From an uncultured Gemmatimonadota bacterium (lineage in GTDB: Bacteria; Gemmatimonadota; Gemmatimonadetes; Gemmatimonadales; Gemmatimonadaceae): a stretch of 64,000 nt of DNA. Numbering within the stretch: position 1 is the stretch's first letter; each line of letters starts with the position of its first letter. A model generated the notes under the pieces. It was given only the letters and a program-made list of their open reading frames with translations. It was not told where the DNA came from and made no database searches. The position numbers were made by a program, and so were the translations under genes. The stretch is from the NCBI GenBank assembly GCA_902826615.1, contig CADEFN010000008.1:169620-233619 (forward strand), in the 5' to 3' direction. This document shows positions 1-64,000 of the stretch, piece after piece.

Positions 1-173
1 CCGACGACTCCTGGAGGCCCGTGGGGCGCGCCTATCTTGCCCGCGCCGCCGAGCGCGGGGACAAACGGATACACGCAGTGGAGGTTCCGGGTGCAGGTCA
101 TTTTGATGTGATCGCGCCCATGACACCCGCTTGGCGCGATGTGATGGCCGGGCTCAGGTTGCTGATGCGCTGA
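1..173 (+). CDS. C-terminal end of an alpha/beta hydrolase (partial)
   Basis: An open frame enters from the left edge and stops at the TGA at 171-173. The last 56 residues include VPGAGHFDVIAPMTPAW, which is typical of the loop carrying the catalytic histidine in prolyl-oligopeptidase or dienelactone-hydrolase-like alpha/beta hydrolases. The nucleophile and acid lie outside the window, so substrate and full length cannot be judged. The next gene begins about 85 bases downstream on the same strand. Confidence 0.6.
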   Translation, partial: DDSWRPVGRAYLARAAERGDKRIHAVEVPGAGHFDVIAPMTPAWRDVMAGLRLLMR

Positions 174-257
174 CAAACGGCTTGCATGGCGGCGAGGGCG
201 CAGAGTCGAATAACTTTCGCCGCCTCGGCTCCAGCACGCCCCCCAGCGTACATACCC

Positions 258-1625
258 ATGTTCCGCAACGTTCACGATAGCGTCCTTGGCACCATTGGCC
301 ACACGCCCCTGGTGCGACTGAATCATGTCGTCCGCGACATCCCGGCCACCGTGTATGCGAAGGTGGAGACCTTCAATCCCGGCCACAGCATCAAGGATCG
401 CATGGCGATCCGCATGGTCGAAGACGCCGAGCGAACGGGAAAGCTGAAGCCCGGTGGCACCATCATCGAAGGGACCAGCGGCAACACCGGGATGGGGCTG
501 GCCATCGCCGCGATTGTGAAGGGATACAAGTGCATCTTCACCACCACCGACAAGCAATCACGCGAGAAGGTGGATGCGCTGCGGGCCTTTGGTGCCGAAG
601 TGATCGTCTGTCCCACCGACGTCGAGCCCGAGGATCCCCGCTCGTACTATTCGGTCTCGTCCCGGCTGGAGCGCGAGACGCCAAACGCCTGGAAGCCGAA
701 TCAGTACGACAACCTGAGCAACTCGCAGGCCCACTACGAAACGACAGGTCCGGAGATCTGGGAGCAGCTCGAGGGAAAGGTGGACCATCTCGTGGTGGGT
801 GTTGGAACCGGCGGCACGATCTGCGGTACGGGCCGTTTTCTCAAGGAGCGCAACCCTGGCGTGAAGGTGTGGGGTATCGACACCTACGGCTCGGTCTTCA
901 AGAAGTACAAGGAAACGGGCATCCTGGACAAACACGAGATCTACCCCTACGTGACCGAAGGGATCGGTGAGGACTTCCTCCCGCAGAACGTCGATTTCAG
1001 TGTCATCGACCACTTCGAGAAGGTCACCGATCGCGATGCGGCCATCTACACCCGCGAAATTGTGCGGCACGAGGGGATCTGGGTGGGCTACTCGGCGGGC
1101 TCGGCCCTGGCTGGGCTGCTGCAGCTCAAGGATCGATTTCGTGCCGGTGAGACCGTCGTCGTGATCTTCCACGATCATGGCACGCGGTATCTCGGCAAGA
1201 TTTTCAACCCCGAGTGGATGCGCCGGATGGGGTATGAAAACCTGGCCGGCCCAACGGCGCGCAGCCTGGTACGCAACAAGAAGGTGGCGGACATCGTGGG
1301 TGTGGAAGTGACGGCGTCGTTAGGTCAGGCGGTGGCGCGGATGAGTGAGAACAACTTCTCCCAGATCCCGGTGACCAAGGAGAGCCGCATCGTCGGATCG
1401 TTGCGCGACACGCAGGCATACGCCGCCCTGGTCGCCGATGCGGCCGCCCGGGACCGGCGGGTGCAGGAGGTGATGCAGAAGCCCTTTCCGTATGTGGACA
1501 TCGAGACGCCGATCGAACTGCTGGCACCGATGATCACGGCCGAGAACCCAGCGGTGCTGGTGCGAGACTTTCCGGCCGACAAGGTCTACGTGCTCACGGG
1601 TTACGACGTCATGCAGGCCATCTGA
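258..1625 (+). CDS. cbs: Cystathionine beta-synthase (PLP enzyme with CBS domain pair)
   Basis: This is a fold-type II PLP enzyme that most likely condenses serine with homocysteine to give cystathionine in the cytoplasm (transsulfuration). I start it at MFRNVHDSV (258) because the extra 24 residues from an ATG at 186 do not resemble the family. Visible motifs are the PLP lysine in GHSIKDR (about residue 46), the EGTSGNTG substrate loop (71-78), the GVGTGGT phosphate-binding loop (about 181) and SAGSALAG near 295. Residues from about 335 to the end form a CBS-domain pair ending in VYVLTGYDVMQAI, likely a nucleotide- or SAM-sensing module. There is no N-terminal haem domain like the one in animals. 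At 455 residues the length is normal for bacterial CBS. A cysteine synthase with fused CBS domains is the main alternative. Confidence 0.88.
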   Translation: MFRNVHDSVLGTIGHTPLVRLNHVVRDIPATVYAKVETFNPGHSIKDRMAIRMVEDAERTGKLKPGGTIIEGTSGNTGMGLAIAAIVKGYKCIFTTTDKQSREKVDALRAFGAEVIVCPTDVEPEDPRSYYSVSSRLERETPNAWKPNQYDNLSNSQAHYETTGPEIWEQLEGKVDHLVVGVGTGGTICGTGRFLKERNPGVKVWGIDTYGSVFKKYKETGILDKHEIYPYVTEGIGEDFLPQNVDFSVIDHFEKVTDRDAAIYTREIVRHEGIWVGYSAGSALAGLLQLKDRFRAGETVVVIFHDHGTRYLGKIFNPEWMRRMGYENLAGPTARSLVRNKKVADIVGVEVTASLGQAVARMSENNFSQIPVTKESRIVGSLRDTQAYAALVADAAARDRRVQEVMQKPFPYVDIETPIELLAPMITAENPAVLVRDFPADKVYVLTGYDVMQAI

Positions 1626-1631
1626 CGAGTC

Positions 1632-2123
1632 ATGCCGGGCACCGCGAACCCCCGCATGGATGTACGCGACGGGCTGGTGGTCGGCTTCATTGCGTATATC
1701 ACCGTGGCAGCCTTCTACGGGCTGTTCGACCTTGCCGGCGGGCGTGGCCCATTTCGCACCGCCCATGTGCTGGCGCACGCCGTCTTTGGGGGTGAGGGGA
1801 GCGCTCCGCCGGTTGTGGACATGGACGCCGTGGTGCGGTACGACGGCATTCACCTCGTGTTGTCGCTGCTGATTGGTGTGGTGGTGATGCTGGTGGTGGG
1901 GTATGGGGAACGCACACCCTCGCGCGCGCGACTGGCCGGCATGGTGGTGGTCGGTGGATACTTTGCGACGGTGGCGGCCGTGTGGATGTTGACCCGGAGT
2001 GTGAGCGGCATGGTGCCCTGGTGGAGTATTGCCGGGGCGAATGGGGCGTCGGTGGTTCTGGCGTCGATGTATGTGATGTGGCGTCGGCCAGGAGTGGGAG
2101 CGAGGTTGTTCCTGGCCGGGTGA
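1632..2123 (+). CDS. Four-helix membrane protein of unknown function
   Basis: A 163-residue protein that starts six bases after the cystathionine beta-synthase stop, so the two are probably co-transcribed. Four hydrophobic segments are visible, at roughly residues 14-34, 70-92, 100-120 and 125-150. A histidine-rich patch, TAHVLAHAVFGGEG, lies between the first two. I do not recognise a family, and the tight spacing to cbs is the only functional hint. Confidence 0.7.
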   Translation: MPGTANPRMDVRDGLVVGFIAYITVAAFYGLFDLAGGRGPFRTAHVLAHAVFGGEGSAPPVVDMDAVVRYDGIHLVLSLLIGVVVMLVVGYGERTPSRARLAGMVVVGGYFATVAAVWMLTRSVSGMVPWWSIAGANGASVVLASMYVMWRRPGVGARLFLAG

Positions 2124-2204
2124 GGTCGCTTCGCACGTCCAGGTGTGTCGCGATGCGTTTGCGCTTGCATTGAGAAGCGACGTGCCGCAGTCTTCGCTCG
2201 CTCA

Positions 2205-2810
2205 ATGCCCCAGTCCACTACGCCGATGACTGACACCGATCTCCCTGCTTCACGCCCAGGCCGCACCTTCGATCGCGACCGGATCGTGGCGGGAGCAGCG
2301 TTCGTGGTGTCCCTGAGCGCACTCGCGGTGAGTCTCGTCCAGACTCGTGTCATGATGGCGCAGCGTGACGCGGCCGTGTGGCCGAGGGTGTCACTGTATA
2401 CCTCCGTGCGCAACGAGGAGCTCGTCGTGGGGGCGCGCAATGTCGGTGTGGGCCCGGCTATCGTCAGCTATGCGCAGGCGAAGCTCGATGGCAAGCCGAT
2501 GGCCACCTTGATGACCCTCGTCGATTCGGCGCCTGTCCCAGCCAACTGGAACTCCAGCGCCGAGGTGACACGTGGGAACCTGACCGGATCGGTGGTCGCT
2601 GTGGACGAGGAGCGCGAGCTGCTTCACATCAAGGGAGAACTCGCGCGTTATGTGGTGCAGCTCGGATCGCGGGTATCGATCGACGTGTGCTACTGCTCTG
2701 TGTTTGACAAGTGCTGGTCGATCAAGGCGCATCGTCTCTCGCAGGAGTCGAAGCGCCCGGAGATTGCTGCTGTACCCGCCTGTCGGGAGCCGAGCGGTCC
2801 GTTGTTCTGA
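2205..2810 (+). CDS. Membrane-anchored exported protein of unknown function
   Basis: About 200 residues with one hydrophobic anchor (IVAGAAFVVSLSALAVSLV) near the N-terminus, followed by a region predicted to lie outside the membrane and rich in beta-like segments. A CYCSVFDKCW cysteine cluster sits near the C-terminus. Possible starts are the ATGs at 2205 and 2226; an upstream ATG at 2145 would add a cysteine- and arginine-rich stretch that looks noncoding. The rest carries no motif that I can name. The 155 bases before the next gene hold no convincing feature. Confidence 0.6.
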   Translation: MPQSTTPMTDTDLPASRPGRTFDRDRIVAGAAFVVSLSALAVSLVQTRVMMAQRDAAVWPRVSLYTSVRNEELVVGARNVGVGPAIVSYAQAKLDGKPMATLMTLVDSAPVPANWNSSAEVTRGNLTGSVVAVDEERELLHIKGELARYVVQLGSRVSIDVCYCSVFDKCWSIKAHRLSQESKRPEIAAVPACREPSGPLF

Positions 2811-2965
2811 GCGCCATGCTAGCGCGGCTGCACGGAGATCTGCACCGTGGGTGGTTGGCGGTTCAAGGACAGGGACTTCGGTTGCTCTTGTCGGGTTGTG
2901 ACGGCTTTGTTTATCAGGCCCGCTGGTGAAGGCAAAAATGTCGAGCCGGTCAGCACGGAGAGTCC

Positions 2966-3679
2966 ATGCCGAACACTTTGCGCGTCTTGCTTACCGTCTT
3001 CGCGGTGGCGTGCGCCGGATCAACCAGCGAAACAGAACAACTCCTCCCCTTGCTTCAGCGGCGCATTGAGGATCGGAAGGCGGCCGCGAGTGCTGGGGAC
3101 TCGGTCGGCTGGCTCCGGGCGGCCGAACTCCATGAAAACGCTATCTGCGTGGATGCCACGGGCGCGAAACGCGCATGCCGCCCCGACTTCGGAGCGCCCA
3201 CTCAATGGCGGCAACGCTCGGTGCTCGACAGTGTTGCCATCGCCCGGATTGGGAACTCCGCCGTAATCACCTACCGCCAGACCGACACGGTGCTGGTCGC
3301 GGACAACCTGGCAATTGGTCGCGCGCGCTATGTGGAAACCTATCAGCTCGAAGCGGGTCGGTGGCGACTGATTGCGCTGACAGAGGCGACGATCCCGGAG
3401 CCACGTGTGGCGGTCTCGGTGCCGGGCTCGGTGCTGCGCCCATATGTCGGCACGTACGGAAGCGCTGCGTATGAGCTGCGCGTCACCATGCGCGACGGGC
3501 TGCTGCACCTGGCGGGGCCGGGCGAAGCGCCTGCGGCGCTGCACGCACTATCTTCCGCGCAGTTCTTTGCGACGGGGGACGTCGGAACCTATGAGTTCCG
3601 GAGGGCAGATGGGGCGAACCCCGACGAGTTGCGCTACCACCATCAGAGCCACACGTATCGGTTTCCGCGTCGTCGATAG
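2966..3679 (+). CDS. Putative lipoprotein, SnoaL/DUF4440-like plus a DUF3471-like tail
   Basis: 237 residues. The N-terminus has a short hydrophobic signal ending in VFAVAC, a plausible lipobox, so the mature protein is probably a lipoprotein. Residues about 25-140 resemble the SnoaL/NTF2-like cone fold used in exported DUF4440-type proteins, with NSAVITYRQT and YQLEAGRWRLIA as the recognisable strands. The tail, with YVGTYGSAAYELRV and DGLLHLAG, resembles the beta-rich DUF3471 module often joined to such domains. A GGAGAG Shine-Dalgarno-like sequence just before 2966 supports the start. The catalytic role, if any, is unknown. Confidence 0.62.
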   Translation: MPNTLRVLLTVFAVACAGSTSETEQLLPLLQRRIEDRKAAASAGDSVGWLRAAELHENAICVDATGAKRACRPDFGAPTQWRQRSVLDSVAIARIGNSAVITYRQTDTVLVADNLAIGRARYVETYQLEAGRWRLIALTEATIPEPRVAVSVPGSVLRPYVGTYGSAAYELRVTMRDGLLHLAGPGEAPAALHALSSAQFFATGDVGTYEFRRADGANPDELRYHHQSHTYRFPRRR

Positions 3680-3826
3680 GTGGGGCTTGCCGATGAGCGA
3701 TAGCTTCTGACCGCGACAATGCGGCGGCCCGGGCCCCGTGACAGATGCGCAGTAGTGAGCCTGCGCGTGAGACTGGGGCGTCGAGGATAGGCAACAGATG
3801 CGTGGTAAATCGGGAGTAAACACGGC

Positions 3827-4321
3827 GTGAACGGAGAGTACCGGATGGCATACCTTCGTTGGGCGGCGTGTGGCACGGCGGCGGCTGCGCTGCTGCATGT
3901 GGCGATCATGCTCGGCGGCGCGGAGTGGTACCGCTTCTTTGGCGCCGGAGAAGGGATGGCGCGCCTCGCCCGCAGCGGGAGTGTGTACCCGACCGTCGTA
4001 ACCAGCGGCATCGCGTGTGCGCTCGCCCTCGCGGCCGTTTACGGTTTGTCGGGAGCCGCGGTCATCCGACCGCTGCCACTGCTGCGGCCGATGCTGGTGT
4101 CGGTCGCCGTGGTCTTCCTTGCCCGCGCCTTGCTGGGGATTCCGGCCGTCTTCCTGGGTTCCGGCCCCTACATGGCGGAGCTGCGGGGCCGCTTGCCCTT
4201 CATGGCCGTTACCTCGCTCGTGTGTCTCGCGCTGGGGCTAGGCTACGCAGCCGGCGCGGTCCACGTCGCGAACCGGACGCCGCCAGCGTCCGCGACTGAG
4301 GACCAACGCCGCCCGGGATAA
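3827..4321 (+). CDS. Four-helix membrane protein of unknown function
   Basis: A protein of 158-164 residues, depending on whether the start is 3827 or the in-frame ATG at 3845. Four transmembrane helices are evident, at about residues 12-30, 55-75, 85-112 and 124-147, with a short charged C-terminal tail. It resembles generic small DUF-type integral membrane proteins, and I do not assign a family. The following 262 bases (4322-4583) contain no gene that I can support; they hold one copy of the CGTTAGGC octamer at 4366-4373. Confidence 0.65.
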   Translation: MNGEYRMAYLRWAACGTAAAALLHVAIMLGGAEWYRFFGAGEGMARLARSGSVYPTVVTSGIACALALAAVYGLSGAAVIRPLPLLRPMLVSVAVVFLARALLGIPAVFLGSGPYMAELRGRLPFMAVTSLVCLALGLGYAAGAVHVANRTPPASATEDQRRPG

Positions 4322-4583
4322 TCGACGCCTGGCTCGCGGCGCGGTGCGGGCACCCATGACAGAGTCGTTAGGCATGCGCGGTCGGCATGACCACCGCGCA
4401 GGTGGAAGGCCCCGCTTGCGCCGCGCACGCGGGCTTCGCATACTAAGGAAGGCCTGACGCCCATGCCTCCTCCCTCCAATTCGGGAAGTACTTCACGTAC
4501 GGGGCCAGTTCTCTCGTGTCCACCACTTGAGCTGAATCACATTTTGGAGGGATTGTGACGCAGGCTCAGGTCTGGAGACCGAG

Positions 4584-5288
4584 ATGGCACTGTCGCAACC
4601 GATTTACTTTCTGAAACGACGCGCGCGGCGTATGTCCCGCGCCGAGGGGATTCCCCTCCACGAGGCGTTGGACCGCGTGGCGCGCGAGGAAGGCTTTCGC
4701 CATTGGGGGATGTTGGCCGCTCAACTCCCTTCGCTCAACACTCAACCTTCGCTGTTGCGCCAGCTCTCACTGGGCGACCTGCTTCTGCTCGGCGGTCGAC
4801 CTGGGCAGGGCAAAACCGTGGCAAGTTTTCGTCTGGCAATCGAGGCGTTGCGGCAAGGTCGCGACGTCGTTGTTTTTACGCTCGAGTACACGCAGGAAGA
4901 AGTCCGGCGCCATCTGCGGACGCTTGGAGCTGACCTCACGCGTTTTGCAGGACAGCTGCGGATTGACACATCGGATGAGATCTGTGCGCCATACGTTGCT
5001 CAGGCACTCGCCTCCGCGCGTCCGGGCACCGTGGTGGTGATCGACTATCTGCAGCTGCTTGATCAGCGGCGGGAAAGTCCGCCACTGGCCGAGCAGATCG
5101 CTGCGCTTCGAGCCGTGGCCCGTGACCGCGAGCTGATCATCGGATGTCTCGCTCAGGTGGACAGGGCGTTTGAAGCGACCGGTCGGCGGGTCCCGAGCCT
5201 CCAGGATGTGCGCCTGCCGAATCCCGTGGATCTGAGCCTGTTCACGAAGGTGTGCTTTGTTCATGATCAGCGGGTGACGTTCCAATAG
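4584..5288 (+). CDS. Orphan DnaB/RadA-like RecA-fold ATPase
   Basis: 234 residues. After an N-terminal helical segment (FLKRRARRMSRAEGIPL and on to about residue 50) comes a compact RecA-like core. It has Walker A GGRPGQGKT (about 71-79), a glutamate-containing TLEYTQEEV loop (the catalytic Glu in DnaB) and Walker B TVVVIDYLQLL (about 149-159), followed by a conserved LAQVDR segment. These are hallmarks of the DnaB helicase C-terminal domain. The protein is only half the length of a replicative helicase and lacks the DnaG-interacting N-terminal domain. It could be a mobile-element helicase relic or a specialised ATPase. A GGAGA sequence precedes the start. Confidence 0.75.
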   Translation: MALSQPIYFLKRRARRMSRAEGIPLHEALDRVAREEGFRHWGMLAAQLPSLNTQPSLLRQLSLGDLLLLGGRPGQGKTVASFRLAIEALRQGRDVVVFTLEYTQEEVRRHLRTLGADLTRFAGQLRIDTSDEICAPYVAQALASARPGTVVVIDYLQLLDQRRESPPLAEQIAALRAVARDRELIIGCLAQVDRAFEATGRRVPSLQDVRLPNPVDLSLFTKVCFVHDQRVTFQ

Positions 5289-5466
5289 CAGGTCGGGCCC
5301 GGGAGTCCGACCGGACGATCGTGAGTTCGGTTCGGACTTCGCCCCGTCGTCGCGACGAGTTTGAGCACCGCCCCCCCTCGAGGGAGCTGCCGGACTCCCC
5401 GACCCGGCGTGGCGCAGCTCGTCACGCGGCTGTGGCTACTGTGTGCTCGCCCTTGCATTGTTCCGC

Positions 5467-6234
5467 ATGAACCTCGCGACCATCAAGCGCCCGAGCTGGC
5501 GCCGCCTCGCGTCGCTGACCATCGCGTCGTGCGGCGCCCTCGCAAGCGGCGACGCGCAACTGCCCGAGCGCTTCACGAACCTCCAGGTGCTCCCGCCCGG
5601 AATTGCTTCGGATAGTTTGCTTTCTGTCATGGGAGGCTTCACTCGGGCGCTTGGGGTACCCTGTCGCCATTGCCACGTGGCCCGCAATGGAGGACGCCCC
5701 GCAGCAGACGAGTTCGCGGCGGATGGTGTCGAAGCCAAGCGGGTCGCACGCGCCATGCTGCGAATGGTCGATGCGATCAACCGTGAACATCTCCCAGCCA
5801 CCGGGCGACTCCCAGTGAACATGGCTCAGGTCACGTGCGCGACGTGCCACCGCGGTATTCGGCGGCCGGTCGCGTTGGAAGATGAGCTGTGGGCGGCATA
5901 CGTGCGAAGCGGTTTGGACTCCACCGTGGCGCTGTATCGGGCGCTGCGCACGCAACACTACGGCACCGGGGCCTACGACTTTTCGGAGCTCCCGCTTCCA
6001 ACCCTCGCGGACCGTCTGGCTACGCAGCCCGTCGGGCAGGCCGACGCGCTGGTCCTGATGCGGCTGAACCTGGAGTACCATCCTGACTCCTGGTTCACCT
6101 ACCAGCAGCTCGGCCAGTTGCAGGCGTCCATGGGAGATACGGCGGCGGCCATTGTGTCGGTCGAGCGGGGACTTGCCCTGAACCCGCAGCGCCCCTTCCT
6201 GCGCGAGCTGCTGACGCGACTGCTCAAGCGTTAG
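5467..6234 (+). CDS. Exported dihaem c-type cytochrome with TPR-like tail
   Basis: 255 residues with a Sec-type signal (LASLTIASCGALASGDA) and two haem-attachment motifs, CRHCH at 66-70 and CATCH at 124-128. The spacing and surroundings (LLSVMGGFTRALGVPCRHCHV, then QVTCATCHRG) match the family annotated as photosynthetic reaction-centre cytochrome c subunit-like, which in non-phototrophs is a generic periplasmic cytochrome. The last 60 residues look like one or two TPR helices (DSWFTYQQLGQLQASMGDTA). The start at 5467 leaves a sensible signal peptide. The stop lies in CGTTAGGC and overlaps the stop of the convergent gene on the other strand. Confidence 0.8.
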   Translation: MNLATIKRPSWRRLASLTIASCGALASGDAQLPERFTNLQVLPPGIASDSLLSVMGGFTRALGVPCRHCHVARNGGRPAADEFAADGVEAKRVARAMLRMVDAINREHLPATGRLPVNMAQVTCATCHRGIRRPVALEDELWAAYVRSGLDSTVALYRALRTQHYGTGAYDFSELPLPTLADRLATQPVGQADALVLMRLNLEYHPDSWFTYQQLGQLQASMGDTAAAIVSVERGLALNPQRPFLRELLTRLLKR

Positions 6235-6236
6235 GC
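6229..6236. repeat. CGTTAGGC octamer forming shared convergent stop codons
   Basis: The TAG of the upstream cytochrome gene (6232-6234) and the TAA of the convergent deaminase gene (6233-6231 on the other strand) both lie in a single copy of the window-wide CGTTAGGC octamer. The same arrangement recurs at 19317-19324. Confidence 0.7.
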
Positions 6237-7244
6237 GTGGGTCTTCAGCTTCACAAGATCGACGCCGGCCTGTTTCAGCATCCCGGTCGCGGTATCGCTC
6301 AAGGGGTACGCCTCACTGAACACTACCCGCCGGATCCCGGCGTTGATGATCATCTTGCTGCACATCAGGCAGGGCGAATAGGTCGTGTACAGCGTGGCGT
6401 CCCGGATGGCGATGCCATGGTACGAGGCCTGGACAATCGCATTTTCCTCGGCGTGTGAACAGAGACACTCCTCGAGGTTCTTCCCGCTCTCCCCAAACGA
6501 ATTGCAGCGCGGACAGCCGCCCTCATTGCAGTTCTTCACCCCACGCGGCGTGCCATTGTACCCGGTGCTGATGATCCGGCGGTCGGAGACGATCACCGCG
6601 GCAACCTGGCGCTTCATGCAGTTGGAGCGAGTGGCCACGGTGCGCGCGATGTCCATGAAGTACTGGTCCCACGACGGCCGCGCGGAGGCCACTTGCAGCA
6701 TCTGCAGGGTCGCGGTCAGCCGCGCAGTGAACTCATCCAGTGTGCCGTCGTTGTCGATCACGCGGTCCGCGAGGCGCTCGGTCTCCAGCAGCTGCTGCGC
6801 CGCGGCATTGCTGCTGGCAAATTCGCGTTCCTCCTGCTGGATGAAGGCCTCCAGGGTGGCACCATCCCCCTCGCGCTGGCGCGCGAGCGAGCGGGCAAAA
6901 CGCGCCTCGAGGGGTGCAAAGACGTGGAAGAGCGAGAACGACGCGGAGCCCGCCTCCTTCAACGCCCGCACTTCGGCGGGATGCCGGATGCTGTCCACTG
7001 CGTAGTTCCGGTCGGGCAACATCCGGGCGACCGTCAGTTGCGCGAGCGCCCCGGGGCCGTGTCGCTCACGCAGTTCGTTCCCCAGAGCAATGAGGTTCTC
7101 GCGCACGGCTGACAGGCCGCGCTGCCTGGCCTCCTCGCGAATCACATCAGACAGGGAGACGCTGGTGAATCCGCGCGCCGCGAGCACTTCGGCGGCGGTC
7201 GTCTTGCCGGAGGCATTCCGCCCGGTAAGTCCGATGATGATCAT
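6231..7244 (-). CDS. P-loop kinase-like domain fused to dCMP/cytidine deaminase
   Basis: 337 residues in two parts. Residues 1-180 are a P-loop domain starting MIIIGLTGRNASGKTT, similar to dephospho-CoA kinase or deoxynucleoside-monophosphate kinase folds. Residues 190-337 are a zinc-dependent deoxycytidylate deaminase with HAEEN (264-268) and PCLMC (291-295) as the catalytic zinc site, plus extra cysteines in CNEGGCPRC and ECLC. The deaminase would convert dCMP to dUMP for dTTP synthesis. The same domain order occurs in fungal DCD1 and, with a larger P-loop domain, in antiphage DcdV/AvcD proteins. I chose the start at 7244 because it leads directly into the P-loop strand; a longer frame reading upstream looks noncoding. 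Housekeeping versus defence cannot be decided from sequence. Confidence 0.85.
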   Translation of the reverse strand: MIIIGLTGRNASGKTTAAEVLAARGFTSVSLSDVIREEARQRGLSAVRENLIALGNELRERHGPGALAQLTVARMLPDRNYAVDSIRHPAEVRALKEAGSASFSLFHVFAPLEARFARSLARQREGDGATLEAFIQQEEREFASSNAAAQQLLETERLADRVIDNDGTLDEFTARLTATLQMLQVASARPSWDQYFMDIARTVATRSNCMKRQVAAVIVSDRRIISTGYNGTPRGVKNCNEGGCPRCNSFGESGKNLEECLCSHAEENAIVQASYHGIAIRDATLYTTYSPCLMCSKMIINAGIRRVVFSEAYPLSDTATGMLKQAGVDLVKLKTHA

Positions 7245-7482
7245 GGTGGGGTGGTGCGTGAAGGCAGGAGAACGGTACGGGCGAAAGCTGGGTGCCTCGC
7301 GTGCTGCCGTCCAGTCGCGCGCTTCCCGTCGATCGAAAGGTGTCGACCGTCCAGGGCTTTGGCTGGCGTGCCCAATGCTCACGCCGCGCGCCGCTCCCGG
7401 CAACCCACGCCGCAGGTGTCCGATGCGTTCGGTCGCTTTGGCTCGTTAGACGTTCTCGCTCGAGCTGACGGGCTGCGGCGCG

Positions 7483-9267
7483 CTACCTGACCTCGAACGA
7501 CGTTTGAGCCTTCACGACATACTGCCCGCCGCCATCGAAGGCCCGCAGCTCGTAACGACCTGGCTTCAACGGACGGCCGAACTCCAACACCCCCTTGGTC
7601 CGGCCGTCGAGGTAGTACCACTCGCCGTACTTTGTGGGCGGGGCGCCAGGCTCGGCGATCGCCAGCCAGTCCCGCTTCTCGGCTGACATGCCCGTGTAGT
7701 AGACCTCGACGGGCTGTCCGGCCGGATAGACCGACTTGAGCATCCGCATGGCCGGCCCATTGGACGAGGCGATGGCCGTTGCTGCTTCGTGGAGGCGTTT
7801 GGTGAATGCCGTCGCCACACTCGCTCGTGTCTCGGTGGACGAAGGAGTCGACGCAACCCCAGGCAGAACGGCCGCCAGGTCAAACGGGGTATTCGCACCC
7901 AGGACGTCGCGACGGAGCTTCTGCCAGTCGAGCCCGTACAGGGTGAAACCGTTGGCCCACGGGTAGCGTGTGGTGGCAGGCAAACCACCACCGGGGCCTC
8001 TATCCGAGAGTCCGTACAACGAGAGGAGCTGTACCTGCGTGCGCGGCAGGCGGCGATCGTAGTAGTCGGGGTTCTGCTCGATGAGCCCAAAGGAGCACGC
8101 GGCATCGCCAGTGACGGCCACGTCCGGTGGCTCCGTGCCACGGCGAATCAGGCACGCCGGGCGCGCGGCGTCGGCGGGGGTGAGGGAGGCGAGTTTCGCC
8201 TGGGCTTCGCTCCTGCGCCGTGTGACCACGTTGAACGGATGCGCCGCGTTTGACTCGACGTCCCACTTGGCTCGCAGGTCCTTGGTGCTCGCCTGAACTT
8301 CTGCCTCCCGGTTGGCGCGCACCTTCGCCTGCTGCTCCGGTGTTCGGGCAGCCTGGCGCTCGATGCGCAGCTTGATGATCCGCTCCTCTTCGGCGCGCGC
8401 GGCCGGCCCGAAGAACGCGTCGTACTGTTGCTTGGCCTCCCCCCTCACCAACTGCAACCGCGCGAGTTCACGATCCAGCTCGCTCACCTGCCAGCGGATT
8501 ACGCGGCCCAACGGCATGGCCCGGAACAGCGGGCGGTTGTTGAGCGGGACCACCAGCGTCAGGGTGGCGTCGTGGTACTTGCCGGGATCCGCTGCTCCAA
8601 AGACTGGAAAGCCCTGGAAGAGGAAGGTGATCCTGGCATCCGAGTAGAACTCGCCCTCGGCATCGGAGGCACTGAACTCGCCCACGTCCGGTGCACTGGG
8701 AAGCTTGTTGAAGGTGAAGGACAGGGGCGCCATCTCACCGTTGCGCACGGGTCCGTTCGGGGTGCTGCGCGACAAGTCTCGGGTGGTCCAATTCCACAAT
8801 CGGAAGCTCGACTGCAGCGCGAACCCTTGGGAAATGATGTCGTCCGAGCCCGCGGTCCTCACCCAGGGGCAAAACCCAACCGGCGGGTTGAGCACCGCCG
8901 CGGCCCTGAGGCCGGCAATCACCTTTTCGAGCTGGGCTTGGACGGCCGCCCGCTCGACGGGAGTCACCCGAGCACCTCCGCCAGGTTTGTCTCCCCATGT
9001 GGTCGGGAGCCAACGGCACTCACCGTTCCAGGGGAACTCCTTCTTCGACCATTCGTTCCGCGTGTCCGACCGGTTGTCATGCGGTGAAATGAGAACAGCA
9101 GGGGTCCCGGCAGGGGGCAAAGGGACGAGCTCGCCTGGGTTGGCCAGGACGACGGGGGGGCGCGAGCCCTGACCAGCTGCTTCGTGCCAGGCCGTCGTGG
9201 CCACCGCGCCAGTCGTTGCGCACACCAGGACACCGAGTCGGCAGATCGCCTGAGCTGCAGTCTTCAT
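7483..9267 (-). CDS. Large secreted protein of unknown function with C-terminal Ig-like domain
   Basis: 594 residues. The N-terminal 30 residues look like a Sec signal peptide. The middle has a coiled, charge-rich segment (about 300-370, e.g. RAEEERIIKLRIERQAART). The last 90 residues (YPAGQPVEVYYTGMSAEK to QTSFEVR) match the beta-sandwich often found at the end of secreted caspase-like and PDZ proteins. Four cysteines are scattered in the mature part. I do not recognise an enzymatic signature. The 238 bases between this gene and the deaminase gene hold nothing that I can call. Confidence 0.7.
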   Translation of the reverse strand: MKTAAQAICRLGVLVCATTGAVATTAWHEAAGQGSRPPVVLANPGELVPLPPAGTPAVLISPHDNRSDTRNEWSKKEFPWNGECRWLPTTWGDKPGGGARVTPVERAAVQAQLEKVIAGLRAAAVLNPPVGFCPWVRTAGSDDIISQGFALQSSFRLWNWTTRDLSRSTPNGPVRNGEMAPLSFTFNKLPSAPDVGEFSASDAEGEFYSDARITFLFQGFPVFGAADPGKYHDATLTLVVPLNNRPLFRAMPLGRVIRWQVSELDRELARLQLVRGEAKQQYDAFFGPAARAEEERIIKLRIERQAARTPEQQAKVRANREAEVQASTKDLRAKWDVESNAAHPFNVVTRRRSEAQAKLASLTPADAARPACLIRRGTEPPDVAVTGDAACSFGLIEQNPDYYDRRLPRTQVQLLSLYGLSDRGPGGGLPATTRYPWANGFTLYGLDWQKLRRDVLGANTPFDLAAVLPGVASTPSSTETRASVATAFTKRLHEAATAIASSNGPAMRMLKSVYPAGQPVEVYYTGMSAEKRDWLAIAEPGAPPTKYGEWYYLDGRTKGVLEFGRPLKPGRYELRAFDGGGQYVVKAQTSFEVR

Positions 9268-9363
9268 TTGAACCTCGCTTTGCTCCTCTTGAACGCTACG
9301 TGCGAATGCCTGCGCCGGCCAGCTGCCACGGGCGCGGAAGTCCGATCGTGGAACTGGGCGCTG

Positions 9364-10233
9364 CTAGGCCTGGCTGCGGAGTTGCGACTCGCTTGCGAGC
9401 CATGCCTGGTGACGCTCCAGTACACCCGGCCACAGCGACGGAATCGCAGGGTCGATGATGCCGAACGCTTCGCGGAGCACCCTCGCATAGTCCGACAGAT
9501 CAGTGATGGTGCGTCGCGTAGTGCTGCCGGGAGTTACATGCGAGTACACGGCTCCCCGTAACGTCACGATGCCGCCTGGCACAAAACGCTGACAGACCGT
9601 GCTCTTCACGAAGCCGGACTCAGGCGAGGTCTGTAGCTCATCACACTTGAGCGAGAAGTCAGCGAGGCTGCGAGGGGTCGTGGTGAAGTCGAACGAGGAC
9701 ACGCTGCTCAATTCATGCGGTCGCACACGCCACATCTCTTCGCTGTCCACAGTCGCGGATGACAGGAGCTCCACCCGGGTGAGGAAGCCCCCTTGTCGAT
9801 ACTCGCCCGGCTGTAACGGGATGGGTTCGAGGAATCCGTCACCAAGTCCCACGTCGGCAATCCAGCGATCTTTTCCCAGTGTCACGAGCAGGACGCAATG
9901 ATTTCCCTGCACAGATTCACCACGTGCTTCACGCCCGACGGCTCCCCGAACGTAAGCCACATCGAAGCCAAGAGTCGCAAGTACACGGCCCAGTAAGCCA
10001 TTCATCTCGTAGCACCAGCCGCCGCGCTGCTCCACCACCAGGCGACGAAAGGCATCGTCTGGTTCGAGTGTGAGACGACGGCCGAAGTGGATGTCGAGAT
10101 TCTCGTAGGGGATGGCGAGCAGATGCGCGCGATGGACGCCGACGAGCGTGGTGAGGTCGGGCCGAGCGGGTGCGGCAAAGCCGATGCGCGAGAAGTAGTG
10201 CGCGAGCTCGGCGGGAGTGAGGCGAGGGATCAC
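9364..10233 (-). CDS. nat: Arylamine N-acetyltransferase
   Basis: 289 residues, typical for the family. The enzyme transfers an acetyl group from acetyl-CoA to arylamines or hydrazines. The Cys-His-Asp triad is visible: C74 in RGGWCYEMN, H112 in QGNHCVLLV and D127 in WIADVGLGD. The N-terminal LLAIPYENLDIHFGR segment is also characteristic. Its start region faces the start of the amidohydrolase gene on the other strand, so the two are divergently transcribed from about 10233-10322. Confidence 0.92.
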   Translation of the reverse strand: MIPRLTPAELAHYFSRIGFAAPARPDLTTLVGVHRAHLLAIPYENLDIHFGRRLTLEPDDAFRRLVVEQRGGWCYEMNGLLGRVLATLGFDVAYVRGAVGREARGESVQGNHCVLLVTLGKDRWIADVGLGDGFLEPIPLQPGEYRQGGFLTRVELLSSATVDSEEMWRVRPHELSSVSSFDFTTTPRSLADFSLKCDELQTSPESGFVKSTVCQRFVPGGIVTLRGAVYSHVTPGSTTRRTITDLSDYARVLREAFGIIDPAIPSLWPGVLERHQAWLASESQLRSQA

Positions 10234-10286
10234 GCACCTATCATGGGCGCGGAGTCGTCAGGGTGAAAGGGTTTCGAGGCCAGTAC

Positions 10287-10314
10287 TTGACGCACCTCTC
10301 CCCGGCGGTAGCCT
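10287..10314 (+). promoter_or_regulatory. Sigma70-type promoter with leaderless start
   Basis: TTGACG (10287-10292) and TAGCCT (10309-10314) are separated by 16 bases. The ATG of the downstream lipoprotein gene lies only seven bases past the -10 box, so transcription should begin at or next to the start codon. The -10 box overlaps a variant of the octamer (GCCTAACC). Confidence 0.5.
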
Positions 10315-10321
10315 AACCACC

Positions 10322-11773
10322 ATGCTACGAAGAATCCTCTCGCTGTTGTGCGTCGCCGTCGCTGCTTGCACCTCGGCGCCCGAATACGATGTGGTGCTCA
10401 CGGGCGGACGTGTCATGGATCCGGCCACTGGTGTGGACTCGCTGCTCAACGTCGGCATACTCGGCGATTCCGTTGCCGTCATGTCGTCGGGTGCGATACA
10501 GGGGCGCGAGTCCGTTGACGTGACCGGGCTCGTGGTTGCTCCCGGCTTCATTGACCTGCACGCCCACGGACAAACACCGGGCGACATGCAGGTGCAGGCA
10601 CAGGATGGTGTCACCACCGCCCTGGAGATGGAGTCCGGTGTTTCTCCTGTGGCCAAGTGGTATGCGACGCTCGAGGGTAAAGCGCCCGTGAATTTTGGGG
10701 CGACGGTCGGTCACCGGCCGGTGCGATACGCTGTGTTTCACCAGGGTGTGGAGGTGCTGCACGTCGCCACCAACCCAAGCTCGGTCGTGTCGCTTGGCGA
10801 TCGGCCCGCTGGGGCCAACGCACCGGCGAGTGACACACAGGTGGAGGCCATGGCCGAGGGGATCCGGCGGGGGCTCGATGAAGGCGCGTTAGGCGTGGGG
10901 TTTGGCGTCAACTACACGCCGGGAGCGTCACCTGCGGAGATCGAACGTCTCTTTGCCGTGGCGGCGGAGCAAAAGGTGCCGGTCTTTGTGCACACGAGGG
11001 CGTTTGGGATTGGCGCCATCCGTGAGGCGGTCGAGGCGGCGGGGCGCACCAAGACGGCGTTGCATGTCGTGCATGTCGCCAGCAGTTCGCTGGCCGATTT
11101 GCCACAGGCGCTGCAGCTCATCGATTCGGCAAAGAGTGCAGGAATGGACATCTCCACCGAGGTGTATCCCTACACGGCGGGATCGACACGTCTGGAGTCG
11201 GCGATGTTCAACCCTGGGTGGCAGAGCAATCTGCCACTGCAGTACGGCGACCTCGCCTGGCCGCTCACCGGGGAGCGGCTCACCAAAGAGAGCTTTGAGC
11301 GCTATCGCAAGCAGGGTGGATGGGTTGTCATTCACATGATGACCGAAGCCAACGTGGAGAAAGCCATCCAGCATCCCGGTGTCATGATTGCCAGTGATGG
11401 TGTGCCGTATGTGAACGGCACGGGTCATCCGCGCGGGGCAGGGACCTATGCGCGTACCCTTGGCCTGTATGCGCGCGACCGCAAGCTCATCACGCTCATG
11501 GACGCGCTCTCACGCATGACCATTCTTCCTGCGCGCCGACTCGAAGGGCATGTGCCCATGATGAAGCGGAAGGGGCGTTTGGCGATTGGGGGAAGTGCCG
11601 ACATCACCGTCTTCGACCCGGCAACTATCGCCGATCAGTCCACCTTCGATGCGCCGATGCTGACGTCGAAGGGCATCCGGTTTGTGCTGGTGAACGGTGC
11701 GTTTGTGGTGCGCAACGGAGCGTTTGTTATCGGAGCAACACCGGGGCGAGCGGTGCGAACCACCACGCCCTGA
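10322..11773 (+). CDS. D-aminoacylase-like amidohydrolase, lipoprotein
   Basis: 483 residues. A signal peptide ends in VAVAAC, giving a lipobox with the cysteine at residue 16, so the enzyme is probably anchored in the envelope. The amidohydrolase core shows the metal-binding DLHAHGQ (H80, H82), VFVHTRA and HVVHVASS strands and ASDGVPYVNGTGHPRGAGT near the C-terminal catalytic aspartate. The closing GRLAIGGSADITVFDP is the beta-sandwich signature of the N-acyl-D-amino-acid deacylase/dihydroorotase branch. It likely cleaves N-acylated amino acids or related amides. An upstream ATG at 10217 would hide the signal peptide, so I chose 10322. Confidence 0.85.
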   Translation: MLRRILSLLCVAVAACTSAPEYDVVLTGGRVMDPATGVDSLLNVGILGDSVAVMSSGAIQGRESVDVTGLVVAPGFIDLHAHGQTPGDMQVQAQDGVTTALEMESGVSPVAKWYATLEGKAPVNFGATVGHRPVRYAVFHQGVEVLHVATNPSSVVSLGDRPAGANAPASDTQVEAMAEGIRRGLDEGALGVGFGVNYTPGASPAEIERLFAVAAEQKVPVFVHTRAFGIGAIREAVEAAGRTKTALHVVHVASSSLADLPQALQLIDSAKSAGMDISTEVYPYTAGSTRLESAMFNPGWQSNLPLQYGDLAWPLTGERLTKESFERYRKQGGWVVIHMMTEANVEKAIQHPGVMIASDGVPYVNGTGHPRGAGTYARTLGLYARDRKLITLMDALSRMTILPARRLEGHVPMMKRKGRLAIGGSADITVFDPATIADQSTFDAPMLTSKGIRFVLVNGAFVVRNGAFVIGATPGRAVRTTTP

Positions 11774-11774
11774 G

Positions 11775-12437
11775 CTACTGAAGCAACCGTGCGCCAAGCT
11801 GGCGCATCTGTTCACCCCGGATTCTGGACCACGCGCGCAGTCGGACGGCTGCCGCGCCGAGCATACCCGTCCCGGCCGCCAGCATCGCACCAGCCATTGC
11901 GAGGGGAGCAGGGCCGTCCGGAAGGCCCCGAAGCGCCGCTGACAGGCCGACAATGCCGGCCGTCACCAGGAGCATTGATCCGAAAGCAATCATACCTCGC
12001 GCACTGCCATTGGTGGTGCGAAATCGCACTCGGCTGCCGCGTTCGGTGGGTTCGACGAGCGCATGCAGGTTGCCGTTGGACCATTGGCGGAGTGAGCCTT
12101 GCACCACCACTGACCCGCGGGCGTCGAACGCAGTGCGCAGTTCGCCCACCAGGAGCTCCCACTCTCTGTCGCTCATCGCGTGGTCGAGTTCGACCGTATG
12201 GCGCACACCGACAGGAAGCCCGGCCGAACGAACGAAGTGTGCTGGTAAGGGCACGGGTGCCTTGGCGGCGCGTGCGATGAATTCAGGTGCCAGCCCGGCT
12301 TCGCTCCCGATGCTCTGCAGTTCGGCCAGCGTCATCCCTTCGTTGGCAGCCAGAGCGCGAGGCGCCGTCTGCTCCATCTCGGCGGCCCGCCTGAAAATCT
12401 CGGCGGCCTCGTCTTCGGTGTACCTGCGATCGCTCAT
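11775..12437 (-). CDS. Membrane protein with conserved N-terminal helical motif
   Basis: 220 residues. The N-terminus (RYTEDEAAEIFRRAAEME) is a conserved short helical motif that I have seen at the start of many proteins in this phylum, followed by a soluble alpha/beta region (about 65-140). Two transmembrane helices (about 147-167 and 178-198) come next, with a basic C-terminal tail. It converges on the amidohydrolase gene with a one-base gap between the stops. Function is unknown. Confidence 0.65.
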   Translation of the reverse strand: MSDRRYTEDEAAEIFRRAAEMEQTAPRALAANEGMTLAELQSIGSEAGLAPEFIARAAKAPVPLPAHFVRSAGLPVGVRHTVELDHAMSDREWELLVGELRTAFDARGSVVVQGSLRQWSNGNLHALVEPTERGSRVRFRTTNGSARGMIAFGSMLLVTAGIVGLSAALRGLPDGPAPLAMAGAMLAAGTGMLGAAAVRLRAWSRIRGEQMRQLGARLLQ

Positions 12438-12484
12438 GCTGGAAAGATGATGGCTGCCCCGAGGGTGGCCAAGGCAAGGACGCG

Positions 12485-13738
12485 TTACGGGGACAGTCGG
12501 TACCTACGCCAGAGAAAGCCGAGTCGTTTCGACACTGGATTCTGAATGGTGGTCGCCAGACCGATCGACCCGTCGCCCATGAAGGTGAGCCCGAAGTACT
12601 CGCCAGCGGTATCACGTACCGGCGGCTGACCGGGCTCGCGTGCGGCGAACGCTTCGAGCTGGAAGGGTGGTGCGAGCGCAATGGCTGGTGGAGCTGAATC
12701 GGTGGGGACCCGCAGGTGAGCCAGATGCGCGCTGACGCTGTCCCCCTTGCCGGTGAACCAGGAGGCCGCCAGTTCGCCGCGGCCACGCGCAATGAGGTAG
12801 GGGAAGTAGGCGACTGCGTCGCTGGTGGCGATCTGCCAACTGGTCCACGTCGCTCCCTGATCGCGGGATCGTGCCAGCCACAACACCCGCTCGCTTGCCC
12901 AAAATGAGTAAAGCGATCCCTCGGCGTCCCAGGCGAGGGGTTCGACCCAGCGTTGCTCCTCGGTGGTGACCCACGCGGGCGGTGTCACCGTCGTGTCTTT
13001 CATGGGGAACCATGCCCGTTGACCCGGGAGTTCGCGTTGCTGCCAGGTTGCACCCCGGTCAGTGCTGATGGCGAGAAACTCAACTCCTGCATCAAATCGG
13101 TTGCCACTGGCCGACAACGGCACCACCCGCACAGCCACTTCGCCGTCTGGGCCGACCGCGAGATGACTGGATCCTCCCCTGGTGCTCACCCGTGCACCTT
13201 CTTTCCACGTGCGGCCACTGTCGGCACTCGTGGTGTGGGAGACACCAGCGCCATCGTTCCAGATGGTGTGCACGGTGCCATCTGGCGCCACGTCAACCCA
13301 GGGCCGGTCGTCGAACTCGGAGTTCGAGAGCTGAGTCCATTGCCAGGTGGCGCCGGTATCGCGACTCACGCCCATGTCGATCCGCGTTCCAACAAGGCGA
13401 GTCCGGTCGAACGACATGTTCATGAAATAGAGCGTACCATCGGGCCCTACCGCGAGATCGACGTCGGAGTTGCCGATGGCCCCATCAGCACGGCTGCCAA
13501 CGTTGACGGTACGCCACTGTTTTCCCTCGTCGTCACTGCGCCAGAGATGGGGCAGCGTATCCCCATAACCAGTCACGAAGAGGGCGCCCCCGGGATGCCG
13601 AACCACCATCGGTTCTCGGGCCAGGTTGCTCAGGTGCTCGACCGAGTCCGCGAGGACGAGCGCAGATGGCGCTGGTGTGTTGCTCTCTGGCGTCGCGCAG
13701 GCTGCGACCACGAGTGCTACAAGCAATGGACGCGTCAT
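12485..13738 (-). CDS. Sialidase-fold (BNR/Asp-box) lipoprotein
   Basis: 417 residues starting with a short lipoprotein signal (LLVALVVAACATPE). At least four Asp-box motifs of the SxDxGxTW type are visible: SRDTGATW, SADSGRTW, STDRGATW and SRDQGATW. They are spread through the chain as in six-bladed sialidase or exo-alpha-sialidase-like propellers. The arginine triad and catalytic tyrosine of true sialidases are not obvious, so glycan hydrolysis is possible but not shown. It may simply be a ligand-binding propeller at the cell surface. Confidence 0.75.
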   Translation of the reverse strand: MTRPLLVALVVAACATPESNTPAPSALVLADSVEHLSNLAREPMVVRHPGGALFVTGYGDTLPHLWRSDDEGKQWRTVNVGSRADGAIGNSDVDLAVGPDGTLYFMNMSFDRTRLVGTRIDMGVSRDTGATWQWTQLSNSEFDDRPWVDVAPDGTVHTIWNDGAGVSHTTSADSGRTWKEGARVSTRGGSSHLAVGPDGEVAVRVVPLSASGNRFDAGVEFLAISTDRGATWQQRELPGQRAWFPMKDTTVTPPAWVTTEEQRWVEPLAWDAEGSLYSFWASERVLWLARSRDQGATWTSWQIATSDAVAYFPYLIARGRGELAASWFTGKGDSVSAHLAHLRVPTDSAPPAIALAPPFQLEAFAAREPGQPPVRDTAGEYFGLTFMGDGSIGLATTIQNPVSKRLGFLWRRYRLSP

Positions 13739-13784
13739 TCCGGGTGCTGGTGAGGGGAAGATGAAAGCGGTGTGATGCTTGGCG

Positions 13785-15962
13785 CTATTTGGAGTTTGTA
13801 CGTCGGAGGACCGCCATCATTCGCGACGGTGATGACACGAGCTGACCCGCGGGGCCGCGGCTCTGGGTACGGATGCGGTAGAGCCCTTCAGCAAGCAGTG
13901 ACCCCGGCGCAATGGCAAAGTCCCACGAGACCGTGCCGCCATCGCCGGTCGGAATGGCACAGACCAGCGTCCCGTCTGGTTTGCTGACGAGCACAAAGCC
14001 GCGTGGGGGTACGTTCCCGATGTCAAGTGTGGCGCCGTTCGGTGTGAGCGTCACACCAGCGCCTAACGGGTTGCTCGGTGAGGCGAACGGGACGGCGATC
14101 GGTAGCGCACGAACCGCCGATACCTTCTTGCCGTCGGTTGTCACCTGGAGCAGTGGGGCAAGGGCTCCGGCGAGTGACGCTTCGAGCCGTACCGCTTCGG
14201 CAAAGGAGGTGGTTGCGCTGTCGGGGCGGTCGATGAGGAGCAGCCCAAGTCCGAACCAGGCCGTGGCGAGGCTCGGCTGTTCGGCCAGTGCGGCGCGGTA
14301 CTCCCGGCTGGCGTCGTCCCGTCGGCCCTCATTTCGCAACCAGTCGGCATACTCGGCGCGGACCCAGGCGAGTGCGGGTTGTACCTCGAGGGCTCGCTTG
14401 TAGAGGGGTTCGATCTCGCGCGCGCGGCGTCCGTCGCGTACGTACGCCTGGGCGAGGGCCCGCAGGGCATCTGGTCGCATGGAGTCGACCTGCAGGGCAC
14501 GCTCCAGCGCACGAATGGCCTGACGGGTGCGCCCGAGTTGTTCGCTTGCGGCGCCAAGGAGGAAGAGCGCTTCGCGTCGCGAGTGGTCGCTGCCTAACGC
14601 CGAATCCAGGGCGGTGGCTGCCCGTCCCATGGCACGGGCATCGGTGGCGAGGGTGGCATACACGATACCACCCATGGCGGAATAGATGGCGGCGTCGGGG
14701 CCAGCCGAATCCCGGGCAAAGTACGGTTCGATGAGGGCCTCGCCCGTGCGTGCGACAACGGCCGGCGCCGAGTCCCGCACGACCCGAATCCAGTGTTCCG
14801 TGAAAGCGCCGTGGGGCACGGTGCGCTCCACCGTGCGCGGCATGTGGCAGCGGACGCAGTCACTTCCCGCGCGGTGATCGCGCGCGGCAGGTGAGGCTGC
14901 GGTGCGCTGCGCGAGGGAGGCCGCACTGTGGCATTGCGCACAGGGGGCGTTGCGCGCCGGGCCTGTCGCCGCCGGTTGATGCGGGTTGTGGCACGTGGCG
15001 CACTCGAGCGGGCGTTCACTCGCCAGCGATCCCAGGTAACACCTGCTCTGCCTGAGCCGGTCCGCGTGGCTGACAACATCGATACTGCCGGCGGCCTTGA
15101 AGTAGCCGTATTGGTCCGCCAGGGGTTGCGACGGGCGATAGGAAAAGGCCGACTTCCCCTCGCGCAGCACCGAGACGGCGGTGTGCACGTGACACTCTTC
15201 GCAGATATCGACGCGCCGGTCGAGAGAAAGCCGCGCCGGGTTCACGATGGTGTGATCGACAATCGAGTCGAGCGGGGCCTTGTTCGTCCGGACAGCAACG
15301 TGCAGCGCTCCCGGACCATGACATCGCTCACAGCCGATGCCTGGGCGCCATTCGGCGTGTTTCCCTTCGAGGTAGGAAGTTTCCTTCGGGAAGCTGGAGT
15401 GACAGGCCACGCAGCGATCGGGCAGAAGCCGGTCAAAACGTGCATTGCTTATTTCATAGCCTGGGCTGAAGTCCCAGCCATGATCGCGATACCAGGTGAG
15501 AGGGAGCTGGAAGAGCCGCCCGTTCTCTTCGGTGAAGTAGGTGCGTGCGACATGTCCGCTCCCCATGACCCAATCCATTCGGCGGCGGAGCGGATTGCGT
15601 CGTGTGCCATCCGGGCCACTGACAAACTCCATCTGGTACAGCGCCCCAGCTTCTTCCTCGACCACGTAGGAGTAACCCGATGGCTTGTTGAGGAGCGGAA
15701 TGGAGAGCACACGTTCCACGCGGTCCGACGGCGTCCATCGATGAAACGACTGGGCCATGCTGGAGCGGGCATACACGGCGGCCTCTTCCGCGTGGCAGCC
15801 AACACAGGTGACGTCGCCGGCGTACTCGGTTCCGGCGCGGACGTTGAGGAAGGGGGATTTCTCAGCCGTCTCGACCACCGGCACAGGGGAAGACTCGCCT
15901 CCGCAATCGATAACGGAACTACAGAGGCAGAGCCAGACGAGTGTTCTGAGGGTAGTGCGCAC
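13785..15962 (-). CDS. Seven-haem cytochrome c with C-terminal TPR array
   Basis: About 725 residues from a GTG start at 15962, which gives a clean signal (VRTTLRTLVWLCLCSS) ending near a cysteine in SVIDC. A longer reading from 16169 would add 69 arginine-rich residues and is unlikely. Seven CXXCH haem motifs lie between residues 53 and 373 (CVGCH, CVACH, CERCH, CEECH, CATCH, CAQCH, CVRCH). The arrangement resembles the cytochrome c554/NrfB-type multihaem family. Residues about 450-620 form several TPR units (DALRALAQAYVRDGR, AWVRAEYADWLRNEGR). A periplasmic or surface electron-transfer role is likely. It is divergent from the small gene at 16057. Confidence 0.83.
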   Translation of the reverse strand: MRTTLRTLVWLCLCSSVIDCGGESSPVPVVETAEKSPFLNVRAGTEYAGDVTCVGCHAEEAAVYARSSMAQSFHRWTPSDRVERVLSIPLLNKPSGYSYVVEEEAGALYQMEFVSGPDGTRRNPLRRRMDWVMGSGHVARTYFTEENGRLFQLPLTWYRDHGWDFSPGYEISNARFDRLLPDRCVACHSSFPKETSYLEGKHAEWRPGIGCERCHGPGALHVAVRTNKAPLDSIVDHTIVNPARLSLDRRVDICEECHVHTAVSVLREGKSAFSYRPSQPLADQYGYFKAAGSIDVVSHADRLRQSRCYLGSLASERPLECATCHNPHQPAATGPARNAPCAQCHSAASLAQRTAASPAARDHRAGSDCVRCHMPRTVERTVPHGAFTEHWIRVVRDSAPAVVARTGEALIEPYFARDSAGPDAAIYSAMGGIVYATLATDARAMGRAATALDSALGSDHSRREALFLLGAASEQLGRTRQAIRALERALQVDSMRPDALRALAQAYVRDGRRAREIEPLYKRALEVQPALAWVRAEYADWLRNEGRRDDASREYRAALAEQPSLATAWFGLGLLLIDRPDSATTSFAEAVRLEASLAGALAPLLQVTTDGKKVSAVRALPIAVPFASPSNPLGAGVTLTPNGATLDIGNVPPRGFVLVSKPDGTLVCAIPTGDGGTVSWDFAIAPGSLLAEGLYRIRTQSRGPAGQLVSSPSRMMAVLRRTNSK

Positions 15963-16018
15963 GTCCAGAAGATAGCTGCCGATCCGGGGGCGGGCCCAGC
16001 CGGTGACACCGGCCGGGG

Positions 16019-16046
16019 TTGCGCGTCTCCTTACCAACGTTAGCTT
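16019..16046 (+). promoter_or_regulatory. Promoter for the tiny gene at 16057
   Basis: TTGCGC (16019-16024) and TAGCTT (16041-16046) are 16 bases apart. The -10 box is followed ten bases later by an ATG, and the string TAGCTTGCGA recurs before the lipoprotein gene at 44789. Confidence 0.45.
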
Positions 16047-16056
16047 GCGATACAAG

Positions 16057-16146
16057 ATGCAGACCTCGCGCGTACTCCTCCTTACCATTGCCCTCGGCCT
16101 CGTAGCAGGCCGCGGGCTTATTGGCTTGGGAGAACGCACCGGATAG
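16057..16146 (+). CDS. Tiny hydrophobic peptide gene (29 residues)
   Basis: A short frame encoding MQTSRVLLLTIALGLVAGRG and nine more residues, ending in a TAG. It looks like a one-helix membrane peptide or a truncated signal sequence. A promoter lies ten bases upstream and a strong intrinsic terminator starts 24 bases after the stop, so this is a self-contained transcript of roughly 150 bases. Whether the product is the peptide or the RNA cannot be decided from sequence alone. Confidence 0.45.
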   Translation: MQTSRVLLLTIALGLVAGRGLIGLGERTG

Positions 16147-16170
16147 TCTGCGACAACGCACGTCGCCATC

Positions 16171-16204
16171 GGCCTCTCCCCGCAGCGCTGGGAGAGGCCT
16201 TTTT
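16171..16204 (+). terminator. Strong rho-independent terminator
   Basis: A perfect 10-bp stem (GGCCTCTCCC at 16171-16180 with GGGAGAGGCC at 16190-16199) closes a nine-base loop and is followed by TTTTTCTTGT. It is the clearest intrinsic terminator in the window. Confidence 0.9.
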
Positions 16205-16275
16205 CTTGTCTCTCCGGCGCGCAGGAGCGGTGATGGCTCTCACTTCATCACCCTCAGCACAGGACAGCTCCTCCC

Positions 16276-16440
16276 ATGAAGACGCAGCACGACGCCCAGC
16301 ACAGCGAACGCTCCGATGCCACCGGAACCTCCGGTGACACGCGGACAACTGGTGGCGCCACTCAGCGCCCAATGTCCGCGCAGCACAACCCGTGGCGGCA
16401 TACGCCGCAGCCGATCTCACAGGCCGATGGCACCCCTTGA
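16276..16440 (+). CDS. Possible small hydrophilic protein (54 residues)
   Basis: ATG at 16276 to TGA at 16440 encodes a polar, disordered-looking peptide rich in Gln, His, Thr and Gly (start MKTQHDAQHSERSDATG). It lies between the terminator at 16204 and the convergent M20 peptidase gene, ending ten bases before that gene's stop. Codon use is compatible with coding, but there is no recognised family. Its reality is uncertain; the alternative is that 16205-16450 is simply intergenic. Confidence 0.35.
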   Translation: MKTQHDAQHSERSDATGTSGDTRTTGGATQRPMSAQHNPWRHTPQPISQADGTP

Positions 16441-16450
16441 GGTCGGTGCC

Positions 16451-17935
16451 CTACATCGTGTCGGTGCCGCGGATCAGCTGGACAAAGAAGCCGACCGCGC
16501 TGAGGTAGTCGCGGACCGCAACCCGCTCATTCACCCCGTGCACGCGGTCGCGATCGCCGTCGCCTAACGGGATGGGGAGAAAGCGGAAGACCTTGTCGGA
16601 GTGCGGGCCCCAGAACTTCGCATCGGTCCCACCCATGACCAGGTACGGAATCACCGGGGGGACCTCCCCCGGCACCATCGAGCGGATGGTGGACGCAATC
16701 AGCTGGTAGGCCGGCGACGAGGTGCTCGACACGGGGGACGGGTCCACCCCCACGCTGTCCAGCAGGGCGACGTCGATGAGGGTGTCGGCGATCACTCGCG
16801 TGACCCGCTCGCGCACCGACGCGATGGTCTCGCCCGAAATGATGCGGAAGTTCACCACGGCGGTCGCTTCGGGCGGCAGGACGTTGTCCTTGATGCCCCC
16901 CGAGAGCATGGTGGGCGAGGTGGTGGTGTGCTGCAGTGCCGCGCCTAACGGGTTGGCGGCAAGACTCTGGCTCACGAGCGGACGAGTCATCCAGAGATTG
17001 GCGATCATCATGCGCTGCACGTACGGCAGATAGGGCGCGATGCTTTCGACCATGCCCAGCGTTGGCCCTTCGAGCTTGTAGGGGAAGGGATTCGCCTCGA
17101 GTGCGGCCAGCGCACGCGACAGGGCGCCGATGGCGGTGCGTGGGCCGGGCATGGATGAGTGACCACCACTGGCACGCGATGTGAGTTTGAGGCTCACATA
17201 TCCCTTCTCGGCGATCCCGACGATGGCCGTGCGTTGTTCGAGCCCTGGCATGAGCCCCGAGCCCATGAAGCCGCCTTCGTCGAGCACCAGGACCGGCTTT
17301 ACTCCTTTGGCGACCAGGTGGTCGACCATGAGGCGGGCGCCGTAGCGGCCTCCAACTTCCTCGTCGTGGCCAAAGGTGAGGTAGATGGTACGCTTCGGTT
17401 TGTGTCCGGCTTTCAGGAGGGTTTCGATGCTCTCGAGAATGGAGAGCACAGTGCTCTTGTCGTCGAGGGTGCCACGGCCCCAGACAAAGCCGTCGGCGAC
17501 GTCGCCCGAGAAGGGCGTGTGCTCCCACTGCTTGAGGTTGGGCTCCGGAACCGGTACCACATCCATGTGCCCCATCAACACCACCGGCGGCAGCGAGGTG
17601 TCACTCCCTTGCCAGGTATACAGGAGACTCAGGCCGCCGACAATCTCGCGCGCAAGTGTGCTGTGAACGAGCGGGAAGTTCTGCTCGAGATAACCGCGCA
17701 GGTCGTTGAAGGCCGCGGTGTCGATCGGAGCACCAGAGGCCATCGAGACAGTGGGGAAGCGAATGGCACCGGCAAGTCGAGTGGCGGCGCCCGCGGTGTC
17801 GATGGGGAGTGGCGCCAGCGAGGCGGACGTGGAGGGCAGCGCAATCTGCGGTACGGAGTACCGCGTGGTGCGGACCGCCATGGTTGAGAGCAGACCGGTC
17901 ACAGCGGCGAAGAGCGCGAGCAGGAGCTTTTTCAT
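16451..17935 (-). CDS. M20-family metallopeptidase (CPS1/PM20D1-like)
   Basis: 494 residues from ATG 17935, which begins with a membrane anchor or signal (MKKLLLALFAAVTGLLSTM). The di-zinc site of the M20/M25/M40 family is visible: H123 in LMGHMDVVPV, D158 in GRGTLDDKS and the catalytic GHDEEVGG (190-197). LVLDEGGFM and the C-terminal VMGGTDAKFWG supply further ligands. The size and N-terminal anchor resemble yeast Gly-Xaa carboxypeptidase and PM20D1. It probably hydrolyses peptides or N-acyl amino acids outside the cytoplasm. A frame extending to 18058 would destroy the signal peptide. Confidence 0.88.
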   Translation of the reverse strand: MKKLLLALFAAVTGLLSTMAVRTTRYSVPQIALPSTSASLAPLPIDTAGAATRLAGAIRFPTVSMASGAPIDTAAFNDLRGYLEQNFPLVHSTLAREIVGGLSLLYTWQGSDTSLPPVVLMGHMDVVPVPEPNLKQWEHTPFSGDVADGFVWGRGTLDDKSTVLSILESIETLLKAGHKPKRTIYLTFGHDEEVGGRYGARLMVDHLVAKGVKPVLVLDEGGFMGSGLMPGLEQRTAIVGIAEKGYVSLKLTSRASGGHSSMPGPRTAIGALSRALAALEANPFPYKLEGPTLGMVESIAPYLPYVQRMMIANLWMTRPLVSQSLAANPLGAALQHTTTSPTMLSGGIKDNVLPPEATAVVNFRIISGETIASVRERVTRVIADTLIDVALLDSVGVDPSPVSSTSSPAYQLIASTIRSMVPGEVPPVIPYLVMGGTDAKFWGPHSDKVFRFLPIPLGDGDRDRVHGVNERVAVRDYLSAVGFFVQLIRGTDTM

Positions 17936-18056
17936 GTGGGGGCTTGGGGGGGGCGCCGCAAAGATGCAGTGGCGCGGCCTGGTCGGCGAGTCCGCGTTCA
18001 CGAGGCGGAGCCGCTGTCCAGCGCGTAGCTTACCCGCACCTTCAGCCCTGATCCAC

Positions 18057-19322
18057 ATGTACCGATCGGATATCGCTGTCAGGCCTCACGTTGCGTGCGT
18101 TATGCTGGCGCTCGCGATGGTCGTGGTCGAGCCCCTGCAGTCTCAGGCCGCACGTCGTGAGCGTGCACCGGCAGCCCCGTATGTGCCCGGCGCCGACTGG
18201 GAGCGCAAAGATCCTGCTGCCGCAGGAATGGATGCCGCACGTCTCGCCGCGGCCATCGAGTTCGCGGTCAAGAGCGACGCCAAGGCACCACGTGATATGC
18301 AGCTCTCGCACTACCAGAGCTTTGGTCGCGAGCCATACGGGCAGGGCATTGGCCCCTTCAAGCCACGCGGCGAGCCGAGTGGTGTTGTGATTCGGGGTGG
18401 GTACCTCGTGTCCAGCTGGGGTGAACCCGATCGTGTGGACATGACGCACAGCGTCACCAAGAGCTTTCTCTCGGCCGTCGTCGGGATGGCACATGATCGT
18501 GGTCTGATCCGGTCGGTGCGCGACACGGTCTGGAAATCGCAGGCCCCTACCTATCCTCTGCACCTGCAAGCATCCAGTGAGCCGGGGAGCACCGAAGGGC
18601 ATGGCATGTTCTTGCAGCCCTTTGACACACCGCACAACCGCAAGATCATCTGGGATGATCTGCTCAGGCAGACGAGTGACTGGGAAGGGACCCTGTGGGC
18701 CAAGCCGGAGTGGGCCGACCGTCCGTCGCAGAACCCCGCCGAATGGCGCACCCGCGCACGCAAGGCGCCCGGTACCGCGTACGAGTACAACGACGTCCGT
18801 GTGAATGTGCTGGCCCTTGCTGCCACCAACATCTGGAGACGGCCCCTGCCCGAGGTGCTGCGCGAACATCTCATGGACCCCATCGGGGCATCGAGCAGCT
18901 GGCGCTGGAATGGCTACGACAATGCCTGGATCACCCTCGATGGCCGGCCCGTGCAGGTGGTATCGGGGGGTGGGCACTGGGGTGGCGGCATGTTCATCAA
19001 CGCCTGGGACATGGCACGCTTCGGGCTGCTCACCCTGCGGCGGGGCATGTGGGGCGACAAACGCATTCTCTCCGAGGAGTGGGTGAAGCTCTCACTCACC
19101 CCTACCGTTCCGCAGCCGACGTATGGCTACATGAACTGGTTCCTCAACACCGATCGCAAGTGGATGCCCAGCGCTCCGGCGTCGGCGTTCGGGCACGTGG
19201 GGAACGGCACCAACCTGGTGTTCGTCAGCCCCGAGCACGACCTGGTCGTCGTCGTCCGCTGGATCGAGAACGGGGCGATCGACGAGTTTCTGGGGAAGAT
19301 GCTCGGGGCCGTGGTGCGTTAG
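18057..19322 (+). CDS. Class C beta-lactamase-related serine hydrolase
   Basis: 421 residues with an N-terminal hydrophobic segment (HVACVMLALAMVVVEPL). The SxxK nucleophile motif is S132-V-T-K135 in MTHSVTKSFLS. YEYNDVRVN supplies the Tyr-x-Asn element, and the GHVGNGTNLVFV strand near the C-terminus takes the place of the KTG-type motif. The family includes esterases and D-aminopeptidases as well as beta-lactamases, so the substrate is unknown. A TAGCTT box lies 26 bases upstream of the start. The upstream 117 codons of the open frame overlap the divergent peptidase gene and are not used. The stop lies in the CGTTAGGC octamer. Confidence 0.85.
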   Translation: MYRSDIAVRPHVACVMLALAMVVVEPLQSQAARRERAPAAPYVPGADWERKDPAAAGMDAARLAAAIEFAVKSDAKAPRDMQLSHYQSFGREPYGQGIGPFKPRGEPSGVVIRGGYLVSSWGEPDRVDMTHSVTKSFLSAVVGMAHDRGLIRSVRDTVWKSQAPTYPLHLQASSEPGSTEGHGMFLQPFDTPHNRKIIWDDLLRQTSDWEGTLWAKPEWADRPSQNPAEWRTRARKAPGTAYEYNDVRVNVLALAATNIWRRPLPEVLREHLMDPIGASSSWRWNGYDNAWITLDGRPVQVVSGGGHWGGGMFINAWDMARFGLLTLRRGMWGDKRILSEEWVKLSLTPTVPQPTYGYMNWFLNTDRKWMPSAPASAFGHVGNGTNLVFVSPEHDLVVVVRWIENGAIDEFLGKMLGAVVR

Positions 19323-19324
19323 GC
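19317..19324. repeat. CGTTAGGC octamer at a second convergent stop
   Basis: The TAG of the serine hydrolase (19320-19322) and the TAA of the convergent aminotransferase (19321-19319 on the other strand) overlap in this one octamer, exactly as at 6229-6236. Confidence 0.7.
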
Positions 19325-20455
19325 CATCAGCTCGCGGAAGACCGCAGCAAAGCGCTGCATGTCGTCGGCCGTGCCGACCGAGACGCGCAAGTGCTCCATC
19401 ATGGGAGGGAAGGGGCGTCCGACGAGGACGCCCCTTTTGCGAAAGGCTTCGATGACCGGCTGCACCGGACGCTTGAGGTGCACCATGAAGAAGTTGGCGT
19501 CGGACGGGATGGTGTCGTTGCCGAGTGACGCGAGGTCACGCATTGCCCTGGTGCGCAGCTCGATGGTTTTCGTCTTCACCCACTGCTGTGAGGCGGTGTC
19601 CTTGAGGGCGGCCACACCACCCCAACGCACCACGGCGTTCACACTCCCCGTCATGTGGTTGCGCATGGACTGGAGCAGGTCACGGTTGGCCACGGCGTAG
19701 CCCAGACGCATGCCCGCCAGCGCCGCGATCTTGGAGAAGGTGCGCGCGATGATCACCTGACGCCCTTCTGTCACATAGGGCACCGACGTGCTGTAGGACG
19801 GGTCGTCCACGAAGTGATGGTACGCCTCATCAATCAGCACCGGCACATCCGCGGGGATGCCATCCAGCAATTGGCGCACTTCCTGTGTTGTCACCAGGCG
19901 TCCCGTCGGGTTGTTGGGGTTGCACAGGTAGACAAAGCCGACATCACGATAGTTCGCCCGGGTGGCCCGGATCATGGCCGGGATGTCCTGCCGATAGTCC
20001 GCGAGCAAGGGAATCTTGATGGTATCTGACTTGAGTCCCGTGGCATGCGAATAGAGAATGCTGTACGAGGGATCGGCACCAACAATTTTCTTGCTGTCCT
20101 GCAGAAACGCCGAACACGCCACGTCGAGAATTTCTCCCGAGCCGGCAGCGAGCAGGATCTGCTCCGGCTTTACGGCGTGATGCTCGGCCAGCACGTTGCG
20201 GAGATCTCCGTCGGGGTAGCCATACCGGTTCGCGTACTTGAACGCCTGGGTCATCGCCTTGATGACCGACTCCGGTGGGCCGTAGTTGTTCTCGTTGTTT
20301 GCGAGTTTGACCAGCGCGTCGTACGCATCATCCGGCGCGGCATCGACTGGACCGAGTTGCACGCGCCCCGCGGATATTGACCGGGGCGCGACTGCGAGGG
20401 TCCCTGCTGTTGCGGCGAGACCGCTGAGGAAGCGGCGGCGAGCGAGGCTGCGCAT
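19319..20455 (-). CDS. Histidinol-phosphate aminotransferase-like enzyme with Tat signal
   Basis: 378 residues from ATG 20455. The N-terminus MRSLARRRFLSGLAATAG is a twin-arginine signal (RRRFLSG) followed by a weakly hydrophobic stretch. The rest is a fold-type I PLP aminotransferase of the HisC branch, with LANNENNYGPP, CNPNNPTG, LIDEAYHHF (Asp209), the Schiff-base lysine K242 in ARTFSKIAALAGMRLGYAV, and a C-terminal LRVSVGTADD. Tat export would carry the folded, cofactor-loaded enzyme to the periplasm. A cytoplasmic role in histidine synthesis is therefore unlikely, and no his genes are nearby. A start at 20500 would mask the signal. Confidence 0.85.
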   Translation of the reverse strand: MRSLARRRFLSGLAATAGTLAVAPRSISAGRVQLGPVDAAPDDAYDALVKLANNENNYGPPESVIKAMTQAFKYANRYGYPDGDLRNVLAEHHAVKPEQILLAAGSGEILDVACSAFLQDSKKIVGADPSYSILYSHATGLKSDTIKIPLLADYRQDIPAMIRATRANYRDVGFVYLCNPNNPTGRLVTTQEVRQLLDGIPADVPVLIDEAYHHFVDDPSYSTSVPYVTEGRQVIIARTFSKIAALAGMRLGYAVANRDLLQSMRNHMTGSVNAVVRWGGVAALKDTASQQWVKTKTIELRTRAMRDLASLGNDTIPSDANFFMVHLKRPVQPVIEAFRKRGVLVGRPFPPMMEHLRVSVGTADDMQRFAAVFRELMA

Positions 20456-20527
20456 ATGGGGTCCGGAGAGATTTCCCCCAAGGTAGGTGCGGGGCCGCAT
20501 GCCCGCGAAGGTGCGCCAAGCCAGTGG

Positions 20528-20556
20528 TTGACAACTAGTGCATTATGCACTAGCAT
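20528..20556 (+). promoter_or_regulatory. Strong promoter with embedded palindromic operator (Ro60/Y RNA locus)
   Basis: TTGACA (20528-20533) and TAGCAT (20551-20556) are separated by exactly 17 bases, a near-consensus sigma70 promoter. Between and overlapping them lies a perfect inverted repeat, CTAGTGCAT-T-ATGCACTAG (20535-20553), that fills the spacer and enters the -10 box. A dimeric repressor bound there would block RNA polymerase. Predicted transcription start is about 20563, at the 5' edge of the noncoding RNA. Confidence 0.8.
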
Positions 20557-20562
20557 GATCAT

Positions 20563-20690
20563 GCGTCCGGTGGTGTAGGGGGCGGTTACATCGCAAAGGG
20601 GAGGTTGCGGGTTCGAGTCCCGCCGGTGGCTCGTTTGGCGCCGTAGCTCAATCGGTAGAGCGACCCAGACACCGTCTTCGATTGTTCCCC
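20563..20690 (+). ncRNA. yrlA: Bacterial Y RNA (YrlA-type) with circularly permuted tRNA mimic
   Basis: The parts of a tRNA elbow appear in permuted order. A perfect T-arm (GCGGG-TTCGAGT-CCCGC, 20607-20623) leads into a seven-base acceptor 3' strand (CGGTGGC, 20624-20630). A TCGTTT loop takes the place of the free ends, followed by a seven-base acceptor 5' strand (GGCGCCG, 20637-20643; six of seven positions pair, one of them G-U). Then come U8-A9 (20644-20645) and a canonical D-arm (GCTC-AATCGGTA-GAGC, 20646-20661). U8, A14, G18, G19, A21, T54, T55, C56 and A58 are all present. There is no anticodon arm. Instead, GGTGTAGGG (20572-20580) pairs with CCCAGACACC (20664-20673), eight pairs around a small internal loop, so the RNA ends form the stem where Ro60 would bind. 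The 5' end is taken from the promoter; the 3' end is approximate. It is 170 bases upstream of the Ro60 gene. Confidence 0.78.
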
Positions 20691-20825
20691 GGCGCACGCC
20701 CTCGCTGCGCGCCGCGTCTCGTTGGGAGACGCGCGTGCCCTGGGCTCGAGTCGTACATCTCAATCGGGTGTGTGCGCCCCTTTGCATGGCCTTGACCATG
20801 CGGTCACCGGCAGGGTGTCGGTAGA
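20690..20825 (+). ncRNA. Structured leader or second, degenerate Y-like RNA
   Basis: The stretch between the Y RNA and the Ro60 gene is unusually hairpin-rich. CGGCGC/GCGCCG pair at 20690-20714. An 8-bp hairpin CGCGTCTC-GTTGG-GAGACGCG lies at 20713-20733. A T-loop-like GGGCTCGAGTC follows at 20742-20752. A second exact copy of the D-arm string CTCAATCGG is at 20759-20767, in a possible ACATC/GGTGT stem. A hairpin with TGACC-ATGC-GGTCA at its tip (20789-20811) has a CTTGACC/GGTC pairing that recalls the Ro-binding helix of animal Y RNAs. It may be a decayed second Y RNA or the leader of the ro mRNA. Confidence 0.35.
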
Positions 20826-20860
20826 CAATTTTGCTTCACACGGGGAATGGGTAGTGTGCC

Positions 20861-22177
20861 ATGGTGAGCATCAATGCTTTGAGTGCGCGGATCAAGCGCA
20901 CGTTCGAGGGCGCTGCAGCCGTCCAGAACCTGAGCCCGATCGCGCAGTTGCGCCGCACGGTCTTGTCTTGCCTGCTCTGGGAAGACGAGTTCTATGAGGA
21001 CGGAGTGCAGGTCGCCGATCGACTTTCCGAGTATGCGAGTCGCGTTACCATTGAGGAGCTTTCGGCGCTGGCCATCGAAGCTCGGCATGAGGCGCACCTG
21101 CGTCATGTGCCGCTGCTCCTGCTTGTCACGCTCATCGAAAGAGGTCGTGGCAATCCCGTGGTGGCGCAGACCATCGAGCGCGTGATCTCACGTGCCGACG
21201 AACCCGGCGAGCTGCTCGCGATCTACTGGCGCAAAGGCAAGCGTCCTCTCTCGTCGCAGCTCAAGAAGGGTCTCGCGGCGGCGTTGCGAAAGTTCGACGC
21301 ATATGAACTGGCCAAATATGACCGGCAGCACGCCGTGCGTCTGCGCGACGTGCTGTTCCTCACCCATGCCAGGCCCAAGGATGAGGAGCAGGCCGCTACC
21401 TGGCGCGCTCTCGTCGATGGCACATTGCCGAGCGCCAACACCTGGGAAGCGGCCCTCTCGTCAGGCGAGAACAAGCGTGTCGCTTGGGAGAGGCTGCTCC
21501 GAGGAGGCGCGCTTGGCTATCTGGCCCTGCTGCGCAATTTGCGCAACATGGTGGCGGCCGGTGTCGACGACACACTGGTGCGGAACGCAATTCTCGCGCG
21601 CAAAGGAGCACAGCGAGTGCTGCCATTCAGTTTTGTGGCGGCGGCGCGCCAATGCCCGCAATACGAAGCGGTCCTTGATGAGGCATTGTCGGGCGCTCTT
21701 GACGGAATGACACCGCTGCCGGGGACGACCATCGTTCTGGTGGATGTCTCGGGTTCGATGCTCGAACCTCTGTCCGCAAAGTCGTGGATAAAACGTGTCG
21801 ACGCGGCGGCGGTCCTGGCGAGCATCATTCCCGGAGTGGTGCGAGTGTTCACCGTTTCGGAGCAGATCAAGGAGGTACCTCCGCGACGCGGCATGGCGGG
21901 CGTCGATGTGGTGCTCGCGTCGCAGGGCCATGGCCGCACGATGCTTGGCAAGGCGATGGACGCGATCCGGCAATTCGCTCACGATCGGGTGATTGTGATT
22001 ACGGATGAGCAGTCGCACGACTTCGTGCACCCTCCGGTGGTCTCACGGGCGTACATGATCAACGTGGCGAGTGCCACCAACGGCGTCGGATATGGACGGC
22101 CATGGGTGCATATCGATGGGCTTTCTGAGAACACCCTGAGATTTATCGAAGCGCATGAATCCGGAAGAGCTACGTAG
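20861..22177 (+). CDS. rsr: Ro60/Rsr homologue (TROVE and vWA domains)
   Basis: 438 residues. Residues about 10-280 form the helical TROVE ring that binds Y RNAs and misfolded RNAs; recognisable parts are WERLLRGGALGYLALLRNLRNM (about 209-230) and VLPFSFVAAARQCP. Residues 285-430 are a von Willebrand A domain with an intact MIDAS: DVSGSM (295-300), a threonine near 360 and VIVITDEQS (379-384). It is about 100 residues shorter than human Ro60 (538) or Deinococcus Rsr. In bacteria Ro60 and Y RNA act with polynucleotide phosphorylase or other nucleases in structured RNA decay; that role here is inferred. The gene follows the Y RNA and overlaps a small HTH gene by 23 bases. Codon use looks somewhat less GC-rich than in neighbouring genes, hinting at transfer. 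Confidence 0.93.
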   Translation: MVSINALSARIKRTFEGAAAVQNLSPIAQLRRTVLSCLLWEDEFYEDGVQVADRLSEYASRVTIEELSALAIEARHEAHLRHVPLLLLVTLIERGRGNPVVAQTIERVISRADEPGELLAIYWRKGKRPLSSQLKKGLAAALRKFDAYELAKYDRQHAVRLRDVLFLTHARPKDEEQAATWRALVDGTLPSANTWEAALSSGENKRVAWERLLRGGALGYLALLRNLRNMVAAGVDDTLVRNAILARKGAQRVLPFSFVAAARQCPQYEAVLDEALSGALDGMTPLPGTTIVLVDVSGSMLEPLSAKSWIKRVDAAAVLASIIPGVVRVFTVSEQIKEVPPRRGMAGVDVVLASQGHGRTMLGKAMDAIRQFAHDRVIVITDEQSHDFVHPPVVSRAYMINVASATNGVGYGRPWVHIDGLSENTLRFIEAHESGRAT

Positions 22178-22367
22178 GCTGGCCATCCTCGTAGTCGGCG
22201 AGGCGGGGTGGCAAACCCGCCTCGCTGAGCGTCTGGAGATAGACGCTAGCACGGTCAGACGCTGGGTCTCTGGCGCTGTGCCAATCCCCAATCCGGTGAA
22301 AATCGCGATGCGTTGCCTTGCCGAGAAAGCGGAGCGCGCCTCAGCAGAGCGAAGCGCCAAAGCCTAG
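22155..22367 (+). CDS. Small helix-turn-helix DNA-binding protein
   Basis: 70 residues, starting inside the last codons of the Ro60 gene, so translation is probably coupled. Residues 17-50 (GWQTRLAERLEIDASTVRRW, then VSGAVPIP) form a classic Cro/C1 or YdaS-like HTH. The conserved WVSGAVPIPNPV wing is seen in small phage-type regulators. It is the obvious candidate for the repressor of the palindrome at 20535-20553, which would make the locus autoregulated, but this is inference. A phage-like origin would also fit reports of Ro60/Y RNA pairs in phages. Confidence 0.75.
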   Translation: MNPEELRRLAILVVGEAGWQTRLAERLEIDASTVRRWVSGAVPIPNPVKIAMRCLAEKAERASAERSAKA

Positions 22368-22418
22368 CGCCCGGGCACCTCGCGGCTCGATAATGTGGGA
22401 GCCCTCTGACCCACGTGC

Positions 22419-24308
22419 ATGATTGCCTTTGCTTTACTCATCGGCCTCGCTGCCGCCGACACTGTGTCATATGCCCGCGAGGAGTCCTGGCTGTGCCGAC
22501 CAGGCCGGCAGGATGCCTGCGCTGTGGACCTCAGCACCACGGTGGTCAGCGCAGATGGCGCTCTCATCGCCGAGGCGGCACCACCTGCTGCCGCGTCGCC
22601 ATCAATCGATTGCTTCTACGTGTATCCCACGGTGTCGCAGGACTCGGGGACCTACAGCGACATGGCGGCCGGCGAGGAGGAGCGCAATGTGGTCCGCCAG
22701 CAGTTCGCCCGATTCCGTTCCGTCTGTCGTCCATTTGCCCCGCTGTATCGCCAGGTGACGCTTGCTGGGCTCGGGGTCATGCTCCGTGGGGGCCCGAGCA
22801 ATGTGCGACTCAACGCCGGGCAGGGCTACGACGATGTACTTGCGGCATGGAACCACTACCTCGCGCGTGACAACAAGGGGCGTGGTGTGATCCTCATCGG
22901 GCATTCGCAAGGCGCGATGATTCTCACCGAACTGGTTCGCCGCGAGATCGATGGAAAACCGGTCCAGAGTCGCATTGTGTCGGCGATGTTGTTAGGCACG
23001 ACCATTCCGGTGCCCAAGGGGCGCGATGTGGGCGGGGCATTCAGCACCTTTCCCGTGTGCCGCGGGGCGTCGCAGACCGGGTGCCTCATCTCCTTTGCGG
23101 CGTTCCGCTCGACGGTGCCACCCGCGGCGCGCGCCTTCTTCGCCCGCGTGGCGGGCGACACGCTCGAAGCGGTGTGCACCAATCCCGCGGCGTTAGGCGG
23201 TGGGGCCGCACCCCTCCACGCCTATCTCACGGGCAAGGGAAGCCTGATCACCGGCGGTGAACGGCCGCAGGTGTGGAGCACCAGGGGGACCGTCGAGACG
23301 CCCTTTGTGAGTGCGCCGTCCCTGCTCACGGGCGAGTGTATCTCCGACGTAGGTGGGTCACGTCTCCAGGTGACGGTCCACGCCAATGTGGGCGACCCTC
23401 GCGCTGACGATATCCCCGGCGACATCGGGACCGGCACACCGGCGCAGCCCCAGTGGGGACTGCACCTCCTCGACGCCAACCTGGCGATGGGCGATCTGGT
23501 GCGTGTGGCGACGACGCAGGCGGCGGCCTACGCGCGGCGTGCAACCATTCCCCGAACGACCAGTGGCCGGCCGGACATGAATGGGATCTGGCAGTCGATG
23601 GGGAGTGCGAACTACAACATCGAACCACACAACGCCGCCGCGGCCATGGCCTGGCGCGCCGGGCCCGTGGTGCCGGTGCCGGCCAGGGAAGTCGTGGCAC
23701 TCGGCGCGATCGGGTCGGTGCCCTCCGGTGCGGGGATTGTGGTGGGAGGGACCATCCCCTACACACCGGAAGCGCTGGCCAAACGTCAGGAGAATCGCGA
23801 GCAGTGGCTGGCGCGCGATCCCGAGGTGCGCTGCTATCTCCCCGGCATTCCGCGCGCCCACTACATGCCGTACCCCTTCCAGGTGTTCCAGAGCGATCGC
23901 TCGGTCTTCTTTACGTACGAATACGCCAGCGCCGTGCGTCAGGTCTACCTCAAGGACCCGGGACCACCGCAGGTGGATTCGTGGATGGGCCAATCGGTGG
24001 GACGGTGGGAGGGAGACTCCTTTGTCGTCGACGTCAACGGGTTCAACGACCAGTCATGGTTTGACCGCGCCGGCAACCATCACAGTGAGGGGATGAAGGT
24101 CACCGAGCGCTTCACGATGACCGACGCCGATCACATGCGGTACGAAGCGACCATCGACGATCCGCGCACCTTCACCCGCCCCTGGCAGATCCGCACCACC
24201 CTGTATCGCAACGTCGAACCCGACGCCCGTCTGGGCCAGTTCAAGTGTGTGGAGTTTGTCGAAGAGCTGCTCTATGGTCATCTGCGCAAGACGCCCCTCA
24301 AGCCCTAG
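22419..24308 (+). CDS. DUF3089 lipase-like hydrolase fused to a 'GRPDMNGIW' domain
   Basis: 629 residues, exported by an N-terminal signal (MIAFALLIGLAAADTVSYA). Residues about 20-350 match the DUF3089 alpha/beta hydrolase family, with IDCFYVYPTVS, the nucleophile elbow LIGHSQGAM (Ser near 165) and PLHAYL carrying the probable catalytic histidine. Residues about 385-629 belong to a different family beginning TSGRPDMNGIW, with SVGRWEGDSFVVDVNGF and KVTERF. The next gene encodes the same family as a separate protein. I see no frameshift, so the fusion looks genuine. The substrate is likely an ester. Confidence 0.78.
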   Translation: MIAFALLIGLAAADTVSYAREESWLCRPGRQDACAVDLSTTVVSADGALIAEAAPPAAASPSIDCFYVYPTVSQDSGTYSDMAAGEEERNVVRQQFARFRSVCRPFAPLYRQVTLAGLGVMLRGGPSNVRLNAGQGYDDVLAAWNHYLARDNKGRGVILIGHSQGAMILTELVRREIDGKPVQSRIVSAMLLGTTIPVPKGRDVGGAFSTFPVCRGASQTGCLISFAAFRSTVPPAARAFFARVAGDTLEAVCTNPAALGGGAAPLHAYLTGKGSLITGGERPQVWSTRGTVETPFVSAPSLLTGECISDVGGSRLQVTVHANVGDPRADDIPGDIGTGTPAQPQWGLHLLDANLAMGDLVRVATTQAAAYARRATIPRTTSGRPDMNGIWQSMGSANYNIEPHNAAAAMAWRAGPVVPVPAREVVALGAIGSVPSGAGIVVGGTIPYTPEALAKRQENREQWLARDPEVRCYLPGIPRAHYMPYPFQVFQSDRSVFFTYEYASAVRQVYLKDPGPPQVDSWMGQSVGRWEGDSFVVDVNGFNDQSWFDRAGNHHSEGMKVTERFTMTDADHMRYEATIDDPRTFTRPWQIRTTLYRNVEPDARLGQFKCVEFVEELLYGHLRKTPLKP

Positions 24309-24315
24309 GCATCAT

Positions 24316-25395
24316 ATGCATCCTACACGTCTCGCCACCCTTGTGCTGGCTGCGGGCTTGCTCGGCGCCAACACGGTCACGGCCCAGGAAAAGGCGCCGC
24401 CGCGGCCCTGGGTGTTGCAGCGCACGCCGGAAGGACATCCCGACCTGCAGGGCAACTGGAGCAACGCCACGCTCACCCCGCTCGAGCGTCCTCCGGGACT
24501 GCCGCTGGTCCTCAGCAAGGAACAGGTCGCCAAACTCGAGAAGGTGCGTACCGACAGCATCGAGAAACTCGGCCAGAAGAGCGATCCCAACCGGCCGGCA
24601 CCGCCCGTGGGTGGTGATGGTTCAACGGGTGCCGCCGGGAACGTCGGAGGCTACAACTACTTCTGGATCGATGCCGGCGATCACATCATGACGATCAATG
24701 GTGAGTCGCGCGGCTCCATCATCGTCGACCCGCCCACGGGGCGTGTGTCACCGCTGACCCCGGAGGCACGGACGCGGCAGTCGGAGCGCTTTGCCCGCAT
24801 GCGCCAATTCGGCGAATACGACAACCCCGAAAACCGGCCTCTCGCCGAGCGATGTATCATGTCGTTTGGCAGCAACGCGGGGCCGCCCATGCTGCCCAAC
24901 TACTTCTACAACAACAACTACACCATCGTCCAGACGCCCACACACGTCATGATCATGACGGAGATGGTGCATGACGCGCGCATCATCCATATGCGCCCGA
25001 AGGAACCGGTGTCGCCGGCGTTGCGCCCGTGGATGGGGGTGTCGTACGGACGGTGGGAGGGAGACACCCTGGTTGTCGAAACCACCAACTTCCATCCGGA
25101 CCAGCTGCTCCGTGGTGCTTCCGAACACCTCAAGCTGACCGAGCGCTTCACCCGCACGGGGCCGTACACCATCTTGTACCGGTTCACGGTGGAAGACCCG
25201 ACCACCTTTACCGCTCCATGGCGCGGGGAACTCGCCTTCAACGCCATGGAAGACCTGTTGTACGAATACGCCTGCCACGAGGCCAACTACGCGTTGTCGA
25301 ACGTGCTGAGTGGTGCACGGGCGCAGGAACGCGAGGCCGCCAAAAAGAAACCGGCCGCAACCAGGCCGAAAGCCAAGCCCCCGGAGTCCCGATGA
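24316..25395 (+). CDS. Exported 'GHPDLQGNW' family protein
   Basis: 359 residues from ATG 24316, seven bases after the previous stop, with a Sec signal (TRLATLVLAAGLLGANTVTAQ). The motifs TPEGHPDLQGNWSN, ERCIMSFG, GVSYGRWEGDTLVVETTNFHP, LTERFTR and the C-terminal lysine-rich tail define a family abundant in Acidobacteriota and Gemmatimonadota. Its activity is unknown to me. It shares its C-terminal half with the fusion protein upstream, so the two probably arose by duplication. Its stop overlaps the start of the next gene (ATGA), indicating an operon. Confidence 0.75.
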   Translation: MHPTRLATLVLAAGLLGANTVTAQEKAPPRPWVLQRTPEGHPDLQGNWSNATLTPLERPPGLPLVLSKEQVAKLEKVRTDSIEKLGQKSDPNRPAPPVGGDGSTGAAGNVGGYNYFWIDAGDHIMTINGESRGSIIVDPPTGRVSPLTPEARTRQSERFARMRQFGEYDNPENRPLAERCIMSFGSNAGPPMLPNYFYNNNYTIVQTPTHVMIMTEMVHDARIIHMRPKEPVSPALRPWMGVSYGRWEGDTLVVETTNFHPDQLLRGASEHLKLTERFTRTGPYTILYRFTVEDPTTFTAPWRGELAFNAMEDLLYEYACHEANYALSNVLSGARAQEREAAKKKPAATRPKAKPPESR

Positions 25396-25838
25396 AACGA
25401 GCCATTCCACTACTGATTGCCGGCACCCTGCTGCTGGGTAGCACCGCGCCGCTCTGGGCGCACCATGCCTTTGGTGCCGAGTTCGATCCCAATGCCCCCA
25501 TCAGGCTTCAGGGAAAGGTGGTGAAACTCGAGTGGGTGAATCCGCACTCCTGGATCCACGTCGAAGTGCCGAAAAAGGGTGGAGGCACCGAGGTGTGGAT
25601 GATCGAGGGTGGTACGCCTAACACCCTGCTGCGCCGCGGGCTCACACGCGAATCGCTCAAGTTCGGGACTGAGCTCATCATCGACGGCTACCAGACCAAG
25701 GATCACTCCCTCAAGCGGGCCAACGGTCGCGACGTCACCTTCACGGACGGGCGCAAGATTTTCATGGGCTCGTCAGGCACAGGTGCGCCCAAGGATGGGC
25801 GCGATCCGACTGAGGCGCCAAAGAAGCCCGGGGCGTAG
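25392..25838 (+). CDS. DUF6152-family exported protein
   Basis: 148 residues with a cleavable signal ending in PLWA and the mature N-terminus HHAFGAEFD. The beta-barrel-like motifs GKVVKLEWVNPHSWIHVEV, MIEGGTPNTLLRRG and the YQTKDHS strand are diagnostic of DUF6152, periplasmic proteins of unknown function that commonly accompany the 'PDLxGxW' family. It overlaps the previous gene by four bases. The GCCTAACA variant of the octamer encodes Pro-Asn here. Confidence 0.82.
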   Translation: MKRAIPLLIAGTLLLGSTAPLWAHHAFGAEFDPNAPIRLQGKVVKLEWVNPHSWIHVEVPKKGGGTEVWMIEGGTPNTLLRRGLTRESLKFGTELIIDGYQTKDHSLKRANGRDVTFTDGRKIFMGSSGTGAPKDGRDPTEAPKKPGA

Positions 25839-25843
25839 TGCCG

Positions 25844-26314
25844 TCAGGACGAGAAGCCGATCCAGCGTCCCGCCGCCGCCACCACAAACCAGAGTGAGAG
25901 CGAGGCCATCGCAACCAGACGAGTGGTGGCGGTGGCCTCTGTCGCGTTGCGTGCCACGCGCTTGCGCACCACAAAGGCAAAGAGCAGCGCCACGGGGGCC
26001 GTCCCCATCTTTACCCAGAAGCTCGGGTTGTAGTAACACTTCAGCGCTTCGGACATGAAGAGCGGGATGCCGGTGGCCAGCATCCCCGCCACCGCAGCCA
26101 GCAGCCAGGGATGCACATCCCCCGCGAGTTGGGCAATCGTCACGCGGCGCACACCCGTGCCCAGCATGCGCAAGTCGAGGAGGAGCACGGCCCCCCCCAG
26201 CGCGCAGAGAAACACGAGGTGGAACGACTCGATGATGGGAAAGAGCCACACCGACGTTCTCACGAGCTGGCCGAGGAACGACGCCTCACACCATTCGAAG
26301 AAGGGCAGCATCAT
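25844..26314 (-). CDS. DUF6644-like membrane protein
   Basis: 156 residues with four transmembrane helices (about 22-46, 66-88, 100-118 and 135-153) and the family pattern ESFHLVFLCALGGAVLLLDLRMLG. It begins at ATG 26314; the stop of the upstream gene overlaps this start (ATGATG), so both form a two-gene operon. The operon converges on the DUF6152 gene, five bases away. The conserved histidine and the neighbouring cytochrome suggest a link to electron transfer, but this is a guess. Confidence 0.7.
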   Translation of the reverse strand: MMLPFFEWCEASFLGQLVRTSVWLFPIIESFHLVFLCALGGAVLLLDLRMLGTGVRRVTIAQLAGDVHPWLLAAVAGMLATGIPLFMSEALKCYYNPSFWVKMGTAPVALLFAFVVRKRVARNATEATATTRLVAMASLSLWFVVAAAGRWIGFSS

Positions 26315-26880
26315 CGTGTGGTGTCCGGCGGAGGCACGACACAACCGGCGAGTGTGTTCACAATAGCAGGTTGTGGCTGCAGGTCGCAGGCAAACCAGTT
26401 GTAGGCGACCAGGCGCCCCGCCACCACGACGCCGGTCCATGCCAGGAGTGAAACAATGGCCGCCACCCGTGCCGCTCGAGGTGGACGTGCGTTGAGCTCC
26501 CACGACGAAACCCCGTCGTGGGTACGGGTGTGGAACCACCAGACATTGAATCCGGCCACGAGAAGGAGCAGCACTTTCAACCTGAAGAAGAGGCTCTCGT
26601 AGTAGGTGACCGGTGTGGCGGTGAAGAGCAGCACACCGGTCACCACCATGATCGCGAATCCGAGGCGGGTCCACGGCAGCAGCCGGTTGGTGAACTCCGA
26701 CGCCGGAACCCTCGCAAAGGCGACTCCCAGGAGCCGGAGGTCGAGCATGGCCGCAGTCCCGACAAAAAGGGTCAGGCTCAGCACATGTGTGGATTCCACC
26801 AGCGGCCAGACATACAACGATTCGTGCAGTGCGATGCTCCAGCGGGTTTCGGCCAGCCGGGTCAAAAGCTCACGGATCAT
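26311..26880 (-). CDS. DUF6644-like membrane protein, paralogue of the next gene
   Basis: 189 residues, four or five transmembrane helices, with ESTHVLSLTLFVGTAAMLDLRLLG matching the same pattern as the downstream protein. The two are therefore tandem paralogues. A histidine in FHTRTHDGV lies between helices 3 and 4. Its start is 30 bases downstream of the end of the cytochrome gene on the same strand, so all three may be one transcript. Confidence 0.7.
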   Translation of the reverse strand: MIRELLTRLAETRWSIALHESLYVWPLVESTHVLSLTLFVGTAAMLDLRLLGVAFARVPASEFTNRLLPWTRLGFAIMVVTGVLLFTATPVTYYESLFFRLKVLLLLVAGFNVWWFHTRTHDGVSSWELNARPPRAARVAAIVSLLAWTGVVVAGRLVAYNWFACDLQPQPAIVNTLAGCVVPPPDTTR

Positions 26881-26910
26881 GCGGCGAAGGGACCGGTTGC
26901 TGCGAAAGTG

Positions 26911-27375
26911 CTACTTGGCATTGGGCCGCATCTGCTCGACGGCGTACTTCGCGTGGCAAGCTGTGCAGGTGTCATACAACACCGCGCCAGCGTTGAACAC
27001 CGCAACTGTGTCGCGTGCCTCGGCCGCATCAATGGCTTTGCGACCGGCGTCGATCATGGCGAGGGTGAGGGTGGTCCATTCACCCGTATCCCGCGCGCGA
27101 GGGGGCATCAGGAGGAGATTCCCGGCCTCGGTCACCATCAGGGCGCCGTTCCTCACCGCGTCCCAGGCCTCAGCAGTTCTGGGCGATGTGTAATGCGTCC
27201 CGGTGGAGTCCTCGATACTGCCCACCGCGTCCCAGTACACGTCTGCCGAGGGCTCGAGCACCTGTGCCATGAGGCGTTTCACATCGGCGACCGGTTGGTA
27301 CGGGGGTGGTGCGGGAGGTTTATCGCAGCCGTTTGCAAGCAGAAGCACGAACAGGAGCGAGAGAGTAGGGCGCAT
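26911..27375 (-). CDS. Monohaem c-type cytochrome lipoprotein
   Basis: 154 residues from ATG 27375. The signal MRPTLSLLFVLLLANGC ends in a lipobox. A single haem motif, CTACHAKY, sits near the C-terminus, as in cytochrome c-prime-like four-helix proteins. It is upstream of, and in line with, two DUF6644-like membrane protein genes, which suggests a small membrane electron-transfer unit (inference). The 198 bases upstream, up to the divergent phosphatase gene, contain no further gene that I can support. Confidence 0.78.
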   Translation of the reverse strand: MRPTLSLLFVLLLANGCDKPPAPPPYQPVADVKRLMAQVLEPSADVYWDAVGSIEDSTGTHYTSPRTAEAWDAVRNGALMVTEAGNLLLMPPRARDTGEWTTLTLAMIDAGRKAIDAAEARDTVAVFNAGAVLYDTCTACHAKYAVEQMRPNAK

Positions 27376-27573
27376 GGCGGGAACATGGTGCGACGACGAG
27401 TTGCCCACCAGCCTCGCGACGCGCCAACTGGTCCACGCGATCGCGGCGTATGACGAGCTCGGCAGGGGTGTGGTGTTTGCCGTGGAGCTGGCAGGTGACT
27501 TTCTTGTTCTTGACGCAGCAACGCGTGCGGTGAAGTTCGGCACTTCACCATCTCAAGCGAAACCGGAGGGGAG

Positions 27574-28443
27574 ATGCGGAAGTCGGCACCACCGGCCCAG
27601 CCTTTGGTCGTCAAGCCACTGGACAGCGAAATCGATGTCCACGGCCTTACGCATGTCGGTCTCAAGCGCCCGACAAACCAGGATCATTTTCTGATTTGCT
27701 CCCTGCGCAAGCAACTGGAAGTGCATGCCAGCAGCCTGAGTGGTGCGCAGCTGCTGCAGGGGGGCACTGAGCGGCTCGCCTTTCTGGCCATGGTGGCGGA
27801 TGGGGTTGGAGGGAGCGCCGGTGGGGAGGAGGCTTCGGAAGCGACGATCGAGTCCATCACGTCGTACCTCACGCATAGCACCCACTGCTACTACACGGCG
27901 GACTCCGAGGACGATCAGGCCTTCATCGAGGCGCTGCAGGATGCCGCGCTGCGTTGTCATGACTCACTGCGGGAGCAGGCGTCGCGTGAAGGGCGACGCA
28001 GTGGTGCGACCACCCTCACACTCTTCATGAGTGTGTGGCCGCGTATCTACCTGCTCCAGGTCGGGGACAGCAGGTATTACCAGTTGCGTGATGGTGCGCT
28101 GACGCAGGTGTCACGGGACCAGACCATGGCGCAGGAGCTGATTGACCGCGGGGTCCTCACTCGCTCCGATCGGGTCGCCGAACGTCTCTCGCACACCCTC
28201 TCCAGTTCCATCGGGGGCCCGCAGTCGGATCCTGTTGTGATGGGCGTCGACAACAACTGGGGCACCGTGCATCTGCTGTGCAGCGATGGACTCACCAAGC
28301 ATGTCAGCGACGAGCAGATCCGCGACCGGCTCTCGCAGATGACCTCGGCCCGTCAGGTGGCGGAAGCGCTCCTGCAGGATGCGCTGGACGGTGGCGGGAG
28401 CGACAACATCACCATCATCGTCGGTCGCGCGCACGCTCAGTAG
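27574..28443 (+). CDS. PP2C/PPM-family serine/threonine phosphatase
   Basis: 289 residues. The PPM metal-binding aspartates are in VGLKRPTNQDHF, MVADGVGG, LLQVGDSRYYQL, LLCSDGLTKHV and GGSDNITIIVG, so the enzyme should be an active Mn/Mg-dependent protein phosphatase. There is no membrane segment and no partner kinase in the window. The sequence GGAGGGGAG just before the ATG is a strong ribosome-binding site. Confidence 0.93.
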   Translation: MRKSAPPAQPLVVKPLDSEIDVHGLTHVGLKRPTNQDHFLICSLRKQLEVHASSLSGAQLLQGGTERLAFLAMVADGVGGSAGGEEASEATIESITSYLTHSTHCYYTADSEDDQAFIEALQDAALRCHDSLREQASREGRRSGATTLTLFMSVWPRIYLLQVGDSRYYQLRDGALTQVSRDQTMAQELIDRGVLTRSDRVAERLSHTLSSSIGGPQSDPVVMGVDNNWGTVHLLCSDGLTKHVSDEQIRDRLSQMTSARQVAEALLQDALDGGGSDNITIIVGRAHAQ

Positions 28444-28470
28444 CCGTGGTGCGCGCGAGAGCGGGCCTCT

Positions 28471-28495
28471 CCCCGGGGTACGCACGACCCCGGGG
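28471..28495. terminator. Hairpin between convergent genes (putative terminator)
   Basis: CCCCGGGGT (28471-28479) and ACCCCGGGG (28487-28495) form a perfect 9-bp stem with a seven-base loop, midway between the stops of the phosphatase and the glycosyltransferase genes. There is no clear T-tract for the + strand; read on the - strand the hairpin is preceded by ATATTT. It may act in both directions. Confidence 0.55.
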
Positions 28496-28503
28496 AAATA
28501 TCT

Positions 28504-30804
28504 CTACTTCTTGCCCGCTGACTCCTTCGGTGCCACGTCGAGCGGCACAGCGGGTTTCACGTCGCCAGTTGGTGCAGCCCCTTCGACCGCCGCGAAGTTG
28601 AAGAATTCGGAGATGCGTGTGGCCTGTGCAACTCGCTTGGCGTCGGCCAGCGCCTTGTCGGCACCTGCCTTGTCGCCAGTGGTCTGCAGCATGTCATAGA
28701 CCATGAAGCCGGTCTGCACGTACAGTGCGGGAATGCCCACGGAGGGTTTGTCCACCCAGCCGTCCTTCTTGATGAACGACGCTTTCCCCTTGAACACATC
28801 TTCCCACAGCGCCTTGCTGCGCTTCACATCCACAAAGCCCTCACCCGGCACCAGCAGGGTGTCGTTGCCATTGGCCGGCACGTTAGGCACCAGCCGACGC
28901 GCGAGCCCCTGCGTGATGAGGTAGGGGTCGATCCCCAGCTCGCGGCCATAGCTGCCGGCCGTGCGCGAGATGTAGATGGGGCGCACACCGCAGTTGTCCT
29001 TGATCATCTGCAGCACAAAGATGTCGGCTCGCGTGAGCACCCGCGGATCGATGCGCGCCCGGATGGTGCCGCAGGCGTCGAAGCCGACCGTATCCTGCAG
29101 CTGGTAGGCAAGGGGAATGCTGTCCACCTGGTCGAGGGTCATCTTCACGGGAGGACCGCTCGGCTTCTTCCAGTTGCCACCGCGATAAATCGCCGGGCCG
29201 GCGGCCTCGTCGTAGTCCCGCACCGGGTTGCGGACGAGCTGCCGCGTGTACCAGTCGGTGTTGAGCAGCGACGTATTGGCCACGATCACATCGCGACGAA
29301 TGCCCTCGACCTCCTGCGCATACCAGAGCGGGAAGGTGTCGTTGTCGCCGACGGTGACCAGCACGCCGTACGGCTCCACCGAGTTGAGCATATCGTGCGC
29401 GAAGGACGCCGTGGTGTCGTCGCCCTTGCGGGTTGAGGCACCCCAATTGCCCACCATCGGCACGCAGGCAATCAGCAGGACAGGCGCCGCCATGAGCCAG
29501 CTGCGACGCTTGGGCAGGTCGAGGGTGGCCTTCCCGAGCTTGATCTGCTCACTGCCGAGGAGTGAGGCAATGGACTCCCACACAAACACCAGACCTAACG
29601 CGGCCCACACACTCCACGCGGAGAAACTCCACAGGTAGAAGTAGTCACGGTCACGCACCTCGCGATCCACACCGTCCCCAAGCTCAGGCGCCTGCGACGC
29701 GCCGTACTTGAAGTTCAGGTAGTAAATGAGGAGCAGCGTCATGGTGAACATGAGCGGCCCGAAGAACCAGAATGACTGCTTGTCGCGTTTCCAGTGCACC
29801 CACCCGCCAAAGAGCCCGAGCACCAGGAAGAGCGCCGCCAGTACCGCCTGGAGCGCCTGGCTCTGACCGTACGGGTCGCGCCACCACTGCCATTTGAAGT
29901 AGAGCCACCACATCCCGACCTGCGCGCTGAAGGGCGCGTTGCGCTCGGTGACGGGAGGTTTGCCGTACTGTTCGCGATTGAAGTTGTACTTGAAGAGCTC
30001 CCAGGTACGGGCGCTGAACGTGCACTCGGCGGTGATGCCGTTGACGCACCCCGTGGGCTCGCCTTCGTTGATGAGGGGCTGGTACGCGGCCCGGATGGGC
30101 TGCGTGGCAAAGGGAGTCATGCCGATGACCAGCGCACCAACACAGGCGAGCACGAGCTTCCAGCGAAGGAGTGTGGCAGGGCGGCGGATAAGTACGGCCA
30201 GGCCAACCGCGGGGGCGGCGAGCATGCCCGCCATGTGGTTGGCGTACCCCAGGCCCAGGATGTAGGCGATGAGGATGAGAAGTTTGTCGGCCTTGGGTCC
30301 GTCGGGGTCGTCACACCAGCGGACCGTGAGCCAGGCGCATAACGCCACGCCCACCATCGCCACGGTGTAGACCTTCTCGTTGATGACGGATTGGCTCCAC
30401 ACCGTGAATGCGGTGGCGCCGATCAGTGCGGCCAGCCCGCCACCAACGATGCGCTGCCACCGTTCGGCGAGCCAGCTGACCAGCACACGTTCCGTGATCA
30501 GAAACCACATGCCGGCCGAGACGGCGCTGCAAATGGCGGCCAGCAGGTTGATACGCATCGCCACACCGGGCGCGATGGGAAGGATCGAGAAAAATCGGCC
30601 CAGCAGAACGAAGAAGGGATTCCCGGGAGGATGCGGAAGCCCCATGATATAGGCGGCCGCGATGTACTCACTCGTATCCCACATGGCCGTCGATGGACCA
30701 AGGGTGAGGATGTAGAGGAGCAGGACCAGCGCGCCCGCGCCGGCAGCGGCAAGGTACGAGGGCCGGTAATCGAGTTCGCTGGAGGACGCTGCGGCAGTTC
30801 CCAT
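28504..30804 (-). CDS. DUF2723/TMEM260-like membrane glycosyltransferase
   Basis: 766 residues from ATG 30804. The N-terminal half holds about ten transmembrane helices with the signature PSTAMWDTSEYIAAAYIMGLP and HPPGNPFFVLLGR, which includes the acidic residue and His-Pro-Pro typical of the DUF2723 family. Human TMEM260 in that family is a protein O-mannosyltransferase. The C-terminal 350 residues are soluble, begin near GDNDTFPLWYAQEVEG and end in a short helical repeat. It probably glycosylates exported proteins or envelope glycans. The 26 residues added by an upstream ATG are not family-like. Confidence 0.83.
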   Translation of the reverse strand: MGTAAASSSELDYRPSYLAAAGAGALVLLLYILTLGPSTAMWDTSEYIAAAYIMGLPHPPGNPFFVLLGRFFSILPIAPGVAMRINLLAAICSAVSAGMWFLITERVLVSWLAERWQRIVGGGLAALIGATAFTVWSQSVINEKVYTVAMVGVALCAWLTVRWCDDPDGPKADKLLILIAYILGLGYANHMAGMLAAPAVGLAVLIRRPATLLRWKLVLACVGALVIGMTPFATQPIRAAYQPLINEGEPTGCVNGITAECTFSARTWELFKYNFNREQYGKPPVTERNAPFSAQVGMWWLYFKWQWWRDPYGQSQALQAVLAALFLVLGLFGGWVHWKRDKQSFWFFGPLMFTMTLLLIYYLNFKYGASQAPELGDGVDREVRDRDYFYLWSFSAWSVWAALGLVFVWESIASLLGSEQIKLGKATLDLPKRRSWLMAAPVLLIACVPMVGNWGASTRKGDDTTASFAHDMLNSVEPYGVLVTVGDNDTFPLWYAQEVEGIRRDVIVANTSLLNTDWYTRQLVRNPVRDYDEAAGPAIYRGGNWKKPSGPPVKMTLDQVDSIPLAYQLQDTVGFDACGTIRARIDPRVLTRADIFVLQMIKDNCGVRPIYISRTAGSYGRELGIDPYLITQGLARRLVPNVPANGNDTLLVPGEGFVDVKRSKALWEDVFKGKASFIKKDGWVDKPSVGIPALYVQTGFMVYDMLQTTGDKAGADKALADAKRVAQATRISEFFNFAAVEGAAPTGDVKPAVPLDVAPKESAGKK

Positions 30805-30934
30805 AAGTATCCGATGTGTGGCGCGACCGGTGTCCCGGTTGGTCACGAACGGACCGGGAGGGGTTCCCGGCCGGAAAGCCACGAAAGCTAACCGCGCGCC
30901 TTGCGGGGTGGGGAGACGCGACGAGGGGATGGGG

Positions 30935-30964
30935 TTGGCCAGCGGAGTGTTTTCGCCCTACGTT
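30935..30964 (+). promoter_or_regulatory. Promoter with near-leaderless start
   Basis: TTGGCC (30935-30940) and TACGTT (30959-30964) are 18 bases apart, and the ATG of the 95-residue gene lies eight bases after the -10 box. Confidence 0.4.
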
Positions 30965-30972
30965 TTGCCCCC

Positions 30973-31260
30973 ATGATCAAGAAACTGACCCGGATTACCT
31001 CCCGTGCAGCCGAGCCCCGACTCGCCGACCCCTGGAAAGAGCCGTACACGGTACGGGTGCGCTACCGAACGCACGCCCTCGTGGGCAACTGCAAGTCGCT
31101 CGCTGACGCCCGCAAAGTGGCTCTCGTGCACGTGAAAGACGTGGGAGTCCGCGACGTGTCGATCACCAAAATGGCCGACTGGCCAAGCCGTGACCGGCTG
31201 GTGGTGGCGCGCGCCCAGTGGCTCAAGAAGACCAGCAAACTCCGCTGGACCCTGATCTGA
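30973..31260 (+). CDS. Small basic protein of unknown function
   Basis: 95 residues, rich in lysine and arginine, no signal peptide (MIKKLTRITSRAAEPRLADP). The middle (YTVRVRYRTHALVGNCKSLADARKVALVHVKDVG) looks like a small alpha/beta fold. I do not recognise it. It stands alone between divergent and convergent neighbours. Confidence 0.6.
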   Translation: MIKKLTRITSRAAEPRLADPWKEPYTVRVRYRTHALVGNCKSLADARKVALVHVKDVGVRDVSITKMADWPSRDRLVVARAQWLKKTSKLRWTLI

Positions 31261-31280
31261 CCCGGCCCAGGGCGTGATCG

Positions 31281-31829
31281 CTACGCCTTTGCCTCCGGGT
31301 ACTTCGTCGCGAGGCGCTCCATGGTGTTCATGTTCCTGAAGGTGACGTCGGTGCCAAAGGTGCGCTCGAACTTCACCTTGAAGAACGGGGACTCGCTCTG
31401 CTTCGTCTGCGACGCCCAATAGAATTCGCGCCCGCTGCTGGCAAATCGATCGGCCTCACTGTCAAACTCGCGCATGCGCTTGAGTGCGCTGGCGTTCAGC
31501 GGGTCGCGGAGCAGGCCGACATTGACCACCACGGCGTTCGCCATGAACGCCGCGGGGAAGGGTTGTGTATCGCAAATGGCCCGGAGTTCCTGGCCGTTCC
31601 GCAGAAAAACCGGCACGGCGTAGCCAAGCGCCTCTTCGAGCCCCTCACCGATCGTTTTCTCACGTGAGGCCGAACTGGTGCGGCCCTTTGCTTCGAGGAT
31701 CACGTTGCCGGAGGCAATAAATGTCTCGGCGCCGGGGTACCCCAGGTCCGCAAAGATCTTGCGCAGACGCTCCATGGTGACGGTGTGGCCGCCAATGTTG
31801 ATCGCCTTGAGGAATGCGAAGTACCGCAC
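31281..31829 (-). CDS. DUF1697-family protein
   Basis: 182 residues. The N-terminus RYFAFLKAINIGGHTVTMERLRKIF and FIASGNVILEAKG are diagnostic of DUF1697, a widespread cytoplasmic family of unknown function with a two-lobed alpha/beta fold. The gene follows purH in the same direction with a gap of only seven bases, so it is probably the last gene of the pur transcript. Confidence 0.88.
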   Translation of the reverse strand: MRYFAFLKAINIGGHTVTMERLRKIFADLGYPGAETFIASGNVILEAKGRTSSASREKTIGEGLEEALGYAVPVFLRNGQELRAICDTQPFPAAFMANAVVVNVGLLRDPLNASALKRMREFDSEADRFASSGREFYWASQTKQSESPFFKVKFERTFGTDVTFRNMNTMERLATKYPEAKA

Positions 31830-31836
31830 GCCGCGA

Positions 31837-33369
31837 TTAGTGTCTGAAGAGGCGCTGACCCGTGAACACCATGGCGATGTTCTTCTCGTTCGCCGCGTCG
31901 ATGACTTCCTGATCGCGCACCGAACCCCCGGGTTGCACCACCGCGGTCACGCCGGCATCGGCGATCTGATCGATGGAGTCGCGGAAGGGGAAGAATGCAT
32001 CCGAACCTAACGATGATCCGGCCGGATCGTGGCCCACCGTCTTCGCCTTGTGAACCGCCAGGAAGGACGCATCGACTCTCGACATCTGTCCCGCGCCAAT
32101 CCCGATCGTCGCGCCATCGCGGGCGAGCACAATGGCATTCGACTTGACGCTGCTGACGGCGCGCCAGGCAAAAAGGAGGTCGGCCTTTTCCGTGACCGAT
32201 GGCGCACGGCGGGTCACCACGGTCCAGCCTTCGTCGCCAAGATTCGTCGGCGGACGATCCTGCACGAGCACGCCGCCCCGCACGCGCTTGAAGTCGAGCA
32301 TACCCGGGGCCCATTTGGCCCGACCCTCGAGGATGCGCAGGTTCTTCTTGCGGCCGAGGATGTCGACGGCCTCGTCACTGAACGCGGGTGCGACGATGCA
32401 CTCGACAAAGAGGGTCGCAACCGCTTCTGCGAGGGTCGCGTCGACCGGAGTGGTGAAGGAGATGACGGAGCCAAAGGCCGAAGCCGGATCGCACGCCAGT
32501 GCCTTCTGATAAGCTTCCAGTCCCGTGGCGCCAACGGCGAGGCCACAAGGCGTGGTGTGTTTGATGATCGCACACGCTGTTTCCCCGGCGAACGGGTCGG
32601 TGGCGAGCAGCGCGCCCTCGAGGTCGAGCAGGTTGTTGAAGGAGAGTTCCTTGCCCCCCTTCTGGACAAGACCACTAAGGCCCTCGCCCTCCCGCTCCAC
32701 GTAGAACGCTGCCTGCTGCCCGGGGTTCTCGCCGTAGCGCAGGGACTGACCCAGGCGCAGTGGGACGGTGATCTCCTGCGGAAATCGTTCGCCGCGCTGA
32801 CCGGCAAACCAGGACGCGATGGCGGCGTCGTACGAGGCGGTGTGTGCGTACACCTTCTCTGCCAGGAGGCGGCGGAGGTCCAGATCATCATCGTGCGCTT
32901 CGAGGGCCGCCAGCACACGTCCGTAGTCGGACGGATCCACCAGGACCCAGACGCTGTCGTGGTTTTTCGCTGCCGAGCGGAGCATCGAGGGGCCGCCGAT
33001 GTCGATGTTCTCGATGACCTCTTCGGCATGCACTCCCTGCTTTGACGCCGTCTGCCGGAAGGGGTAGAGGTTCACCACCACCATATCGATGGGTGCAATA
33101 CCGTGTTCGGCGATGGCGCTCATGTGGGCGGGAAGGTCCCGCCGTGCCAGGAGTCCTCCATGGACAGCGGGATGCAGCGTTTTCACCCGACCGTCGAGCA
33201 TCTCCGGAAAACGCGTGACGTCGGCGACGTCCGCAACGGTGAGGCCGGCGTCGCGCAGGGCGCGTGACGTTCCACCAGTGGAGAGGAGGTCCCAGCCAAG
33301 ACCGGCAAGCGAACGGGCGAAGTCGACAACACCTGATTTATCTGAAACGGAAAGAAGAGCGCGTGGCAC
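31837..33369 (-). CDS. purH: Bifunctional AICAR transformylase / IMP cyclohydrolase
   Basis: 510 residues, full length. It catalyses the last two steps of purine synthesis: formylation of AICAR with 10-formyl-THF, then ring closure to IMP. The N-terminal MGS-like cyclohydrolase domain shows LLSTGGTSRALRDAG and RVKTLHPAVHGGLLARRD. The transformylase domain shows LRYGENPGQQAAFY, IIKHTTPCGLA and the C-terminal SDAFFPFRDSIDQIADAGV. It lies 48 bases downstream of purN, same strand. Confidence 0.97.
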   Translation of the reverse strand: MPRALLSVSDKSGVVDFARSLAGLGWDLLSTGGTSRALRDAGLTVADVADVTRFPEMLDGRVKTLHPAVHGGLLARRDLPAHMSAIAEHGIAPIDMVVVNLYPFRQTASKQGVHAEEVIENIDIGGPSMLRSAAKNHDSVWVLVDPSDYGRVLAALEAHDDDLDLRRLLAEKVYAHTASYDAAIASWFAGQRGERFPQEITVPLRLGQSLRYGENPGQQAAFYVEREGEGLSGLVQKGGKELSFNNLLDLEGALLATDPFAGETACAIIKHTTPCGLAVGATGLEAYQKALACDPASAFGSVISFTTPVDATLAEAVATLFVECIVAPAFSDEAVDILGRKKNLRILEGRAKWAPGMLDFKRVRGGVLVQDRPPTNLGDEGWTVVTRRAPSVTEKADLLFAWRAVSSVKSNAIVLARDGATIGIGAGQMSRVDASFLAVHKAKTVGHDPAGSSLGSDAFFPFRDSIDQIADAGVTAVVQPGGSVRDQEVIDAANEKNIAMVFTGQRLFRH

Positions 33370-33417
33370 GGAGAGGCTGGTCTGTGGTGAGGCGTGAGGG
33401 AGAGACGGCAGAGAATG

Positions 33418-34107
33418 TCAGTGTTCTTGGGGCGAAGGCCATGCGTCCGCGGCCCCCGCCTCATCACTCCCCACAAAATGCGGAAAGGCGATGAGGTCAT
33501 GCGGCGTGCGGACTCGCCCCGTGGCGTCCAGCGTGATACGTCCTGCCGCGAGTTCTGCCACCACTCGAGGGTAGAGCTGGTGTTCGATCTCCAGGACACG
33601 CACGGCGACGGTGGCGGGTGTGTCGCCGGCAAAGACCGGAATGGGCCATTGGGCGATGGTCGCGCCATGGTCGTACACCTCGTCCACGAAGTGAACGGTG
33701 GCGCCGCTGACACGCGTCCCGCTGGCCACCACGGCTTCGTGGACATGATGCCCGTACATCCCTTTGCCCCCAAACGAAGGAAGGAGGGCGGGATGCACAT
33801 TGACGATACGCCCGCGAAAGGCCTTTGTGACCGACTCGGCCACCAGGCGCATGTACCCGGCCAGCACTACGTGTGTGATCTGCCGCTCCGCAAGAATGGT
33901 GGCGAGGTCTCGTCTGGCGTCGGCATCCAGGAACAGGGCCTCGATGTCGCGGCGTCGCGCTCGTTCGAGGGCGAGGGCATCGGCCTTGTCCGATGCCACC
34001 AGCACCACCGAGCCGGGTGCCTTGTCGCCCAGTCTGGCGAAGTAGTCGAGCAGGGCCTGGAGGTTCGATCCGCCACCCGAGGCGAGGACCGCAATGCGGG
34101 CGTTCAT
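33418..34107 (-). CDS. purN: Phosphoribosylglycinamide formyltransferase
   Basis: 229 residues from ATG 34107. It transfers a formyl group from 10-formyl-THF to GAR. Visible motifs are ASGGGSNLQALLD (phosphate binding), LAGYMRLV and the catalytic NVHPALLPSFGGKGMYG-H-HVHEAV, followed by GATVHFVDEVYDHG carrying the catalytic aspartate. It sits in the order gmhB-purN-purH-DUF1697. Confidence 0.96.
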   Translation of the reverse strand: MNARIAVLASGGGSNLQALLDYFARLGDKAPGSVVLVASDKADALALERARRRDIEALFLDADARRDLATILAERQITHVVLAGYMRLVAESVTKAFRGRIVNVHPALLPSFGGKGMYGHHVHEAVVASGTRVSGATVHFVDEVYDHGATIAQWPIPVFAGDTPATVAVRVLEIEHQLYPRVVAELAAGRITLDATGRVRTPHDLIAFPHFVGSDEAGAADAWPSPQEH

Positions 34108-34153
34108 GGCGACAGATTGTAGCGGGCTCGCGCGACGCGGGTAACCCCGAATG

Positions 34154-34717
34154 TCACGCGGGCTGATCGCTGAGCCACGCGAGATAGCGATGCACCGCTT
34201 CGCCGAGTGAATCCGCCGCCTGCGCATGGGCTTCGGCCCAGATCACGTCGGCCTCGGGTGTGTCATTGGACGGCACCAGCACGCCAAACCCGCCGAGTGT
34301 GAGCGAAGGCTCCACATCGCGACGCCGGTCGCCCACATACAGGGACCGATCGAGGCGCAGCTGCAAGGTGGCGGCCGCCTCCTGATACATCCCCGTGTTC
34401 GGTTTGCGGCACTCGCAGTAGCCCGAGACCGAGGGATGATGCGGGCAGTGGTACGACGCAGCGAGTGGGGTGCCGTTGTCGCGGAAGAGCGTTTCCACCT
34501 TCGCGCGAATGGCCTCGTATTGCGAGGGGGTGACGAGGCCCTGAGCGATGCCGCTCTGGTTGGTGACCACCACCGGAGGTATGAGGGCGCCTTGCAGTAC
34601 GCGCAATGATTCAAAGGCGCCGGGAATCACCCGTACTTTGGCCGGGTCAGCCAGATAGTGCGCATCTTCGATGAGTGTACCATCCCGATCGAGGAAAGCG
34701 GCGGGGCGTAGCGTCAC
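34154..34717 (-). CDS. gmhB: D-glycero-D-manno-heptose-1,7-bisphosphate 7-phosphatase
   Basis: 187 residues. The HAD catalytic DxD is in FLDRDGTLIED (D10, D12). VVVTNQSGIAQGL is motif II. The zinc-binding CPHHPSVSGYCECRKPNTGM insertion is typical of GmhB, and VGDRRRDVEPS is motif IV. It makes heptose-1-phosphate for LPS core or other surface heptosides, consistent with a diderm cell. It overlaps selA by four bases. Confidence 0.92.
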   Translation of the reverse strand: MTLRPAAFLDRDGTLIEDAHYLADPAKVRVIPGAFESLRVLQGALIPPVVVTNQSGIAQGLVTPSQYEAIRAKVETLFRDNGTPLAASYHCPHHPSVSGYCECRKPNTGMYQEAAATLQLRLDRSLYVGDRRRDVEPSLTLGGFGVLVPSNDTPEADVIWAEAHAQAADSLGEAVHRYLAWLSDQPA

Positions 34718-36081
34718 GACAAGGCCTCGAGAACGGGGGTGGTGAGTGTGTCCGGCAATGGTGGCCAGACGGAGCGTGGGTCGAGCAGCAGCGTGTTGTC
34801 GGCGACGCGCCCGATAACTGGTGTTCGCCCGGTGCGCAGCCGCTCCTCCAGATTTGCGGCACCGGCGCGCAGTGCCACGGCAAAGGAGGGGATCTGTGCC
34901 GTCGGAAAAGCTCCACCACCAACGGTCGACAGCGCCGGGACGATTTCGCCCTCGTGCCCGGCCGCCACGAGCGCGGTCAAGCAGTGTTCGGCACGTGCGC
35001 GCACATCGCCGGGCGTCGCGGTGAGCATGTGGAGCACCGGGATGTGTTCGCGAGCGACCCGCGGGTCGCGGTAGAGCGCCAGTGTGGCCTCGAGTGCTGC
35101 CAGTGTGAGTTTGTCCACGCGGAGGGCGCGGGTGAGCGGGTTGCGGCGGCAGGCGGCGATGAGGTGAGCGGGACCGAGGATGATCCCCGCCTGCGGCCCT
35201 CCCAGGAGTTTGTCGCCACTCATGACCAGGAGGGAGTGTCCGGTGCCTAACGCCTCGCGGGCCGTGGCCTCACCCGTCAGCCCCCAGGGGGAGAGGTCGA
35301 GCATGAGGCCCGAGCCAAAATCGTGGAGCAGGGGCACACCCAGCTCGCCGGTGAGCGGGACGAGTTCCGTCGAGGTGGCCTCCGCCACGTACCCACGCTG
35401 CTCGAAGTTGGACCGATGGACCTTGACGATCACCCCGGTGGCGGGCGATGCGGCACGCCGGTAGTCGTCGAGATGCGTGCGATTGGTGGTGCCCACTTCT
35501 CGGAGGAGGGCACCACTTTTTGCCATGATGTCGGGGACACGGAAGCTGCCACCGATTTCGATGAGCTCACCACGCGAGATTATCGCTTCCTTCCCGTCAG
35601 CAACCGTGTTGAGCGCGAGGACCAGTGCCGCCGCGCAATTGTTCACCACGAGTGCGTCCTCGGCGCCGGTCAGCTGACGCAAGAGCTGGACGGCGTGTGT
35701 GTACCGCGAGCCGCGGGTTCCGGTGGTGAGTTCGTACTCCAGGTTGGAGGCTCCACTCGCGGCAGCCTGGATGGCGGCGAGAGCCTGCGTGGCGAGTGGC
35801 GCGCGTCCGAGGTTGGTGTGGAGGACCACACCGGTTGCGTTGACGACCGGGCGCAACGAGGGGCGCTCGATGCGTTGCAGTTCGGCGGCGATGATGGCCG
35901 CCCAGTGGTCGGGGGACTCGGGGAAGGGCGTCGTGCCGTCGCGCACCTGGCCTACGGCACTGCGTACCGCATCCGCGAGCTCGACGCGATTGGTGGGTGT
36001 GCGGAGCGACGCGACCTCGGGTTGCTCGAGGAGGACGGAGACGGCCGGGAGGCGTCGGCGTGCGTCGCTCGGGGAGCTCAC
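34714..36081 (-). CDS. selA: L-seryl-tRNA(Sec) selenium transferase
   Basis: 455 residues. This PLP enzyme turns Ser-tRNA(Sec) into Sec-tRNA(Sec). Motifs are VINATGVVLHTNLGRAPL-like VVNATGVVLHTNLGRAPL, VNNCAAALVLALNT, GGSFRVPDIM and the PLP lysine K291 in SGDKLLGGPQAG. Its presence implies selenoprotein synthesis, although selB, selC and selD are not in this window. Translation is coupled to gmhB by a four-base overlap, and its start overlaps the end of the Ig-like lipoprotein gene, which suggests one operon. Confidence 0.95.
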   Translation of the reverse strand: MSSPSDARRRLPAVSVLLEQPEVASLRTPTNRVELADAVRSAVGQVRDGTTPFPESPDHWAAIIAAELQRIERPSLRPVVNATGVVLHTNLGRAPLATQALAAIQAAASGASNLEYELTTGTRGSRYTHAVQLLRQLTGAEDALVVNNCAAALVLALNTVADGKEAIISRGELIEIGGSFRVPDIMAKSGALLREVGTTNRTHLDDYRRAASPATGVIVKVHRSNFEQRGYVAEATSTELVPLTGELGVPLLHDFGSGLMLDLSPWGLTGEATAREALGTGHSLLVMSGDKLLGGPQAGIILGPAHLIAACRRNPLTRALRVDKLTLAALEATLALYRDPRVAREHIPVLHMLTATPGDVRARAEHCLTALVAAGHEGEIVPALSTVGGGAFPTAQIPSFAVALRAGAANLEERLRTGRTPVIGRVADNTLLLDPRSVWPPLPDTLTTPVLEALS

Positions 36082-37523
36082 CGGGTTTGCGGGAAATTGG
36101 TACGAGTGGGGACAAGAAGATGACGCAGGTTTTGCGGAATCCCCTCATTTTCCCGGTGGGGGGGCCCCCCCACGCCAACCGTGTCGCGTCGCGCCGAATC
36201 GCGTCGCACCGAATCGCGCTTCACGCTGTCCCTGCGCAGGCTGTCCGCCCTGAGCGAGTCGCGTTGCAGCTCGGCACGGGTCCGCCGCGGTGTGTTGAAA
36301 GTGCGCTCCGACGAGCGCACACGCCCCACCACACTGCGGGCGTCCTCCACCCGCATCCGGAAGGACATGTTGTACGGAAGGGGCGAGACGAGTTTTACCA
36401 TCACCTCGTTCTCGGGAATCCTGACCGTCGGTTTTGGCGGTGGAGTGGTGTCTCGTGGTGGCGCACCGCGTCCCGCGGGGCCGGTGGGACGGGCCCGGGC
36501 GGCACCCGGCCGTGGCGCCACGGCGCGTGTCGCCGCTGCCCGGGCCGCGGCGGCCGCATCCGCTGGTGTGCGCCCGGTATCGGCGCCGCGTCCCGTGGTG
36601 TCATTGGCCGCCCGTACCGAATCCTGAATGGCCTTCTGACGGATGGAGTCTTCTTCGAGCCGCTTGAACGCCCGGCTGCCTAACGTGCGTCGCAGCGGCA
36701 CCCGGGTGGAATCGGCGCGTTTGAGCGACAGCAACGTCGAGTCGATCACCATCGTGGTGTCGAGCGCCTTGTCGAAACGCACCCGCAGCGTGAGAGAATC
36801 CACCACCTCCACGCGCTCGATGGCGGGACCAAGGGTGTCGCGCACGATGGCATGGAGGACGCGCCGCGCCGAATCGGTCAGCGCAACGGTCGACGTGTCA
36901 TACAACTCGCGGACGTCGAGCGCGCGATTCTTGTTCTGATCGGCGATGGCACGCAGTACATAGGTCCCCGGCGGCATGTTACGCAGCTCGAAGGCACCAA
37001 GGGAATCGGCAATGGCGAGGTAGCGGAGTGAATCGGGAAGAACAATCGCCTCCACAAGTGCCTGACGAGCCGGGCGCTCCTCCAGCCAGTCGAACACCCG
37101 GCCCGAGATGCGTCCCTGCGCGAGGGCAGGACCCGTGGAGAACACCACCGTGGCGCCAACCGAGTCCATGTTGCCATCGAGATCCACGAGGCCCGGAAGC
37201 ATCGTGACGCGATAGGTCGTGTTGGGACGAAGGCCGCCGCGAGGCGCGACCTCCAGGCGGGTGCGCCTCCACGAGAGTTCGTTCACACCCTTGCTCGGGG
37301 AGATCACGAAGAGCTCCGCAAGGTTGGGAGCCCCTTGTGGTCGCTCGCTGATCACCTCGTCAAAGTCGAAGCCTACACGACCGGAGCGCACGTTCACGGC
37401 GTTGGTGTCGGGCCGGATTCTCACAATGGCCGGGGGATCCTCGTCTTCCGGACCACCCGGCGGGATGGCTGGGGATGCACAGGCCGACCCCAGGAGGAGG
37501 AGGCCAAACATCACGCACCGCAT
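36078..37523 (-). CDS. Ig-like domain lipoprotein with repetitive C-terminus
   Basis: 481 residues from ATG 37523. The signal MRCVMFGLLLLGSACASP has a lipobox. Residues about 30-130 form an SbsA-type bacterial Ig-like domain (VGFDFDEVISERP and TTYRVTMLPGLVDLDGN). A second beta domain with GTYVLRAIADQNKNRALD follows. An Ala/Pro/Arg-rich linker (about 320-370) and a C-terminal tract of RDS repeats (RRDSVKRDSVRRDSARRD) come last. A G7C7 run (36158-36171) lies in the coding sequence near the end. The role is probably structural, at the cell surface. Confidence 0.75.
   Translation of the reverse strand: MRCVMFGLLLLGSACASPAIPPGGPEDEDPPAIVRIRPDTNAVNVRSGRVGFDFDEVISERPQGAPNLAELFVISPSKGVNELSWRRTRLEVAPRGGLRPNTTYRVTMLPGLVDLDGNMDSVGATVVFSTGPALAQGRISGRVFDWLEERPARQALVEAIVLPDSLRYLAIADSLGAFELRNMPPGTYVLRAIADQNKNRALDVRELYDTSTVALTDSARRVLHAIVRDTLGPAIERVEVVDSLTLRVRFDKALDTTMVIDSTLLSLKRADSTRVPLRRTLGSRAFKRLEEDSIRQKAIQDSVRAANDTTGRGADTGRTPADAAAAARAAATRAVAPRPGAARARPTGPAGRGAPPRDTTPPPKPTVRIPENEVMVKLVSPLPYNMSFRMRVEDARSVVGRVRSSERTFNTPRRTRAELQRDSLRADSLRRDSVKRDSVRRDSARRDTVGVGGPPHRENEGIPQNLRHLLVPTRTNFPQTR
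36158..36171. repeat. G7C7 homopolymer tract inside a lipoprotein gene
   Basis: Seven G followed by seven C form a 14-base perfect palindrome within the C-terminal codons of the Ig-like lipoprotein. Such runs are prone to slippage and to sequencing error. Confidence 0.85.
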
Positions 37524-37528
37524 GGCGC

Positions 37529-40306
<2,778 letters not shown>

Positions 40307-40401
40307 GCGCGGAATCTATTCACCGGGGTAAGGGGGCGTCTGACCACACCCCTCGGCATGGCCTACTCCCACCACGTACCCTCCGCGCCTAACTTGCGAT
40401 C

Positions 40402-40551
40402 ATGGCGACCCCCGTAACCCGCGCCCGGCGACCCTCCGGTCTGGCCTGGTGGCTTGGCTGGACCCTGGTTGCGGCGGTGATCGTCGGCGGGATCACCCTG
40501 GCCCTGACCCGGGGTTCCCGGGCGCCGGTGGCGATGTCCACTGCACGTTAG
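40402..40551 (+). CDS. Small single-helix membrane protein (49 residues)
   Basis: ATG 40402 to TAG 40551. The sequence has a basic N-terminus (MATPVTRARRPSG) and one clear transmembrane helix (LAWWLGWTLVAAVIVGGITL), with a short polar tail. A TAACTT box lies six bases upstream of the ATG, compatible with a leaderless message. The stop codon is within a CGTTAGGC octamer. The gene sits 46 bases before thrS on the same strand and may be co-transcribed with it. Confidence 0.55.
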   Translation: MATPVTRARRPSGLAWWLGWTLVAAVIVGGITLALTRGSRAPVAMSTAR

Positions 40552-40597
40552 GCGACCCCGGATCATTGTCGTTCCGGCACTTCTGACCCTGTCCCTC

Positions 40598-42526
40598 ATG
40601 CTAGTCCTCACGCTCCCCGACGGCGCTACTCGCGAAGTCCCTCCCGGCACCCTCGCCCGGGATGTGGTTGCCACCATCGGCGAACGACTGCTCAAGGCGT
40701 CGATCGCGGTGATGGTGAATGGCGAAACGCTCGACCTCAACACCCCGCTCCGAAAGGGAGGGGCGTTCCGCGTGCTGACGGAGAAGGATCCCGAATCGCT
40801 GGCGGTGCTGCGCCACTCGGGTGCTCACATTCTCGCCACGGCCGTCCGTCGCCTGCGCCCCGACGCCCACATCGGCTTTGGTCCCGCCATCGACGACGGC
40901 TTCTACTACGATTTCGAAGTCAAAACGCCGTTCACCCCCGATGACCTCGAGGCCTTCGAGGCCGAGATGAAGAAGGTGGTGGCCGAGAAGTATCCCTTTG
41001 TGCGCGAGGAAGTGGACCGCACCGAGGCCAACAAGCGATTTGCCGACGATCCCCTCAAACTCGAGCGCATCGCCGACCTGGGCGCCGATGAGGTGATCTC
41101 GACCTACACCGACGGGCCATTCATCGATCTCTGTCGCGGGCCGCATGTCCCCGACACGAGTTATCTCAAGCACTTCAAACTCCTGCACACGGCGGGCGCG
41201 TATTGGCGTGGAGACGAACGCCGCCAGATGCTGCAGCGCATCTACGCCACCGCGTTCTGGAAGAAGGAAGATCTCGAGACCCACCTCTTCCGTATCGAGG
41301 AGGCCAAACGTCGCGACCATCGCGTCCTCGGCAAGTCGCTCGACCTCTTCATGTTTCATCAGGTGTCACCCGGTGCGGCATTCTGGACCGAGCGCGGCAC
41401 CATCATGTACAACACCCTCACGGAGTTTGTCCGCGACCGGCAGCGTGAGGCGTTCCAGGAGATCAAGACACCTCTCCTCTACAACAAGATGTTGTGGGAG
41501 CAGTCGGGGCACTGGGGCAAGTACCGCGAGAACATGTTCCTCATCCACAACAAGGAGACCGAGGAACTCGACAGTTCACTCAAACCGATGAACTGCCCGT
41601 CGCACTATGTGCTGTACGGCGCAAAGAAGCACTCGTACCGCGAACTCCCGTTGCGCTACGTCACCTTCGACGTCCTGCATCGCAACGAGCTCACCGGTGC
41701 GCTCTCCGGGCTCACACGGGTGCGGCAGTTTGCCCAGGACGATTGTCACGTCTTTCTGATGGAGTCGCAAATCGATCAGGAGGTGCAGTTCCTGATGGAC
41801 TTCATTCTCGGGCACTACGCCGCGTTCGGTCTCGAGGCAAAGATCAAGTTTGCGACGCGTCCGGAGGTGCGTATCGGCACCGACGAAATGTGGGACCGCG
41901 CCGAGCACGCCCTGGAAAGCGCGCTGAAAGCCACGGGCAAGCCCTATGAACTCAAGGCGGGGGACGGAGCCTTCTACGGCCCCAAGATCGACTTCGATGT
42001 GCAGGACTCGTTAGGGCGGGCCTGGCAGCTGGGCACCATCCAGCTCGACTACGCCGCACCGGAGCGTTTTGACCTGGAATACGTGGGTGAAGACAACACC
42101 ACCCATCGCCCCGTGGTGATCCATCGCGCGGTGAGTGGATCGCTGGAACGCTTCATGGCCATCCTCATCGAGCACTTTGCGGGGGCGTTCCCGGTCTGGC
42201 TGGCGCCGGAGCAGGTGCGTGTTCTGCCCATCTCCGACGATCTGGCTCCGGTCGCCCAGGCGGTGGCGGACAGGATGAGAGCCGCCGGCATCCGCGCGCA
42301 CCTCGACGCGCGCAGCGACACGCTCAACTATCGCATCCGTGACGGCGAAATGATGAAGGTGCCGTACATGGCCGTGGTGGGAAAACGTGAGGCCGAAGCG
42401 GGGACGATCGCCGTCCGCGAGCGCGGTCAGGGCAAAAAGCAGGAGGTGGTGGACGTCGGCGCCTTCATCGAACGTGTGACCGGCGAAATCCGGTCGCGCT
42501 CGTTAGGCTCGGCAACTCCCGCCTGA
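40598..42526 (+). CDS. thrS: Threonine--tRNA ligase
   Basis: 642 residues, full length. An N-terminal TGS domain (residues 1-62) precedes the editing domain (HSGAHILATAVRRL and the conserved HxxxH/C zinc-like site). The class II catalytic core follows, with its zinc ligands around MNCPSHY (Cys), and the C-terminal anticodon-binding domain begins near WLAPEQVRVLPIS. The stop is directly adjacent to the stop of the convergent MATE gene (TGATCA). Confidence 0.97.
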   Translation: MLVLTLPDGATREVPPGTLARDVVATIGERLLKASIAVMVNGETLDLNTPLRKGGAFRVLTEKDPESLAVLRHSGAHILATAVRRLRPDAHIGFGPAIDDGFYYDFEVKTPFTPDDLEAFEAEMKKVVAEKYPFVREEVDRTEANKRFADDPLKLERIADLGADEVISTYTDGPFIDLCRGPHVPDTSYLKHFKLLHTAGAYWRGDERRQMLQRIYATAFWKKEDLETHLFRIEEAKRRDHRVLGKSLDLFMFHQVSPGAAFWTERGTIMYNTLTEFVRDRQREAFQEIKTPLLYNKMLWEQSGHWGKYRENMFLIHNKETEELDSSLKPMNCPSHYVLYGAKKHSYRELPLRYVTFDVLHRNELTGALSGLTRVRQFAQDDCHVFLMESQIDQEVQFLMDFILGHYAAFGLEAKIKFATRPEVRIGTDEMWDRAEHALESALKATGKPYELKAGDGAFYGPKIDFDVQDSLGRAWQLGTIQLDYAAPERFDLEYVGEDNTTHRPVVIHRAVSGSLERFMAILIEHFAGAFPVWLAPEQVRVLPISDDLAPVAQAVADRMRAAGIRAHLDARSDTLNYRIRDGEMMKVPYMAVVGKREAEAGTIAVRERGQGKKQEVVDVGAFIERVTGEIRSRSLGSATPA

Positions 42527-43903
42527 TCAGCCCCCGGCGGGGACGTCGGCCAGCGGTGGCGTCACCGGTCGTGGCGCCACCTGGCGGAAGGCGCGGCGCA
42601 GCAGGAGCACACTGACCACCGCGATCAGGGTCGTCGCTGCCACGGACAGCATCCAAAGCCTCGGCAGCGTGAAGCCCGGTTGGCGGCTCAGCCACACCCC
42701 GGGGACGGCAAACACCAGCAACCGCGTGACGCCCGTAATCATGGACGGCACCGTGTTGCCTAACGCCTGGAACATCCCCGAACAGGTGAAGGTGATGCCC
42801 GATGCGAGGAAATTCCAGGAAATGGTGCGCAGAAACTCCGTGCCGGTCGCCACGACCTCGGCCTCGCCGGAGAAAAGCCCGATCAGGGCCGAGGGCTGCC
42901 AGTGGCACACGAGTGTGAGAAGCATCATCAGCACGCTCCCCATCTTCACCGCCGAGAGAAACGTCTCTTCCGCGCGATCCTTGCGGCCCGCACCGATGTT
43001 CTGGCCGGCCACGGGCGCTGCCGAAAAGGCGATCGCCATCGCGGGGAGAAACATCGACTGCATGACGCGTGACCCGATGCCGTACCCGGCCTGCGCCGCG
43101 GGCCCAAAGCCCCGGATGATCCAGTAGACGATCGCGGTGTTCAGAAAGAGGAGGCCGAACTCGGCCCCGGCAGGCACGCCGATCCTGAACAGTCGGCCCC
43201 ACACATCCAGGCGCGGCCGCAACTGCCCGGCATCCAGCGCGACAAAGGTCTCGGTGCGCCGGAAGTAGATCATCAGCATGACCACACCAAGGGCAACCGA
43301 GATCGTGCTGGCCAGCCCCGCGCCCGCCACGCCTAACGGGCGGCCCGTGCCCCAGCCGGCGATGAGCACGGGCGCCAAAACCGCGTTGCAGAGCACCGTC
43401 ACGATCTGCACGATCATGCCCGGCTTGGCCATCCCCGCTCCGCGGAGCGCCGATCCCATGGAGATAAAGCCGAACTGCAGCGCCAGCGCCGGGAGAAACC
43501 AGCGGAGGTAGGTCGCGCCCTGCTGCGCGGTCTCCACGTCGGCGCCAACGGTGCGCACGTACATCCCCATGAGGGCATAACCCCCGGCCAGCGTGACGAG
43601 GAACATCACGACGGACAAACCCAGACTCTGATTGAAGACGAGACTGGCATCGGCGCGATCCTTGCGCCCCGCGGCGTGCGAAATGAGCACCATCGTGCCA
43701 ACGCCCAGGACCTGCGTCAGCGCCATGATGATGAACTGCACCGTGCCCGCACTCGTGACGCCTGCGACGGCGGCATCGCCAAGTTTGGCCACGAACCAGA
43801 GATCAATGAGATAATAGAGCGTCTGAAAGAACATCCCCGCGGCCATCGGGATGGCCATGCGGATGATGTGACGCGGGATGGAGCCAGTGGTGAGATCGTT
43901 CAT
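42527..43903 (-). CDS. MATE-family multidrug/cation antiporter
   Basis: 458 residues with twelve predicted transmembrane helices in two homologous halves and the family pattern IRMAIPMAAGMFFQTLYYLIDLWFVAKLGDAAVAGV near the N-terminus. It would expel organic cations using Na+ or H+ gradients. The substrate is not predictable. Confidence 0.9.
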   Translation of the reverse strand: MNDLTTGSIPRHIIRMAIPMAAGMFFQTLYYLIDLWFVAKLGDAAVAGVTSAGTVQFIIMALTQVLGVGTMVLISHAAGRKDRADASLVFNQSLGLSVVMFLVTLAGGYALMGMYVRTVGADVETAQQGATYLRWFLPALALQFGFISMGSALRGAGMAKPGMIVQIVTVLCNAVLAPVLIAGWGTGRPLGVAGAGLASTISVALGVVMLMIYFRRTETFVALDAGQLRPRLDVWGRLFRIGVPAGAEFGLLFLNTAIVYWIIRGFGPAAQAGYGIGSRVMQSMFLPAMAIAFSAAPVAGQNIGAGRKDRAEETFLSAVKMGSVLMMLLTLVCHWQPSALIGLFSGEAEVVATGTEFLRTISWNFLASGITFTCSGMFQALGNTVPSMITGVTRLLVFAVPGVWLSRQPGFTLPRLWMLSVAATTLIAVVSVLLLRRAFRQVAPRPVTPPLADVPAGG

Positions 43904-43954
43904 CGGAGCGAAAGGAACATGGTCGCGCGGCGCCGGGCTACCGCGGTGAGATGG

Positions 43955-44569
43955 TCAGTCCTCACTTCCTGTTGAGTCTTCTGACTCAAAGGTGGCGTCG
44001 GCGAGGGTGAGGAGGTGTGCCTTGAGGTCTTTCGGCCACCGGGCGACCAGCTTGCGAAACTGCGCACCATCACCGGCAAAGAGGGCTCTCGTCGCCTCTT
44101 CGAAGTGTGGGGCATTGCCAAGCACGGCCGACATGAAGCGATACGAGGCCTCCCGGGCGTTGCGCGTGCGATCACGTTCAACGTGTTCGCGCCGAGCCTC
44201 GTCGACGAGCCGTCGCAGTGCGACCGACGCGCCACCTGGCTGCTCAGACAGCCATTCCCAATGTCGGGGCAGGAGCGTCACCTCTCGTGAGACCACTCCG
44301 AGTCTGGGCCGTCCACGACCGCGCTTTGTATCCTCCAGACCGGCCATCGCACGTTCGCGCCGCACAATGCGGTCGAGCACCGAGGCGTCATCTCCCTCGA
44401 AGTCGATGTCGGCGGGTTCGCTCGTGGTGGCGTTGAAGAGCAGGGCCGCGCCTCGCACCGGGAGGGGTTCGCGCAGCAGTCTGGCCCCGACCTCGAGCAG
44501 GGTGCCTCGCGCGAGCAGCCGCTGTCCCGCGAAGGCCACGTACTGCGGATGACCGGGCTCCATATTCAC
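43955..44569 (-). CDS. DUF2239-family protein
   Basis: 204 residues (or 202 from the second ATG). The N-terminal half is an alpha/beta fold beginning YVAFAGQRLLARGTLLEVG. The motifs RGRGRPRLGVVSREVTLLPRHWEWL and GGASVALRRLVDEARR, with a bihelical C-terminus, define DUF2239. The GRPRLGV-V-REVTLLPRHW segment resembles a ribbon-helix-helix style DNA-binding arm, but function is unknown. A promoter lies about 24 bases upstream. Confidence 0.85.
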   Translation of the reverse strand: MNMEPGHPQYVAFAGQRLLARGTLLEVGARLLREPLPVRGAALLFNATTSEPADIDFEGDDASVLDRIVRRERAMAGLEDTKRGRGRPRLGVVSREVTLLPRHWEWLSEQPGGASVALRRLVDEARREHVERDRTRNAREASYRFMSAVLGNAPHFEEATRALFAGDGAQFRKLVARWPKDLKAHLLTLADATFESEDSTGSED

Positions 44570-44592
44570 GCCTCACGACTCAGGGAGCGCGG

Positions 44593-44621
44593 ATATTATC
44601 AGCCGGGTGTTAATACGGCAA
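44593..44621 (-). promoter_or_regulatory. Sigma70-type promoter for the DUF2239 gene
   Basis: Reading the minus strand, TTGCCG (44621-44616) and TAATAT (44598-44593) are separated by 17 bases, about 24 bases before the start codon. The surrounding stretch is unusually AT-rich for this window. Confidence 0.6.
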
Positions 44622-44788
44622 TATAGTCCGGGTAAAATGCTCTGGTCGGGCGCAGATCCCGTCGTGAGCGGAGAACAGTGCATCGGGAAGGAACCGCGCT
44701 GGCGATGGAGCAGACCATCACTGCCGTGCGGTCACTTTCGACGTGTTCGTGTTGTCAAAGTAGCTTGCGACCACTCTTTTCCGTTTCC

Positions 44789-46726
44789 ATGCGACGACAT
44801 TCGGCTCTGTTGGCCGGCTCTGCGATCCTGCTCGGCGGCTGCCTTCAGGCACCACTCAAGGTGTCACCAGACGATTCACCCCGGGTGTTATCGCGACTGG
44901 CGATCGGCGCGCCCGATCCGTCGGCGCGAGGGACACTGGCGGTGCGTCAGCTCTATTACGGGGCCGGCACCGATCTCCATCGCGCAGAGTTTCGCGACTC
45001 GGTGACGATCAAGACACGAACGGTTGATGGAAGCAAACTCGCGGCAGCGCCCGATCCTGCGCAGGCGAAGATCCGCAAGAAGTACTGGGGCTTCGACTTT
45101 GCCAAACTGCCCGTCAACGGGCGGGTCTGGTATCCTGACGGGCCGGGACCGTATCCCCTCGTGCTCATCGTGCACGGCAACCACAACATGAAGGAGTTCT
45201 CCGACCCCGGGTACGCCTACCTGGGAGAGCTGCTGGCCTCACGTGGGTACATCATGGCCTCGGTTGACGAGAACTTTCTCAATGGCTTCATCCGTGGCGA
45301 GAACGACGCCCGGGGGTGGATGCTGCTCAAACACCTCGAAGCGTGGCGCACGTTCAACGACTCGGCGACCTCGCCCCTTCGAGGCAAGGTCGACATGGGG
45401 AACATTGCGCTCATGGGTCACTCGCGCGGTGGTGAGGCGGTGGCGGTCGCTGGGCTCTTCAATCGTCTGTCGAATTATCCCGACGACGCCAACCTCAAGT
45501 TCGCTTTCAACTTCAATATCAAGGCGTTGGTGGCCATCGCGCCGGTGGATGGCCAATACCGTCCGGCGGAGAAGGGCACACCCCTCATCGACTACAACTA
45601 CCTCGTGATTCATGGAACACACGACGGTGATGTGTCGACCTTCAACGGACTCGCGCAGTATGAGCGAGTGCGTTTCAGCGGGCGCGGTGACTACTTCAAG
45701 TCTGCCTTCCTCGTGTACCGCGCCAACCACGGACAGTGGAACACCGTGTGGGGAAGCACCGATGGTGGAGAACGGAGTCGTCGTTCGCTCGATCTGCGCA
45801 GCTTCATCACGCAGGCCGAGCAGCGCAGGTTCGCCGAGGTCACGATCACGGCCTTTCTCGAAGCGACACTCAAGGGGCGTCGCGACTATCTCCCCCTCTT
45901 TCGCGATCATCGCACCGCGGGGCAGTGGCTGCCGAAGACGATGTACCTCACCCGTTTTCAGGAGAGTTCGTTTCGCGCGCTGACCGACTACGAAGAAGAC
46001 GTGGATGTCACGACCGCTGGTCCGGGAGCAACCGCCTCCGGCGATTCGCTCGCGACGTGGAAAGAAGCGGCCGTGCCGTTCCGCAATCGTGGTGGCAACA
46101 TGGCGCACAATGCTGTGACACTCGGCTGGAACAACCGCATCGCGGGCGACGACACGACAAAGCGTGGGCAGCCGGCCTCCTACAGCGTCACCCTGGGCGA
46201 CTCGCTGCGACAGGCCCTGCGGCTGAGTGGCGATGCGGCGCTGGTGTTCTCGCTGGCCCCTCTCGACGGCAAGCCGGGTCCGCGCCAGCCCGCGCGTGAC
46301 ACCACCAAAAAAGCCGACTCATCGGCAAAGAAGCCAGCGGCGAAGCGTCCTTCGCCGAAGACCCAGCCCGATACCACGCCGATGGACCTCTCGATTGTGG
46401 TTCACGACGCCGAAGGCCGCTCGGCCCGCGTGCCGCTCTCGCGATATGGGGCCGTGCGCCGGCCCCTCGAGTCGTATGTCTACCGGCGCAAGGGTCGCGA
46501 CAAGGAGCGCTTTGGCAATGTCTGGGAGATTGTCCTGCAGACCTACGTTATTCCGCTCGCCGATCTCGTGCCATTGAGTGCCGGTTTCGATCCCGCAAAA
46601 ATTACCCGAGTCACCTGGCTCTTCGACCGCACCGAGGCAGGCACCGTGCTGCTCGACAACATCGGCTTTGCTTCTCCTCCGCCCGCCTACATGACAGACC
46701 TCATCAATGGGAGGTCCGGCCGATGA
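44789..46726 (+). CDS. Alpha/beta hydrolase lipoprotein
   Basis: 645 residues from ATG 44789. Signal and lipobox are MRRHSALLAGSAILLGGC. The hydrolase core is at about 90-370, with LIVHGNHNMKEF (oxyanion region) and the nucleophile elbow ALMGHSRGGEAV; the acid and histidine probably lie in VIHGTHDGD and YRANHGQWN. The rest is a beta-rich C-terminal region split by a Lys/Pro linker (KKPAAKRPSPK). It resembles large secreted chlorophyllase or cutinase-like hydrolases. TAGCTTGCGA lies 28 bases upstream of the start. The gene overlaps the PorV-like gene by four bases. Confidence 0.78.
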   Translation: MRRHSALLAGSAILLGGCLQAPLKVSPDDSPRVLSRLAIGAPDPSARGTLAVRQLYYGAGTDLHRAEFRDSVTIKTRTVDGSKLAAAPDPAQAKIRKKYWGFDFAKLPVNGRVWYPDGPGPYPLVLIVHGNHNMKEFSDPGYAYLGELLASRGYIMASVDENFLNGFIRGENDARGWMLLKHLEAWRTFNDSATSPLRGKVDMGNIALMGHSRGGEAVAVAGLFNRLSNYPDDANLKFAFNFNIKALVAIAPVDGQYRPAEKGTPLIDYNYLVIHGTHDGDVSTFNGLAQYERVRFSGRGDYFKSAFLVYRANHGQWNTVWGSTDGGERSRRSLDLRSFITQAEQRRFAEVTITAFLEATLKGRRDYLPLFRDHRTAGQWLPKTMYLTRFQESSFRALTDYEEDVDVTTAGPGATASGDSLATWKEAAVPFRNRGGNMAHNAVTLGWNNRIAGDDTTKRGQPASYSVTLGDSLRQALRLSGDAALVFSLAPLDGKPGPRQPARDTTKKADSSAKKPAAKRPSPKTQPDTTPMDLSIVVHDAEGRSARVPLSRYGAVRRPLESYVYRRKGRDKERFGNVWEIVLQTYVIPLADLVPLSAGFDPAKITRVTWLFDRTEAGTVLLDNIGFASPPPAYMTDLINGRSGR

Positions 46727-47625
46727 AGTCACTGATCATCATCGCGCTGGCCCTCGCCCCGGCCACCGCCCTTGCTCAGCGCGAGGCGCTTGCGCCCCTG
46801 GTGGCGCACCTGCCGCTGGGAGCGCGAAGCGCGGCGTTGGGCGGCGCCACAGCGGCCATAACCGATGCGGAGGCCGCACTGGTGAACCCGGCGCTGGCGG
46901 GGACGTTCACCACCACGGCGCTTTCGGTGGTCAACTACCGTCCGGGCACTGCGGGTGCAGTCGTGGCCACCGGCGCCGGCATCGGGCGCTTTGGGGTGGC
47001 CTTTGCAGCGTCGTATCTCGACTATCTGGCACTCGGCCCCACGGAGAAGTCTCCGGTGGCCGACGATGTCCTGCAGTTCCGCGGCTTTGATCCCTCGGCG
47101 TCGCTGCACGCGGCGATGAGTCTTTCCACGGTGGTGAAGGGGGTCCGGGTAGGTGCGTCTGCGACCTACCTGGAAGAACGCGCCGCCCTCGATCGTGCGA
47201 GCACCCTGGCGGCGACGTTGGGCGCGGCGCGGCGCGTGGGGCCGGTGATGGTTGGTGTGGCGCTGCAGAACCTTGGCCCCTCCATGCGTTTTGGCGCGCA
47301 GGATGTCGAGCTGCCAAGTCGGCTGGCCATCGGGGCGTCAGGCGCATCAATGCCGTTAGGCGCCTGGTTTGACGTGCAGGTCGAGGCAGGGATGGCCATA
47401 CGGCAGGATGGCGTCTACACGGCGTCGGGAGGTGCGGAGCTGGCCTACACACCGATAGAAGGTTTGTCGGTGGCGCTGCGTGCCGGGGCGCGTCGTCCGG
47501 AACTGAGCCGTCAGGCGCCCCTGACCGGTGGTGGAGGGGTTACCCTCGATCGCCTCACGCTGGATTATGCCTTCGAGTCGCTCCGTGGCGGGATGGCCCA
47601 TCGCATCGGCTTCCGCCTGCGCTAG
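46723..47625 (+). CDS. PorV/PorQ-like outer-membrane protein
   Basis: 300 residues. After a signal peptide, the N-terminal LPLGARSAALGGATAAITDAE and ALVNPALAGT are the PorV/PorQ (UPF0164) signature. The rest is a run of amphipathic beta strands ending in MAHRIGFRLR, which suits a 14-stranded barrel. In Bacteroidota such proteins serve type IX secretion; in other phyla the role is less clear. It is translationally coupled (ATGA) to the hydrolase, which could be its client. Confidence 0.8.
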   Translation: MKSLIIIALALAPATALAQREALAPLVAHLPLGARSAALGGATAAITDAEAALVNPALAGTFTTTALSVVNYRPGTAGAVVATGAGIGRFGVAFAASYLDYLALGPTEKSPVADDVLQFRGFDPSASLHAAMSLSTVVKGVRVGASATYLEERAALDRASTLAATLGAARRVGPVMVGVALQNLGPSMRFGAQDVELPSRLAIGASGASMPLGAWFDVQVEAGMAIRQDGVYTASGGAELAYTPIEGLSVALRAGARRPELSRQAPLTGGGGVTLDRLTLDYAFESLRGGMAHRIGFRLR

Positions 47626-47645
47626 CCACCGCCATCTGCCGTCTA

Positions 47646-48971
47646 CTAGCGCTTCGCCGCGGAGTCGACTGAGGCCTGCCACGCAGTAAGCTGCGCTGCC
47701 AGGCGTTTGGCAACATCGGGTCGGCTGGCGGCGAGGTCGCGCTGTTCGCCTGGGTCACGCCGCACGTCAAAGAGGAGGGCGGCGGGCCCGTCGACCAGCA
47801 GTTTCCAGTCACCGTCGCGGATCGCCGATTGACTCACACCACCGGCCTTGGTGCGCCAGAAGAGTGCGCGCGGCTGGACGCTGGCCGGCGTGGAGGCTGC
47901 CGGAATGAGACTGATGCCCTCGTATTGCGCACCGGACGGAACGGGCGCACCGACGGCGGCGAGAATGGTCGCCGACAGGTCCATGGTGATGCCAACCTGC
48001 GGGGAAAGCCGGCCTGCCGGGATGCGCCCCGGCCACCGCATGATGGTGGGGACGCGGATCCCGCCTTCCCACAACGTCCATTTGCGATGACGAAATGGCG
48101 CGTTGCGTGAGAGCCACTCCCCGCCATTGTCGTTGGTGAAGATCACCAGGGTGTTGCGCGTCAGGCGCAACGAGTCGAGCAGACGCATGAGTTGGCCAAT
48201 GCCGGCGTCCGCGCGCTCGACCATGCGTGCGTAGTCAGCCCGTGTGCCGGGATCGTCGTCGCGGGCATCGAGGTGTTTGGCGTTGTCGCGCGCGCGTGAC
48301 GGTTTGCCCGGTGGCTGGTACGGCCAGTGTGGGGCGCTATAGGCAACCTCGAGAAAGAAGGGCCGATCCTTCCGCTCGCGCACAAAACGCAGGGCGCGAT
48401 CGGTGATCAGGTCGGTCATGTAGCCGTCAGCCGTGACCGGTGTGTCGCCTTCGAACAGATCGGGACGGCCATCGCCCGCTGTGTGCGTGTAGTAGTCGAC
48501 GTACCCGCTCTTGAGGCCCCAGAAGACGTCGAACCCGTGCGCGAGCGGGGAGTATTCGGGTTTGTAGCCAAGATGCCATTTGCCTATGAGCCCAGTGGCA
48601 TAACCCTGGTTCTTGACCAGTTGTGGCAGGGATGTCCCTCGCGCCGCGAGCCCGCGCTCCACGTGCGGACTCGACGCATTGCCGAGGGCTTCCTCGAGGC
48701 CCACGCGTTGCTGATAACGCCCGCTGATCAGCGCCGCTCGCGTGGGGGTACAGAGTGGGCCATTGGAGTAGAAATCGGTAAAGCGCACACCAGCGCCTGC
48801 GAGGGCGTCGAGGTTGGGTGTGCGGATGTCGGTCGCACCCGTGAGCGAGAGATCACCGTGACCCATGTCATCGGTGATGATGAGTACGACGTTGGGTTTT
48901 GGCGCCGGCTGTGTGGCTGCTGTTGTGCCAGTTGCAAGGAGGGCGCAGAACAGCAAACGCCAGCGGATCAT
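47646..48971 (-). CDS. Arylsulfatase (type I, formylglycine-dependent)
   Basis: 441 residues with a signal peptide. The sulfatase signature CTPTRAALISGRY starts at C74, which an anaerobic or aerobic maturase would convert to formylglycine. The metal ligands are in VVLIITDDMGHGD, and the downstream GKWHLGY and FTNDNGG motifs are present. It likely removes sulfate from sulfated glycans in the periplasm. No maturase gene is in the window. It overlaps the upstream transporter gene by four bases. Confidence 0.92.
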   Translation of the reverse strand: MIRWRLLFCALLATGTTAATQPAPKPNVVLIITDDMGHGDLSLTGATDIRTPNLDALAGAGVRFTDFYSNGPLCTPTRAALISGRYQQRVGLEEALGNASSPHVERGLAARGTSLPQLVKNQGYATGLIGKWHLGYKPEYSPLAHGFDVFWGLKSGYVDYYTHTAGDGRPDLFEGDTPVTADGYMTDLITDRALRFVRERKDRPFFLEVAYSAPHWPYQPPGKPSRARDNAKHLDARDDDPGTRADYARMVERADAGIGQLMRLLDSLRLTRNTLVIFTNDNGGEWLSRNAPFRHRKWTLWEGGIRVPTIMRWPGRIPAGRLSPQVGITMDLSATILAAVGAPVPSGAQYEGISLIPAASTPASVQPRALFWRTKAGGVSQSAIRDGDWKLLVDGPAALLFDVRRDPGEQRDLAASRPDVAKRLAAQLTAWQASVDSAAKR

Positions 48972-50224
48972 GCGGCGGACTCCGGTAGACGGGGCTCAAC
49001 CTTGACGGTGAGCCAGAGAAGGGCGGCGACAACCGCCACGGCGGCCCAGAACCCCAGCATGGCGGTCCACCCCCAGGCGTCCTTCATGAGTGGGACGAGC
49101 CAGATGGAAAACACACCACCCAGATTGCCCATCAGGTTCAGGACGCCGCCAGCAGCACCCGGTTTGGCAGCGCCAATGGTTGCTGCCGCGGTCCAGTAGG
49201 GTGCTTCCGCGCTCGAAATGAGACTCACTGACAAACTCAGCGCGGCAACCGCGAGGATCGGTGTGGGGAGGTTCGCCCCCACCAAAACCAGCGTTCCGGC
49301 CGTGATGAGGCACATCATGGCCACCCGCTGACGTGCACGCATGGGGGGCATGCTCCGGCTCAGTCGGTCGGCCGCGAACCCCACAAAAGGTCCGATGACG
49401 CAGGCGGCGAAGTAGGGCATGCTTCCCCAGGCGCCGCTGGCCAGGATGCTGAAGCCACGTCCTTCCGTGAGGTAGCGGAAGAACCAGAAGACAAAGACAA
49501 AGAAGACCGCGGAGTGCAGGAAGTAGCTGATGGAGAGACGCATGAGCTGCCCGTTGCCAAGCAGGCCTAACGCATCGCGAAACTGCTGACCCAGCGGCTG
49601 CCCGAGCCGGCTCGGTGCGCGATGTGCGTCACTCGGCGCCAGCGCATACCAGACGATCGCCATCACCAGCCCTACCACACCACTCGCAATGAAGACGGAG
49701 CGCCAGCCGGCGGCCACCATGAGTGGTGCCAGCGTGAGCGGCGCCAGCCCGGCACCAAACGTCGAAGAGGCGATGTAGATCGCCGTTGACGCAATGCGAC
49801 GGTCACCGGGTACGTGCTGCGCCACCGCCAGCGCCGCCACCGGAAAGGTGGGGGCCTGCGTGACACCCAGGAGCGCCCGCATGGCAAAGAGGGTGAGAAA
49901 GGCAGCACCGCCTGTGGCGCCGGCAAAGACCGCCCCGAACGACGCCACACTCCAACCCAGCACCGAAAGCGCCAGGATGACGCGCGGGCCGTAGCGGTCT
50001 CCAAGGAATCCCCCTGGCACCTGGAAGAGCGCATACGCCAGCTGGAACCCCCAGGCCGAAATGAGGCCCATGTCGGCCATCGACAAGCCCAGATCGGGGG
50101 CCATGTACTCCTGCGCCACGGCGATGTTGGTGCGTAGCGCGTATCCGACGAGCGTGACGAGGGCGAGCAGAACAACGACTCGTCGAGGGGCCGTGGGGGG
50201 GGAGGTGGGTCCGGAGGGAGGCAT
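48968..50224 (-). CDS. Major facilitator superfamily transporter (ACS-like)
   Basis: 418 residues with twelve transmembrane helices and the loop motif LGDRYGPRVIL after helix 2. The overall pattern (RTNIAVAQEYMAPDLGLSMADMGLISAWGFQLAYALFQVPGG) matches the anion:cation symporter branch that moves organic acids such as hexuronates. The overlap with the sulfatase gene suggests that it imports a product of glycan desulfation (inference). Confidence 0.85.
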   Translation of the reverse strand: MPPSGPTSPPTAPRRVVVLLALVTLVGYALRTNIAVAQEYMAPDLGLSMADMGLISAWGFQLAYALFQVPGGFLGDRYGPRVILALSVLGWSVASFGAVFAGATGGAAFLTLFAMRALLGVTQAPTFPVAALAVAQHVPGDRRIASTAIYIASSTFGAGLAPLTLAPLMVAAGWRSVFIASGVVGLVMAIVWYALAPSDAHRAPSRLGQPLGQQFRDALGLLGNGQLMRLSISYFLHSAVFFVFVFWFFRYLTEGRGFSILASGAWGSMPYFAACVIGPFVGFAADRLSRSMPPMRARQRVAMMCLITAGTLVLVGANLPTPILAVAALSLSVSLISSAEAPYWTAAATIGAAKPGAAGGVLNLMGNLGGVFSIWLVPLMKDAWGWTAMLGFWAAVAVVAALLWLTVKVEPRLPESAA

Positions 50225-50302
50225 GGGCGCAGAATGTTGCTGTCAGACACCGCCTGCGGAAGGAGCCAGACACGAAGTCTGCCACCCCGGCGCGTCACCC
50301 GC

Positions 50303-51187
50303 TCAGGGAGACGAAAAGGGCTCCATGTGCACCAGCACCGACTGCACGTTAGGCACGTCGCGGATGATCGCGCGCTTCACCTTGCCGCCGAGGATGTGGG
50401 CGGCGTCGAGGGTGAGGGTGGGGTCGGCCTGCACATGGATCGTCACCCGGAGGAAGAGCCCCGACCGGCGGACAAAGAGCTTCTCCGTGGCAAGTACCCC
50501 ATCGACATTTTCGGCGGACGTCCGCACCGCGTTCACCGCGTCGCCCGATACGGCGCGGTCCATCAGTTCCACCACCGAACTGCGGAAGAGCCGAACGCCG
50601 CTGTACAGGATGATGCCAGAGGCGGCGAGTGCGGCCCAGTCGTCTGCCGCCTCCCACCCCGGTCCGCCCAACAGGGCGATCCCGATCCCGACAAAAGCAA
50701 AGCCAGAGGTGAGCGCGTCACTCAAGTGGTGCCATGCGTCGGCGCGCACGGCCTGCGATCCAATGGCATCGGCCACGGCAGTCACACGCTGCGCAAGCAC
50801 GTACTTCAGCAGGATCACGGCTACCAGAACCGCCAGGGTCCACGGCGCCGGCGCGTGGTGCGGGGTGCGAATTTCGATCACCGCTTCGATGGCGATACCG
50901 ATGGCGGCCAGTGTGAGCATGATGGCCACCACGGCCCCCGCCAGCGTTTCGGCGCGACCATAGCCAAAGGGGAAGGCCTCGTCGGGCTCCCGTGCGGCCA
51001 CCCGCAGAGCGGTCCACACGACAAAAGAAGAAAAGATATCTGCCGTCGACTCCACCGCGTCGGCGACGAGCGCATAGCTGTTCCCCACCAATCCGGCCAC
51101 GAGTTTGACCAGCGCGAGCACCGAGTTCACCACCAAACCGGTGCGCGCGGCCTGTGTCCCGCGGTCGAAGGCTGACGGGCCGCTCAT
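50303..51187 (-). CDS. Cation diffusion facilitator (CDF) transporter
   Basis: 294 residues with six transmembrane helices and a C-terminal ferredoxin-like cytoplasmic domain (LRVTIHVQADPTLTLDAAHILGGKV). Helix 5 carries HxxxD in WHHLSDAL. Helix 2 has ADAVESTADI, where the second Asp of the zinc-type DxxxD site is not conserved in place, so the metal could be Zn, Mn or Fe. The usual job is divalent metal efflux. Confidence 0.88.
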   Translation of the reverse strand: MSGPSAFDRGTQAARTGLVVNSVLALVKLVAGLVGNSYALVADAVESTADIFSSFVVWTALRVAAREPDEAFPFGYGRAETLAGAVVAIMLTLAAIGIAIEAVIEIRTPHHAPAPWTLAVLVAVILLKYVLAQRVTAVADAIGSQAVRADAWHHLSDALTSGFAFVGIGIALLGGPGWEAADDWAALAASGIILYSGVRLFRSSVVELMDRAVSGDAVNAVRTSAENVDGVLATEKLFVRRSGLFLRVTIHVQADPTLTLDAAHILGGKVKRAIIRDVPNVQSVLVHMEPFSSP

Positions 51188-51208
51188 ATGAGGACGATGC
51201 CTCGGAAA

Positions 51209-53803
51209 TCAGGCATTGGTCAGTGCCGCAAGCCGGGTCATCACGCTCCCAAGGTCAGGGACCTCGTTGACCACACGCACCACCGGATCGGTGCCGAGCG
51301 TGGTCATGCGATCGACAGCGTTCCGGATAGTGAAGCGCCGCGGGTCGAGATCGTCGCCGAGTTCGTCCCAGGTGAGGGGCATGGATACTGTGGCACCGGG
51401 CAATGGACGAACGCTGAATGGGGCCACGATGAGCTGTCCGTGCCGGTTCTGCAGATAGTCAATGTAGACCTTGTCGCCTCGGCGTGTGACATGCCGGGTG
51501 ATCGTGGTGGTCTCCGGCAGCTCTCGCACCACCAGGCGTGCCAGTAACTCGCCTAACGTGCGGCTCTGCTCATAGGTACACTGCCTGCCGAGCGGGATGA
51601 GAATGTGCAGCCCTGTCTTGCCGGTGGTCTTGAGGTAGTGCGGGAGCCCGATCTCTCCACAAATCCGGTGCAACACTCGCGCGGCGGCAATCACTTCGGC
51701 GAACGACGCTTCCTTGGGATCGAGGTCCATCACACACCAGTCCGGGCGCTCGAGTGACTCCACCCGGCTGGCCCAGATATGCAGCGGAATCGTGCCCATG
51801 TTGGCAATGTAGGTCAGCGACTCCACGTCGTCACAGACGAAGTACTTGATGAAGCGCTGTGTGTCGTTGCTCCAGATGGGCACGGTACGCATCCACGTCG
51901 GCGCAAAGTCAGGCGCGTCCTTCTGGTAGAACGACTTGCCGTCGATCCCGTCCGGAAAACGGGTCAGCACCACCGGACGCTCCTTGAGGTACGGCAGGAG
52001 CCATGGAGCAATCGACTTGTAGTACTCGATCAGATCGCCCTTGGTGTACTTCTCTTCCGGCCAGAAGATCTTTTTCGGGTTGGAGATCGCCACGTTTTTG
52101 GCCACGGGTGGCGCGTCCGCGGGCGGCGCAGGCTCGTCCGCGGCCACCGCGGCGGTCACTTGAGCGGTCGGCTGGTCCAACATGAGCCCCTGCCGCTCGC
52201 ACTCGTCAGGGCGTTTGTCGGTTCGCCGGCGAAGGAAGGCGGGATGGCGCAGCAGGCCATCGGGGGTCCACTCGGTGAAGCGCACCTCACAGACATGGAG
52301 CGGCTCTGTCCAGGTCGTGGAGGCCGTTTCGGGGATGGCCTCCGTGGGCAGCGCCCCGGTCGCTCCAGCCTGGAAGGGCCCCACGCAGGGTGCGGTGCCA
52401 CGCACATGCGGATCGAGCATGGCCCGGAACTCCACCAGCTGCTGATCGGAGAAGCCCGTACCTGCACGCCCGGCGTAGGTGAGCTGCCCCTTTACATAGT
52501 CGGCGAGCTGGAGTGCGCCGAGCCCGCTCCGCGAACCCTGTGGTGCGGTGAAGCCGACAATCACGAAATCGCCGGTGCGCTGCGCCTTGAGCTTGAGCCA
52601 TTGGGTGGAGCGCCCCCCGCGATACGGCGCGTCAGCCTTCTTGGCGATGATCCCCTCCAGGCCTAACGATTCCACCTGCTTGAGCATCGCTTCGCCCTGA
52701 ACCGGGATGTGTTCGAGATAGCGAACGGCGCCCGCTGTGGGGAGGGCCAGCTGCAGGAAGTCCTTGCGAGCCGTGAGGGGAAGGGAGCGCAAGTCGAATT
52801 CGCCGAACGACAGGACATCAAAGGCGAAGAATGTAGTAGGGAGCTCTACAGAAGCGCGGCGAATGTCGATCGCGTTGGAAAGTCGCCCGCGCTTTTGCAG
52901 CAGGGCAAAGTCGGGTTTGCCTTTCGCATCCATCACCACCACTTCGCCGTCGAGCAGAATGCGCTCCACCGGCAGCGCCTGCACTGCGCGTGCGATCTCC
53001 GGGAAAACCGCGGTGTAGTCGTTGCCGTTGCGGGTGAGGAGTTGTACCTCGTCAAACTGCTTTGACGCCAGCAAGCGGTACCCATCGAGCTTGAGCTCAA
53101 AGACCCATCCCTCACGGGTGAATGGGGTGTCGCTCGATTCGGCGAGCATGAGCGCTGTCGTCGCCGGATCGACTGGTCCGACCGGGGCACGCCCTTCCAG
53201 CACCTTGCGCAGTTCGGTGGTTTTGGTCTTGCCGGCCTTCACCTCCTCAACGGTGAGTCCCGACAACACCGAACCCTCGGGGAACTGGTCGCCAGGTGAC
53301 TTGAGCCAGGCATCTCGTTCCTTGATGAAGAGCCAGTCCTTCTCGCTCTTCTTGATCTTCACCAGGGTCCACTTGCCCTTGAGCTTGTAGCCCTTGAGCT
53401 CAAAGAGGAGTTTCCCTTTCTCGAGGCCGGTGCGCCAATCCTCCAAGGGCACCCACTCGCCGCGATCCCAGACGATCACCCCTCCGGCGCCGTAGTTGCC
53501 CTCCGGAATCACCCCCTCGAAGTCTGCGTACTCGATGGGGTGGTCTTCGACTTTGACGGCCAGGCGTTTGTCGGCCTGGTCGTATGAAGGGCCTCGTGGC
53601 ACGGCCCACGACCGCAGGACGCCATCCATCTCGAGCCGCAGGTCGAAGTGGAGCTGCCGGGCCGCGTGTTTGTGCACCACGAAAAGTCGCCCCGGTACAG
53701 CCGAGACCGCCCCGACCGGCTCGGGCGAGCGGTCGGCCGAGCGCTTGGCGCGGTAAGTCGCCAGCGCATCGTCCGGGGGGATGGGCGGTTGCTCGTCGGG
53801 CAT
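51209..53803 (-). CDS. ligD: Multifunctional DNA ligase D (end-joining)
   Basis: About 864 residues. The order is 3'-phosphoesterase (VVHKHAARQLHFDLRLEMDG), ATP-dependent ligase with the adenylated lysine in FELKLDGYRLLA, then the primase-like polymerase domain (from about 560, NPKKIFWPEEKYTKGDLIEYY and MDLDPKEASF). It repairs double-strand breaks with Ku by nonhomologous end joining. I use the ATG at 53803, which matches the family start best, although 53809 is in frame. It is divergent from ku. Confidence 0.94.
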   Translation of the reverse strand: MPDEQPPIPPDDALATYRAKRSADRSPEPVGAVSAVPGRLFVVHKHAARQLHFDLRLEMDGVLRSWAVPRGPSYDQADKRLAVKVEDHPIEYADFEGVIPEGNYGAGGVIVWDRGEWVPLEDWRTGLEKGKLLFELKGYKLKGKWTLVKIKKSEKDWLFIKERDAWLKSPGDQFPEGSVLSGLTVEEVKAGKTKTTELRKVLEGRAPVGPVDPATTALMLAESSDTPFTREGWVFELKLDGYRLLASKQFDEVQLLTRNGNDYTAVFPEIARAVQALPVERILLDGEVVVMDAKGKPDFALLQKRGRLSNAIDIRRASVELPTTFFAFDVLSFGEFDLRSLPLTARKDFLQLALPTAGAVRYLEHIPVQGEAMLKQVESLGLEGIIAKKADAPYRGGRSTQWLKLKAQRTGDFVIVGFTAPQGSRSGLGALQLADYVKGQLTYAGRAGTGFSDQQLVEFRAMLDPHVRGTAPCVGPFQAGATGALPTEAIPETASTTWTEPLHVCEVRFTEWTPDGLLRHPAFLRRRTDKRPDECERQGLMLDQPTAQVTAAVAADEPAPPADAPPVAKNVAISNPKKIFWPEEKYTKGDLIEYYKSIAPWLLPYLKERPVVLTRFPDGIDGKSFYQKDAPDFAPTWMRTVPIWSNDTQRFIKYFVCDDVESLTYIANMGTIPLHIWASRVESLERPDWCVMDLDPKEASFAEVIAAARVLHRICGEIGLPHYLKTTGKTGLHILIPLGRQCTYEQSRTLGELLARLVVRELPETTTITRHVTRRGDKVYIDYLQNRHGQLIVAPFSVRPLPGATVSMPLTWDELGDDLDPRRFTIRNAVDRMTTLGTDPVVRVVNEVPDLGSVMTRLAALTNA

Positions 53804-53933
53804 GCACAAAGCTCAATGGTCGTCGTCGGGTCGGGCAAGCTTTTGGCCATCGACAGACAACTTGCCGACGCCCTACATTCGACTGAGCATCGGCCATTGG
53901 CCCTTCCGACCACCGCCCAGCCAGCCCGTTCCC

Positions 53934-54749
53934 ATGCCCGCTCGCTCGATTGGTACCGCCACGATCTCGTTCGGTCTCGTCTCGGTTCCCGTGAACGTGT
54001 ACTCGTCGTCGGAATCGCGTCAGAGTGTCTCGTTCAACCTGCTTTCCAAGAAAAGCGGAACGCGACTCAAGCAGCAGTACATCGATCCCAAGACGAGCGA
54101 GGTGGTGCCGCGCGAGGAGATGGTCAAGGGGTACGAGTTTGCCAAGGACCAGTACGTGGTCTTCACCTCCGAGGAGCTCAAAACGCTCGAAGAGAAGGCG
54201 ACCAGCACAATCGACATTGCGGAGTTTGTGCCCCTCGCCAAGGTGGATCGCGAGTACCTGGACAAGGTGTATTTTCTGGGCCCTGACAAGGGCGGCGATC
54301 GTGCCTACCGCCTCCTGGCCGAAGCGCTCCTGCAGACGGGTCGCGCCGCACTCGGCCAGTACGCGGCGCGTGGACAGCAGCACCTCGTGCTCCTTCGCCC
54401 GCGTGACGGCGTACTCGTCATGGAGCAGTTGCACTACGCCGATGAGTTGCGTTCGGTGAAGGAAGTGCCCGTGGGTGAAGGGGAGATCAAACCCGTTGAG
54501 CTGACCCTCGCCAAACAACTCATCGAGCAGACGGCGAGTGACGAGTTCCATCCGGAGCGGTATCGCGACACCGTCCGCGAGCGGGTTCTCGAGGCGATCA
54601 ACAAGAAGGTCGACGGGCAGGAGATCACCGCCGAGCCGAGTCAGGATGGTGGCGGCAAAATCATCGACCTGATGGAGGCGCTCAAGGCCAGTCTTTCGCG
54701 TCAGGCAAGCGAAGGCGAAACCGCAGATGGGGAGCGCAAGGCCTCGTGA
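53934..54749 (+). CDS. ku: Ku-family DNA end-binding protein
   Basis: 271 residues from ATG 53934. The N-terminus ARSIGTATISFGLVSVPVNVYSS is the bacterial Ku signature, and the bridge-forming core (DRAYRLLAEALLQTGRAALGQY, VLLRPRDGVLVMEQLHYADELR) is intact. As a homodimer it rings DNA ends and recruits LigD. The C-terminal lysine-rich tail is short, so this is a small bacterial Ku. A frame running from 53781 adds unrelated residues. Confidence 0.95.
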   Translation: MPARSIGTATISFGLVSVPVNVYSSSESRQSVSFNLLSKKSGTRLKQQYIDPKTSEVVPREEMVKGYEFAKDQYVVFTSEELKTLEEKATSTIDIAEFVPLAKVDREYLDKVYFLGPDKGGDRAYRLLAEALLQTGRAALGQYAARGQQHLVLLRPRDGVLVMEQLHYADELRSVKEVPVGEGEIKPVELTLAKQLIEQTASDEFHPERYRDTVRERVLEAINKKVDGQEITAEPSQDGGGKIIDLMEALKASLSRQASEGETADGERKAS

Positions 54750-55453
54750 AGGTCCTGGTGGGGACCAGCGGCTACGCATTCAAGGAATGGAAGGGTCCGT
54801 TTTACCCCGAGGACCTCTCCGACGACGCGATGCTCCAGTACTACGGCACGCAGTTTCCCACCGTCGAGATCAACAACACCTTCTACCGGCTCCCTAAAGA
54901 GCATGTGCTTGCCGAGTGGGCTTCGCAGGTGCCGGATGAGTTCCGGATCGTCATCAAGGCGTCGCAGCGGATTACCCACCATGCGCGCCTCAAGGCGGAC
55001 GAGGCCGCCAGCCCCCTGGAGTTTCTACTGAAGAATGTGGCGGTCCTTGGTGACAAGCTTGGCGCCATCCTCTTTCAGTGTCCGCCGCACCTCAAGAAGG
55101 ACCTCGCTCGGCTTCAGCGCTTTTGCGATCTGCTCCCTTCAGAGCGGCGCTTCACCTTCGAGTTCCGGCATCCCAGCTGGTTCGAAGATGACATCGTCGC
55201 TGAGTTGCGGGCGCGCAATCACGCCCTGACGATCACCGACCAGGACGAATTCTCCTCGCCGATGATTCCCACGGCCGATTGGGGTTTCTTGCGGCTGCAT
55301 CGTTTTGACTACGACGATCGGGCGCTCACCACCTGGGCCAGGCGTGTGCTCGATGAGCCCTGGAAGGAGTCGTACGTCTTCTTCAAGCACGACTACGCGC
55401 CGTTCACGGGACCTCCGGCGGTGGCGGCCTTTCTCAAGGCCATTCCTGCCTGA
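54746..55453 (+). CDS. DUF72-family protein
   Basis: 235 residues from a GTG start that overlaps the ku stop (GTGA). The TIM-barrel-like motifs VGTSGYAFKEWKGPFYP, FPTVEINNTFYRLP, ILFQCPPHLKKD and FEFRHPSWF define DUF72, whose biochemical role is unsettled. Translational coupling to ku suggests a part in the same repair process, a linkage seen in other bacteria (from memory). A CGAGCG/CGCTCG hairpin (55454-55469) follows the stop. Confidence 0.92.
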   Translation: MKVLVGTSGYAFKEWKGPFYPEDLSDDAMLQYYGTQFPTVEINNTFYRLPKEHVLAEWASQVPDEFRIVIKASQRITHHARLKADEAASPLEFLLKNVAVLGDKLGAILFQCPPHLKKDLARLQRFCDLLPSERRFTFEFRHPSWFEDDIVAELRARNHALTITDQDEFSSPMIPTADWGFLRLHRFDYDDRALTTWARRVLDEPWKESYVFFKHDYAPFTGPPAVAAFLKAIPA

Positions 55454-55477
55454 CGAGCGCGGACGCTCGGTCCCGCG

Positions 55478-58360
55478 TCAGCTGCCGAGCAGGCCTGCTT
55501 CTGCCAGAAAGGTGCGGTCGTCACACACCTTGCTGCCCCGTTCGTCGGCATAGGTCATCACCAGACGATCCTTGGTGCGCGTCATCCCCACATAGAGCAG
55601 GCGCCGCGCTTCCTCGATGTCATCGTCGCTCCACTTGTCCGGTTTGCCCGCCAGCAGATCGTTGTTGGTGACTCCTGCGATGTAGACCCGGGAAAACTCG
55701 AGGCCCTTGGTGGAGTGCAGGGTGAGGAGGTTCACGCGATCGTGGTCGGGGCGCGCGCCATCTTGTTGTGACAGCACGACCGTCTCGAGAAACTGAGAGA
55801 TCTGCTCGCCTAACGGCGCGTCGGAGGGGAGGGCTTCCATGAGCCGGCGCAGACGCGCCATGAGTTCGGGGTAGCGACCATCGGCGTCCTTTTCGGCCCG
55901 CACGCGCGCCATGAGGACGGAGCCCCCGAGCCGGTCGATGACTTCCTCATACGTGGGCCACTCCGCCGCCCCGCGTCGTTCGCGCGCCTCACGATAAACC
56001 TCGAGGCTTCGGCTGTTTCGAAAAAGCGGAAAGACCTGAATGTGCGGAAAGAGCCGCCCTGCTTCGTCAGGGCGCTCGTGGGCGAGGGCTATTCCGAGTG
56101 CGAGGTACTCGAGGCCGCTGCCCAGCGCAGTCTTGCGGGCACGCTCGAGCTTGAGTGCATTGAGGCGGGGAAAGACCGCGGCGAGGGTGAGAGTGTCGTC
56201 CAGCGCCCGATGACTGCTCCCGGGGTCGATACCAAAGGCCGACGCCAGCTCTTCCAGCTTGCGGCTCCCAGGATGCAGTTCGCGCGCGAGGGGAAGGGAG
56301 TCATAGCCACGCAGATCATGAGTAGTCCCGAGCCGGGTGAGCTCCGCCCTCAGCAGGGGAAAGTCATACGTGTGACCATTGTGCGCGACGGTGAGGTCGG
56401 TGCCCAGAAAGTCGCGCAGCGCGGGCCACACCTCACCGAACGCGGGAGCCGTGCTCACCATGGCGTTGGTGATGCCCGTTTTTTCGGTGACCTTTGCCGG
56501 AATCTCACACCCGGGGTTGACCAGGGTGCTCCAACTGTCGACAACATGCCCGGAGCGCACACGGACCGCGCCGATTTCAGTGATACGTGCCTGACGCGGA
56601 TCGAGCGCCGTGGCTTCGAAGTCGAGTGCCACAAAGTCGTTGAAGACATTGCGAAACTCCCTGGTGGCCAGCAGCTGCAAAGCCTTGAAGAGTCCCAGTG
56701 CGACGCCGAGCGACGGTGTGGTGTCTTGCGTCAGCGTCAGCGGGCCATCCGGGTGCGGACGATCAAGGAGCAGGCGGCTCAGCTGCGCCTTCTCCAACAT
56801 GCCACGCAGCGCCACGTCCAGTCCTCCCATGGGGGCGAAGGCTACCGGTCGCCCCGATACAAGGGCGTGTGAGAGATCGGCCGCGAGCGCCTGCACTTCA
56901 GGGTTGGCCTGCGGGTCGCTCAAATCATCATGCAGTTCGTCGAGCGCAGAGCGGTATTGCCCGACGCGCTGCGACAGGAGCTCGAAGACCAGGCCGTCGA
57001 GCCGCGTGTGCTGCTCGGGGAGCACCGCCAGGTTCTCGATTTCCACCTGGGCACGGCGGATCATGCGTGAGTCTTCGGTGCCTTTGCGCTCACGAGCGAT
57101 TTCGTTCAGCTGCCGACCGAGGTCGTTGTCTCGCTGCTCGGCGCGCAGCTGCGCGTCGGCAAAGAGCATGGAAGGGAGCACGGCGCGAAAGAACTCACCT
57201 TCCCGCACGGGGTCCGAGGGTTGGGCAATCACACGCAGCGCTGCCATGAGGTAGGCCACCGTCGGGTCGTCGGCGAGCGCGCGGCCCAGTGCCATGTGGC
57301 AGGGAATGCCGGCGCGCAACAACTCCGCTTCCAGTCCGGAGCCCATCTCATTCGTGCGGTAAAGCACTCCCACTTCACCCCAGGGATGCCCGTGTGTCGC
57401 ATGGTCGTGTTGCAGATCGTCGACCAGCCAGGCCATCTCGTCGTCGGCTGTGGCGAATCGCTGTACCTGCACGGGGAAGGGGGACTCGCGTGACGCGCGC
57501 ACCTCCCGTGGCTCGTCGAAAATGCTCCGGTTTTGTGCCACAAGACGTCGAGCCGGCTCGACCACTTGCCGAGGGCAGCGGCGGTTCTCGCCTAACGTCA
57601 CGCGGCTGTGGAGGTGATACGCGTTCACGAACTCGGCAAACACCTTTGGGTCGGCGCCAGCCCAGGAGTAGATGGATTGCTCGTCGTCACCGACGGCAAA
57701 CACGTTCCCGTGCGGAGCCGCGAGACGTTGCACAAAGCGAAACGCAACCGGGTTGAGGTCTTGGAACTCGTCGACGAGCACGTAGTCAAAGCGGGACTGC
57801 ACTGCCTCGGCTACTACGGTGCGATCCATAGCGCCTTCGGCGCGCAGCAGGAGTTGATCGAAGTCGGCCACATTGCGTTTGGCCAGGTACGCTTCGTATT
57901 TGAGAAAGCGCTTTGCGTCGTCGTCGGTGAGGGGCACATCGCGAAAGCGATGTTTGGCAAAGCGGGTGAGGATTCCCCGCTGCCAGGTGCGAGGGGTGCC
58001 GAGTCGCGCCAGCACCGCCGTCTGGTAGTTCTCGTCGGCAATGCCGAAGCCGCGACGCAGCCCAACATGTTCACCATGCGCACGCAGCAACTCGGCGCAA
58101 AAGGCGTGGACCGTCCCGTGTTTCACCGAGCCCTCGGCGGCTCCATGCAGGTCGAGACGCTCCGAGATTTCCTGCGCCGCCTTGTTGGTGAACGTGAAGG
58201 CGCAGATACGGGCGGGGGGAATCCTGTGCACCTCGATGAGGTGACGGATGCGCTCCACCAGGCAGAAGGTTTTGCCCGCTCCCGGTCCCGCGACCACGAG
58301 CACGGGGCCCATCGGCGCTTCTATGGCCCTGCGCTGCTCGTCGGACGGCGTGGGTGGCAT
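55478..58360 (-). CDS. UvrD/Rep-type helicase with inserted DEDDh exonuclease domain
   Basis: About 960 residues. The SF1A helicase has Walker A VVAGPGAGKTF (about 23-33), DEFQDLNP (motif II) and GDDEQSIYSW, then near the C-terminus LTLHSTKGLEFSRVY and RRLLYVGMTRTKDR. Between residues about 575 and 735 it carries a DnaQ-like 3'-5' exonuclease: VALDFEATALDP (DFE), AHNGHTYDF and HRALDDT supply the DEDDh residues. I chose ATG 58360 (MPPTPSDEQRRAI) rather than 58387. Together with ligD, ku and DUF72 it makes a repair cluster, converging on the DUF72 gene. Confidence 0.88.
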   Translation of the reverse strand: MPPTPSDEQRRAIEAPMGPVLVVAGPGAGKTFCLVERIRHLIEVHRIPPARICAFTFTNKAAQEISERLDLHGAAEGSVKHGTVHAFCAELLRAHGEHVGLRRGFGIADENYQTAVLARLGTPRTWQRGILTRFAKHRFRDVPLTDDDAKRFLKYEAYLAKRNVADFDQLLLRAEGAMDRTVVAEAVQSRFDYVLVDEFQDLNPVAFRFVQRLAAPHGNVFAVGDDEQSIYSWAGADPKVFAEFVNAYHLHSRVTLGENRRCPRQVVEPARRLVAQNRSIFDEPREVRASRESPFPVQVQRFATADDEMAWLVDDLQHDHATHGHPWGEVGVLYRTNEMGSGLEAELLRAGIPCHMALGRALADDPTVAYLMAALRVIAQPSDPVREGEFFRAVLPSMLFADAQLRAEQRDNDLGRQLNEIARERKGTEDSRMIRRAQVEIENLAVLPEQHTRLDGLVFELLSQRVGQYRSALDELHDDLSDPQANPEVQALAADLSHALVSGRPVAFAPMGGLDVALRGMLEKAQLSRLLLDRPHPDGPLTLTQDTTPSLGVALGLFKALQLLATREFRNVFNDFVALDFEATALDPRQARITEIGAVRVRSGHVVDSWSTLVNPGCEIPAKVTEKTGITNAMVSTAPAFGEVWPALRDFLGTDLTVAHNGHTYDFPLLRAELTRLGTTHDLRGYDSLPLARELHPGSRKLEELASAFGIDPGSSHRALDDTLTLAAVFPRLNALKLERARKTALGSGLEYLALGIALAHERPDEAGRLFPHIQVFPLFRNSRSLEVYREARERRGAAEWPTYEEVIDRLGGSVLMARVRAEKDADGRYPELMARLRRLMEALPSDAPLGEQISQFLETVVLSQQDGARPDHDRVNLLTLHSTKGLEFSRVYIAGVTNNDLLAGKPDKWSDDDIEEARRLLYVGMTRTKDRLVMTYADERGSKVCDDRTFLAEAGLLGS

Positions 58361-58483
58361 CGTGTGAAAACTACCCCGGCACGTCACGTCAGTGTCAGCG
58401 GGAGCCTTACGTCCAACGGGCCGCTCCCCGACGCCATCTGCCTCTCCAAGCCTCTAGCTATCCATCACCCATAGCCACTGTGT

Positions 58484-59038
58484 ATGCGACCCCTCATTCG
58501 CACTCTTCTCATCGCGCCGATTGTGTATGTCTTCAGCGCCTGTGTTCCTGCCTTTACCGTTGGTGCGAACGCGGCATCGGACCTCCAGCCGTCGGCATAT
58601 CGCACCTTCAGCTGGGAGATGCCCGATCAATTCCCCACCGGGGACCCCCGTCTCGATAACAACCCGTTTTTTGTGCAGGAACTGCAGAAGGCGGTAGAGG
58701 GGCAGCTGGGCAAGCTCGGCTTGAGTCCCGCCAAGTCGGGTGCGGACCTCTCGGTGCACTTCCATGCCACCGTCCGGGATCGGGTCAATGTGTACGACGT
58801 CGACCAAGCCGCGGGCTACGACCAGCGTGGGTACCAGGGCACCCAAACCGTTCAGTACGAAGAAGGCACTGTGCTGGTGGATATCGCCGACGTGAAGGGC
58901 AAACGAGTCATCTGGCGCGGATGGATGCAGACCGATCTGAGCGGCGCCATCGGCAATAACGACGAACTCGTGAAACGCGTCCGCGAAGGGATGGCCAAGC
59001 TTTTTGCGCAGTTCCCCGCGGGGTGCATCGCACCCTGA
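58484..59038 (+). CDS. DUF4136 lipoprotein
   Basis: 184 residues. The signal MRPLIRTLLIAPIVYVFSAC ends in a lipobox. The DUF4136 pattern is visible: AYRTFSWEMPD, DLSVHFHATVRDR, GTVLVDIADVKGKRVIWRGWMQ and a C-terminal MAKLFAQFP. Members are envelope lipoproteins of unknown function. The stop overlaps a 12-base palindrome TGACAGCTGTCA (59036-59047). Confidence 0.88.
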   Translation: MRPLIRTLLIAPIVYVFSACVPAFTVGANAASDLQPSAYRTFSWEMPDQFPTGDPRLDNNPFFVQELQKAVEGQLGKLGLSPAKSGADLSVHFHATVRDRVNVYDVDQAAGYDQRGYQGTQTVQYEEGTVLVDIADVKGKRVIWRGWMQTDLSGAIGNNDELVKRVREGMAKLFAQFPAGCIAP

Positions 59039-59235
59039 CAGCTGTCATAGAGAGGCGGGAAACCATAGCGGCGTTGCCGCGGTCCAACCGGTAACAGACG
59101 GGGGGATCGCGGCTCGTCGCGTCCAGCCTACGGTTGATCACCGCGGGGTTGGGGCGATCGGTGGATTTCGTCACCTTGTCCGGTGTATGTGCCGCGTGGG
59201 ATTCCCCGCCCGGCCATTCCTCTCGCCCCGGCAGC

Positions 59236-61530
59236 ATGGTCACAGGCGTTACGACTACCTTCGCCGTTCGCCGGACCACCTGGGTGTACATCCTGGCGGC
59301 GTGGACGTTATACGGGCTGGTGCACGCCTCGCTGTGGACGCTTGGGCACTCGGAGCCCGCCGTCGGCTGGAAGTACATCTTTCCGAGTGCACTCGCGGTC
59401 GCGTGGTCGTGGGCGCTTCTGACCCCTGTGGTGTTCGCGGCGGCACGCACCTTCGCCCCGGCCCGAGTGGGGTGGGCGACCTCTGTGGTTGCGCACGCCC
59501 TCGGCGCCTTGATCGTCGCGCTGGTCATGACGGGTATCCGGCTTGAGGCGATTGCCTTCTTTTCCGGATATGACCGGCCCTCCTTTGCGCCCAACTTCGC
59601 CTGGTGGATGGACGTCTGGGTCTTTGTCTACATCACCCTTGTGGTGATCGGCAATGCCCTCGATGCACAACGTCGTTATGCCGACCGCACCCTGCGTGCG
59701 TCGCTCCTCGAAGGTCAGCTGGCGCGCACCCAGCTCCAGTACCTCGAGTCGCAACTGCAGCCGCACTTCCTGTTCAATGCGCTCAACACAATTCAGGAGC
59801 TCGCGCACGAGGCACCGGCGGCCTCCGAGCGCATGCTGCGTCGCCTGCGGGCGCTCCTGACCCTCTCGCTCGAGCGTCATGGTCAGGATGAAGTGGCCCT
59901 CTCCGACGAACTGGCGGCGCTCGAGCCCTATCTGGACATCCAGCGGACGCGTTTCTCCAACTGGCTGAGTGTCGATGTCGATGTGCCGGCCGACGCGCGC
60001 GAGGTGCGGGTGCCCCATCTGGTGCTGCAGCCCCTGGTAGAGAACGCGATCCGGCACGGACTCGCGGTGCGAAAAGGACCTGGACATATCCGCATTCAGG
60101 GCAGGCGAACGGGTGACACCCTGGTGCTGCGGGTCGAGGATGATGGGGCCGGGCTCCGCGAGGGCGCAGGGCCAGGGATCGGCCTGACCAATGTGATGGA
60201 GCGATTGAAGCAGTTGTACGGCAGTGAGCAATCGCTCCGATTGGGGAAGCGCGAACCGCAGGGTACGCTGGTGGAGATCCGCCTACCGTGGCGTACCGCA
60301 CCACAGACGCCGCCACCCGAGCGCGCGTGGCCAGTGGAGAACGCCGACTGGCGCACGGGAGAGTTTGCCGCGCGGCCGGTGCCGGCCACCCCCACCAGCG
60401 GACAGCAAGTGCCCGGCCGCGCCGACGCGGGGGACGTGGCCACGACGCCGGTGCTGTCGTGGAAGGGATGGCTGGGCATTACCGGGGTGTGGCTGGTGCT
60501 GGCGGTGTTCTGGACGAACCAGTTTGTCCTGATGACCCGCATGGAGCCGAGGTCGTCGCCGCTCAATCTCTGGGAGGCCGCCAGTGCGCAGCTGGCCGGC
60601 TCCGCGGTGTGGCTGGTGTTGTCGCTACCGGCCTTGTGGATGGCGCGTCGCTTCCGCTTTGCGCCCGGCAACTGGCCGCAGCGTCTGCCGGTGCATCTCG
60701 TGGCGGCGACGGCGTGTGGCTTTGTGCATGTAGGGGTGCTGACCGTCGGCGGGTTTTCGTCGGCACCCGTGCTGTCGATGTCGAGTCTCAATCCCCTCAC
60801 CGGCGACTTCTTCATCTACCTGGGGCTCCTCGCCTGGTCCCATGCGCGGGACTTTGTGGCGCGGTTCAGGGCGCGGGAAATCGAGACCGCGCAGCTCAGC
60901 GCGCAGATCGCCCGGTCGCGGTTTCAGGCCATGCGTGTGCAGCTGCGTCCGGAATTTGTGCTCGCAACGCTCGAGTACCTGGAGGGCCTGGTGCACACCA
61001 ACGCCGAGCGCGCCGAGCGCCTGATTGCCCGCCTCGCCGACGTGTTGCGTTGCACCCTGGATGTGAGCCGCATTCGCGCCACCACGGTCGACCAGGAAAT
61101 GCAGCTGGTGGAGGCCTGTGTGGAAACGCACCGGCTTGGTGTCAGGCCGGGAATTCACCTGCGGGCTCATGTCGAAGGCGGAGCGGGCGAAACCCTGGTC
61201 CCCAGTCGGCTCATCTGTGCCACGGTGGACGAATTGCTGGCCAATGCGGTGGTGCTGGAGGGGGCGGAGCTGACCCTCTCCGTGGAAGCGATCCGGGTGT
61301 CGGGCTACACCAGGATCACTGTCCGCGCCGAGGGAGCGGCCGAACCACGAGGCGGACGCGGTCACTCGTGGTGGCATCGCGATGGCGTCGCCGAACGGGC
61401 GGTGGAGAGTGCCGACGCCACGGTGTCTGTCCTGGTCCCCGACCGGCATACGGTCATGCTGATGGTCGGAGGCGATGGCGTCATGCCAGAGGAACCGGCG
61501 ATGACGGGCGAGGTACTGATGATGACATGA
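59236..61530 (+). CDS. Double LytS-type sensor histidine kinase with degenerate second module
   Basis: 764 residues from ATG 59236. Two membrane-plus-kinase modules follow each other. Module 1 has four helices, then the HisKA_LytS motif QLQPHFLFNALN (His177) and an ATPase with LQPLVENAIRHG (about 265-276) and PGIGLTNVMERL, so it should be active. After a linker near residue 400 come four more helices and module 2, where the phosphoacceptor motif reads QLRPEFVLATLEYLEG (Glu573 instead of His). The ATPase retains only VDELLANAV and lacks G-boxes. The partner regulator is encoded 70 bases downstream. Confidence 0.85.
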   Translation: MVTGVTTTFAVRRTTWVYILAAWTLYGLVHASLWTLGHSEPAVGWKYIFPSALAVAWSWALLTPVVFAAARTFAPARVGWATSVVAHALGALIVALVMTGIRLEAIAFFSGYDRPSFAPNFAWWMDVWVFVYITLVVIGNALDAQRRYADRTLRASLLEGQLARTQLQYLESQLQPHFLFNALNTIQELAHEAPAASERMLRRLRALLTLSLERHGQDEVALSDELAALEPYLDIQRTRFSNWLSVDVDVPADAREVRVPHLVLQPLVENAIRHGLAVRKGPGHIRIQGRRTGDTLVLRVEDDGAGLREGAGPGIGLTNVMERLKQLYGSEQSLRLGKREPQGTLVEIRLPWRTAPQTPPPERAWPVENADWRTGEFAARPVPATPTSGQQVPGRADAGDVATTPVLSWKGWLGITGVWLVLAVFWTNQFVLMTRMEPRSSPLNLWEAASAQLAGSAVWLVLSLPALWMARRFRFAPGNWPQRLPVHLVAATACGFVHVGVLTVGGFSSAPVLSMSSLNPLTGDFFIYLGLLAWSHARDFVARFRAREIETAQLSAQIARSRFQAMRVQLRPEFVLATLEYLEGLVHTNAERAERLIARLADVLRCTLDVSRIRATTVDQEMQLVEACVETHRLGVRPGIHLRAHVEGGAGETLVPSRLICATVDELLANAVVLEGAELTLSVEAIRVSGYTRITVRAEGAAEPRGGRGHSWWHRDGVAERAVESADATVSVLVPDRHTVMLMVGGDGVMPEEPAMTGEVLMMT

Positions 61531-61600
61531 CTGGCGCCGTCCATCGGGGCCGGAGAGTTGCTGCGCCACCCTGGCGCGTGATGGTCACACCAACCGGGAA

Positions 61601-62443
61601 ATGCCTATGCCAATTCGTGTGTTGATTGTGGACGACGAACCGATTGCTCGCCGCAGGCTTCAGCGACTCCTCCATCAGGAAAATGATGTGGAGGTGATGC
61701 CAGAGGCCGGAACCGGACGCGATGCGATCGAGGCCATCCAGCGGGAACGCCCCGACCTCGTGCTCCTCGACGTCCAGATGCCGGACGTCGACGGGTTCGG
61801 GGTGGTGGAGGCGCTGGGGGTCGACCACATGCCCCCGACGATTTTTGTCACGGCCTACAACGAGTATGCAGTCCGTGCATTCGATGTGCACGCCATCGAC
61901 TACCTGCTCAAACCCTTTGATGCCGATCGATTCCGGGCGGCGTTTGCGAGGGCGCGTGTGCATCTGGAGCAGCTGTCCTCGGCGGAGCAGGGTAGGCGCA
62001 TCCGGGCCTTGCTGGAGCAGGTGCTCGGCGAAGGGGCTGTGGCGGCGGCCGAGCGTCCGTCCAATGGCAGCAGCGCGCCGGCGCAGGCCCCCGCGCCGCG
62101 GCATCGGTACGTGGACCGGCTCATGGTAAAACACGATGGGCGGGTCTTCTTTGTCAAAGTGACTGATGTCGACTGGTTCGAGGCATCGGGGAACTATGTC
62201 CGGATCCATACGGGCAAGGTGTCGCATCTCATTCGCGAGACCATGCAGCGCGTCGAAGCACAGCTTGATCCATCGATGTTCGTGCGGATTCACCGCGCGG
62301 TCATCGTGAACCTCGACCGCATTCGGGAGCTCCAGCCCTGGTTTGCGGGTGACTACGTGGTCATTCTCCGCGATGGGCGTCAGCTCAAGCTGAGTCGGAC
62401 GTACCGCGAGCACCTCAACAGCCGGATGCAGCGCCTGGCGTAG
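61601..62443 (+). CDS. LytTR-family response regulator
   Basis: 280 residues: a receiver domain with VLIVDDEPIARRRL and the phosphoacceptor D57 in LVLLDVQMPD, an Ala/Pro linker, and a LytTR DNA-binding domain (about 170-280; DVDWFEASGNYVRIHTG, FVRIHRAVIVNLDRI, LKLSRTYREHL). It is the expected partner of the upstream kinase and probably controls envelope or extracellular genes by binding imperfect direct repeats. Confidence 0.93.
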   Translation: MPMPIRVLIVDDEPIARRRLQRLLHQENDVEVMPEAGTGRDAIEAIQRERPDLVLLDVQMPDVDGFGVVEALGVDHMPPTIFVTAYNEYAVRAFDVHAIDYLLKPFDADRFRAAFARARVHLEQLSSAEQGRRIRALLEQVLGEGAVAAAERPSNGSSAPAQAPAPRHRYVDRLMVKHDGRVFFVKVTDVDWFEASGNYVRIHTGKVSHLIRETMQRVEAQLDPSMFVRIHRAVIVNLDRIRELQPWFAGDYVVILRDGRQLKLSRTYREHLNSRMQRLA

Positions 62444-62522
62444 TTCAAGTTGCTGCTCTGAATGGTCGATACCCGCTCGTACGCGAGGGCCCGCTGTGGG
62501 TCCTCCGTATGACGGGGATCAG

Positions 62523-62957
62523 ATGACTCCGGCCGTTTCCCTGACCGCCATTGCTGCCGCTCGACGCGCCCTCGTGATCGACGACGAGGGCGCTATTCGT
62601 GCGGTGCTCCGACGATGGCTGGAGCGCAAAGGTTGGGTTGTTGATGAAGCCGAGGATGGTGCGGATGCCCTCAAGTACCTCGGCGCACATGACGTCCCGC
62701 GTGGGCGCGAGTACGACCTGATAGTGGCGGACATTCGCATGCCGCGCATGGGCGGTGATGAACTGCACCACTGGCTGACGGCCCACCGGCCCGAACTCGT
62801 CGACCGACTGGTGATCTCCACAGGAGACCAGTTCGAGGGGGGCGCCGCCGAGTTTCTGGCGTCCACAGGCTGCCGCCTTCTGCTCAAGCCTTTCGAGCTC
62901 TCGGCCCTCTCGTCGCTGCTCCATTCGACCGCGCCTGCTAAGCGTCACTTGGTCTGA
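62523..62957 (+). CDS. Single-domain response regulator (receiver only)
   Basis: 144 residues from ATG 62523. Contains ALVIDDEGAIRAVLRRWLERKGW, the phosphoacceptor D70 in LIVADIRMPRMGG, and the conserved lysine in LLLKPFEL. No output domain is present, so it probably acts by protein contact or in a phosphorelay. It follows the LytTR gene by 79 bases. Confidence 0.88.
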   Translation: MTPAVSLTAIAAARRALVIDDEGAIRAVLRRWLERKGWVVDEAEDGADALKYLGAHDVPRGREYDLIVADIRMPRMGGDELHHWLTAHRPELVDRLVISTGDQFEGGAAEFLASTGCRLLLKPFELSALSSLLHSTAPAKRHLV

Positions 62958-63053
62958 GGCTGCGCTGAAGTAGCAGACCGGTTGGACCGACACTGGTCAT
63001 GGAGCGCCCGACAACATCGCGAACCGGGCTTCCCCTCCTCAGGACTAGAAGAG

Positions 63054-63821
63054 ATGAATACAAGGTTCTACCGCGCCGCGAGCTGCCTCGCCCTCGCCGC
63101 CTGCGCGTCAGTCAACCGCAGCAATCTCGAGCCGCTGGTGACGGACCGGCCGGACTTTACCGAGAGCAGTGAGACCGTTCCCGCGAAAATGGCGCAGCTG
63201 GAGTCGGGCGCGACCGTTTCGCGCGTGGCGGACGAGCGCGGGACGACCGTTGGTGAAGTGCTGATGCGCGTCGGCGTGGCTTCGCGTGCGGAACTGCGGA
63301 TCGGGCTCAACTCGTACGCACTCGTGCGGACCCCGTCAGCGCGGACACAGGGGCTCGAAGATGCGTCCCTGGGAGCGAAGGTCGGCCTGGTGACGGGTGG
63401 CGGCCTGGTGCCCAAGGTGTCGTTGATCGTGGCCAGTTCGGTGCCTACGGGGGCGCAGCCCTTTCGCCAGAGCAAGCTGCAGCCGGAAACCAAGCTGACG
63501 ATGGCCTGGGACCTGAGCGATCGCGTGGCATTTTCGTCGAACCTCAACTACTCGTGGATCCGGAGTGATTTCGGGTCATTCGGGGAGGCGGCGGCCACTG
63601 GTTCGTTCGGCTTCAGCCTGACCGACAACGTGGGTCTCTACACCGAGTACTTCGGCTTTTACCCGCGGGATCCCCTGGAGACGTCCTCGCACTACTCCAA
63701 TGCCGGTTTTACCTGGGTGCTCAACCCGAACCTCCAGCTCGACATCCGGAGTGGCATCGGGCACAATGGGCTCGGTCGGCGGGACAACTTCACCGGGATC
63801 GGGCTTTCTCGGCGCTGGTAG
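63054..63821 (+). CDS. Outer-membrane protein, Phenol_MetA_deg-like
   Basis: 255 residues from ATG 63054. The N-terminus MNTRFYRAASCLALAACAS looks like a lipoprotein-type signal. The mature part begins VTDRPDFTESSETVP, then many alternating strands (ELRIGLNSYALVRT, VSLIVASSVPTGAQ, TGSFGFSLTDNVGLYTEYFGFYP) and a C-terminal IGLSRRW. This pattern suits a beta-barrel of the MetA-pathway transporter family, substrate unknown. A GAAGAG ribosome-binding site precedes the ATG. Confidence 0.78.
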   Translation: MNTRFYRAASCLALAACASVNRSNLEPLVTDRPDFTESSETVPAKMAQLESGATVSRVADERGTTVGEVLMRVGVASRAELRIGLNSYALVRTPSARTQGLEDASLGAKVGLVTGGGLVPKVSLIVASSVPTGAQPFRQSKLQPETKLTMAWDLSDRVAFSSNLNYSWIRSDFGSFGEAAATGSFGFSLTDNVGLYTEYFGFYPRDPLETSSHYSNAGFTWVLNPNLQLDIRSGIGHNGLGRRDNFTGIGLSRRW

Positions 63822-63923
63822 GCTGATCGAAGTGGATTGAGGGGTTCGCAGAACGGCGTTGACCCGCTACGTTTGGGCTTCCACGGGGTCGCGGGAAACT
63901 TGCGACTGAAAAACGTGGTGTTT

Positions 63924-63997
63924 CGGGACGTAGCGCAGTCCGGTAGCGCACCTGAATGGGGTTCAGGGGGTCGCGGGTTCAAATCCCGCCGTCCCGA
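63924..63997 (+). tRNA. tRNA-Pro (anticodon GGG)
   Basis: A complete 74-base cloverleaf: acceptor CGGGACG/CGTCCCG, D-arm GCGC/GCGC, anticodon arm CCTGA-ATGGGGT-TCAGG with anticodon GGG, and T-arm GCGGG-TTCAAAT-CCCGC, with discriminator A. The CCA end is not encoded (ACTT follows), so it is added by nucleotidyltransferase. Confidence 0.97.
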
Positions 63998-64000
63998 CTT

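Follow-up and report, generated by a model that had tools for sequence, protein, structure and literature searches.

A compact, phage-type Ro60–Y RNA cassette with its own predicted HTH repressor in a Gemmatimonadota genome

Organization of the cassette

The window analyzed here is a stretch of 64,000 nucleotides of DNA from an uncultured bacterium of the phylum Gemmatimonadota. On its plus strand, between positions 20500 and 22400, a promoter that contains a palindrome is followed by a Y RNA gene, a gene for a protein of the Ro60 family and a gene for a small HTH protein. The genes that flank this cassette are directed away from it on both sides. The promoter (20528..20556, plus strand) is sigma-70-like, with the sequence TTGACA-N17-TAGCAT, and was found once, against 0.3 expected in shuffled sequences. 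Between its −35 and −10 elements lies a perfect 19-bp palindrome, CTAGTGCAT-T-ATGCACTAG (20535..20553), which has the core TGCA-N3-TGCA and is predicted to be an operator. This palindrome is single in the 5.9 Mb genome to which the window belongs, even when up to three mismatches are allowed; the reversed pattern, used as a control, gives five matches per strand.

The Y RNA gene (20562..20696, plus strand) was delimited with a covariance model, R1, and the first base of the match (20562) is 6 nt from the end of the −10 element. Its end is separated from the Ro60 start by a 164-nt gap (20697-20860), within which a candidate hairpin is seen at 20707-20738. The Ro60 gene then occupies 20861..22177 and shares its last 23 nt with the HTH gene (22155..22367, also on the plus strand). 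At an E-value of 0.01, PADLOC-DB 2.0.0 gave no anti-phage defence family for either the Ro60 or the HTH protein, and an anti-phage defence identity was dropped for lack of such a match. An earlier, sequence-only reading of this DNA had described a promoter, a Y RNA, a TROVE-vWA gene and an overlapping HTH gene, all of which stand. It had also placed a structured leader at 20697-20860; this part was given up, as the stability of the segment is not clearly above that of shuffled sequence.

The compact Ro60 protein

The Ro60 protein has 438 residues and combines a TROVE helical-repeat region with a vWA domain that carries the MIDAS motif DVSGS. Its assignment to the TROVE family agrees with a Pfam score of 46.2 bits, against a gathering score of 23, with the best stretch at residues 189-262. 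A confident model predicts a ring of helical repeats joined to a vWA domain with a MIDAS of the form DxSxS. The protein had been taken to be unusually short, but 438 residues is the normal size for a large subfamily that is shared with phages. Its close relatives are found in phages, Alphaproteobacteria and Acidobacteria, with 59% identity to the proteins of Xanthomonas phages, and the subfamily also includes Ro60 from Brevundimonas and Caulobacter phages and from the Thermus phage phiLo (9l5y). In structural alignments of Ro60, the window protein is 30% identical to that of phiLo and 17% identical to Rsr.

The RNA quality control associated with Ro60 is best known through human autoimmunity. 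In this family, Y RNA is bound on the outer surface of the protein, and the ends of misfolded RNA are held in the central hole. From family membership, a role in RNA quality control may fairly be inferred for the window protein. What Ro60 and Y RNAs do in bacteria has been studied in very few species and, as of 2020, in Deinococcus radiodurans alone according to one article (PMC7790460).

A distinct class of Y RNA

In the wide sense, a Y RNA has a terminal stem formed from both of its ends and adjoins a Ro60 gene, and both features are present in the window. The terminal stem, P1, is formed by GCGUCCGG (20563..20570), with one bulged U, and by a 3′ strand at 20689..20695; it is backed by covariation and by pairing in the window copy. 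Next comes an internal loop, recognized from the alignment, with the near-invariant UGGUGUAG on its 5′ side (20571..20578; the first U is bulged) and the conserved GAUUGUUCC on its 3′ side (20680..20688). In the window, the final CC of the latter (20687-20688) pairs with GG at 20572-20573. The P2 helix, which is 9 bp long in this copy (20578..20586 with 20671..20679), is again backed by covariation and window pairing, and it leads into a conserved UUAC[UA]UC element (20586..20592; alignment) that reads UUACUUC in the window. The tRNA-like module comprises a T arm (20607..20623), an acceptor-like hairpin that joins the acceptor strands in permuted order (20624..20643) and a D arm (20646..20661). 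All three show covariation and window pairing, and the T and D arms are also matched by the YrlA model. All of these elements are on the plus strand. Across the class, the anatomy is P1, the bulged U, GG/CC, an internal loop of YGUAG and CGnnUGUU, P2, UUACUUC and, usually, a tRNA-like module.

Folded alone, the window RNA shows no excess stability over shuffled sequences (z 0.07). The comparative fold, at −45.2 kcal/mol, is not the one that single-sequence folding prefers and lies 6.8 kcal/mol above the minimum of −52.0 kcal/mol. The case for its structure therefore rests on comparison. Among 39 loci (the window and L006-L043), a full copy was chosen by hand in 31, and 26 of these were aligned, leaving out L011, L013, L015, L018 and L019, which have another arrangement. 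In this alignment, 91.0% of the paired cells can pair, against a shuffled mean of 66.2%, and pairing falls to 41-48% in a control in which the partner is shifted by 1-3 columns. Two-sided changes are observed in 25 of the 29 comparative pairs, P1 having them in 6/6 and P2 in 8/9, and covariation reaches 0.693 against 0.204 in shuffles (sd 0.015). RNAalifold, unaided, proposes 30 pairs, 27 of them with two-sided changes, and adds the GG/CC beside the bulged U. In the window copy, 32 of 32 comparative pairs are standard. On these comparative grounds, the relatives and the window reveal a distinct class of Y RNA, with a covarying P1, a near-invariant internal loop, P2 and, usually, a permuted tRNA mimic. 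A helix of 20560 with ~20790 through a GUCCG/CUUGAC motif, which we take to be eukaryote-like, had also been considered; it is not kept in relatives and was abandoned, and the P1 handle was then found.

The class recurs widely. Searches with R1 covered the 39 loci, with matches accepted to E 0.1, and another 80 viral loci, with matches accepted to E 1e-5. Seven of the latter repeat earlier contigs, which leaves 112 loci that are non-redundant by contig only, so that near-identical phages stay in the counts. An R1 match on the same strand and at most 1.6 kb upstream of Ro60 is found in 108 of these 112 compact-Ro60 loci, and in 82 of the 86 that took no part in model building. The misses are L014, where an array lies about 1.6 kb upstream, L099 and L103, where the contig begins at the Ro60 gene, and L130, where a Y RNA copy is just downstream of Ro60. 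One copy is present in 37 loci, two in 32, three in 23 and at least four in 16, in counts that mix two search thresholds and in which some weak matches may be tRNAs. When seven distant loci were tested with R1, those of a Rhizobium phage, a Microcystis phage and a Haloarcula plasmid were positive, a crAss-like phage and an A. silvanus plasmid gave weak matches, and a Streptomyces plasmid (L061) and a fragment from genome G379 (L003) gave none.

Many copies are short: 95 of 264 upstream matches are no longer than 100 nt, and in 19 of the 108 loci every copy detected at the search thresholds applied is under 100 nt. Where short copies were printed out, as cores of about 70 nt, P1, the loop, P2 and UUACUUC are all preserved. 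Because these parts are retained, they likely form a handle for Ro60 binding.

The tRNA-like head

In most aligned relatives, UUAC[UA]UC is followed by an anticodon-like hairpin, which is missing from the window copy, and then by a variable loop, the T arm, the acceptor hairpin and the D arm, that is, by the order of a circularly permuted tRNA. At a fixed position, this hairpin has at least three contiguous pairs in 21 of the 26 copies (1000 shuffles: mean 10.9, largest 19) and at least four in 16 (shuffles: mean 6.5, largest 16). Of the 21 hairpins with at least three pairs, 18 have a loop of 7 nt, with U33 in 15 and a purine at position 37 in 17. By reading, four of the five copies excluded from the alignment seem to be opened at the D loop; two further copies (L034 5810-5952 and L028 5629-5772) resemble unpermuted tRNAs set in the same handle, and copies within one array carry different heads. 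In the 19 loci with copies under 100 nt only, the head seems dispensable, since such copies are too short for the full tRNA-like module.

Heads of this kind might point to a different role, in which the Y RNA would be a tRNA decoy or protected stand-in whose head competes for enzymes that cut or modify tRNA, while Ro60 would stabilize it and provide no decay route. The frequency of the anticodon-like hairpin and of U33, the variation of heads within one array and the two copies that resemble unpermuted tRNAs all favor such a role. In addition, Hughes et al. 2020 (PMC7790460) propose YrlA as a possible competitive inhibitor of the anticodon nuclease. However, the window copy has no anticodon hairpin, and in the 19 loci with short copies only, the copies found leave no room for the full module. 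We consider the decoy role rather unlikely.

The HTH protein and its predicted operator

The HTH protein has 70 residues, with the recognition helix STVRRW, and is predicted to be the repressor of the cassette. It matches PHROG 3626, a family of unknown function, while its similarity to Pfam YdaS_toxin (PF15943), at 21.2 bits, is under the gathering score of 30. A homologue is encoded just downstream of Ro60 in 8/17 genome loci, 1/17 viral loci and 0/4 named phages or plasmids. Among the 80 further viral loci, 32 have a homologue, which overlaps or closely trails the Ro60 stop in 30 and is 0.5 and 1.1 kb downstream in L082 and L079, respectively.

Presence of the HTH gene goes together with the palindrome. 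Within 1500 bp upstream, the core TGCA-N3-TGCA is found in 23 of 39 loci with the HTH gene but in only 2 of 70 without it (p 3e-11), a count that omits three loci with less than 300 bp upstream and includes, among the loci without the gene, three with less than 220 bp of downstream DNA, where it may be missed. A palindrome of this type was first noticed on visual inspection of five loci, the window being one of them; when these five are removed, the core is present in 19 of 34 loci with the gene (p 9e-10). Eight other palindromic cores, used as controls, occur in 0-3 of the 39. A general palindrome search over about 105 nt before the first Y RNA did not separate the groups, with a score of at least 8 in 6/39 loci with the gene and 6/68 without, likely because the distance of the operator sites varies and hairpins of other kinds score as well.

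The identity of the half-site is tracked by the recognition helix. All eight loci with GTGCA half-sites, the window included, have the helix S-[ST]-[VI]-R-R-W, whereas in the TTGCA-type loci the first Arg is replaced by Ser or Trp in 17 of the 17 with the helix in view (L122, one more of this type, has its helix cut short). This 8/8 against 0/17 does not represent independent events, because the sequences are related; L068 and L071 are near-copies, and the imperfect sites of L007, L021 and L070 were added by hand. Of these, L007 belongs to Asticcacaulis aquaticus and L021 to Caulobacter endophyticus, both cultured relatives. When 35 loci (7 GTGCA, 17 TTGCA and 11 without the HTH gene) are placed on a Ro60 tree, the GTGCA label requires six changes and the TTGCA label three. 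As the GTGCA label is scattered, the match of helix and operator is not that of one inherited pair. Contact of an Arg with a G is the standard reading of such a pattern, and the first Arg of the helix would contact the operator G. There are also 11 loci with an Arg-type HTH protein and no recognized operator, including L103, which has no upstream DNA; in a degenerate operator scan, nine of the other ten were within shuffled maxima. Over the 14 loci with the HTH gene but without the core that were scanned in this way, L077 (G-type) and L096 (T-type) were above shuffles and twelve were not.

The co-occurrence with the palindrome and the covariation of helix residue and operator base support the proposal, made in the sequence-only reading, that the cassette is self-regulated. 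Alternatively, the HTH protein might be an activator, part of a toxin–antitoxin pair or a phage lysis–lysogeny switch that travels with Ro60, with the palindrome read by another regulator. The weak similarity to YdaS would suit this, as would the 16 of 39 loci that have the HTH gene but lack the exact core. Set against it are the skewed distribution of the core, the operator base that follows the helix residue, the one single site in the genome and its location between −35 and −10, which suits repression better than activation, and we judge such a non-repressor role improbable.

Relationship to known systems

The cassette shares with the Ro60/Rsr–Y RNA systems of Deinococcus radiodurans and Salmonella a TROVE-vWA protein with an adjoining Y RNA gene, a terminal stem and a tRNA-like head. 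It differs from them in its compact Ro60, its RNA handle, its dedicated HTH protein and operator, and the lack of rtcB in the cassette. The latter had been noted from the sequence and was borne out, as the sole RtcB match of the genome is on another contig (C2; the window is on C8). In Salmonella, rsr-yrlBA-rtcBA is controlled by RtcR (PMC7790460), and the two systems are alike in that a single dedicated regulator, predicted in the window, serves both Ro60 and the Y RNA. However, RtcR is a sigma-54-dependent activator (PMC7790460), whereas the window has a small HTH protein and a palindrome in a sigma-70-like promoter.

The T arm, acceptor hairpin and D arm are common to the window RNA and YrlA (RF02553). 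The resemblance to YrlA proposed earlier holds for a tRNA-like core at 20603-20661 (model positions 27-81), but the whole match, at 34.7 bits, is below the Rfam gathering score of 69. At Rfam gathering thresholds, YrlA is found in 0 of 13 relative loci, and two copies are called tRNA. At a lax threshold, the YrlA model aligns end to end with copies in L040-L043 (38.8-55.9 bits), from which a common origin of this class and YrlA is likely. In the copies shown, the YrlA terminal stem falls on P2 of the class, and P1 and the UGGYGUAG/CGnnUGUUCC loop are outside the YrlA model. A second YrlA match in the genome (L005) was rejected as a tandem tRNA cluster, by reading.

That the Y RNA is itself a decayed tandem of tRNA genes, with covariation merely that of ordinary tRNAs, would fit the YrlA and R1 matches on tRNA clusters of the genome (30.6 and 43 bits, respectively, for a cluster on contig C3) but is hardly credible, given that P1 and P2 covary strongly and are absent from tRNAs, that copies of about 70 nt without the tRNA part retain both, and that the window, itself in the R1 seed, scores 114 bits against 43 for the next-best match in its genome.

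The phage loci L040-L042 carry the same class of Y RNA as the window. Several Y RNAs are often present in a phage locus; the window, which is part of a bacterial genome contig, contains a single one. We read the cassette as a chromosomal representative of a large class of compact Ro60–Y RNA units shared with phages, in which many units have their own HTH gene.

Gain of the cassette

In another genome of the same genus (G257, L045), the aminotransferase that flanks the cassette (83% identity over 328 residues) and the downstream protein (62% over 439) are encoded by divergent neighbors. The distance between their likely starts is about 119 bp there, against 1,918 bp in the window. Among the 120 relatives of the aminotransferase that were listed, the five with an organism name are all from Gemmatimonadaceae or Gemmatimonadales, which supports the assignment of the host, likely one of the Gemmatimonadaceae. 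Ro60 was found in one of the 395 genomes of the phylum that were searched, plus one weak match of 52 residues. Since the flanking genes are adjacent in the same-genus genome, gain of the cassette is likely, and transfer is the simplest reading. The suspicion that it had been transferred is thereby strengthened, together with its rarity in the phylum and the relatives in phages, Alphaproteobacteria and Acidobacteria. On the tree, the window Ro60 has a long branch whose position is without support and indicates no donor, and the base composition of the cassette shows no foreign mark.

A proposed mechanism

We consider it probable that the Ro60 cassette of the window is self-contained and of phage type, and that the HTH protein would repress, via the palindrome, one predicted transcript of Y RNA, Ro60 and HTH gene, while P1 would dock on Ro60 and the tRNA-like head would recruit a partner. 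In this mechanism, an HTH protein seated between −35 and −10 would block the promoter. Once repression is relieved, transcription would begin near 20562 and yield a single RNA that opens with 135 nt of Y RNA and continues through Ro60 and the HTH gene, and the presence of the latter in its own repressed transcript would close a feedback loop. Whether excised or retained as the leader, the Y RNA would attach to Ro60 by P1 and the internal loop of the handle and present its head. The partner of the head may be PNPase, to which Rsr is tethered by Y RNA in Deinococcus (PMC7790460), or else a tRNA enzyme or a nuclease; if the Deinococcus precedent applies, a nuclease that acts on structured RNA may be recruited. 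The output would be the handling of damaged or misfolded structured RNA once stress relieves the repressor.

A broader possibility can be offered tentatively. In phages and bacteria alike, one Ro60 handle, P1-loop-P2, would be combined with exchangeable tRNAs, which are opened before the anticodon arm or in the D loop, unpermuted and whole, or absent. Arrays are often mixed, anticodon loops look intact, and control would come from a small repressor with a readable helix–operator code. Together, these traits might describe a modular set of tRNA decoys or adaptors that phages carry for use on Ro60, of which the window would be a chromosomal descendant with a single RNA.

For specialists, the likely novelties are the exchangeable heads on one RNA handle and the predicted helix–operator code. 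No description of this Y RNA class or of the HTH–operator pair was found in the literature covered, including the available parts of PMC7824862, PMC7790460 and PMC7765460, and Chen 2014, Sim and Wolin 2018, Sim 2020, and Burroughs and Aravind 2016 may hold one. A compact and widespread class with its own switch would offer a small, tractable system for RNA quality control. Operator and reading helix are predicted to the base, and induction is therefore directly testable, while the exchangeable heads amount to natural experiments on what the head of a Y RNA recruits.

Two further observations concern the relatives. In at least three public phage records, Y RNA copies are annotated as tRNA-Thr, tRNA-Ser and tRNA-Gln, and the class is therefore under-annotated. 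In Caulobacter-type loci, palindromes are also present just before the Ro60 gene, so that the RNA and the mRNA may be separate units there.

Y RNA arrays and tRNA-like heads

In the Caulobacter jumbo phage CcrColossus, seven matches to R1, the covariance model of the compact-Ro60 Y RNA class, are arrayed upstream of Ro60 (L042, 1812-2919), and eight such matches precede Ro60 in a second, 308-kb relative (L131, 1724-2920). The heads differ in both arrays. On a Haloarcula plasmid, a TROVE gene is also preceded by several tandem Y RNA-like matches (L060, 100-2430; top score, 56.6 bits), and because of these, the class may extend to archaea.

Some Y RNAs of this class contain features that public phage records annotate as tRNA-Thr, tRNA-Ser, and tRNA-Gln (L040, 2792-2859; L041, 2811-2885; L042, 2134-2201). 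At two loci, the handle (P1 stem, internal loop, and P2 helix) appears to hold an unpermuted tRNA, linked via its acceptor end (L034, 5810-5952; L028, 5629-5772). Tandem tRNA genes can be mistaken for Y RNAs in such searches: a tRNA cluster of the window's genome (G000:C3:621-804) yields weak matches to both R1 and the Rfam YrlA model.

Regulatory elements and neighboring genes

Just 3′ of the window Y RNA is a hairpin without a U run (20707-20738), a possible processing or attenuation site. The HTH protein (22155-22367) matches PHROG 3626, whose function is listed as unknown; the operator results point to repressors of Ro60 units among the members of this family. In Caulobacter-type loci, operator-like palindromes occur upstream of the Y RNAs and also of the Ro60 gene (L006, 370 and 842; L008, 5121, 5297, and 5757).

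In Brevundimonas phage Kikimora, a permuted tmRNA model match (57.7 bits) is found ~2 kb downstream of Ro60 (L041, 6386-6731). On a Deinococcus gobiensis plasmid (L043, 1416-4945), the Y RNA and Ro60 are flanked by a transposase on one side and a BrnT/CopG toxin-antitoxin pair on the other.
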